Assembly: GCF_000337095.1 (NCBI RefSeq)
Contig: NZ_AOIV01000027.1
Coordinates: forward strand, 164,320-199,056
Length of the DNA: 34,737 nucleotides
Direction of reading: 5' to 3'
From: Halogeometricum pallidum JCM 14848
GTDB taxonomy: Archaea > Halobacteriota > Halobacteria > Halobacteriales > Haloferacaceae
Shown: positions 1 through 34,737 of the stretch, piece after piece
Position numbering within the stretch: the stretch's first letter is position 1
Layout: each line of letters opens with the position of its first letter
Notes under the pieces: generated by a model
What the model saw: only the letters and a program-made list of their open reading frames with translations
Database searches by the model: none
Told to the model about the DNA's origin: nothing
Translations under genes and position numbers: made by a program

Positions 1-63
1 CACCTCAACCTCTCGTCGTTCGTCCAAGAGAAACTTGACGAACTCATCGAAGAACGCTCGTAG
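1..63 (+). CDS. C-terminal fragment of a small ribbon-helix-helix-like protein (partial at window edge)
   Basis: The first 63 bases read in frame 1 as a short tail (NLSSFVQEKLDELIEERS) ending in TAG, and the next codon is the ATG of the tnpB that follows. The tail resembles the C-terminal helix of CopG/ribbon-helix-helix DNA-binding proteins, which often sit next to haloarchaeal tnpB genes. Zero spacing to tnpB suggests co-transcription. Only 20 residues are visible, so the family is an inference. The start and the DNA-binding strand lie outside the window. Confidence 0.5.
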   Translation, partial: HLNLSSFVQEKLDELIEERS

Positions 64-403
64 ATGAACTACAACTACAGGTATCGGCTTCGACCGTCCG
101 ACGCTCTCGAAGAACAGTTAGCGTGGACTGTCGATACCTGTAGGCAGGTCTACAACCACTTCCTCCACCGACTCAACCGCACTGACGGCACGTCGGCATA
201 CAGCGAACAGAAACTCCTTCCGAGCCTCAAGAAGTGGTGGAACGACCTGAAGAGCGTTCACTCGAAAGTCCTTCAGAAAGTCGTTCAACGGTTGTACGAC
301 AATCTCTCGACGGTTCGCGGACGCAAAGAGAACGGCTACCGCGTGGGGTCGCTCAAGTGGAAAGCACCGGGCGAGTACCGCAGTGTCACCGACAGTCAAT
401 CCG

Positions 404-463
404 GTCACCAGAAGCCTTCGGCTTCTGGTTAGCAACCAGAAAGCTCCGCTTTCTGGTGACGGC
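404..463. repeat. Double-hairpin element, copy A, inserted in the N-terminal third of tnpB
   Basis: Two perfect stem-loops sit back to back. Stem CCAGAAGCC (408-416) pairs with GGCTTCTGG (420-428) around TTC. Stem CCAGAAAGC (436-444) pairs with GCTTTCTGG (448-456) around TCC. The linker is TTAGCAA. The outer ends GTCACC and GGTGAC are complementary. Removing 58 bases (403-460) rejoins the expected TnpB reading SQSG-FNLKN, so this is an insertion. It brings a TAG and a TGA and shifts frame. A CGG triplet occurs on both sides (402-404 and 460-462). Confidence 0.8.
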
Positions 464-1240
464 TTCAATCTCAAGAACACGAGCGGTCGGACGAGATTGT
501 GGCTCTCGAAACTCGGAGAAATCCCGCTCACCTTCCACCGTGACCTGCCCGACAACGCCGAAATCAAGACCGTCACGGTCAAGAAAGAACCCACCGGCAA
601 GTGGTACGCCATTCTCGGCGTCGAGACGCCCGACGACCCGCCGGAGAAGCCGGAGAATCCCGAGAAATGCGTCGGTATCGACGTGGGGATTCTCAAGTAC
701 GCCCACGACACGGACGGGACCGCCGTCGAATCGCTCGACCTCTCGGACGAACGCGAGCGACTGGAACGCGCCCAACGTGACCTCTCGCGGAAGAAACACG
801 GCTCTGCGAATTGGGAGGAACAGCGCCGTGTCGTGGCAGAACGTCACGCCGACCTGAAACAGAAACGCCGCGACTTCCTGCACAAGTTGTCGAACCACTA
901 CGCCCGAGAATACGACCTCGTGGCGGTGGAAGACCTCGACACAAAGGGGTGGTGGAACTGCCGGGCAACTCGCGGAACCGGGCAGGCGCGGCGTGGGGGA
1001 CGTTCCTGCGAATGCTCGGATACAAGTGCGAGCGCGAAGGAACGCACTTCGTCGCCGTGGATCCGCGCGGAACGACGAAAGAGTGCGCCGCCCGCGGCGT
1101 CTCGACGGATAAGCCGCTGTGGGTGCGCGAACACTCCTGCCCGGCGTGTGGGTTCGAGGCGGATAGAGACGCGAACGCAGCGTGGAAATCCTTTCTCGCG
1201 GTATCACAAAGCGGTTAGGGGCGGGACGCTCCGAATCAAC

Positions 1241-1300
1241 GTCCTCAGAAACGCCACGCGTTTCTGATGTGCGGACGAGAGCGAAGCTCTCGTCAACGCC
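1241..1300. repeat. Double-hairpin element, copy B, inserted near the TnpB C-terminus
   Basis: Stem TCAGAAACGC (1245-1254) pairs with GCGTTTCTGA (1258-1267) around CAC. Stem CGAGAGC (1276-1282) pairs with GCTCTCG (1286-1292) around GAA. The linker is TGTGCGGA and the 3' edge is TCAACGCC. The direct repeat TCAACG lies at 1236-1241 and 1293-1298, exactly 57 bases apart. Removing one repeat unit restores SEST-PVETALPV in frame, so this copy is an in-frame 19-codon insertion. Confidence 0.8.
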
Positions 1301-1367
1301 TGTGGAGACTGCACTCCCTGTGGATACGTCCGTATCTACAAAGCGCGTCGTTGAAACAGGAAGCCCC

Positions 1368-1427
1368 ATCACCAGATCCCGTTGGGATCTGGTTAGCAGT
1401 CAGAACTCTTCGAGTTCTGACGACACC
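1368..1427. repeat. Double-hairpin element, copy C, at the very end of tnpB
   Basis: Stem CCAGATCCC (1372-1380) pairs with GGGATCTGG (1384-1392) around GTT. Stem TCAGAACTC (1400-1408) pairs with GAGTTCTGA (1412-1420) around TTC. The linker is TTAGCAG and the 3' edge is CGACACC. The second stem is identical to the first stem of copy D, 14 kb away. The copy lies after the TnpB residues RVVETGSP and before the element's right end. Confidence 0.8.
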
Positions 1428-1471
1428 CCAAGCGCGAGCCGTCAGGCGAGCGGTAGGGTGGGGTAGTTCAC
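1428..1471 (+). other. Candidate right end of the first tnpB element
   Basis: The stretch holds an imperfect CACCCC/GGGTGGGG pairing and ends in GTAGTTCAC. The second tnpB element (near 9772-9780) ends in a hairpin followed by GTAGCTTAC, which matches the pattern GTAGYTYAC. The shared terminal motif suggests the element stops at about 1471. This is inferred from two copies only. Confidence 0.45.
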
Positions 1472-1956
1472 TCCACGTCGATGACGACGGGGTCGTCGCC
1501 GCCGTCGTCCTCGGGGAAGTCGCCGAGTCCGCCACCGCCGCCGAAGTCGTCGTCGAAGTCGAACTGGTCCTGCAGGTCCGACATCGCCATCTCGAAGTTC
1601 CACTTGTTCGCCTTCCACACGGCGTCGAACAGCGTCCCGATGTACGGGACCGCACCGCCGGCGGTGTCGATGGCGACGTTCGCCAGCATGGCGACGAGCG
1701 TCCGGTAGGAGACGCCGAGGCGCGCCGACTCGGCGACGATGTACAGCGAGAACGCAGCGCTGGCGAGGTCACCGACGACGGGGACGAGACCGAGTATCGG
1801 GTCGAGTCCGATGCTCGTGTTCGTCCCGGGAACGTCTATCAGGTCGTCGAAGACGCGCACGACGGTTCGCATCCGTTCGACGGCCGCGCGGTCCACGCCC
1901 TCGGGAATCTCTCCGTCGTAGCCGTCGAACTCGTCTGCGAAGTCGTCTTGTTCCAT
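1468..1956 (-). CDS. DUF4112-type membrane-associated protein
   Basis: The protein has 162 residues, counted from the ATG at 1956. An acidic N-terminus precedes a region resembling DUF4112, with the hydrophobic stretches LDPILGLVPVVGDLASAAFS and VAMLANVAIDTAGGAVPYIG carrying the typical P-x-x-G-D pattern. The C-terminus is a glycine and aspartate rich tail. Function is unknown; membrane association is inferred from the hydrophobic segments. The stop codon (1468-1470) falls inside the candidate right end of the adjacent tnpB element, so the natural C-terminus may have been trimmed by the insertion. An upstream in-frame extension to 2178 exists but lacks haloarchaeal-like acidic composition. 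Confidence 0.75.
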   Translation of the reverse strand: MEQDDFADEFDGYDGEIPEGVDRAAVERMRTVVRVFDDLIDVPGTNTSIGLDPILGLVPVVGDLASAAFSLYIVAESARLGVSYRTLVAMLANVAIDTAGGAVPYIGTLFDAVWKANKWNFEMAMSDLQDQFDFDDDFGGGGGLGDFPEDDGGDDPVVIDVE

Positions 1957-2146
1957 ACACACGTATACGACGTGAACACTGAAAAACCCGGTGGCAAACC
2001 TTCTCGCCACCGTTTCTCTCCGCTCGGGCGGACCGTCCGGCCGCTCGAACGGTGGTCGGCGGGCGCCGGGAGCGCCGCGACTCGGGTACCTGTCGGACCG
2101 CACCGACGGAGCTACGCTTATCACCGTTCCAGAATATCGGCAAACG

Positions 2147-2506
2147 ATGGTGGACGGAATCGAAATACCGGACGACAAACTGCGGGCGAAGGTGAAAGGG
2201 GAACGCGCGGGGGCGAACGTCAGCGGGATGCAGTATATCGGCTACGAGGTCGGACTGACGACGAACAGCCTCCACGTCTACGGGAAACACTGTAACGCCG
2301 ACATCGCCGAGGAGGACTTCCGCTACATGGTGGTTCCCCTCGACAGCGTCCGGGCCGTCAAACTCGCCGACTTGACCGACCGAGGCCGGTCCGTCGAGAT
2401 TCACCTCGGCGAGAAGAGCGATATCGTCCTCTACAGCGAGAACCAGCGAACGCTCGGGGAGAATCTCCGGCGTCTCTTCCTCCTCGTCTCCCGACTGCTC
2501 TCCTGA
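2147..2506 (+). CDS. Conserved haloarchaeal-type hypothetical protein, 119 residues
   Basis: I do not recognise a named family. The product is a compact, mixed alpha/beta-looking protein with an acidic start (MVDGIEIPDD), a central YEVGLTTNSLHVYGKHCNAD stretch and a hydrophobic C-terminal helix (RRLFLLVSRLLS). The ATG at 2147 is preferred over the GTG at 1991 because GCTTATCA (about 2115-2122) looks like a TATA element about 25-30 bases ahead, the normal spacing for a leaderless haloarchaeal start. The gene diverges from the DUF4112 gene. The strand pattern and hydrophobic end could fit a PH-like or membrane-peripheral fold, but that is a guess. Confidence 0.7.
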   Translation: MVDGIEIPDDKLRAKVKGERAGANVSGMQYIGYEVGLTTNSLHVYGKHCNADIAEEDFRYMVVPLDSVRAVKLADLTDRGRSVEIHLGEKSDIVLYSENQRTLGENLRRLFLLVSRLLS

Positions 2507-2592
2507 GCCGGCGGCACCCGCACACTCTCCGCTGCCGGTACCGACCCACCGCCGACCGACTCAACTGCTCGGCGTCCGTCGGTCCCCACGTT

Positions 2593-3117
2593 GTGACACG
2601 AACCGCCGTCGTCGTCGGCGCCTCCTCCGGTATCGGCCGCGCGCTCGCCGCGGAACTCGCGGACGCGGGCTACGAGGTGGGGCTCGCGGCGCGACGCTTA
2701 TCGAAGCTCGAATCGCTCGGCGACGACCTCGCGACGTGGTCGATGGCCCACCTCGAAGAGCGAGGGGGCGGGCACCTCGTCGGCATCTCCTCGGTCGCGG
2801 GGCTGTTCGGCAACCCCGTCGCGCCCGCGTACAACGCCTCGAAGGCGTTCGTCTCGCGGTACCTCGACGGCCTCCGCTCCCGGGCCGCGGCGGCCGACGC
2901 GGACGTGACCGTCACGGACGTCGTTCCGGGGTTCGTCGACACCGAGATGGCGATGGGCGAGACGTTCTGGATGGCGTCGCCGGAGACGGCGGCCGCGCAG
3001 ATCCACGACGCTGTCCGCGCCGAGCGAAACCGCGTCTACGTCACTCGCCGGTGGCGACTGGTCGCCCTCCTCCTCCGACTCCTGCCCGAGTCCGCCCTCC
3101 GGCGACTGTTCGACTGA
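2593..3117 (+). pseudogene. Short-chain dehydrogenase/reductase with an internal in-frame deletion
   Basis: The start GTG gives a Rossmann N-terminus (VVVGASSGIGRALA, TGxxxGxG-type cofactor loop). The catalytic Ser (ISSVAG) and YNASK (Tyr-Lys) are present, and the C-terminus matches haloarchaeal SDRs (GFVDTEMAMG, WMASPETAAAQIH). The total is only 174 residues where the family has about 240-250. The sequence jumps from LESLGDDLA straight to MAHLEERGGGHLVG, so about 75 residues, including the NAG motif and central strands, are missing at about 2730-2745. The reading frame stays open, so a shortened protein could be made, but the cofactor-binding fold would be incomplete. Natural loss and an assembly deletion look the same from sequence alone. 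Confidence 0.75.
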
Positions 3118-3172
3118 GGCGGGTCGGCCCCCCGACGAAACCGCTTTCCGGGACTCCCGCGTAGCCCGCGGC

Positions 3173-4033
3173 ATGAGCGACCCCGACGCCGGCTTCGACT
3201 CCGACGAGGTGCGCGGTCCGTTGGCCGATCGCGAGTGGCGACTCATCCGCGAAGAGGCGCGCGACGGCGCGATGCAGATGGCGCTGGACGAGATAGCCGC
3301 CGAGACGGCCGCCGCGGGCGGCCCGCGGACCGTCCGCGTCTACCGCTGGGAACCGAGCACGCTCTCTTTGGGTTACCATCAGGACCCCGAGACGGTCGAC
3401 TGGGAGCACTGCGAACGCGAGGACGTCACCGTCACCCGCCGACAGACCGGCGGCGGCGGCATCTACCACGACTTTGACGGCGACATCTCCTACTCGATTA
3501 TCGCGCCGAAGGCCGAACTGCCGGGCGACCTATTGGAGAGCTACCACCTGCTCTGCGCCCCCGTCCTCGACGCCTTCGCCCGTCTCGGCGTCGACGCCGA
3601 CTTCGTCGAGGAGTCGGTGCCGGAGATATGGCACCCGGCGTGTTACCTGCGCGAACTCCACCCCGCACACGACATCGTCGCCGGCGGGAAGAAAGTGAGC
3701 GGCAACGCGCAGTACCGCCGGAACGACTCGGTCGTCCAGCACGGGTCGCTGACCTACTCGGTCCGCGCGGCCGAACATCTCGGGGTCTTCGCCGGCCACG
3801 ACGTGACCGCAGAGCGGTTCTCGGAGCGAGTCGGCGGCATCGACGAGTTCTCCGACGCCTCCCGCGCGGAAACCGTCTCGGCTGTCGAGTCCGCCCTTGC
3901 GGAGTGGGCCGACGCCGCCGAGGGCGAGTGGACCGACGACGAACTCGCGAGCGCGCGCGATCGCGCAGAGGAGAAGTACGCTGCCGACGACTGGGTCCGA
4001 CGGGACCCCCGGGAGCGCTCGCGGGAGAATTAA
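3173..4033 (+). CDS. Lipoate-protein ligase A / octanoyltransferase family protein
   Basis: The 286-residue protein belongs to the BPL/LplA/LipB superfamily. It has the substrate-loop motif RRQTGGGGIYHD near residue 90 and the catalytic lysine region GGKKVSGNAQ near residue 170, followed by QHGSLTYSV. Members attach lipoate or octanoate to the lysine of lipoyl domains such as the E2 subunits of oxoacid dehydrogenases and GcvH. The C-terminal extension (about residues 240-286, acidic, ending AEEKYAADDW) resembles the small accessory domain of bacterial LplA. The ATG at 3173 follows the SDR gene by 55 bases. Its TAA is 2 bases from the end of the convergent redoxin gene. Ligase versus transferase activity cannot be decided here. 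Confidence 0.85.
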   Translation: MSDPDAGFDSDEVRGPLADREWRLIREEARDGAMQMALDEIAAETAAAGGPRTVRVYRWEPSTLSLGYHQDPETVDWEHCEREDVTVTRRQTGGGGIYHDFDGDISYSIIAPKAELPGDLLESYHLLCAPVLDAFARLGVDADFVEESVPEIWHPACYLRELHPAHDIVAGGKKVSGNAQYRRNDSVVQHGSLTYSVRAAEHLGVFAGHDVTAERFSERVGGIDEFSDASRAETVSAVESALAEWADAAEGEWTDDELASARDRAEEKYAADDWVRRDPRERSREN

Positions 4034-4035
4034 AA

Positions 4036-4566
4036 CTAAAACCCGAACGTCTCGGCTTCTCCGGCGCCCAACCCCCGGACGACGGCGTCGTGAATCTCGC
4101 CGACGGGCGGCGTGTCGCGCGTCGGGTCCAACCAGTGCTCGCCGACCCACTTGTAGCGGACCGTCAGGTCCTCGTCGACGAGGAAACAGGAGCGGTGCGC
4201 GCGGTGGGAGACGCCGAACGCCCGGTAGCGCACGCCGAACGCCTCGGCGAGTTCGAGTCGCGTGTCTGCGAACAGCGGGAACCCGAGGCTGAACTGGCTG
4301 ATGAACTTCCGGTGGAGTCGCTCCCCGGACTTGCTCGCGCCGACCACCTGCACGGCGTCGCCGGTCGCGAACCAGTCGAAATCGCGGAACTCACACCACT
4401 CGGAGATGCAGTCGGGCGAGAAATCGCCCGTGTAGAAGTTCAACAGCACCGGTCGCTCGGCGACGAGTTCCGACAGCGACGTCTCCTCCGTTCGGCCGTC
4501 CGGTCGCACCAGTCGCTCGCGCACGTCCGGCGCCGTCTCCCCCACCGCGAGTCCCACCTCTGACAT
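4036..4566 (-). CDS. Redoxin (AhpC/TSA-like thioredoxin-fold) protein
   Basis: The 176-residue thioredoxin-fold protein has LLNFYTGDFSPDCISEWCEF near residues 42-60, where the first cysteine is the candidate peroxidatic residue and the second lies five positions on. Later motifs QVVGASKSGERLHRKFI and FPLFADTRLELAEAFGV are typical of peroxiredoxin-like proteins. It probably reduces peroxides or acts as a thiol oxidoreductase in the cytoplasm. A TATA element at 4592-4599 on this strand sits 26-33 bases ahead of the ATG, which supports a leaderless start. It converges on the LplA-family gene with a T-rich stretch just past its stop that may serve termination. Confidence 0.82.
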   Translation of the reverse strand: MSEVGLAVGETAPDVRERLVRPDGRTEETSLSELVAERPVLLNFYTGDFSPDCISEWCEFRDFDWFATGDAVQVVGASKSGERLHRKFISQFSLGFPLFADTRLELAEAFGVRYRAFGVSHRAHRSCFLVDEDLTVRYKWVGEHWLDPTRDTPPVGEIHDAVVRGLGAGEAETFGF

Positions 4567-4591
4567 TTGCTACGGATGCACAGTATGGATT

Positions 4592-4599
4592 GATATACT
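4592..4599 (-). promoter_or_regulatory. TATA element of the redoxin gene
   Basis: On the minus strand the stretch reads AGTATATC and lies 26-33 bases before the ATG at 4566, the standard position for an archaeal TATA box with a leaderless transcript. Confidence 0.6.
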
Positions 4600-4652
4600 T
4601 TCCTCACATCTGACAGTCGAACGGGGGACCGCCGCTGTCGCCGTCCGAAGTC

Positions 4653-4660
4653 ACTATACG
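4653..4660 (+). promoter_or_regulatory. TATA element of the endonuclease IV gene
   Basis: ACTATACG lies 23-30 bases before the ATG at 4683. It pairs with the minus-strand TATA at 4592-4599 as a divergent promoter region of about 115 bases. Confidence 0.5.
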
Positions 4661-4682
4661 CCCCTACCACCTGCGGTCTGCC

Positions 4683-5555
4683 ATGCGCGTGGGAGCACAC
4701 GTCTCGATGTCCAGTTCGAAAGTCTCCTCGGACGAGGAGACGCCGCCGCACGGCAACGTCGCCAACGCGGTTCACCGGCAGGTCGCCTTCGGCGGCAACT
4801 GCGGGCAGATATTCACCACCTCGCCGCAGGTGTGGCGGGACCCGGACATCAGCGACGAGGAGGCGAAACTGTTCAGAGAGGAGACGGCGGAGAAACTCGA
4901 CGGCCCGTGGGTCATCCACTCGTCCTACTTGGTGAACCTCTGCACGCCGAAAGAGGGCCTCCGGGAGAAGTCGCTCCACTCGATGCAGACGGAGGTCGAC
5001 ACGGCGGAGAGACTGAACATCCCGTACGTGAACGTCCACCTCGGCGCCCACACCGGCGCGGGCGAAACGCGAGGACTGACGAACGCCGTCTCGGTGCTGG
5101 ACAACCTCGATATCCCCGAGAGCGTCACCGTCCTCGTCGAGTCCGACGCCGGGAGCGGAACGAAGATGGGCGGCGACTTCGAGCATCTCGCCTACGTCGT
5201 CGAGGAGTCCGAACAGGACCTCGATATCTGTCTCGACACGGCCCACGCGTTCGCCGCGGGGTACGACCTCTCGACGGAGGCGGGCGTGTACGACACCGTC
5301 GCGGAACTCGACGACGTCGTCGGCCTCGAACACCTGAAGTGCGTCCACCTGAACGACTCGAAGCACGAGTGCGGGACGAACAAGGACGAACACGCCCTCA
5401 TCGGCGAGGGCCGCATCGGCGAGGAGGGGATGTCCGCGTTCATCAACCACCCGGACCTCGCGGACGTCCCCCTCGTCTTGGAGACGCCCACCGAGGACGG
5501 CAAGGGCTTCGCGTGGAACATCGCGCGCGTGCAGGAACTCCGCGAGGACGAGTAG
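4683..5555 (+). CDS. nfo: Endonuclease IV (AP endonuclease)
   Basis: The 290-residue TIM-barrel metalloenzyme cuts DNA 5' of abasic sites in base excision repair. Zinc-ligand motifs are visible in order: MRVGAHVS at the start, [11 protein letters not shown] near 80, NVHLGAH near 115, LVESDAGSG near 150, [11 protein letters not shown] near 182, [20 protein letters not shown] near 220-240, and LETP near 270. The length is normal for Nfo. The ATG at 4683 is the only sensible start and has a TATA box at the right distance. No key residue appears to be missing. An AlkA-like glycosylase, which would create abasic sites, lies 13 kb downstream. Confidence 0.95.
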
Positions 5556-5681
5556 CGGTTCGGATCTCTCTGTGGGGGGAACCGACAGGTCGGTGAGGAC
5601 GACCCGACGCGCGTTCGCGGTGCGCTTCCGCCGTCAGCGGCCTCCCCTCTTAGTATCGGTTTACTGTCTGGTAGGAAGGTT

Positions 5682-5688
5682 GATATAC
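5682..5688 (+). promoter_or_regulatory. TATA element of the EEP-fold phosphoesterase gene
   Basis: GATATAC ends 22 bases before the ATG at 5711, the expected place for a leaderless haloarchaeal promoter. Confidence 0.5.
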
Positions 5689-5710
5689 GGCAGAGCGTTA
5701 GTCCGCGACG

Positions 5711-7204
5711 ATGACCCGCCGCGACCCGCCCGCCCTCTCCCGTCGCTCCGCTCTCCGCGTCGGCGCCGCCGCCGGCCTCGGTCTCGCCGTTCCGAGCGTC
5801 GCCCGTACCGCCGCCGCCCGCGCGGACGATGCCGACGTCGCCGCCGACGCGACGGCCGCGACCGAACTGACCGTCGCCACCCGCAATCTCGGCCTCGGCG
5901 CGAACCTGTTCTCGCTCTTTCTCGTCGAGTCCGTACAGGACCTCGCGCGCACGGTCGGCGACCTGTACGTCGACATCGAACGGAGCGCTCCGACCGAACG
6001 GATGCGCGCCGTCGCCGGCGAACTCGCCCGGACGCGACCGGACGTGGTCGGCGTGCAGGAGGCCGCCCTCGTCCGAACCGACGACGTGGGCGACGGCGGC
6101 GCGGGCGGCCCGGACGCCGAAACGGTCGCCTTCGACTTCCTCGCGGACCTCACCGCCGCCCTCGACGCCGAGGGCGAACCGTACGAGGTGTTGCAGGTGA
6201 CGACGAACGCCGACGCGGAGTTCCCCGGCGCCGTCGACGGCGACGAAATCGACGTGCGCCTCACCGACCGCGACGCCGTCCTCGTGCGCGCCGACGCCGA
6301 CGTTCACGTCGACGACACGTCGTCCGGGACGTTCGAGGAGGCGTTGACGGTCCCCGTCGGCGACGACCGGACGTTCCGCGTCGACCGCGGGTACGGTCTC
6401 GTCGACGCGACGGTTCGGGGCGCGTCGCTGACCGTCGTCAACACGCACTTGGAGTCGGTCTCCGAACGCGTCCGCGGCGCGCAGGCCGAGGAACTCGCGG
6501 CCGCCATCGAACCGCTCGACGGGCCGACGGTGCTGCTCGGCGATCTGAACGACGGCCCGGCGTTCGAGGGCGGCGCCTACGAGATGCTCTCGGACGGTCT
6601 GACCGACGCGTGGGCGTCGACCCGCGACGGCGACGGCCACACCTGCTGTCGGGCGACGACGCTGGACGGTCCGGGGTCGATGAAGACACGGGTCGACCAC
6701 GTCCTCGTCGGAACGGGTCTGGCCTCGACCGACGCGTGGTTGGTCGGCGCCGACGCCGAGAGCCGTCTGACCGCCACCGTCGACGGGGAGTCGCGGACGC
6801 TCTGGCCCTCCGACCACGCGGGGGTCGTGGCGACGCTTCGAACGGGAGCGTCGGCGGACGCGGACGCGAAAGCGGCGACGGGGACGGAGGCGCCGGCGGC
6901 CGAGATAACGCGAACGGGGACGATAGACGGCGAAGCGATCGGCGCCGACGGGGCGGAGGTGGGCGACCCCGGAACCGGGACGAGTGCGGGAACGCCGCCG
7001 GCCGAGCGTTCGACCGACCCCGGCGATGCGCCGAACGGGTCAGCGGACGCGGCGACGGACGCCGAAGCGGGCGACGGCGGGTCCGCGGGTGCGGACGGGT
7101 CGGTCACGGCGAGCGATGCACCCGGGTTCGGTCCCCTCATCGGCGCCCTCGGCGTCCTCGGGGGCGCGGCCGGACTCGCCCGACGGCGGCGCGGGGACGA
7201 CTGA
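5711..7204 (+). CDS. Tat-exported endonuclease/exonuclease/phosphatase-family protein with PGF-CTERM-like anchor
   Basis: The 497-residue protein opens with a twin-arginine signal (SRRSALR at 10-16, then a hydrophobic run ending near ARADD at about 40). The EEP (DNase I-like) catalytic set follows: GVQEAA (Glu) near 117, VNTHLES near 245, LLGDLNDGP near 278 and SDHAGVVATL near 370. After about residue 375 comes a 90-residue low-complexity Ala/Gly/Asp/Thr linker. The last 28 residues have a PGF motif, a hydrophobic segment and RRRR, matching the PGF-CTERM signal cut by archaeosortase A. The likely product is a surface-anchored phosphoesterase or nuclease. Substrate is unknown: DNA, phospholipid or sugar phosphate all fit. 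Confidence 0.85.
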   Translation: MTRRDPPALSRRSALRVGAAAGLGLAVPSVARTAAARADDADVAADATAATELTVATRNLGLGANLFSLFLVESVQDLARTVGDLYVDIERSAPTERMRAVAGELARTRPDVVGVQEAALVRTDDVGDGGAGGPDAETVAFDFLADLTAALDAEGEPYEVLQVTTNADAEFPGAVDGDEIDVRLTDRDAVLVRADADVHVDDTSSGTFEEALTVPVGDDRTFRVDRGYGLVDATVRGASLTVVNTHLESVSERVRGAQAEELAAAIEPLDGPTVLLGDLNDGPAFEGGAYEMLSDGLTDAWASTRDGDGHTCCRATTLDGPGSMKTRVDHVLVGTGLASTDAWLVGADAESRLTATVDGESRTLWPSDHAGVVATLRTGASADADAKAATGTEAPAAEITRTGTIDGEAIGADGAEVGDPGTGTSAGTPPAERSTDPGDAPNGSADAATDAEAGDGGSAGADGSVTASDAPGFGPLIGALGVLGGAAGLARRRRGDD

Positions 7205-7295
7205 CCACGGGGCGCGACGCTCCGACCGCGACCGCCGAGTCGGCCGCCGACGGCCGACCCGGACCGCTTTTGTCGGTCGGCGGGCAACGCCGACC

Positions 7296-8099
7296 GTGCG
7301 GAAGTTCTCGCCCGAGTACCTGCGGCGAACGCGCGACGGCATGTGGGCGGAGTCCCGCGAGGCCCTCGCGGACCTCTCGTTAGCCGACCGGACGCGCGTG
7401 CTCGACGCGGGGTGCGGCACCGGCGAACTCTCCCGCGTGCTCGACGCGGAGACGCCCGGCGAGGTGGTCTGCGTCGACGCCGACACCGACCTCCTCGGGG
7501 TCGCGCGTCGGGAGACCGGTCTTTCGACCGTCGCGGGCGATGCGGTGCGACTGCCGTTCGTCGACGACGCGTTCGACCTCGTCGTCTGCCAGGCCCTTCT
7601 CGTGAATCTCCCCGACCCGAGCGAAGCGCTCGACTCCTTCGTCCGCGTCTCCTCGGAGCTCGTCGCCGCCGTCGAACCCGACAACGCCGCGGTCGGCGTG
7701 GAGTCGACCGTCTCCGCCGAAGTCGCCCTCGAACGGTCGGTCCGCGAGTCGTACATCGAGGGCGTGCGCACGGACGTGGCCCTCGGCGACCGACTGCCCG
7801 ACATCTTCGAGGCCGCCGGTCTCCGCGACGTGCGGACGCGCCGGCACTTCCACCGGAAGGTGACCCAACCGCCGTACGACGAACTCGAACTGGAGGACGC
7901 CGCCCGAAAGGCCAACGGCGCGGGGGTGGCCGCCCACGAGACCGAACTCCGCCGGACGCTGTCGGACGCGGAGTACGACGCCCTCCGTCGCGACTGGCGC
8001 GAGATGGGCCGGTCGGTGGTCGAACAGATGCGCGAGGAGCGGTATCGCCGAGCGGAGGTCGTCCCCTTCGACGTGGTGGTCGGTCGGGTCCCCGAGTGA
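7296..8099 (+). CDS. Class I SAM-dependent methyltransferase
   Basis: The 267-residue protein, read from the GTG at 7296, begins RKFSPEYLRRTRDGMW. It has the SAM-binding motif I VLDAGCGTGELS near residue 36, an acidic end of strand 2 (VCVDADTDLL), DAVRLPFVDDAFDLVVC (motifs II/III) and VNLPDPSEAL (post-motif). The C-terminal half is helical and charged and probably gives substrate specificity. Such proteins methylate small molecules or macromolecules; the target cannot be read from the sequence. It follows the EEP gene on the same strand with a 91-base gap. Confidence 0.82.
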   Translation: MRKFSPEYLRRTRDGMWAESREALADLSLADRTRVLDAGCGTGELSRVLDAETPGEVVCVDADTDLLGVARRETGLSTVAGDAVRLPFVDDAFDLVVCQALLVNLPDPSEALDSFVRVSSELVAAVEPDNAAVGVESTVSAEVALERSVRESYIEGVRTDVALGDRLPDIFEAAGLRDVRTRRHFHRKVTQPPYDELELEDAARKANGAGVAAHETELRRTLSDAEYDALRRDWREMGRSVVEQMREERYRRAEVVPFDVVVGRVPE

Positions 8100-8135
8100 G
8101 GACGCGGCCGACGGGGGTGGGGGACCTCGGCCCAC

Positions 8136-8351
8136 TCAGCCCAAGAACAGGTCGACGAGGTTGCCGCTGGACTGTTTGCGGTACAATTCCGAGTAGCCGC
8201 AGTTCGTACAGGTGACGACCGTGAACGTCCGGTTCTGCACGTCGAAGAACTTCGAGAGGCCGGTTCCGCTGGTCGCGATGCTGTCCATCTCCGTCTCGGT
8301 GCCGCCGCACTTGGGGCACCCGCGGTCACCGTCGCGCGCTTCGTCTTTCAT
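8136..8351 (-). CDS. Small zinc-ribbon protein (nucleic-acid-binding type)
   Basis: The 71-residue protein has two CxxC knuckles, CPKCG near residue 12 and CTNCG near 49. The second is followed by YSELYRKQSSGN and a hydrophobic end (VDLFLG). The spacing of about 36 residues suits a zinc ribbon of the type found in small nucleic-acid-binding and regulator proteins. The ATG at 8351 is chosen because the longer frame to 8450 runs through the tnpB element next door. The putative left end of that element lies only a few bases upstream of the start, so the native promoter is probably gone. Expression would need a promoter inside the element. Confidence 0.8.
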   Translation of the reverse strand: MKDEARDGDRGCPKCGGTETEMDSIATSGTGLSKFFDVQNRTFTVVTCTNCGYSELYRKQSSGNLVDLFLG

Positions 8352-8363
8352 AATGACCGCAAG

Positions 8364-8396
8364 GCGGAAACCCGCGACTGTAGGCGCGGGAGGAAG
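8364..8396. other. Candidate left-end hairpin of the second tnpB element
   Basis: CCCGCG (8371-8376) pairs with CGCGGG (8385-8390) and is followed by AGGAAGCCGAC. Subterminal hairpins of this form mark the ends of IS200/IS605-type elements. Related hairpins appear at the other tnpB loci (15949-15968 and 33315-33332). The exact element boundary is not fixed by this. Confidence 0.5.
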
Positions 8397-8458
8397 CCGA
8401 CACCCATTCCACAAACCACGTCCGATGGCAGACCGACTCTCCAACCTCAATCGGAACT

Positions 8459-8468
8459 AGTATAAATA
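8459..8468 (+). promoter_or_regulatory. TATA box of the second tnpB gene
   Basis: AGTATAAATA is a near-ideal archaeal TATA box that ends 24 bases before the tnpB ATG at 8493. Confidence 0.65.
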
Positions 8469-8492
8469 CGAGCTACTACATATGAAGTACAG

Positions 8493-9780
<1,288 letters not shown>

Positions 9781-9907
9781 TGCGTTCGAGACTGACCGCG
9801 CCGGGGCCTGTAATTTGAGGGGTCACTCACGCTCCTACCGTGACAATCGTGACGGTGACGACGCTCACGGGGTAACGCCTACGCCTCCGCCGGTCGGATA
9901 GCGGAGT

Positions 9908-10072
9908 ATGCCCGCAGCATCCCTGTTCTTCGTCCTGTTCGTCCTCCTCGGAATCGGAGGGACGGTGCTTCTCTACGTACTCATCGACCGCGAGACGAGC
10001 GACCCGGAGACGATGGACCGCGCCGACGCCGAGCGCCGGGCGAAAGAGGAGTCGCGGCGCGGCCGGCGGTAG
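9908..10072 (+). CDS. Small single-span membrane protein, 54 residues
   Basis: The ATG at 9908 opens a 54-residue frame. It has one clear membrane segment (about residues 5-28: a Phe/Leu/Val run with GIGGTVLLYVLI) followed by a charged cytoplasmic tail (RETSDPETMDRADAERRAKE, then RRGRR). Composition and codon use match chromosomal neighbours. Proteins of this shape are common and mostly uncharacterised in haloarchaea. It stands between the tnpB element and the convergent gene at 10116-10760, so no functional context is available. It might be missed by length-filtered gene callers. Confidence 0.65.
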   Translation: MPAASLFFVLFVLLGIGGTVLLYVLIDRETSDPETMDRADAERRAKEESRRGRR

Positions 10073-10115
10073 TCGCCGCGTGGTACGGTTCGGCTCCGAC
10101 CCGTCGGCGTCGGAG

Positions 10116-10760
10116 TCACACCACGTCGCCGCGCACCGTCGAACCCGTCTGCGAGGCGCGGTAGTCGCGGACGGCGTCGGCGGCCGTCCCCGCCCGTTCG
10201 TCGTCCATCCCGAGCATCGTCAGCGCCTCCGACAGCGTCGGGAAGACGAGTTCGCCCTCGCGGAGTTTCTCCAGCGCCGACTCCGAGCGCCGCCCCTCGG
10301 CGTACAGACAGACGCCGCGCGGGTCGAGAATCTGCTCGTAGGCGTCGCGCGCGAGTGCACCCTTCAGTCGCTGGGTGACGTTGTCGTCGAAGGAGGCGTT
10401 GCAGACTTCGAGGTGGACGGGTTCGTCCTCCGGGAGCAGGTGGGCGGCCAGACACTTCTCCGGGGCGGCGTAGCCGTTGCCGTTCGCGCGGAGATGTTCG
10501 GGGTACGCCTCGGCCCACTCGGCAGAGACGCTCTTGCCGACGCCCTTCACGCCGTGCGAACGCTCGAACGCCTCGCCGGCGTCAGTGTCGCTGCGCATGA
10601 GGAGGTCCTTCGTGACGTAGACGTCGAGTCGGTCCACCGGGTTGAGGCCGAGGGCGACGTCGCCGTACACCCACACCTCGCGGACGGGAACGGGCATCGG
10701 GTCTGACTCGACGGCGTCGAGGACGGCCTCGACTCGCTTGACGGCGCGGGCGCGTTCCAT
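10116..10760 (-). CDS. Conserved haloarchaeal protein of unknown function, 214 residues
   Basis: The protein has no membrane segment or signal. It begins MERARAVKRVEAVLDAVES, then VREVWVYGDVALGLNPVDRLDVYVTKDL, a layout reminiscent of nucleotidyltransferase-like folds (G-D-x-A-L-G followed by D-x-D/Y). The middle has CLAAHLLPEDEPVHLEVCNASFDD and the C-terminus is helical. I recognise the type as widespread in haloarchaea but know no function. The ATG at 10760 is preferred over upstream starts, which would extend into the promoter region of ncsA. It diverges from ncsA with about 110 bases between them. Confidence 0.75.
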   Translation of the reverse strand: MERARAVKRVEAVLDAVESDPMPVPVREVWVYGDVALGLNPVDRLDVYVTKDLLMRSDTDAGEAFERSHGVKGVGKSVSAEWAEAYPEHLRANGNGYAAPEKCLAAHLLPEDEPVHLEVCNASFDDNVTQRLKGALARDAYEQILDPRGVCLYAEGRRSESALEKLREGELVFPTLSEALTMLGMDDERAGTAADAVRDYRASQTGSTVRGDVV

Positions 10761-10869
10761 ACCCTGTGTCGGACGCCGGGAGACAAACGGGTTTCGACGC
10801 TTTCCTCCGCCACTCCGTTCCGGCCGGACAGCGAAACCCGTATTCGTCCCGGCGGGCAAGCGTGCGGTG

Positions 10870-11835
10870 ATGGAGTGCGACAAGTGCGGCCGGGACGCGG
10901 TGATGCACGCTGGGTACTCGGGGGCCCACCTCTGTGAGAACCACTTCTGCGCCTCGGTGGAGAAACGCGTCCGCGGCCGGATTCGGAAGGACGGACTCGT
11001 CCCGCGCGACGCGACGCCCGAGGACCCCGAACACTGGGTCATCGGTCTCTCCGGCGGGAAGGACAGCGTCGTGCTCACCCACATCCTCGACGAAACCTTC
11101 GGGAAGGACCCCCGCATCGAGATGACGGCGCTGACCATCCACGAGGGCATCGAGGGCTACCGCGACGAGAGCGTCGACGCCTGCGTCGAACTCGCCGAGG
11201 ACATACAGATGCGCCACGAACTCGTCACCTACGAGGAGGAGTTCGGCGTCCGCATGGACGACGTGGCCGAGGAGGACCCCGAGAACATGGCCCCCTGCGC
11301 GTACTGCGGCGTCTTCCGCCGGGACCTCCTGGAGTCGTACGCCGAGGAGTTCGGCGGCGACAAGATGCTCACGGGACACAACCTCGACGACGAGGCGGAG
11401 ACGGCGCTGATGAACGTCCTCGAAGGGAACGTCAAGCAGATGGCCAAGCACTTCGACGCGAGTCTCGGCCCGTTCGAAGAGCGCAACCCGACCGACGAGT
11501 TCGTCCCGCGGGCGAAACCGCTCCGCGACATCCCCGAGAAGGAGGTCGCTCTCTACGCCCACCTGAAAGACCTCCCCGCGCACATCACCGAGTGTCCCCA
11601 CGCCTCCGAGGCGTTCCGCGGGGAGATTCAGGAACTGATGCTCGATTTGGAGGACCGCCACCCCGGCACCCGCCACTCTATCATGTCCGGATACGAGGAG
11701 ATAGCGGAGATGGCGGCCGACCGCTACCGAGGCGCCGATAACGCGGACCTCAACGACTGCGAGCGCTGCGGGTCGACGACGGCGCGTGACGTCTGCCGGA
11801 AGTGCCGACTGCTGGAGTCGATTCGGGCCGTCTGA
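10870..11835 (+). CDS. ncsA: tRNA 2-thiolation protein NcsA (TtuA/Ncs6 family)
   Basis: The 321-residue PP-loop enzyme activates tRNA uridine with ATP and transfers sulphur; in Haloferax volcanii NcsA with SAMP2 thiolates lysine tRNA at U34. The sequence shows an N-terminal zinc finger (CDKCGRDAVMHAG, then CENHFC), the PP-loop IGLSGGKDSVVL near 60, the central catalytic cysteine region CAYCGVFRR near 140, GHNLDDEAET near 170, ECPHASEAFRGE near 240, and a C-terminal zinc finger (CERCGS, CRKC). All cysteines expected of the TtuA/Ncs6 group seem present. The ATG at 10870 follows directly from the family N-terminus MECDKCG. Confidence 0.92.
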   Translation: MECDKCGRDAVMHAGYSGAHLCENHFCASVEKRVRGRIRKDGLVPRDATPEDPEHWVIGLSGGKDSVVLTHILDETFGKDPRIEMTALTIHEGIEGYRDESVDACVELAEDIQMRHELVTYEEEFGVRMDDVAEEDPENMAPCAYCGVFRRDLLESYAEEFGGDKMLTGHNLDDEAETALMNVLEGNVKQMAKHFDASLGPFEERNPTDEFVPRAKPLRDIPEKEVALYAHLKDLPAHITECPHASEAFRGEIQELMLDLEDRHPGTRHSIMSGYEEIAEMAADRYRGADNADLNDCERCGSTTARDVCRKCRLLESIRAV

Positions 11836-11878
11836 GTGGCGAGTCGACGCGGAAGCGGTGGTCCCGACTCGGGGGGAC

Positions 11879-11899
11879 GAAAGAAAACGTGAAAATCGG
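11879..11899 (-). terminator. T-rich terminator candidate downstream of ftsZ2
   Basis: On the minus strand two U runs (ATTTTC and GTTTTCTTTC) appear about 40 bases past the ftsZ2 stop codon, in otherwise GC-rich DNA. Oligo-T tracts terminate archaeal transcription. Confidence 0.45.
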
Positions 11900-11938
11900 G
11901 GTACGACGAGCGGAAACCGCCCGTGCGGGCCTCTGCGT

Positions 11939-13141
11939 CTATCGGATGACGTCGAGACCGTTCTTGCGTTCCGACTGGTCGCGGCCGCCGTCTGACTGCC
12001 ACGACCCGTTAGCCGCAGAGCGACTCCGGGATTCGGACTGGGTGCGTCCGTCGCTGCTCGTGTCGAACTGCGAGCCGCCTTCGATGCTCTGCCGGGACTT
12101 GTCTGCCTGCTTCTGCGTCGACGGTCCGAGCACCTGTGCGGACTGGACGCCGGTCATGATGGCCATGACGCGGACTTTCCCCTTGTACTCGTCTTGGATG
12201 CGCGCGCCCCAGATGACGTTCGCGGAGGCTTCCAGCCGTTCGGTGATGTTGTTCGCGATGCCCTCGGCCTCTTTCAGCGTCAGGTCGGGGCCGCCCGTGA
12301 TGTGGACGAGACCACCGGATGCGCCGCGGTAGTCCACGTCGAGAAGCGGGTGGTTCATCGCGTCGTTCACCACCTCTTGGGTCTTGTTCTTGTCCTGCGT
12401 CTCGCCGACGAGCATCACCGCGACGCCGCCCTGGTTCATGATGGTCGACATGTCGGCGTAGTCGAGGTTGATGAGCGACGGCTGAGTGATGGTCTCGGAG
12501 ATGCCCTTGACCGTCTCCGCGATGATCTGGTCCATCACGGAGAACGCCTTCCCGATGGGAAGGTTGGGCACGTAGTCGAGCAGGCGGTTGTTGTCGAGGA
12601 CGATGATGGAGTCCGCTTCGTTGCGGAGCTTCTCCAGTCCCTCCTCGGCCTTGACCGTCCGCGCGCGCTCGACGTTGAACGGGGTCGAAACCATACCGAC
12701 GACGATGGCGCCCTGTTCTTTGGCTATCTTCGAGACGACGGGGGCGGCGCCGGTACCGGTGCCGCCGCCCATGCCGGCCGTGACGAACACGAGGTCCGCG
12801 TTGCCGAGCACTTCCTTGATGGTGCCCTGCGCCATCTCCGTGGCGCGTTCACCCATCGAGGGGTCGCCACCGGCGCCCAGCCCCTGCGTGAGCGACTTGC
12901 CGACCAGAATCTTCGTGTCGGCCTCTATCATCTTCAGGTGCTGTTTGTCGGTGTTGATGGCCACCGTCTCGGCGCCGTCGACGCCGATGTTGTAGAGGCG
13001 GTTGACGGTATTGTTGCCGGCACCGCCGCAGCCGACGATGACGATTCGGGGGTTCCCGAACTCGTCGTCGTCCGACCGCGATTCGGCCTCCTGTTTCTCC
13101 GCCTCGTCGCGCTCCATGGCCTCTCTGACGATATCCTGCAT
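11939..13141 (-). CDS. ftsZ2: Cell division GTPase FtsZ2
   Basis: The 400-residue tubulin homologue polymerises with GTP at midcell. FtsZ2 drives constriction in haloarchaea, while FtsZ1 organises the ring. The sequence shows [14 protein letters not shown] near 37 (nucleotide binding), the tubulin signature [10 protein letters not shown] near 126, [15 protein letters not shown], and the T7 loop NLDYADM near 232 that completes GTP hydrolysis in the next subunit. The N-terminus [15 protein letters not shown] and the last 60 disordered, Ser/Gln-rich residues fit FtsZ2 rather than FtsZ1. It begins 4 bases after the cdrS stop, so the two form an operon driven from the promoter near 13470. Confidence 0.95.
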
Positions 13142-13145
13142 CGTC

Positions 13146-13325
13146 TTACACCTTGGCCCAGCCGCGCTTGGTCGACGATTCCCGGTTCTCGACCTGTTGT
13201 TCGTTCAACATCTCGCGCACGGCGGATCGGATCGCCTCGGACCGGTTCGGGAACTCCCCGGTCTCGACCATGCGTTCGACTTCTTCGATCTGCTGCTTCG
13301 GAATTCGTAGTGTCACACGCTCCAT
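13146..13325 (-). CDS. cdrS: CdrS, ribbon-helix-helix cell division regulator
   Basis: The 59-residue protein starts with the RHH strand [11 protein letters not shown], then two helices ([28 protein letters not shown]). CdrS (cell division regulator, short) lies directly upstream of ftsZ2 in haloarchaea and controls cell-division gene expression. Position, size and sequence all match. The ATG at 13325 is chosen; an ATG three codons upstream (13334) is possible. Its TAA stop sits within a GTGTAAGAC string, the same word found repeatedly in its promoter. The leader from the predicted start site to the ATG is about 120 bases, long for a haloarchaeal gene. Confidence 0.9.
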
Positions 13326-13341
13326 ATTATGCATTCCCCCG

Positions 13342-13377
13342 GTAAGACGGCGCGCACGTCTCGTGCGAGCGTCTTAC
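13342..13377. promoter_or_regulatory. Nested palindrome in the cdrS leader
   Basis: GTAAGACG (13342-13349) is complementary to CGTCTTAC (13370-13377). Inside it, CGCACG (13353-13358) pairs with CGTGCG (13362-13367) around TCT. The whole forms a 36-base stem-loop that ends 17 bases before the cdrS ATG, within the transcribed leader. It could be an RNA hairpin affecting translation, or two operator half-sites in DNA. Confidence 0.6.
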
Positions 13378-13426
13378 ACACCGAAACCGACGGACAGGAG
13401 CGACCTCCCTCCGTCAGACCGGCCGT

Positions 13427-13444
13427 GTAAGACAACCGTCTTAC
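13427..13444. promoter_or_regulatory. GTAAGAC inverted repeat at the predicted cdrS-ftsZ2 transcription start
   Basis: GTAAGAC, four bases (AACC) and GTCTTAC form a perfect 18-base palindrome. The minus-strand TATA box ends at 13469, so transcription should start near 13444, directly on this palindrome. That position suits a repressor operator. CdrL is known to bind this promoter, and CdrS is also a DNA binder; which protein reads this word is inferred. Confidence 0.6.
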
Positions 13445-13468
13445 GCGACAGTTACCACAAAGCGGTAT

Positions 13469-13476
13469 GATATAAA
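13469..13476 (-). promoter_or_regulatory. TATA box of the cdrS-ftsZ2 operon
   Basis: The minus strand reads TTTATATC in an AT-rich patch within GC-rich DNA. It is the only strong TATA candidate upstream of cdrS. Confidence 0.6.
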
Positions 13477-13490
13477 TGTAACGGACGTGT

Positions 13491-13497
13491 GTAAGAC
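13491..13497. promoter_or_regulatory. Single GTAAGAC box upstream of the cdrS TATA box
   Basis: A further GTAAGAC lies about 15 bases upstream of the TATA box on the operon strand, so the promoter is flanked by boxes on both sides. More copies occur at 13143-13149 (cdrS/ftsZ2 junction) and 13756-13762 (inside the cdrL-like gene). Confidence 0.5.
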
Positions 13498-13535
13498 ACC
13501 GCGTCCAATTATCCCGTATACGCCCGCTAGAAGCC

Positions 13536-14147
13536 TCAGTTCCGGTCGAGTACGTCCGCCGCGGACGTCCGACGACCGCACCCCGGACAGAACGCCCAGT
13601 CGGAGCGCACCTCGTCGCCGCACTCGCAGAAAACGCGGTGCGTCGCCTTCTCCCCGCAGTTCGCACAGTAAACGTCCTCGGCGTCCAGCCCCTCGCCGCA
13701 CTTCTCACAGGACTTCTCGCCCGTGGTCGCGCCGGGAGTCGGGTCGCTGTCTCGTGTCTTACGTTCGGCCGTCTCGTCCCGAGACTGCCCCTTAGCGGCG
13801 TTTGCAGGCGTTTCGGCGGCCGCTCCGTCGACGGTGATGTTGACGTTTACGTCCTGCGCTCGGGCGGGCGAGGATGCTCGTCCGGCGGCGAGTCGCTCGG
13901 CTACCACCGCGTCGACGCGCTCTCTGACCAGTTCGTCGACCCGAGCGCGGAGTGCGTCGTCGACGGCGGACTCGGCGTCCGACGAGAGGGGGTCCGACGG
14001 CGAGGCGTCCGCCTCCGTCTCCGCCGAACGTTCCGCGTTCTCGAGGTAGAGGCGAAGCGCGTCGCGCATCGCCTCGCTCTTGGAGGTGTCGAGCCCCTCC
14101 ATGCGCTCGACGAGTTCCTCGTCGGCGCGGAACGTTATCTTACTCAT
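13536..14147 (-). CDS. cdrL: CdrL-like ribbon-helix-helix and double zinc-ribbon regulator
   Basis: The 203-residue protein starts with an RHH domain (SKITFRADEELVERMEGLDT, SKSEAMRDALRLYLENAE), continues with an acidic, helical and disordered middle, and ends in a double zinc ribbon with four paired-Cys knuckles (CEKCGE, CANCGE, CECGDE, CPGCG at about 138-195). It lies directly upstream of the cdrS-ftsZ2 operon on the same strand, where CdrL (long) is found. CdrL binds the cdrS-ftsZ2 promoter in Halobacterium. The ATG at 14147 is chosen over 14159 because a TATA box at 14171-14179 is 24 bases ahead. The symbol rests on position and architecture. Confidence 0.8.
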   Translation of the reverse strand: MSKITFRADEELVERMEGLDTSKSEAMRDALRLYLENAERSAETEADASPSDPLSSDAESAVDDALRARVDELVRERVDAVVAERLAAGRASSPARAQDVNVNITVDGAAAETPANAAKGQSRDETAERKTRDSDPTPGATTGEKSCEKCGEGLDAEDVYCANCGEKATHRVFCECGDEVRSDWAFCPGCGRRTSAADVLDRN

Positions 14148-14170
14148 CAAGGTAGTCATTCTCACGACTC

Positions 14171-14179
14171 TATTTTAAT
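14171..14179 (-). promoter_or_regulatory. TATA box of the cdrL-like gene
   Basis: ATTAAAATA on the minus strand ends 23 bases before the ATG at 14147. Confidence 0.55.
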
Positions 14180-14223
14180 CTTCCCACACGTCTGACGTTC
14201 GGCGCCGGCGGCAATTGACAACC

Positions 14224-14230
14224 GTTAAAA
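14224..14230 (+). promoter_or_regulatory. TATA-like element of tRNA-Tyr
   Basis: GTTAAAA lies 26-32 bases before the first tRNA base, as usual for archaeal tRNA promoters. Confidence 0.45.
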
Positions 14231-14255
14231 CGGGCGATAGGCTACGAACGGGTGA

Positions 14256-14329
14256 CCGCTCTTAGCTCAGCCTGGTAGAGCAGCCGACTGTAGATCGGCA
14301 TGTCCCCCGTTCAATTCGGGGAGAGCGGA
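14256..14329 (+). tRNA. tRNA-Tyr (anticodon GTA)
   Basis: The 74-base cloverleaf has acceptor stem CCGCTCT (14256-14262) with AGAGCGG (14322-14328) and discriminator A. The anticodon stem GCCGA/TCGGC frames the loop CTGTAGA (GTA at 14290-14292). The T stem CCCCG/CGGGG frames TTCAATT. The first pair is C1-G72, the archaeal identity pair for tyrosine. No intron is present and CCA is not encoded. Confidence 0.95.
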
Positions 14330-14504
14330 TTTGTCCTACCACTGTCACTACGCGAGCACAGCGAGCGTACGTGCGGTGTCCACTACGTCCTCCGTCCGAT
14401 TCTGAACAGCGAGCGAGGCGGAGCGCTGCTCGCGATACGAGCGAGAGGCCGACCGTTCTGCCGGTTTGTCCCACACTTACCACGGTTCCCTCCGGTGTCA
14501 GTGC

Positions 14505-15494
14505 ATGGACAGACGAACGCTCGGAACCACCGGTTTCGACGTGACGGAGATCGGACTCGGGACCTGGCAACTCGGCGGCGACTGGGGCGAACTCACCGAC
14601 GAGGAGGGCCGGGAGGCCGTCCGCGCCGCCCTCGACGAGGGCGTCGACTTCCTCGACACCGCCGACGTGTACGGCGACGGGCGGAGCGAACGCCTCGTCG
14701 GCGAGGTGCTCGACGAACGCGACGCGTGGGACGAGGTGACCGTGGCGACGAAGGCGGGCCGCCGCCTCGACCCGCACGAGGCCGACGGCTACGACGCCGA
14801 GAACCTCGAACGGTTCGTCGACCGGAGTCGAGAGCAACTCGGCGTCGAGACGCTCGACCTCCTGCAACTGCACTGCCCGCCGTGGGAGACGTACTACCGC
14901 CCCGAGACGTTCGAGGCGCTGTCGGACCTGCGCGCGGACGGCAAACTCGCCCACTACGGCGTCAGCGTCGAGAAGGTCGAACAGGGGCTGAAGGCCATCG
15001 AGTACCCCGGCGTCGAGTCGGTGCAGATAATCTTCAACCCGTTCCGCCAGCGACCCGCAGAGCGGTTCCTGCGCGAGGCCGAAAAACGGAACGTGGGCGT
15101 CGTCGTCCGCGTCCCCCTCGCGTCGGGCCTCCTCGCCGGGGCCTTCGACGCCGACGAGGAGTTCCCCGAGGAGGACCACCGCAACTACAACCGCGAGGGC
15201 GAGGCGTTCGACGTGGGGGAGACGTTCGCGGGCGTCCCCTTCGAGGTGGGCGTCAAGGCGGCCGAGGAACTCGAAGCCGCCGTCCCGGAGAACGCGACGA
15301 TGGCGCAGTTCACCCTCCGCTGGATTCTCGACCACGACGCGGTGACGACTATCATCCCCGGGTCGCTCGACGCCGACCACATCGCGGACAACGTCGCGGC
15401 GTCGTCGCTGCCGTCGCTGTCCGTCGACCGACACCGGCGGACCGAAGACGTGTACGACGACTACGTGCGCGAGCACGTCCACCACCGCTGGTGA
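14505..15494 (+). CDS. Aldo/keto reductase family oxidoreductase
   Basis: The 329-residue NAD(P)H-dependent TIM barrel begins MDRRTLGTTGFDVTEIGLGTWQ. The catalytic tetrad can be traced: Asp and Tyr in FLDTADVYGDGRSE near 48-53, Lys in VATKAGRR near 83 and His in LLQLHCPPW near 117. The cofactor end has TIIPGSLDADHIADNV near 290. Family members reduce aldehydes and ketones; the substrate is unknown. The ATG at 14505 is fixed by the family N-terminus. It follows tRNA-Tyr by about 175 bases. Confidence 0.9.
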   Translation: MDRRTLGTTGFDVTEIGLGTWQLGGDWGELTDEEGREAVRAALDEGVDFLDTADVYGDGRSERLVGEVLDERDAWDEVTVATKAGRRLDPHEADGYDAENLERFVDRSREQLGVETLDLLQLHCPPWETYYRPETFEALSDLRADGKLAHYGVSVEKVEQGLKAIEYPGVESVQIIFNPFRQRPAERFLREAEKRNVGVVVRVPLASGLLAGAFDADEEFPEEDHRNYNREGEAFDVGETFAGVPFEVGVKAAEELEAAVPENATMAQFTLRWILDHDAVTTIIPGSLDADHIADNVAASSLPSLSVDRHRRTEDVYDDYVREHVHHRW

Positions 15495-15533
15495 GACACC
15501 GGCGCGGGAGACGCGTTCTGCGGGCGTCCCGAA

Positions 15534-15600
15534 TCAGCCCTCGAACGGGGCCTCGTAGCCGTTGCGGATGAAGTAGCGGACCCAGTTGCCGTACGGTCTG
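15534..15600 (-). pseudogene. 3' remnant of a disrupted redoxin gene
   Basis: The minus-strand tail [21 protein letters not shown] followed by TGA looks like the C-terminus of a haloarchaeal redoxin family whose members end in a similar [11 protein letters not shown] motif. It is cut off at about 15600, where tnpB sequence begins. Its N-terminal half is at 15979-16102. The middle, including the expected CxxC active site, is missing. Confidence 0.65.
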
Positions 15601-15602
15601 AG

Positions 15603-15925
15603 GCGTGGACGAGTCAGGAGTGCCCGAACTGCGGTTCGACAGAAGATACGACGCGCCACCGCGACACGTTGACGTGTCCGTGTGGATTCGAGGGACACGC
15701 CGACTCGTAGCGTCGGAAACGTTCCTTCGGCGTCATCAGAACTCTTCGAGTTCTGATTGGCGAACGAGACACGGTGTGTCTCGTCAACGGCAGACGACGG
15801 TAACACGGTCGATGGCACGGCCTGTATGCCTCAAGTGGGACAACCACGAATGGTTGGAGTCATCACGCTCTCTCCGTCCCAACGAGGAGCATACGAACCC
15901 GCAAGTTGCCTCCGTGGGTCGGTAA
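15603..15925 (+). pseudogene. tnpB: C-terminal remnant of an IS1341-type TnpB
   Basis: Frame 15603 gives [20 protein letters not shown] and [13 protein letters not shown] then TAG, which is a TnpB zinc finger. A second frame carries on with [11 protein letters not shown], then (after an inserted double hairpin) [20 protein letters not shown] and ends PQVASVGR. The end belongs to the haloarchaeal TnpB group with a long tail after the finger. The RuvC Asp-1 and Glu and the whole N-terminus are gone, so this is a dead 3' piece. It lies in the middle of the redoxin gene, antiparallel to it. Three faults are seen: 5' truncation, a frameshift near 15707 and the hairpin insertion. Confidence 0.8.
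15732..15791. repeat. Double-hairpin element, copy D, inside the tnpB remnant
   Basis: Stem TCAGAACTC (15736-15744) pairs with GAGTTCTGA (15748-15756) around TTC. Stem CGAGACAC (15765-15772) pairs with GTGTCTCG (15776-15783) around GGT. The linker is TTGGCGAA and the 3' edge TCAACGGC matches copy B. It lies between codons for LRR and [12 protein letters not shown]. The interruption is 19 or 20 codons and keeps the frame. CGGC occurs on both sides (15728-15731 and 15788-15791). Confidence 0.8.
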
Positions 15926-15939
15926 GCGATACCCCCAGC

Positions 15940-15978
15940 GTGAGGAAACCTCGCCGTGAACGACGAGGAGGATGTCAT
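15940..15978 (+). other. Candidate right end of the decayed tnpB element
   Basis: CCTCG (15949-15953) pairs with CGAGG (15964-15968), followed by AGGATGTCAT. Just after it, redoxin coding sequence resumes on the minus strand, which fixes the element boundary to about 15976-15980. Confidence 0.55.
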
Positions 15979-16102
15979 ACCAGTGGCCGCAGTTGACGAG
16001 GACGACGATCGGTCCGTCTTCGAGCGTCTCCGAGAGCGTCGTCTCGCCGCCGTTCGTGCTTTCGAGCGTGAAGCCGGGCGCGTCGGAATCGTCGAGGCTC
16101 AT
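15979..16102 (-). pseudogene. 5' remnant of a disrupted redoxin gene
   Basis: The ATG at 16102 opens MSLDDSDAPGFTLESTNGG, then VVLVNCGHWY, the first third of a redoxin fold with APxFTL and the strand before the active site. At about 15979 it runs into the right-end hairpin of the tnpB remnant. Past the junction the frame is out of family. The catalytic cysteine pair expected soon after GHW is lost, so no working redoxin can be made. Confidence 0.7.
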
Positions 16103-16243
16103 ACGGACGAACGGTGGGTCGTCTCCCTGATAGTCACACGGCGGTTCCCCGGCGACGCACAGGACCGACAGAGCGCCGAGCGAGGTCGGCCGCCGCGCCG
16201 CCTGCCCACCACGCCTTTGAGCGTAACGACCCTACATCGAGCC

Positions 16244-16684
16244 ATGCCGAGCGACGAACGCGACCTCGACCGCGCATCGGACCGCAAGCACGAACGCGCC
16301 GAGAGCGTCGAGAACATCCTCGACGAGACGGAGTCACTCGTGCGCGACGAACAGAAGTTCCCCGTCCGCTCGGAGGAACTCGCCGAGGAGTACGGCGACC
16401 ACCCCATCGACATGCCGAACGAGACTGAGTCGCTCGGGTCGGTGTTCGACCGCCTCGAGGACGAGGAGGAGTACGACAACCCCGAGCAGGTTCGCGAGGC
16501 CGTCTACGGTGCGGTGACCGGCGAGGCCGGCGGCGCCGAGGAGTACAACGAGGAACGCGACCTCGGCGCGGTGGACCGCGCGGAGGGCGGCAGCGCCCGG
16601 AACGACGTCGACGGCGAGGCGATCATGGACGACGTGACGCCCGACGACGACTCGGAGCGACGCGACCCGCCCGAAGAGCGGTAA
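16244..16684 (+). CDS. Small acidic DUF5789-like haloarchaeal protein
   Basis: The 146-residue protein is strongly acidic and probably partly disordered. Its conserved-looking core (about residues 22-95) reads NILDETESLVRDEQKFPVRS, then LAEEYGDHPIDMPNETESLG and a helix EQVREAVYGAVTGEAGG. This matches my memory of the haloarchaeal DUF5789 group, whose function is unknown. The ATG at 16244 is chosen because upstream residues run through the redoxin promoter. There is no signal peptide or membrane span. Confidence 0.75.
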   Translation: MPSDERDLDRASDRKHERAESVENILDETESLVRDEQKFPVRSEELAEEYGDHPIDMPNETESLGSVFDRLEDEEEYDNPEQVREAVYGAVTGEAGGAEEYNEERDLGAVDRAEGGSARNDVDGEAIMDDVTPDDDSERRDPPEER

Positions 16685-16772
16685 CCCGCCCGGTCTCTTC
16701 TCGCGACCCCGAGTTCGCCGCCCGACTGGCCGCCTCCTCAGGTATCAAGAGGGCGGCGTCCGGTCCGTCTGT

Positions 16773-17972
16773 ATGGCAACGACCCTTCCCGCCGCGGAGT
16801 TCGCGGCCCGACTCGACGCCGTCCGCGGCCGACTGGCCGACACCGATGCTGACGCCGCGGTCTGGTTCGACGCGACCAGCATCGAGTATCTCACCGGCTT
16901 CCACCACGTCCAGACGGAACGCCCCGTCGCCCTCGCCGTGACCGACGACCGCGCGGAGATAACGGTGCCCCGACTGGAGGTCGAACGCGTGCGCGAGAAC
17001 CCCCGCATCGACGCCGTCCACCGCTACTTCGACTACCCCGACGGCGACCCCGTCCGGACGGCGGCCGAGATGCTCGCCGAACGGAACGTCGACGCCGTCG
17101 TCGCCGACAGCGACGGCGCGCCGGGGACGATGGGGTATCAGGGCCCCGCCCTCTCGGAGTTCGTCGACGTGGAGACGCAGGGGTGGATAACGCGCATGCG
17201 CTGGGAGAAGACCGACGCCGAAATCGACCTCATCAGGGAGTCGGCCAAGTGGGCGAACCTCGGCCACCGCTACCTCGCCGACTACACCGAGGTCGACGCG
17301 CACCCCGCGACGGTCTCTCAGCGCGCCTCGACGGACGCCTCGCGCGCGATGCTCGATACGCTCGGCGACCGATACGCCGTCCGCGTCCGCGGCAGCGGTC
17401 CGGTCAACGCGGGCTACATCAGCGGCCGCGAGACGGCCCTCCCGCACGGTCACACGCCGAACGAACGGCTCTCGGAGGGCGACGTGCTCATCACGGGCGC
17501 CTCGGCCAACGTCGACGGCTACCGCTCCGAACTCGAACGCACGATGTTCGTCGGCGACTACACCGCCGAGGACGAACACTACTTCGAGCTCATGCTGGAG
17601 GCGCAGACCGTCGCCATCGACGCCCTCGGTCCGGGGGTCGAACTCGCGTACGTCGACGACGAGGTGACCGCCTACCTCGAAGAGCACGGGGTCGCCGACC
17701 TGGCGCAACACCACGTCGGCCACAACATCGGCCTCGGCGGCCACGAACCGCCGTACATCGACGCCGGGTGGACCGAACACTGCGCCTCCGAGCACACCGA
17801 CCTGACCGACTCGGACGCGGTGATGGCGCCGGGGCACGTCTACACCATCGAACCCGGCCTCTACACCGACGAGGCGGGCTACCGCCACTCCGACACCGTC
17901 GCCGTCACCGACACCGGCACGGAGACGCTCACGCACTTCCCGCGCGACCTGGAGTCGAACGTCATCCGGTAG
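16773..17972 (+). CDS. M24-family (aminopeptidase P / creatinase fold) protein with altered metal-ligand set
   Basis: The 399-residue protein has an N-terminal creatinase-N domain (about 1-130) and a pita-bread catalytic domain (about 140-390). It has the His region HHVGHNIGLGGHEPP near 312 and YTIEPGLY near 355. Classical metallo members use Asp, Asp, His, Glu, Glu. Here the first Asp region reads LITGASANVDGY and the second YRSELERT (Asp to Glu). The last Glu region reads GYRHSDTV (Ser in place of Glu). This ligand set is shared by an M24 subgroup and by metal-free members such as creatinase, so proline dipeptidase activity should not be assumed. The start is ATG, and the gene stands alone. 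Confidence 0.82.
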   Translation: MATTLPAAEFAARLDAVRGRLADTDADAAVWFDATSIEYLTGFHHVQTERPVALAVTDDRAEITVPRLEVERVRENPRIDAVHRYFDYPDGDPVRTAAEMLAERNVDAVVADSDGAPGTMGYQGPALSEFVDVETQGWITRMRWEKTDAEIDLIRESAKWANLGHRYLADYTEVDAHPATVSQRASTDASRAMLDTLGDRYAVRVRGSGPVNAGYISGRETALPHGHTPNERLSEGDVLITGASANVDGYRSELERTMFVGDYTAEDEHYFELMLEAQTVAIDALGPGVELAYVDDEVTAYLEEHGVADLAQHHVGHNIGLGGHEPPYIDAGWTEHCASEHTDLTDSDAVMAPGHVYTIEPGLYTDEAGYRHSDTVAVTDTGTETLTHFPRDLESNVIR

Positions 17973-18083
17973 GCGTCCGGCCGACTCCTCCGTTCGGTCC
18001 CTTCTTCCCGCCCCGCCGTTCCAGTTTCACTTCCGCTCCGCCCTTTGCCGAGGTTCATACGTGGTGGCGGCCACACGCTTCGT

Positions 18084-19019
18084 ATGTCGCTCACCGCGGA
18101 CACGACCCTGGCGCTCCCGGCGGAGACGCCGTTCGAGTTCTCCCGCTCGGTGTCGTTTCTCGACCGCTCTGCGCCCTGCGCGGACGGACAGGTCCGTCGC
18201 GGCGAACTCGTGACCGGCGGGTTCGCGCCCGAACCGTTCGTCGCGCACCTCGCCCCGGACGGGCCTGACATGGTCCGCGTCCACGTCGATTGGCTGGCGG
18301 ACCCCGGCGAGGGGTCGGCCGTCGCCGACCGCGTCGACTCGTTCCTGTCGCTGTCGGACGACCCGACGCCGCTGTACGAGGCGGCGGCGGACGACGAGGT
18401 GTTCGCGCCCGTCGCCTCCGAACTCCGCGGCTACCACCACGTCCGCTTTCCGACGCCGTTCGAGGCGGCGTGCTGGGCCGCGCTCTCCCGGCGGACGCCG
18501 GCGCACGTCGCGGCCGAACGCCGCGATTCGCTCGCGCGCGAACTCGGCCGCGTCGTCGTCGTCGACGGCGCCGAGGTATCGCTGTTTCCGAGGCCCCGGA
18601 CGGTCCGGGCGAACCCCGACGCCGTTCGGACCGCCGTCGAGGATACTCCGGCGGGCCGACGGACGCGGTCCGCTGACGCCCCCGACCGTGACCGCGAGGG
18701 AGGGTCGGAGGCGCTGCTGGCCGCCGCCGAACTGTTCGCCGAGTCGGACCTGCGCGAACTCGGCACCGACGACCTGCGGGAGCGACTCGAATCGGTTCGG
18801 GGGTTCGGTCCGCGGTCCGCCGCGTTCGTGGCGTTCCGCGGATTCGGTCGCGCGTCGGTGTTGCCGACGACGGAGGCTCACCTCCGGGCCGTCGGTGAAG
18901 CGTACGGCGTCGAGAATCCCTCCGAGGAGACGGTCCGACACCTCGCGAAACCGTACGGGGAGCACCGGGGCTACTGGGCGCACTACCTGCGCGTCTGGGA
19001 CCTCCTCGGAGACGGGTGA
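18084..19019 (+). CDS. AlkA-like HhH-GPD DNA glycosylase
   Basis: The 311-residue protein has an N-terminal AlkA-type domain (about 1-110), FPTPFEAACWAALSRRTP near 120 (helix typical of 3-methyladenine glycosylase II), and a helix-hairpin-helix with Gly/Pro-Asp loop at about 240-275 (LESVRGFGPRSAAFVAFRGF, then LPTTEAHLRAVGE). The enzyme class excises alkylated bases. The catalytic Asp normally follows the LP by two or three residues. Here the segment has Thr-Thr-Glu, so a Glu seems to stand in its place. The C-terminus YWAHYLRVWDLL fits the family. The ATG at 18084 is preferred over 18045. Confidence 0.75.
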   Translation: MSLTADTTLALPAETPFEFSRSVSFLDRSAPCADGQVRRGELVTGGFAPEPFVAHLAPDGPDMVRVHVDWLADPGEGSAVADRVDSFLSLSDDPTPLYEAAADDEVFAPVASELRGYHHVRFPTPFEAACWAALSRRTPAHVAAERRDSLARELGRVVVVDGAEVSLFPRPRTVRANPDAVRTAVEDTPAGRRTRSADAPDRDREGGSEALLAAAELFAESDLRELGTDDLRERLESVRGFGPRSAAFVAFRGFGRASVLPTTEAHLRAVGEAYGVENPSEETVRHLAKPYGEHRGYWAHYLRVWDLLGDG

Positions 19020-19117
19020 GCGCCGACGGCGGTCCCACATCGGCCGTCGTCGCCCGCCGCTCTCTCCGTCCTCTCCCGTCCGGCAGCTTCAAGTCCGATT
19101 TCGCCAATCCACTGGTA

Positions 19118-19768
19118 GTGGCAATCTCGTTCGACCTGTTCGGCACGCTCGTCGACGCGGCCCGGCCGGCCGACCCAGCGGCGGCCGTCGCGGCCGAACT
19201 CCGCGAGAGGGGCGTCGCCGTCCCCGACGACTGGGCGGACGCCTACGCCGAGGTTCACATCGACGCGCCCGAGGGGGCCGAAGTCCCCCTCCCCGCGCAC
19301 GTCTCGGCCGCCCTCCGCTCCCGCGGCGTCGACGCCCCTGCGAACGCCGCGCGCCGCGCCGTCGTCGCCGCGTTCGACCCCGAGGTGCGGACGCGCCCCG
19401 GCGCCGCCGCCGCCGTGGCCGCCGCCGCCGAACGCGGTCCCGTCGGCCTGTTCTCGAACTGCTCGGTCCCGGAACTCGTCGCGCGGACGCTCATCCGCTC
19501 GGACGTGGACCGCGACGCGTTCGGCGCGACGGTGTCCAGCGTCGCCTGCGGGTGGCGCAAGCCCGACCCGCAGGCGTTCGAGACGCTCGCCGGCCGCCTC
19601 GACGTCGCCCCCGAGACGCTCGTCCACGTCGGCGACAACCGGTACGCCGACGGCGGCGTCTCCGGCGTCGGCGGCCGGTTCGTCGACGCGACCGAGACCG
19701 ACTTCGAGGCGTTCGCGGACGCCCTCCGCCGCGGCGCCTCGCTCTCCGAGTTCGTCTCGGAGGCGTGA
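19118..19768 (+). CDS. HAD-superfamily phosphatase at the head of the cobalamin cluster
   Basis: The 216-residue HAD hydrolase, from the GTG at 19118, has motif I SFDLFGTLVD (nucleophile Asp and acid/base usually DxD; here DLF), motif II FSNCSVPE near 110, motif III Lys in GWRKPDPQAF near 148 and motif IV HVGDNRYADGGV near 170. The second Asp of DxD is replaced by Phe, as in the haloacid dehalogenase subgroup, although GTLVD follows. Only three bases separate its stop from the cbiB start, so it is co-transcribed with the cobalamin genes. A phosphatase step (removal of the 5' phosphate from alpha-ribazole phosphate or cobalamin phosphate) is otherwise missing from the cluster, which makes this gene a candidate. 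Confidence 0.78.
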   Translation: MAISFDLFGTLVDAARPADPAAAVAAELRERGVAVPDDWADAYAEVHIDAPEGAEVPLPAHVSAALRSRGVDAPANAARRAVVAAFDPEVRTRPGAAAAVAAAAERGPVGLFSNCSVPELVARTLIRSDVDRDAFGATVSSVACGWRKPDPQAFETLAGRLDVAPETLVHVGDNRYADGGVSGVGGRFVDATETDFEAFADALRRGASLSEFVSEA

Positions 19769-19771
19769 GCC

Positions 19772-20695
19772 GTGCCCGCGAGCGCAGCCCTCGCCGTCGC
19801 ACTCGCGGCCGGCCTCGACGCGACGCTCGCCGAACCGCCGGCGCGCGTCCATCCCGTCGCCCTCCTCGGTCGCCTCCTCGGCCGTCTGGACCGCCCGGGG
19901 TCGCACCCGCGACTCGTCGGCGCCCTCCTCGCCGCCCTCGTCCCCCTCGGCTTCGCCGCCGTCGCCGGCGCCGTCGTCGCCGCGGGGGGAGCCCTGTCGT
20001 CGTGGGTCGGCGCCGTCCTCGCCGGCCTGCTGCTGTTTTCGACGACCAGCCTCCGGATGCTGCTCGACGCTGCCCGTGACGTGACGCGCGCGGCCGACTC
20101 GGACCTCGAACGCGCTCGGACGGAACTGCGCGCCCTCGCCGGCCGCGACGCCTCGCAGTTGGACGCCGCGCACGTCCGCTCGGCCGCCGTCGAGAGCGTC
20201 GCCGAGAACCTCGCGGACGGCCTCGTCGCCCCCCTCCTCGGGTTCGCCGTCTGCGCGCCCGTCTCGCTCCCCCTCGCGGCGGCGGCGGCCGCGTGGGTGA
20301 AAGCCGTCAACACGCTCGACTCCATGTTCGGCTACCGCTCGAACCCCCTCGGCTGGGGACCCGCCCGACTCGACGACGCGGTCATGTGGCTCCCGGCGCG
20401 CCTCTCGGCCGCGCTCCTCGCCGCCGCCGTCGCCGAGTTCTCCCTGCCGTTCTCCGCACGCGTCCGGACGCTCGCCCGACGGCCGCCCTCCCCGAACTCC
20501 GGGTGGCCGATGGCGACGATGGCGGCGGTGCTGCCCGCGCGACTCGTCAAGCCGGGCGTCTACGACCTCGACCCGGCTTCGGACGGGGCGGGCACCCCCC
20601 TGCCGACGACGACCGACGCGACGCGCGCCGTCCGAGTGACGAACCGCGCGGGACTGCTCGCGTTCGCCCTCGCGGGGGTGGTCGCGTGGTTCTGA
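19772..20695 (+). CDS. cbiB: Adenosylcobinamide-phosphate synthase CbiB
   Basis: The 307-residue integral membrane enzyme attaches aminopropanol phosphate to adenosylcobyric acid. Signatures: LDATLAEPPARVHPVALLGR at the N-terminus, SVAENLADGLVAPLLGFAVC near 150, VKAVNTLDSMFGYRSNPLG near 175, and LDDAVMWLPARLSA near 200. Four to six hydrophobic segments fit the known topology. The start is GTG, three bases after the HAD stop. The end overlaps cobS by 10 bases. Confidence 0.93.
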   Translation: MPASAALAVALAAGLDATLAEPPARVHPVALLGRLLGRLDRPGSHPRLVGALLAALVPLGFAAVAGAVVAAGGALSSWVGAVLAGLLLFSTTSLRMLLDAARDVTRAADSDLERARTELRALAGRDASQLDAAHVRSAAVESVAENLADGLVAPLLGFAVCAPVSLPLAAAAAAWVKAVNTLDSMFGYRSNPLGWGPARLDDAVMWLPARLSAALLAAAVAEFSLPFSARVRTLARRPPSPNSGWPMATMAAVLPARLVKPGVYDLDPASDGAGTPLPTTTDATRAVRVTNRAGLLAFALAGVVAWF

Positions 20696-21438
20696 CCGCC
20701 CTCCGCGGCGGCGTCGCCTTCCTCACCCGACTCCCCGTCGGGAGCGACGAGGCGTCCTGGGAGGTGTTCCGCCGCACGCCGGTCGCGTTCACGCTCGTCG
20801 GCTACCTCGTCGGCGCCCTCGCCGCACTCCCCCTGCTGCTCCCCGTGCCCGTCTCGACGGCGGCGGCGCTGTACCTCGCCACGCTGTACCTCCTCACGGG
20901 CGTCGCGCACGCCGACGGCCTCGCGGACGTGGGCGACGCGGCGGCCGTCCACGGCGACGCCGAGCGTCGGCTCTCGGTGCTCAAGGACTCCCAGACGGGC
21001 GTCGGCGGCGCGCTGGCGCTCTGTCTCTGCCTCGTCGCGCTCGGACTCGGCGCCCTCGGCGTCGCCGGCACGCTCCCTCGCACCGCGTTCGCCCTCGCCC
21101 TCGCGGCCGAAGTCGGGGCGAAGACGGGGATGGCGACGCTCGTCTGCACCGGCGAGAGCGCCCACGAGGGCATGGGGTCGGCGCTCCTCGACGCCAACGA
21201 CGCCGCGAGTCTCCTCCCGAACGCCGTCGCCCTCCTCCCCCTGCTCCTCGTCGCCCCCGCCCTCGGCACCGCGGGCGTCGTCGCCGCGGCGCTCTCGCCG
21301 GTGGCCGCGGCGCTCTTCGTCGGCCGCTGGGGGGACGAACACCTCGGCGGCGTCAGCGGCGACGTGCTCGGCGCGGCGAACGAACTCGGACGCGTCGTCG
21401 GCGTCCACGCGGGGGTGGTGGCGTGGACGCTCTTCTGA
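20686..21438 (+). CDS. cobS: Adenosylcobinamide-GDP ribazoletransferase (cobalamin synthase) CobS
   Basis: The 250-residue membrane enzyme joins GDP-cobinamide to alpha-ribazole (or its phosphate), closing the lower loop of cobalamin. It begins VLTALRGGVAFLTRLPVG and carries the conserved HADGLADVGDA motif near 77, VLKDSQTGVGGALAL near 100 and several hydrophobic helices. The GTG at 20686 lies inside the last codons of cbiB, so translation is probably coupled. The length is normal. Confidence 0.93.
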   Translation: MVLTALRGGVAFLTRLPVGSDEASWEVFRRTPVAFTLVGYLVGALAALPLLLPVPVSTAAALYLATLYLLTGVAHADGLADVGDAAAVHGDAERRLSVLKDSQTGVGGALALCLCLVALGLGALGVAGTLPRTAFALALAAEVGAKTGMATLVCTGESAHEGMGSALLDANDAASLLPNAVALLPLLLVAPALGTAGVVAAALSPVAAALFVGRWGDEHLGGVSGDVLGAANELGRVVGVHAGVVAWTLF

Positions 21439-22010
21439 TGTGCGGCGGGCGGGGCACCCGTCTCGGCGGCGAGACGGAGAAGCCGCTGGTCGAGGTGTGC
21501 GGCGCTCCGATGGTCGAGCGCGTCGCCGCCGCCCTCCGGGAGAGCCGCGTCGAAGAGGTCTACGCGGCCGTCTCGCCCGCCGCGCCGATGACGGCCGAGC
21601 GGGTCCGCGAGACGGGTCTCGCCGTCGTCGAGACGCCCGGCGAGGGCTACGTCGAGGACCTGACCGCCGCGCTCGATTCGATAGGAAGACCGGTCGTCAC
21701 CGTCGCCGCCGACCTGCCGCTGCTCTCGTCCGAACACGTGAACGGGGCCATCGCGGCGAGTCTCGGCGATGGGGACGACGAGGACGGCGGACCCCGCTCC
21801 GTCACCGTCTGCGTCCCGGCGGACCTGAAGCGCCGCCTCGGCGTCTCCGCGGACACGACGTTCGAGCGCGAGGGCGAGGAACTCGCGCCGACGGGGCTGA
21901 ACGTCGTCGCGGACGGGGCCGACATCGTGCGCTTGACGTGCGATGACCGCCTCGCCGTGAACGTGAACCGACCGACAGACCTCGAACGCGCGGAGGAGAT
22001 GTGCGACTGA
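21423..22010 (+). CDS. cobY: GTP:adenosylcobinamide-phosphate guanylyltransferase CobY
   Basis: The 195-residue nucleotidyltransferase loads GMP on adenosylcobinamide phosphate. It is the archaeal, unrelated replacement of bacterial CobU. MDALLMCGGRGTRLGGETEK at the start is the GTP-binding loop (GGxGTRxG), followed by KPLVEVCGAPMVERV, then TVAADLPLLSSEHV near 98 and GLNVVADGAD near 160. The GTG start at 21423 overlaps the last 16 bases of cobS. Confidence 0.92.
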   Translation: MDALLMCGGRGTRLGGETEKPLVEVCGAPMVERVAAALRESRVEEVYAAVSPAAPMTAERVRETGLAVVETPGEGYVEDLTAALDSIGRPVVTVAADLPLLSSEHVNGAIAASLGDGDDEDGGPRSVTVCVPADLKRRLGVSADTTFEREGEELAPTGLNVVADGADIVRLTCDDRLAVNVNRPTDLERAEEMCD

Positions 22011-22993
22011 TGCTCGTCGCGGGGACGACCCGCACGGCCGAGCGGTCGGGGCTGAGCGCCGCGGGCGCGACGCGCGACCTGTTGCTCCACACGCCGAGCG
22101 CCGACGCCGAGATTCTGACGTACGGCGACACCGTCCGCGCGCCGGTCACGCCCGTCAGTCCGACCGGGTGTCCGACGCCGGCGGCGGTCACCCGCGCCGT
22201 CCGCGAACTGCTGGGCTTCGACGCGACGGTGGTCAACGGCGGCCTCGCCCGGCCGACGGGCGCACCGACCGTCTCTATGGGCGCGGCCCCCGGCCGAGAT
22301 ATCGGCGAGGTGGACCCGGTGCAGACGGCCCCCGGCGCGTTCGCCGCCGCCCGGCAGTTCGGCCGCGCGCTTCCGAACGAGGAACTCGTCGTCGGCGAGA
22401 CGATTCCGGGCGGGACGACGACGGCGATGGCCGTCCTCCGCGCCCTCGGCGAGGAGTGGTCCACCTCCTCGTCGCTGCCGGAGGATCCCGTCGAACTGAA
22501 GGAGGCGGTCGTGGCGGAGGCGTTCGAGTCCTCCGAAATCGAACCGGGACGAGCCGCCCACGCGCCAGAACTCGCCGTGCGGTTCGTCGGCGACCCCGTG
22601 CTGGCCGTCGCGAGCGGACTCGTCGCCGGCGCGCTGGAGGCGGAAACGGAGGTGGTCCTCGCCGGCGGCACGCAGATGCTCGCCGTCGCCGCGCTGGTCA
22701 GACACGCGGGCGTCGTCGGACCGTTGACGCTGGCGACCACCGCCTACCTCGCCGACGACGTGCCCGAACTGGCGGACGCGACGGCGGCGCACGACGTGGA
22801 CCTCGTCGTCACCGACCCCGGCTTCGGCGGCGAGGACGCCGGACCCCTCTCGGCCTACGCCGACGGCGTCGCCAAGGAGGGAGCGGCGATGGGCGGCGCC
22901 CTCCACCTCGCCGACCGCGCCGGGCGGTTGGACGAGGTGACCACCGCCACACTTGACGTGCTGGCCCGCCTGCGGTCCGACGATGGACCCTGA
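22001..22993 (+). CDS. cobT: Archaeal CobT-type nicotinate-nucleotide phosphoribosyltransferase homologue
   Basis: The 330-residue protein matches the archaeal CobT-related group, which activates the lower-ligand base to alpha-ribazole phosphate. Visible motifs are AGTTRTAERSGLSAAGATRD near the N-terminus, VVNGGLARPTGAPTVSMGAAPGRD near 80-100, IPGGTTTAMAVLRALGEEWS near 135, VLAGGTQMLAVAALV near 220 and DPGFGGEDAGPLSAYADG near 270. The GTG at 22001 overlaps the cobY end by 10 bases. The archaeal group differs in sequence from enterobacterial CobT, so activity toward dimethylbenzimidazole is not assured. Confidence 0.85.
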   Translation: MRLMLVAGTTRTAERSGLSAAGATRDLLLHTPSADAEILTYGDTVRAPVTPVSPTGCPTPAAVTRAVRELLGFDATVVNGGLARPTGAPTVSMGAAPGRDIGEVDPVQTAPGAFAAARQFGRALPNEELVVGETIPGGTTTAMAVLRALGEEWSTSSSLPEDPVELKEAVVAEAFESSEIEPGRAAHAPELAVRFVGDPVLAVASGLVAGALEAETEVVLAGGTQMLAVAALVRHAGVVGPLTLATTAYLADDVPELADATAAHDVDLVVTDPGFGGEDAGPLSAYADGVAKEGAAMGGALHLADRAGRLDEVTTATLDVLARLRSDDGP

Positions 22994-23993
22994 CTCGGTG
23001 GCGGACGTCCCGCGGGTGCCGCACGGCGGCGACGACGACCCCGCCGTCGTCGACTTCAGCGCGAACACGAACCCGAGGCGCCCGCCCGGCGTCGCCCACG
23101 TCTACGACACCGCCTTCGGCGCCGCGACGCGCTACCCCGCGGACGACTACGCCGACTACCGCGTCGCCGCCGCCGACTACGTCGACTGCGACCCGGAAGA
23201 CGTCGCGCCGACCCCCGGCGGACTGGCCGCTCTCCGCCTCGCCTTCGGCGTCACCGTCGGCCCCGGCGACGACGTGCTCGTTCCCGAACCGAGCTTCGGC
23301 GAGTACGACCGCGAGATTCGCCTGCAGGGGGCGACGCCCGTCCCCGTCGCCCACGACGAGGTGCTGGCGACCGACCCGGCGGACTACGCCGCCGCCGTCG
23401 TCTGCACCCCCAACAACCCGACGGGCGAGGCGGCCGACCCCGAGGGCCTGCGCGACTTCCTTGCTCGGTGCCGCGCGGCCGACACCGTCCTCGTCGTCGA
23501 CGAGGCCTTCCTCGATTTCACCGACCACCCGAGCCTCGCGGGCGCCCCCGGCGCTATCGTCGCCCGGTCGCTGACGAAGATGTTCGGGCTGCCGGGCCTC
23601 CGCGCGGGATTCGCCGTCGCGACGGGCGAACTCGGCGACAGACTCGACGCCGCGCGGCCGACGTGGGGGCTCTCGGTGCCCGCGGCCGACGTGGGCGCCT
23701 ACTGCATGCGGCAGTCCGTGTTCGTCGAGGAGACGAAGGCGCGCGTCGCCGCGGAGCGGGCGGAGATGCGCGACCGTCTCCGGGCCCGATTCGAGGTGTT
23801 CCCCTCCGACGCGCCGTTCCTCCTTCTCGGGGACGATGGGGACGTGGACGCGCTTCTCGCACACGCCCGCGAGCGGGGGTTCGCCCTGCGCGACGCGCGG
23901 ACGTTCCCGACGCTGGACTCGCACGTTCGGGTGGCCGTTCGCCTCCCCGAGGAGAACGACGCCCTCGTCGAGACGCTCCTGAAACTCCGATGA
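22983..23993 (+). CDS. cobD: L-threonine-O-3-phosphate decarboxylase CobD
   Basis: The 336-residue PLP enzyme of the aminotransferase I/II fold makes (R)-1-amino-2-propanol phosphate for CbiB. It shows VDFSANTNPRRPPGV near 23, CTPNNPTGEAADP near 141 and the PLP lysine in ARSLTKMFGLPGLRAGFAV near 200. DEAFLDF near 178 holds the cofactor Asp. The C-terminal Arg (VRVAVRLPEENDALV) binds carboxylate. The ATG at 22983 overlaps cobT by 11 bases. A histidinol-phosphate aminotransferase would look similar, but gene order decides for CobD. Confidence 0.9.
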   Translation: MDPDSVADVPRVPHGGDDDPAVVDFSANTNPRRPPGVAHVYDTAFGAATRYPADDYADYRVAAADYVDCDPEDVAPTPGGLAALRLAFGVTVGPGDDVLVPEPSFGEYDREIRLQGATPVPVAHDEVLATDPADYAAAVVCTPNNPTGEAADPEGLRDFLARCRAADTVLVVDEAFLDFTDHPSLAGAPGAIVARSLTKMFGLPGLRAGFAVATGELGDRLDAARPTWGLSVPAADVGAYCMRQSVFVEETKARVAAERAEMRDRLRARFEVFPSDAPFLLLGDDGDVDALLAHARERGFALRDARTFPTLDSHVRVAVRLPEENDALVETLLKLR

Positions 23994-24790
23994 CGGGAGC
24001 GCGCGACCCGGATGCGGGACGCGACGCCGACCCGGTCTTCGAATCGGTCGTCCGCGACGGCGTCTGTCGGTTCCGACGGCCGGGGACGCGGTGGCTCTCG
24101 ACAGGACACGCGGGCGGTCGCTCCGCCGGTCCCGTCGCGTACAACGTGAGCGTCCCCGAGGGATGGGACGAGACGGACGTCGACGGCTACGTCGAGCGTC
24201 GCCTGTCGGCGGCCGGTTTCGAGGAGTCGGGGCCGACGCTCCTCACGGGCGTCTCGATGCGGCACGCCCGCCGCGCCCGCCTCGTCCCCGTCGAAGCCGT
24301 CGTCACCGCGGGCGTGTCGAACCCGGCGGCGCTTCCCGTCGACGGCGACGGGGCGTCGGCGGCGCGACGGGACGGGAGGAAGAGCAATGACGCGCACGCC
24401 GGCACGGTGAACGTCGTCGTCGGCACGGCGCGCGCCCTAGACGCGGGCGCCCTCGCCAACCTCGTCGCCGTCGCCGCCGAGGCGAAGGCCGCGACGCTCC
24501 TCGCCCGGACGGGCTTTCCGGGGACGACGACGGATGCCGTCGTCGCTGCCTGCGACCCCGGAGGGGAGAAAGCCGCGTACTCCGGGAGTGCCACCGAAGT
24601 CGGGTCGGCCGCCCGCGCCTGCGTCCGCGACGCCCTCTCGGCGTCGCTCGACTCGCGATACGGGGGCGCGTCCGAGGAGGACCCCGGCGAGAGCGACGGG
24701 ATTCCCGCCTCCGTCGCGGACGCCGCGTACGGCGTCGTCACCGACCAACGGGCGTCGGTGTCCGCGGTTCTCGCCGACGAGAACGGCTGA
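23990..24790 (+). CDS. cbiZ: Adenosylcobinamide amidohydrolase CbiZ
   Basis: The 266-residue CbiZ-type protein cleaves the aminopropanol arm from adenosylcobinamide to return adenosylcobyric acid, letting cells salvage imported corrinoids. Motifs: RWLSTGHAGGRSAGPVAYNV near 35, LLTGVSMRHARRA near 84, AVVTAGVSNPAA near 102, TVNVVVGTARALDAGALANL near 138, and ATLLARTGFPGTTTDAVV near 165. The ATG overlaps the cobD stop as ATGA (23990-23993). Its presence with cbiB and cobY points to a salvage route beside de novo synthesis. Confidence 0.92.
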   Translation: MTGARDPDAGRDADPVFESVVRDGVCRFRRPGTRWLSTGHAGGRSAGPVAYNVSVPEGWDETDVDGYVERRLSAAGFEESGPTLLTGVSMRHARRARLVPVEAVVTAGVSNPAALPVDGDGASAARRDGRKSNDAHAGTVNVVVGTARALDAGALANLVAVAAEAKAATLLARTGFPGTTTDAVVAACDPGGEKAAYSGSATEVGSAARACVRDALSASLDSRYGGASEEDPGESDGIPASVADAAYGVVTDQRASVSAVLADENG

Positions 24791-24798
24791 GGAACCTC

Positions 24799-24804
24799 TT
24801 TATC
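24799..24804 (+). promoter_or_regulatory. TATA-like element of cbiA
   Basis: TTTATC stands 24-29 bases before the ATG at 24828, so cbiA may have its own leaderless promoter within the cobalamin cluster. Confidence 0.45.
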
Positions 24805-24827
24805 CGAGACGCGCCGAGGGGACCGGT

Positions 24828-26165
24828 ATGAGCGATACACCGGTCCCCGCGGACCTACCGGGGTTCGTCCTCGCCGGGACCGCATCGGGCGTGGGCAAGA
24901 CCGTGGCGACGCTGGCCGTCTGCCGCGCCCTCGAACGCGACGGTCGGACGCCCGTCGCGGCGAAGGCCGGCCCCGACTTCATCGACCCGAGCCACTACGC
25001 GGCGTCGCTGGGGCGCCCCTCGCGAACGCTCGACCCGTGGATGACCGGCGAGGACGGACTCAAACGGGCGTACGCCCGCGGAGCTGACCACGGCGACGTC
25101 TGCGTCGTCGAGGGGATGATGGGGCTGTACGACGGCGACGTGAGCACCGCCACCGTCGCCGGGGAACTCGATTTACCGGTCGTCCTCGTCGTCGACGCGA
25201 CGGCCGGGATGGAGAGCATCGCGGCGACGGCGCTCGGATTCCGCGCCTACGCCGACCGGATGGACTACGACGTGGACGTGGTCGGACTCCTCGCCGCCCG
25301 CGCCCACGGCGGGCGACACGAGGAGGGCATCCGGACGGCCGTCCCCGAGGAGATGCACTACGTCGGCCGCACGCCGCCGCTTGACGGCCTCGACATCCCG
25401 GACCGCCACCTCGGCCTGCACGCCGGGAGCGAGTCCCCGGTCGACGATGACGCCCTCGACGCCGCCGCCCGCCACGTCGACGCGGACGAACTGCTCTCGC
25501 TGGCGCGCCGCCCGCGGGTCGATGCACCGCCGGAGCGACCGGCCGACCCCGCCGGCGTGACCGTCGCCGTCGCCGAGGACGACGCCTTCCGGTTCGTCTA
25601 CCCCTCCGTCCGAGAGCGACTCGCCGCGCGGGCGACCGTGGAGTCGTTCGCGCCCCTCGCGGGCGACGACCTCCCCGCGTGCGACGCCGTCTACCTCCCC
25701 GGCGGCTACCCCGAGAACCGCGCGGCCGAACTCGCGTCGTCGCCAGCGCTGTCGGCTATCGCGGACCGCGCGGCCGAGGGCCTGCCCGTCTTCGGCGAGT
25801 GCGGGGGGCTGATGGCCCTCGGCGAGACGCTGACGACGGCCGACGGCGAGGAACACGCGATGGCGGGCGTCCTGCCCGTCTCGACGCGCATGACCGACGG
25901 ACCGGTCGCCCTGGACCACGTGGGCTACCGGGCGCGTCGGGATTCGCTGCTCGCGCCCGCGGGGGAGTCGCTGCGCGGCCACGAGTTCCACTACTCGGCG
26001 GCGACGGCCGCCCCCGACGCGCGCTTCGCGTTCGAGGTGGTCCGCGGCGCGGGCGTCGACGGCGCGAACGACGGCGTCGAGGAGTACCGGACGCTCGGCA
26101 CGTACGCGCACTTCCACGCCGAGTCGGGCGCCTTCGACGCGTTCCTCGAGGCGGCGCGGAACTAG
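24828..26165 (+). CDS. cbiA: Cobyrinate a,c-diamide synthase CbiA
   Basis: The 445-residue ATP- and glutamine-dependent amidotransferase has a P-loop GTASGVGKT near residue 16, KAGPDFIDPSHY near 45, VVEGMMGLYDG near 95, and a C-terminal class I glutaminase with the nucleophile Cys in VFGECGGLMALGE near 325 and the late His in HEFHYS. CbiA amidates side chains a and c of the corrin ring. It lies 37 bases downstream of cbiZ with its own TATA element. It converges with the asparagine-synthetase-like gene, leaving 39 bases between stops. Confidence 0.93.
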   Translation: MSDTPVPADLPGFVLAGTASGVGKTVATLAVCRALERDGRTPVAAKAGPDFIDPSHYAASLGRPSRTLDPWMTGEDGLKRAYARGADHGDVCVVEGMMGLYDGDVSTATVAGELDLPVVLVVDATAGMESIAATALGFRAYADRMDYDVDVVGLLAARAHGGRHEEGIRTAVPEEMHYVGRTPPLDGLDIPDRHLGLHAGSESPVDDDALDAAARHVDADELLSLARRPRVDAPPERPADPAGVTVAVAEDDAFRFVYPSVRERLAARATVESFAPLAGDDLPACDAVYLPGGYPENRAAELASSPALSAIADRAAEGLPVFGECGGLMALGETLTTADGEEHAMAGVLPVSTRMTDGPVALDHVGYRARRDSLLAPAGESLRGHEFHYSAATAAPDARFAFEVVRGAGVDGANDGVEEYRTLGTYAHFHAESGAFDAFLEAARN

Positions 26166-26204
26166 ACGGCGAGTTCGAGAACAGGGGAGTCGGCTCCGAT
26201 CCGG

Positions 26205-28136
26205 TCAGTGCGACCGCGTCTTCGTCTCGGCTTCCGTTCGCTCTTCGACCTCCTCGGGGGACTCCGAGGCGGACCCGGCCTCATCGGCCTTATCGGCCAT
26301 CCGCTGGACGGCGGGCATCTGCAGGAACGAGAGGAGCGTGTACAGCACGTACGTGTGCTCTGCGCCGTTCAGGTGGTCCTGATAGCACTGCGTCGCCGCC
26401 TCGCGGTCGATGAACGGCAGCGCGTCCATCAGGGGGCCCCTCTCGCGGAGTTTCTTCTGGGCGAAGTCGTGGGTGCGGAGCAGTTCCGTGGAGTTCGTCC
26501 ACGGCTTGTCCGACATGTAGGGCTCGGGGGAGCGGTCGGGCGAGAGGTGCTTGCGGGAGAACGCGTTCGCGTGATGCAGCAGGAACTGGGTGGGGAACGA
26601 CTTCGTGAGCGGGACGCCCGTCGACGCGTGCGGCACCCGGGCGAGGTCCTCGTCCAGCGCCACCGTCGTCGCGTCGATGACGTTCCGCCGCATCCGATGT
26701 CGCATCGGGAGTTCCAGCGCCAGTTCGACGAGGCGGTTGTCGAAGAACGGGGTCCAGTGTGAGATCATCCCGTTCATCGCGTGGAAGAAGTAATCCGACT
26801 TGTTCGAGAACGGGTAGAAGTCGTCGAAGAAGACGAGTTCTCTCACCGACCGGTAGTTCACCCCGTGGTGGTCGATGCCGTCGTTCTCCACGATGTTCCG
26901 CTCGAGTATCTCGGTGAGGTCCGACGAGCACTCCAGATACTCCGGCAGCGGCTTCGCGCGGCGTTCGATGTGCTCGCTCACGCTCGTCGTCTCCTTGGCC
27001 ATCGGCAGGTCGAACTCGCCGAGCTTGCCCAACTGGATTCTCGGCGACGGGAAGGCGTGCTCTCTGAACAGGGTGTCGGCCCCCAGTCCCGAGATGAGCA
27101 CGTCGACCTCCTCGCGGATGCGGTCGCCGAACTCCGTGATGTGCGCCTCGCTGAACCGACCGTGGAAGTTCATCTGCCGCGGCGTCGATTCGAGCATCCG
27201 CGCGTGGTTGTCACGGTCGCGCCGCAGCAGGTGGAAGTCGCGGTCCGCCGCGAACGCCACCTGCTCTGCGACCTGCGCTTCGCGGTTCAGCCACCCGGCG
27301 GTGTGGTAGGTCTGCAGGTCGATGTCCGGGTCGACGCCGGCGAGGATGGCCCGCGAGTCGCTGCCGCCGCTCAGCAGCAGCCCGTACGTCAGGTCGGGGT
27401 CGAGTCGCTCTTCGAGCACCGTCTCGAACCGGTCGACGAACCGGTCGGCGAACGACGAGAACGACTCGTCGACCGGTTCGTACTGCGGTCGCCAGTACCG
27501 CTCGGTGTCGACGGTCCCCGTATCGAGGTCGACGGTCGTGACCGACGAGGGGAGCAGTTCCTCGACGCCCGTGAACGGCGTCCGGACGCCGCCGACGGCG
27601 CCGAGCGTGAAGTACTCGGCCAGATACTCCACGTCGAACTCCGCGTCGACGTTCGGGCGGACGGGGAGCGACTGCATCTGCGTCGAGAAGACGAGCGTCT
27701 CCTCGTCCGGGCGGACGCGGTACACCGGGCGGGTTCCGAGCCGGTCGGTGACGATCAGCGCGTCGTTCTCCTCGCTGTCGTAGACGACGACGACGAACGA
27801 CCCGTTCAACCCGGCGGCGAACGCTTCGCCGTCGGCCTCGTACCGCCGGGCGCAGAACTCCGCGATGGTCGCCGCGCCGTCCGTCGAACGCGGGCGGTAG
27901 CCGTCGGCGCCGTCGGGGCTCTCGTAGCCCCAGACGTTCCCGTACGCCCACACGAACGCCCCGCCGTCCGTCTCCGCCGGCTGCTTGCGCTCGTCGCCGG
28001 GGTGGGCCGCCCACTCGACCGCGACGCGTTCGTCGGCGAACTGTCCGCGCTGTTCCTCGCCCGTCCACGAGAGGTCCGACGCCATCTCGTCGATGCCGTG
28101 GTCGCGGGAGCCGAGGATTCCACAGATTCCTGTCAT
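26205..28136 (-). CDS. Asparagine-synthetase-like amidotransferase of a surface polysaccharide locus
   Basis: The 643-residue protein has an N-terminal glutaminase-like (Ntn) domain (about 1-200) and a C-terminal ATP-PPi domain. The PPi loop is LLLSGGSDSRAILAG near 263. Later LISGLGADTLF near 350 and WTPFFDNRLVELALELP near 480 fit the AsnB fold. The N-terminus is MTGICGILGS: the nucleophile Cys that should follow Met directly is at position 5, with no other start, so glutamine use needs N-terminal trimming or is absent. Such AsnB-like proteins are common in glycan gene clusters, where they may amidate sugar acids. It follows the flippase gene by 78 bases on the same strand. Confidence 0.85.
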   Translation of the reverse strand: MTGICGILGSRDHGIDEMASDLSWTGEEQRGQFADERVAVEWAAHPGDERKQPAETDGGAFVWAYGNVWGYESPDGADGYRPRSTDGAATIAEFCARRYEADGEAFAAGLNGSFVVVVYDSEENDALIVTDRLGTRPVYRVRPDEETLVFSTQMQSLPVRPNVDAEFDVEYLAEYFTLGAVGGVRTPFTGVEELLPSSVTTVDLDTGTVDTERYWRPQYEPVDESFSSFADRFVDRFETVLEERLDPDLTYGLLLSGGSDSRAILAGVDPDIDLQTYHTAGWLNREAQVAEQVAFAADRDFHLLRRDRDNHARMLESTPRQMNFHGRFSEAHITEFGDRIREEVDVLISGLGADTLFREHAFPSPRIQLGKLGEFDLPMAKETTSVSEHIERRAKPLPEYLECSSDLTEILERNIVENDGIDHHGVNYRSVRELVFFDDFYPFSNKSDYFFHAMNGMISHWTPFFDNRLVELALELPMRHRMRRNVIDATTVALDEDLARVPHASTGVPLTKSFPTQFLLHHANAFSRKHLSPDRSPEPYMSDKPWTNSTELLRTHDFAQKKLRERGPLMDALPFIDREAATQCYQDHLNGAEHTYVLYTLLSFLQMPAVQRMADKADEAGSASESPEEVEERTEAETKTRSH

Positions 28137-28214
28137 CGTCGGATCGGTGTGTGTTGGTCTGACAACGCGGCGAAGGTCGGATCGGGGGGGTGGTACTGTG
28201 ATATCATGGTGTCG

Positions 28215-29732
28215 TTAGCTTCGGACGGCACCGAGAACTGCTTCTAGGTCGCTGCGTATCTTCCACGTTGAGAGGGACTCGACGACGGCCACGGCCGAGA
28301 CGTAGACGACGACGCCGGCCACGACGAGGCAGGCGAACTCGGCGATAGCGGGGAGTCCGGAGAGAGCCGGTCGGAGGAAGTAGAGCGCCGCGCCCATGGC
28401 GACGCTGGCGAAGACGGGATAGGCCAACTCGATGATGAAGCGTCGGTGGGTCCCGCCGATGCTCTTGACGGCGAGGTGGGTCTTCACCGGGACGATAAGG
28501 AGGACGTAGATGCCGGCGATAGCGCTCACGGTCCCGACGATTCCGTACGCGGTGGTCGCCGGGTAGATGACCGCGCCCGTCACCACCAGCCTGGCGAAGT
28601 TTATTTTCGTGTTGTAGTCGGGGTGACCGGTGGCGTTCCAAACCTCGTTGAAAGTGGAGGTGAGCGCCGAGAACGCCCCGTACACCGCGACAATCTGCAT
28701 CACCGGGATGATGGGGAGCCACTGCGGCCCGAGGAAGGCGCGGACGAACGAGGGGGCGGTCAGGACGATGCCGGCCGCGGCGGGGAACGACACGAACGAG
28801 AGGATTCTGATAGTTTTGTTGACCGCGTTGGCGAGCGCCTCCGAGTCGGTCTGGAGCTTCGAGAACATCGGGAACATGACGGTCGAGAGGCTCCGCGACA
28901 GCTCCAGCGGCGGCGTCTTGCCGAGTCGGTAGCCCATCTGGTAATACCCGAGCACGGCCGTCGACATGAGCCATCCGATCAGCCAGTCGTCACCGCTCAC
29001 GAGGAGGAAGCTGATGGCGCTCGTCGCGGTCACCCACTTCCCGTATCCGAACAGTTCCCACGCCTGCTCGCGGTCGAAGCTGAGCCCGGGCCGGCGGTCG
29101 TCGAGCGCGTACGAGGCGATCAGCTTCGCCACGTCCGCGGCGAGGTAGCCGTAGACGAACGCCCAGACGCTCTCTAAGATGAACGCCAGCACGACGGCGA
29201 TGACGAACTTCGTAATCGCGCCGCTCATGTCGAAGACGAACTTCTTGTGGAGTTCGAGGGATTTCTCGAAGTAGACGATGCTCGGGTTGAAGAACCCGGT
29301 GATGAGCGGCGAAAGGGCGATAGCCTGCAGTATCGGTTCGACGGCCGGTTCGTCGAAGAACCCCGCCGCGAAGGGGGCGCTGAAGAACAGAATCGCCGCG
29401 ATGAGGACACTGCGTGCGATCTGCATCATCCAGGTGGTGTCGAGGTACTCGTCGACGTTCGCCTCTGGTCGCTGAACGAGTGCGCGGCTGATACCGAGCC
29501 GCGAGAACCGACTCAGCGCCGAGTACGTCACCAGTGCGAGGCCCATGAGACCGATGTCGCGCGGAGTGAGCAGGCGCGCGAGAACGATCATCATTATCAG
29601 CTGCAGGCCCCTCGCGCCGACGTTGATGCCGACCGACCAGACGGCAGACTTCACCGTCTGCGACGACAGGCTACCGCTCGGCCGCAGGGTTCGGATGACC
29701 GCCAGAACAGCCGCTTTCACGCGATCGATCAT
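28215..29732 (-). CDS. Polysaccharide/oligosaccharide flippase (MOP superfamily, Wzx-like)
   Basis: The 505-residue integral membrane protein has about 12-14 hydrophobic helices. The N-terminus (VKSAVWSVGINVGARGLQLI, then ARLLTPRDIGLMGLALV) is typical of polysaccharide-type exporters, and the conserved loop RLGISRALVQRP follows. It probably flips lipid-linked glycans across the membrane, as in S-layer glycosylation or exopolysaccharide export. No glycosyltransferase lies within the window, so the glycan cannot be named. An AT-rich patch on this strand (29864-29873) may be its promoter, with a leader of about 130 bases. It is probably co-transcribed with the asparagine-synthetase-like gene. 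Confidence 0.88.
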   Translation of the reverse strand: MIDRVKAAVLAVIRTLRPSGSLSSQTVKSAVWSVGINVGARGLQLIMMIVLARLLTPRDIGLMGLALVTYSALSRFSRLGISRALVQRPEANVDEYLDTTWMMQIARSVLIAAILFFSAPFAAGFFDEPAVEPILQAIALSPLITGFFNPSIVYFEKSLELHKKFVFDMSGAITKFVIAVVLAFILESVWAFVYGYLAADVAKLIASYALDDRRPGLSFDREQAWELFGYGKWVTATSAISFLLVSGDDWLIGWLMSTAVLGYYQMGYRLGKTPPLELSRSLSTVMFPMFSKLQTDSEALANAVNKTIRILSFVSFPAAAGIVLTAPSFVRAFLGPQWLPIIPVMQIVAVYGAFSALTSTFNEVWNATGHPDYNTKINFARLVVTGAVIYPATTAYGIVGTVSAIAGIYVLLIVPVKTHLAVKSIGGTHRRFIIELAYPVFASVAMGAALYFLRPALSGLPAIAEFACLVVAGVVVYVSAVAVVESLSTWKIRSDLEAVLGAVRS

Positions 29733-30016
29733 ATCGGTCTCGACGCGCTCTCGGTCGCACGGGCGGTCCGCAGAGTTCCGCTCGGTGAACGCTCCCAGTC
29801 ACTCTCGGGAAGCCGGGCGCTATCGGATTCTCTCACTCGAATCAGGAGATTACTGCATGCGCTATTATAATTTCTGGCTTCTATCGACGCTGTATCGGCG
29901 GGATAGCGTCCGTGAGGGGTGTACACGGGAAACACGTTCTCCCCCCGCGACAGGAGTCGTCACGTCTGATTTAGCCAGTCTTAATTTACGTGCCGGACGC
30001 ATCGACGGTACAGTAC
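29733..30016. promoter_or_regulatory. Divergent intergenic region with TATA elements for flippase and ATP-grasp genes
   Basis: These 284 bases have no convincing gene. Two AT-rich patches break the GC-rich sequence. ATTATAATTT (29864-29873) faces the flippase. CTTAATTTA (29980-29988) ends 28 bases before the ATG at 30017 of the first ATP-grasp gene. No other structure was seen. Confidence 0.5.
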
Positions 30017-31183
30017 ATGAGGGAGGATTCTTTCCAATACACGCTCCTCAAACCGCTCCGCGACCGCGCGGGTGCGGGCTACCGGGGGCTGTCCGACCGG
30101 CTCTCCATCTTCGCGACGCTCCTCGACCGAGAGCTCTCGACCGGACTGTCCGTCGACATCCCGTTCGAGCGGCGACTGTGGCTCTGGCGGCGCGGGTTCA
30201 CCAGTCGGTCGAGCGCCCTGTACGACCTCGACGAGGGCAACTACCGGCAGTTCGTCTCCGACCTGCAGCACGAACGGGCGAACGACATCGCCGAACCGTG
30301 GGACACGGTCGTGAGCAACAAGCTGACGTTCTACCTCCTGTTCAGTTCCTACGCCGAACACCTGCCCGACTGCTACGGCGTCGTCGGTGACGGCGAACTG
30401 CGCCGGAGTTCGCCGACGATGCCGACCGCGCCGTGGGCGGCGCCCTCGGACGGGCTGAACGGCGTCGAACGCCACGACGCCGTCCGGTGGGTCGACCGCT
30501 ACCTCGACCGCCGGGCGGCGCTGGTACTCAAGCCCGTCTACGGCCACGGCGGCCGCGGCGTGTTCGTCTGTCGGAAGCGGGGCGAAGACGAGTACGCGGT
30601 CAACGGCGAGTCGAAGACGCGGGCGGCGTTCGGCAGATTCCTCGACGAACTGGAGGAGTACCTCGCGTGGGAGTTCGCCCAGCAGGCCGACTACGCCGAG
30701 CGACTGTACCCCGACTCGGTGAACACGCTCCGCGTGCTGACGATGTGGGACTACGAGGCGGACGAACCGTTCGTCTCGGCGGCGGTCCACCGCATCGGGA
30801 CGGCCGACTCGGCGCCCGTCGACAACTGGAGCAACGGCGGCCTCTCCGCGATGGTGACCGACGACGACGAACTGAGCGCCGGCGCGCAGTGGCTTCCCTC
30901 GGAGGGGGAGGTCCGATGGTTCGACGAGCACCCGGACACGGGCGACCGAATCGAGGGGACGCGCATCCCCGACTGGTCGGTCGTGCGCGACGGACTGTTG
31001 GAAATGGCGGCCGAGTACCCCTCGCTGCCGCGTCTCGGATGGGACGTCGTCCTCACCGGCGAGGGGGAGTTCGTCGTCCTCGAAGTGAACGCCCACACCG
31101 GATTGCGGACGCTCCAAGTGCACAAACCGCTGCTCGAAGACCCGCGCGTCCGCGAGTTCTACGAGCACCACGACTGTCTGTGA
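30017..31183 (+). CDS. Sugar-transfer-associated ATP-grasp protein, first of a tandem pair
   Basis: The 388-residue protein resembles the ATP-grasp family associated with sugar transfer in polysaccharide loci (ATPgrasp_ST type). The ATP-binding lysine and glycine loop is ALVLKPVYGHGGRGVFVC near 178. RLYPDSVNTLRVLTMWDYEA and HRIGTADSAPVDNWSNGG near 235-275 are typical of the family. The metal-binding end is GEFVVLEVNAHTG near 355. Such enzymes ligate a carboxylate to an amine or hydroxyl with ATP; the substrate is unknown. The ATG at 30017 is preferred to the GTG at 29990, which nearly overlaps the TATA box. The next gene is a clear paralogue. Confidence 0.82.
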   Translation: MREDSFQYTLLKPLRDRAGAGYRGLSDRLSIFATLLDRELSTGLSVDIPFERRLWLWRRGFTSRSSALYDLDEGNYRQFVSDLQHERANDIAEPWDTVVSNKLTFYLLFSSYAEHLPDCYGVVGDGELRRSSPTMPTAPWAAPSDGLNGVERHDAVRWVDRYLDRRAALVLKPVYGHGGRGVFVCRKRGEDEYAVNGESKTRAAFGRFLDELEEYLAWEFAQQADYAERLYPDSVNTLRVLTMWDYEADEPFVSAAVHRIGTADSAPVDNWSNGGLSAMVTDDDELSAGAQWLPSEGEVRWFDEHPDTGDRIEGTRIPDWSVVRDGLLEMAAEYPSLPRLGWDVVLTGEGEFVVLEVNAHTGLRTLQVHKPLLEDPRVREFYEHHDCL

Positions 31184-31277
31184 CCTCGCTTCCCCGAGCG
31201 CTCGGGTCGGAGTGCGGGCGTCCGGCGCGGCGAGTCGCGTCCGTTAAGTCGGGACGCCGTGGACTACCGACCGACCA

Positions 31278-32423
31278 ATGATCGACGGTGACCTGCTGGC
31301 GCGGTTGTCCGACGCGTCCCCCACGGGGACGACGGCGACGCAGTCCGTCTATCGACGGCTGTCGGTGCTGGAAACCCTCTTCGAGCGAGAGGTGGTCTCC
31401 GGCCCCTCCGTCCCGCTTCCCCTGGAGCGACGGCTCTCGCTGTGGCGACACGGTTTCACCAGTCGGTCCGGCGTCCTGTTCGACGTCGAGGAGGGACGGT
31501 ACGACGAGTATCTCTCGGACTACCAGCTCGAACGGCTGGACTCGCTCGGCGGACCGTGGGGAGCGGTCGTCAAGAACAAACTCGCCCAGTACCTCCTGCT
31601 CGACGCGTTCCGCGAGCACCTGCCCGACTGCTACGGCGTGCTCGACGGCGGCGACCTGAAGCGCCGGCCGGCGTTCGCGTCCTACGAGGGCGACGGTCCG
31701 CGCCGCGTCGACGCCGTCCCGTGGCTCCGCGACCACCTCGACGGGGAGGGAGCGCTCGTTCTCAAACCCGTCTACGGCTACGGCGGGTCGGGCGTCTACG
31801 TCTGCCGGGCGGCCGAGGGGGATGGCGACGACTACCTCGTCAACGGCGAGGCGAAGACGGCGGCGGAGTTCTCGGCGCTCGTCGAGGAGTTGGAGGAGTA
31901 CCTCGTCTGGGAGTTCGTCCAGCAGGCCGGCTACGCCGACGACCTGTTCCCCGACGCGGTGCACACGCTGCGCGTGCTCACCCTGTGGGACCCCGAGGCC
32001 GACGAACCGTTCGTCTCGAAGGCGGTCCATCGCATCGGAACGGCCGACTCCGCGCCCGTCGACAACTGGAGTCGCGGCGGCCTCTCGGCCGAGATTCGGG
32101 AGGGCGGGACGCTCGGCCCCGCCGCCTACTGGTCGGACGACGACCACGAGCGCCGGTGGTTCGAGCGACACCCGGACACGGGCGCGCGCATCGAGGGCGC
32201 CCAGGTTCCGGGCTGGCCGGCGATACGCGACCGACTGCTCGAACTGGCGTCGACGGTGCCGTACCTCCCGCGCGTCGGCTGGGACGTGGTCGTCACCGGC
32301 GAGGGGGAGTTCGTCGTCCTCGAACTCAACTCGCACGCGGGCGTAGAGACGCTGCAGGTTCACGGACCGCTCCTGCGGGACGAGCGCACCCGTCGCTTCT
32401 ACGAGCACCACGGCTTCGCGTAG
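31278..32423 (+). CDS. Sugar-transfer-associated ATP-grasp protein, second of a tandem pair
   Basis: The 381-residue paralogue of the preceding gene has the same domain order: ERRLSLWRHGFTSRSGVLFD near 52, EHLPDCYGVLDGGD near 115, ALVLKPVYGYGGSGVYVC near 158, HRIGTADSAPVDNWSRGG near 252, and GEGEFVVLELNSHAGVETLQ near 342. Long stretches are nearly identical to the first copy, while the first 40 residues and the loop after EGDG differ. This suggests duplication followed by substrate divergence. A 94-base gap separates the two genes. Confidence 0.82.
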   Translation: MIDGDLLARLSDASPTGTTATQSVYRRLSVLETLFEREVVSGPSVPLPLERRLSLWRHGFTSRSGVLFDVEEGRYDEYLSDYQLERLDSLGGPWGAVVKNKLAQYLLLDAFREHLPDCYGVLDGGDLKRRPAFASYEGDGPRRVDAVPWLRDHLDGEGALVLKPVYGYGGSGVYVCRAAEGDGDDYLVNGEAKTAAEFSALVEELEEYLVWEFVQQAGYADDLFPDAVHTLRVLTLWDPEADEPFVSKAVHRIGTADSAPVDNWSRGGLSAEIREGGTLGPAAYWSDDDHERRWFERHPDTGARIEGAQVPGWPAIRDRLLELASTVPYLPRVGWDVVVTGEGEFVVLELNSHAGVETLQVHGPLLRDERTRRFYEHHGFA

Positions 32424-32453
32424 GCGTCGGAGAGCGCGTCGATCCGAGACGGG

Positions 32454-32903
32454 CTATCGGTCGTCCGATTCTCGGACGGTGGTGACGGGTATCGGCGACT
32501 CCCGCACCAGCGTCTTGGCGACGTCCCCGACGACGAGTTCTTCGAGTCGCGACTGCCCGTGGACGCCAACGACGATGAGGTCCGCGCCGTACTCCTCGGC
32601 GGCCTTCACGATCATCTCCGCGGCCTGACCGACCGCGACGCCCGTCCGAATCTGCACGTCTTTCTCGCCCGCTATCTCCTCGGCGACGGTGAAGAGGTCT
32701 CGCGCGTGGTCGCGGCGTTCGTCGAGCCAGTCGTCCCACTCGCTCGGGTGGTCGCCCCACCCCGCCGCCGCCGTCTCGTCGCTGTTTTCGTCGACGACGT
32801 ACAGGACGGTGATGCTCTCGCTTCCGTACTCCGCGCAGGCGTAGCGCAGCGCTCGCTCGGCGAGCGGCGACCCGTCGAAGGGGACGAGGACGTGGTTCGG
32901 CAT
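32454..32903 (-). CDS. Universal stress protein (UspA family)
   Basis: The 149-residue single-domain Usp begins MPNHVLVPFDGSPLAERAL. The C-terminal ATP-binding pattern is VVGVHGQSRLEELVVGDVAKTLVRES, where the residue after the last Gly is Asp instead of Ser/Thr. The family acts as cytoplasmic ATP- or nucleotide-binding stress proteins. There is no clear operon partner. Confidence 0.9.
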   Translation of the reverse strand: MPNHVLVPFDGSPLAERALRYACAEYGSESITVLYVVDENSDETAAAGWGDHPSEWDDWLDERRDHARDLFTVAEEIAGEKDVQIRTGVAVGQAAEMIVKAAEEYGADLIVVGVHGQSRLEELVVGDVAKTLVRESPIPVTTVRESDDR

Positions 32904-33008
32904 ATCCGAGAGTACGGCGCCGAGCGTATTAGGCGTGTAAGTCGAGAAACACGTGCGGCGCTGCGCGCTCGACTCCTCAAAGACGCGCGGCGTGTTCGGC
33001 CGCCGCGG

Positions 33009-33290
33009 TCAGTCCGCGGCCGCCGTCGCCGTTCCGGGTCCCGTACGCTCCCGGCGGTCGACCGTCCACGCTTGGTGCGCCATGAGCAGCATGCTGGCGA
33101 CGAGACAGAGTCCCCACAGCAGCGTCGACATCCCGATGGCGGCGATTCCGGTGGCCGAGACGCCCCACACCGCCAGCGGCAGCATCCACTGTCCGACCAG
33201 ATACAGCCCCGTCGTCGCTCGCCGGACTCGCCCGGCGACGTTCAGCGCGTCGACCTGACTCCCCATCACGACCGCCAGAATCGACAGCAC
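33009..33290 (-). CDS. Small membrane protein, possibly N-terminally cut by the third tnpB element
   Basis: The 93-residue frame starts GTG at 33290 (or ATG at 33266). Three hydrophobic segments are visible: the first ten residues MLSILAVVMG, a span from GLYLVGQWMLPLAVWG, and IAAIGMSTLLWGLCLVASML. A charged tail (DRRERTGPG) follows. The first segment looks like the end of a helix and not a natural start, and an in-frame stop lies only 7 bases upstream, next to the candidate left end of the tnpB element. I infer the real N-terminus may be lost. The family is unknown. Confidence 0.6.
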   Translation of the reverse strand: MLSILAVVMGSQVDALNVAGRVRRATTGLYLVGQWMLPLAVWGVSATGIAAIGMSTLLWGLCLVASMLLMAHQAWTVDRRERTGPGTATAAAD

Positions 33291-33314
33291 CCCATCTCAA
33301 TTCAAGCAGGGAAT

Positions 33315-33332
33315 CCCGGCCTTTAGGCCGGG
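33315..33332. other. Candidate left-end hairpin of the third tnpB element
   Basis: CCCGGCC (33315-33321) pairs with GGCCGGG (33326-33332) around TTTA, within GAAT and AGGGAATGCGACA flanks. It is similar in form to the hairpin at 8371-8390. Confidence 0.5.
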
Positions 33333-33361
33333 AGGGAATGCGACACGGTGCTGACCAACCG

Positions 33362-33499
33362 CTACTCGGTAGCCGGGCCGGAATCCAACTCTCGTTGTGC
33401 GTGGAGTAGCATCCCCTTCCACGTCAGACCGTGACGTTTCTTCGTCTCTTTCAAAGACTCGTACTGTTCCTCGTCTACCTCGAAGTTGATGTGTGGCAT
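33362..33499 (-). CDS. Small tnpB-associated ribbon-helix-helix-like protein, 45 residues
   Basis: The minus-strand frame from the ATG at 33499 reads MPHINFEVDEEQYESLKETK, then a helix (RHGLTWKGMLLHAQRELD) and ends at TAG 33362. The strand-helix-helix layout fits very small CopG/RHH-like proteins, which often accompany haloarchaeal tnpB genes. It diverges from tnpB, sharing an AT-rich promoter patch. It could regulate tnpB or its guide RNA; this is not shown. The competing longer frame (to 33506) is arginine-rich and unlike a haloarchaeal protein. Confidence 0.7.
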   Translation of the reverse strand: MPHINFEVDEEQYESLKETKKRHGLTWKGMLLHAQRELDSGPATE

Positions 33500-33521
33500 G
33501 AGCCATTCTTGCGCTCCGTTA

Positions 33522-33533
33522 CACTTAATTTTG
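33522..33533. promoter_or_regulatory. Shared AT-rich promoter patch between the RHH gene and tnpB
   Basis: CACTTAATTTTG serves both ways: it ends 20 bases before the tnpB GTG (33554), and on the other strand starts 23 bases before the RHH ATG (33499). Confidence 0.5.
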
Positions 33534-33553
33534 TCTACGTTCTATCTACGGGT

Positions 33554-34737
33554 GTGTCCGAGACGGTGACGAAGACGCTACAGGCAACGCTCGCCACGCC
33601 CACCACGGGCAAAGAGCAACGCCTACAGCGACTCTTGGACACCTACCGAACCGCACTCCACGATGCCTTCGACAACAGGGCGGATACAATGTCTGCTGTC
33701 AACGACGTTGTGACGCCCTACGACCTGCCGTATCAAGCCAAAGACGCCCTCAAATCCTACGTCCCGAAACTCCGCTCGACGTATAACGCCGAGGAGTTAG
33801 ACGACGAGCATCCGCTTCGACTCGTCAACCGGGCCGCGAAGTTCGACTACTCGAACGAGCGCGAACATGGTTTTGTGTGGCAGGCTCCGCAACCCGGACG
33901 CGGGACAAATTTTTGGATTCCGCTTCGGATTAACCCCGAGCAGGAATCCCTGTGGTTCGACCTGCTCTCCGAGGACGCGAAGGCGGGTGAGTTGCGGCTA
34001 CAGCGACACCGCACGTCGTGGGAGTTGCACGTCACCGTCGAATACTCGGTCGAAGAACCGACCGACCCGGACGACCCGACGTACATCGGCTTCGACGTAG
34101 GCGAGAGCGCGTTGATAACGGGCTGTGCCCTCAAACGCGACGTACCACGGAAGCCAATGCTCGTCAGCGGCAGTCGAGCGCGACACCTCCGCAAAGAGAT
34201 GTTCACGACGCTCCGGCGGCTACAATCACGAGACGCCGCCGAGTGGCGCGTGGACGAACGATTCGACCACTACCAGAACGCCCTCACGGATATTGTCGAG
34301 AAAGCGTCTCGGCAAGCCGTCGAGTACGCCCATTCCTTCGAGAATCCGGTTATCGTCCTCGAAGACCTGTCGTACATCCGCGAACGCTTGGACTACGGCA
34401 AGTTCATGAACCGGCGGCTTCACGCGTGGGCGTTTGCCCGACTACAGGGCCGAATCGAAGACAAAGCGGCCGAGGCAGGGATTCGAGTCGAGTACGTCAA
34501 CGCGGCGTACACCTCGCAGACGTGCCACGCTTGCGGGCGTCTCGGTCGGCGGAGTCAACAAGCGGAGTTTGTGTGTCCGCACGACGACTGCCACGTATCG
34601 GAGTTCCAAGCAGATATTAACGCGAGTGCGAACATCGCACGTTGCGCTAACCCGTGGGGAGAGAGCGTCCGTTGGGAACCCGGACGCGATGACTCGCCAC
34701 AGGACGGGAGCGGTCGTGACACCGCCACAGTCCACCG
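33554..34737 (+). CDS. tnpB: IS1341-type TnpB, RNA-guided RuvC nuclease (partial, runs off the window)
   Basis: At least 394 residues are open to the window end. The start GTG at 33554 has a TATA-like patch at the right place and gives SETVTKTLQATLATPTTGKE. RuvC residues are present: Asp in YIGFDVGESALITG near 185, Glu in VIVLEDLSYIRERLD near 272, and Asp in FQADINASANIARC near 357. The zinc finger has CHACGR, then CPHDDC near 323-345. Catalytic residues look intact, and no hairpin insertion was found. Its sequence is only distantly like the tnpB at 8493-9731, so the two represent separate lineages. The right end and guide RNA lie outside the window. Confidence 0.9.
   Translation, partial: MSETVTKTLQATLATPTTGKEQRLQRLLDTYRTALHDAFDNRADTMSAVNDVVTPYDLPYQAKDALKSYVPKLRSTYNAEELDDEHPLRLVNRAAKFDYSNEREHGFVWQAPQPGRGTNFWIPLRINPEQESLWFDLLSEDAKAGELRLQRHRTSWELHVTVEYSVEEPTDPDDPTYIGFDVGESALITGCALKRDVPRKPMLVSGSRARHLRKEMFTTLRRLQSRDAAEWRVDERFDHYQNALTDIVEKASRQAVEYAHSFENPVIVLEDLSYIRERLDYGKFMNRRLHAWAFARLQGRIEDKAAEAGIRVEYVNAAYTSQTCHACGRLGRRSQQAEFVCPHDDCHVSEFQADINASANIARCANPWGESVRWEPGRDDSPQDGSGRDTATVH

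Follow-up and report, generated by a model that had tools for sequence, protein, structure and literature searches.

The locus lies in a 34,737-nucleotide stretch of DNA (hereafter the window) on a 214-kb contig, C27, of the 4.38-Mb genome of a haloarchaeon (G000). It comprises four genes in two divergent pairs (Table 1), and all four ORFs were recovered, in the ORF list and by Pfam matches, at the positions that a preliminary description had given. On the minus strand a flippase gene is followed, after a gap of 78 bp, by a gene for an AsnB-like protein, probably as a two-gene operon, while two ATP-grasp genes stand in tandem on the plus strand; the other intergenic gaps within the set are each below 100 bp. 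The first ATP-grasp gene probably starts at the ATG at 30017 rather than at the GTG at 29990, since the alignment with congeneric orthologues begins at the Met of the former position. The region between the two pairs presumably carries both promoters. It is weakly conserved in a three-genome alignment, in which no conserved small ORF was evident, and the GC content of positions 29733-29989 is 57%, compared to 64 to 70% in the genes.

The genome's only two ATPgrasp_ST genes, one of its seven PF13440 flippase genes and one of its approximately five PF00733 loci all fall inside 6.2 kb. Given the scarcity of these families and an arrangement that is kept in three species, the co-location of the four genes is beyond chance. 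The earlier statement that no glycosyltransferase lies nearby holds for both families tested, as neither GT2 (PF00535, 20 hits in the genome) nor GT4-type (PF00534, 18 hits) members are found on the 214-kb contig.

Table 1. Position, strand and domain matches of the features at the locus
Feature	Position in the window	Strand	Pfam match or remark
AsnB-like PP-loop protein, 643 aa	26205..28136	-	PF00733, E=1.1e-11; PF13537, E=8.8e-10
MOP-superfamily (Wzx/TuaB-like) flippase, 505 aa	28215..29732	-	PF13440, E=4.8e-77
Divergent intergenic region	29733..30016	none	~284 bp if protein 1 starts at the ATG at 30017
ATP-grasp protein 1 (ATPgrasp_ST)	29990..31183	+	PF14397, E=7e-32
ATP-grasp protein 2 (ATPgrasp_ST)	31278..32423	+	PF14397, E=1.5e-32

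The encoded proteins

The two ATP-grasp proteins score 111 and 113 bits against ATPgrasp_ST (PF14397), for which the cut-off is 31.4. Among 15 aligned homologues, which include both window copies, there is no variation in the LVLKP..G.GG-loop Lys or in the terminal metal ligands Asp, Glu and Asn (K181, D352, E365 and N367 in protein 1, numbered from the GTG start; K163, D336, E349 and N351 in protein 2), and both proteins are therefore probably active ligases. The pair had been described as duplicated, and this is true, with 58% identity between the copies; as to its age, the duplication precedes the genus. This is indicated by the ATP-grasp protein of G042, a genome from another genus, whose place in the tree is with the protein 1 orthologues of the window's genus (support of 100/98). 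PF14305 (TupA-like ATP-grasp) was not among the Pfam matches at E<=0.01, and a scan of genome contigs found a single relative, a distant bacterial one. When the ATP-grasps were compared to the PDB by profile, nothing meaningful came up, no solved structure matching ATPgrasp_ST by sequence, and an AlphaFold2 model of the pair, with a pLDDT of 34, was unusable for fold comparison.

For the AsnB-like protein, the canonical-type protein of locus L158 (MCGIAG, NGEIYN, GEGADE, SKHGF) served as the reference for motifs in a 10-sequence alignment. The PP-loop motif SGGxDS is kept as SGGSDSR, invariant in this alignment, and the subfamily also retains the SGxxxD Asp, together with a stretch, IPHA..GVP, that is conserved. 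The N terminus, however, reads MTGICG, and nearly all subfamily members have M-T/V/A-G where the reference has MCGIAG, the glutaminase nucleophile Cys2 being replaced by Thr, Val or Ala across the subfamily. The glutamine-binding motif NGEIYN is missing as well (GNVWGY in the window protein). So are the equivalents of Glu348 and Lys449 in the synthetase site of E. coli AsnB: SGEGxDE is SGLGADT in the window protein and mostly (S/T)G(L/H)xxD in its relatives, and no Lys is aligned to that of SKHGF. Cys5 was considered as the catalytic Cys and ruled out, given that its position varies in the subfamily alignment (MCGIx) and that Thr or Val occupies the catalytic one.

The protein falls far below the cut-off of every NCBIfam AsnB model, scoring 105 bits against 267 for TIGR01536 (asparagine synthase). 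The missing glutaminase Cys and synthetase Glu and Lys rule out the label of glutamine-dependent amidotransferase, and, judged by its motifs, the most fitting description is an AsnB-fold PP-loop protein without a glutaminase. Beta-lactam synthetase and CarA likewise combine this fold and a kept ATP site with the lack of an N-terminal Cys, and profile matches to 1JGT and 1Q15 were obtained. These enzymes retain a catalytic Tyr/Glu pair and a Lys, whereas the corresponding Lys is not conserved in the window AsnB-like subfamily. The proposal of two amide- or ester-forming activities at this locus thus loses its AsnB-like half, and the locus is better restated as encoding two probable ATP-grasp ligases and one AsnB-fold protein that may or may not form an amide. 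Many other haloarchaeal genes annotated as "asparagine synthase" may not encode amidotransferases. At L108:6947-13157, three glutaminase-less AsnB-like genes stand in tandem, and at L111:8151-12213 there are two.

The flippase matches PF13440 (Polysacc_synt_3) with 259.5 bits over residues 50-343, the membrane core, has the expected size of about 500 aa and matches the MOP flippase model NF007773 below its cut-off; judging by its family, it would flip a lipid-linked saccharide. It is 74% identical to its congeneric counterparts and 54% to the G042 orthologue, whereas its neighbours are 85 to 92% identical to those of the congeners. The dS of the G000 flippase gene is about 0.43 compared to 0.23 to 0.34 for the neighbouring genes. 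This unusually high divergence relative to its neighbours suggests that the G000 flippase is a recombined or replaced allele.

Conservation in the genus and related loci in the order

Conservation of the four-gene set, named as a check in the preliminary description, was found within the genus. The four genes occur together in three of the five genomes searched, G000, G039 and G041, in one arrangement and with the same flanks in all three, a CbiA/CobB-like gene on one side and an MGH1-like hydrolase/CobA pair on the other. In the remaining two genomes the four genes are missing as a unit and the cobalamin genes are continuous, the flanks lying about 0.6 kb apart in G038 (measured to the hydrolase) and about 1.4 kb apart in G040 (measured to CobA); elsewhere in these two genomes, neither the ATP-grasps nor the AsnB-like protein has a close relative. 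In the window the set is preceded by genes for CobD/CbiB, CobS, an aminotransferase, CbiZ and the CbiA/CobB-like protein and followed by genes for Usp, TnpB, the MGH1-like hydrolase, CobA and a CobQ/CbiP-like protein, while the G039 block consists of exactly the four genes, without Usp. Between species, dN/dS ranges from 0.15 to 0.39 across the four genes, with 0.26 to 0.28 for the AsnB-like gene (whose G039 and G041 orthologues are 89 to 90% identical) and 0.15 to 0.20 for ATP-grasp gene 2, which is purifying selection on all four. The four genes are a discrete conserved unit that is gained or lost as a block. The MGH1-like glycoside hydrolase (mannosylglycerate hydrolase type), which lies within the cobalamin locus at L003:13446-14726, is missing there in G040.

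Relatives of the ATP-grasps are present in 84 of the 392 genomes of the order, and about 20 kb of context was examined around 53 ATP-grasp loci. A flippase gene is found in 23 of these loci, an AsnB-like gene in 20 and both in 18, and 14 of the 18 also contain glycosyltransferase genes. Other partners assigned by Pfam in related loci are GT2, polysaccharide deacetylase, AstE/AspA, sulfatase and phosphodiesterase. Many of the 18 double-positive loci belong to a single syntenic cluster and are hence not independent; this cluster, from family f7, accounts for about 12 loci and carries polysaccharide deacetylase-like proteins, GT2 enzymes and an AstE/AspA-PKD protein. The pairing is also seen, with other subfamilies, in families f5, f4 and f14, so that several of the arrangements look independent. 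In G042, a 54%-identical flippase is still the divergent neighbour of the first ATP-grasp orthologue, and the protein encoded near this flippase is of the AstE/AspA type instead of AsnB-like. Four haloarchaeal genomes (L107:7863-14103, L109, L110 and L112) have a conserved module of flippase, AsnB-like protein of the window protein's own subfamily, phosphodiesterase (PF01663) and FemAB/GNAT-fold protein (PF13480), in which the last takes the place of the ATP-grasp. What the evidence supports is cooperation of such kinds of gene on a surface glycan; it does not show a wide spread of this exact set.

ATPgrasp_ST genes have other settings as well. At nine loci from two families (L040, L042, L122, L129, L131, L135, L136, L145 and L147), the gene lies inside a GrpE-DnaK-DnaJ cluster and has no obvious glycan link.

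Proposed function and competing explanations

We consider it probable, although by no means assured, that the four genes are an accessory cassette that decorates and exports a cell-surface glycan. The surface-glycan link itself appears likely, given the behaviour of the genes as a block and their recurrence in loci with glycosyltransferases, deacetylases and sulfatase-like enzymes. Of the original idea of glycan decoration and export, the conserved unit and the link to surface glycans are thus retained, and the AsnB-like gene as amidating enzyme is given up because of its missing residues. Several observations count against this reading: no PF00535 or PF00534 glycosyltransferase is encoded on the contig, the canonical catalytic residues of the AsnB-like protein are missing, many of the double-positive loci are the one f7 cluster, ATPgrasp_ST has no sequence match among solved structures, and at 25 of the 53 ATP-grasp loci a search for flippase, AsnB-like and glycosyltransferase genes found none, nine of these 25 adjoining dnaK/dnaJ.

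In the pathway that we infer, including its substrates, products and step order, a sugar chain would be assembled in the cytoplasm, on a lipid carrier, by glycosyltransferases whose genes lie elsewhere in the genome. The two ATP-grasps would activate a carboxylate, for example of a glycan uronic acid or of an amino acid, by turning it into an acyl phosphate, and would couple this to an amine; the pair would probably divide the work over two steps or two substrates. The AsnB-like PP-loop protein could provide a further ATP-dependent activation without glutamine, and the flippase would then carry the decorated lipid-linked unit across the membrane. Known haloarchaeal surface glycans bear sulfate, methyl and uronic-acid groups; we know of no haloarchaeon in which ATP-grasp ligases have been demonstrated to add amino-acid or amide groups, and our literature search found no report of haloarchaeal ATP-grasp glycan amidation. 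It is conceivable, although we would not yet favour it, that the AsnB-like subfamily (M-x-G-[IL]-C-G, SGGSDSR, IPHA..GVP) is a rewired PP-loop ligase that makes, with the ATP-grasp pair, an undescribed archaeal surface-glycan decoration, and that gain and loss of the cassette varies the surface of a species. The cassette offers a small test case, as there are congeners in which the corresponding chromosomal site naturally lacks it.

Bacterial systems offer partial parallels. In Porphyromonas gingivalis, asnB/wbpS (PGN_1234) lies just downstream of wzx and is needed for a uronamide (PMC7468200), so that here too an AsnB-family gene adjoins a Wzx flippase gene and its product acts on a surface-glycan sugar. 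WbpS is, however, reported as an amidotransferase, whereas the window protein lacks the glutaminase Cys and the equivalents of Glu348 and Lys449 and is paired with two ATP-grasps. In Campylobacter jejuni, the ATP-grasp domain of Cj1438, a C-terminal TupA-like amidoligase, joins amines to capsule glucuronic acid (PMC11800379). Gene context would give the window ATP-grasps a similar surface-polysaccharide carboxylate to act on, but they belong to a different Pfam family, ATPgrasp_ST, and are stand-alone and paired, whereas the Cj1438 domain is fused to a glycosyltransferase. XrtA/PEP-CTERM exopolysaccharide loci contain an amidotransferase (TIGR03108), a deacetylase and a FemAB-like protein, and related haloarchaeal loci likewise combine AsnB-like, flippase, glycosyltransferase, deacetylase or FemAB/GNAT genes; the window protein scores 82 bits against TIGR03108, for which the cut-off is 817, and the window has ATP-grasps instead of FemAB.

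We think it unlikely that nothing but location links the AsnB-like gene to the ATP-grasp pair, with an unrelated role for each. Both kinds of gene are often found without each other, and in G042 Wzx and ATP-grasp occur with no AsnB, but the set of four is all-or-none in the five genomes searched from the genus and the gene kinds occur jointly, time and again, in other families. Quite unlikely, too, is that the ATP-grasps make a peptide-like surface polymer, similar to teichuronopeptide or poly-gamma-glutamate, rather than decorate a sugar chain. Linked ATP-grasp ligases acting in series have been described and can form successive peptide bonds, including those of teichuronopeptides (PMC4431377), and there are two copies here, each under purifying selection. 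Yet neither a match to the Pfam TupA family nor a Pgs-type membrane polymerase was found in the cassette, and many of the relatives with informative context are accompanied by glycosyltransferases.

A graspetide- or lasso-like peptide natural product, in which the ATP-grasps and the AsnB-like protein would make intramolecular amides or esters and the MOP protein would export the peptide, strikes us as improbable. The AsnB-like protein does have sub-threshold matches to lasso cyclase (NF033535) and macrolactam cyclase (NF033561) models, and loss of the glutaminase Cys is also seen in beta-lactam synthetase-type enzymes. However, the three-genome intergenic alignment shows no evident conserved small ORF, the divergent region being poorly conserved and the other gaps being below 100 bp; neither a protease nor any other RiPP gene was seen nearby, the exporter is a glycan-type MOP flippase, and related loci contain glycosyltransferases. 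An accessory role in cobalamin metabolism is highly improbable: the cassette sits inside a cobalamin locus, whose enzymes form amides, with CbiA/CobB-like, CbiZ, CobS and CobD genes upstream and CobA and CobQ/CbiP-like genes downstream, but two congeners keep the cobalamin genes without it, across the rest of the order relatives of the ATP-grasps and of AsnB sit in glycan loci, by chaperone genes or by other unrelated genes, and the cassette appears to have its own divergent promoter region.

The window also contains two TnpB-like genes (Cas12f1-like TNB domain), at 8493-9731 and 33431-34735. At the second, the contig shows a single N flanked by a duplicated stretch near the window end, which is probably an assembly join.
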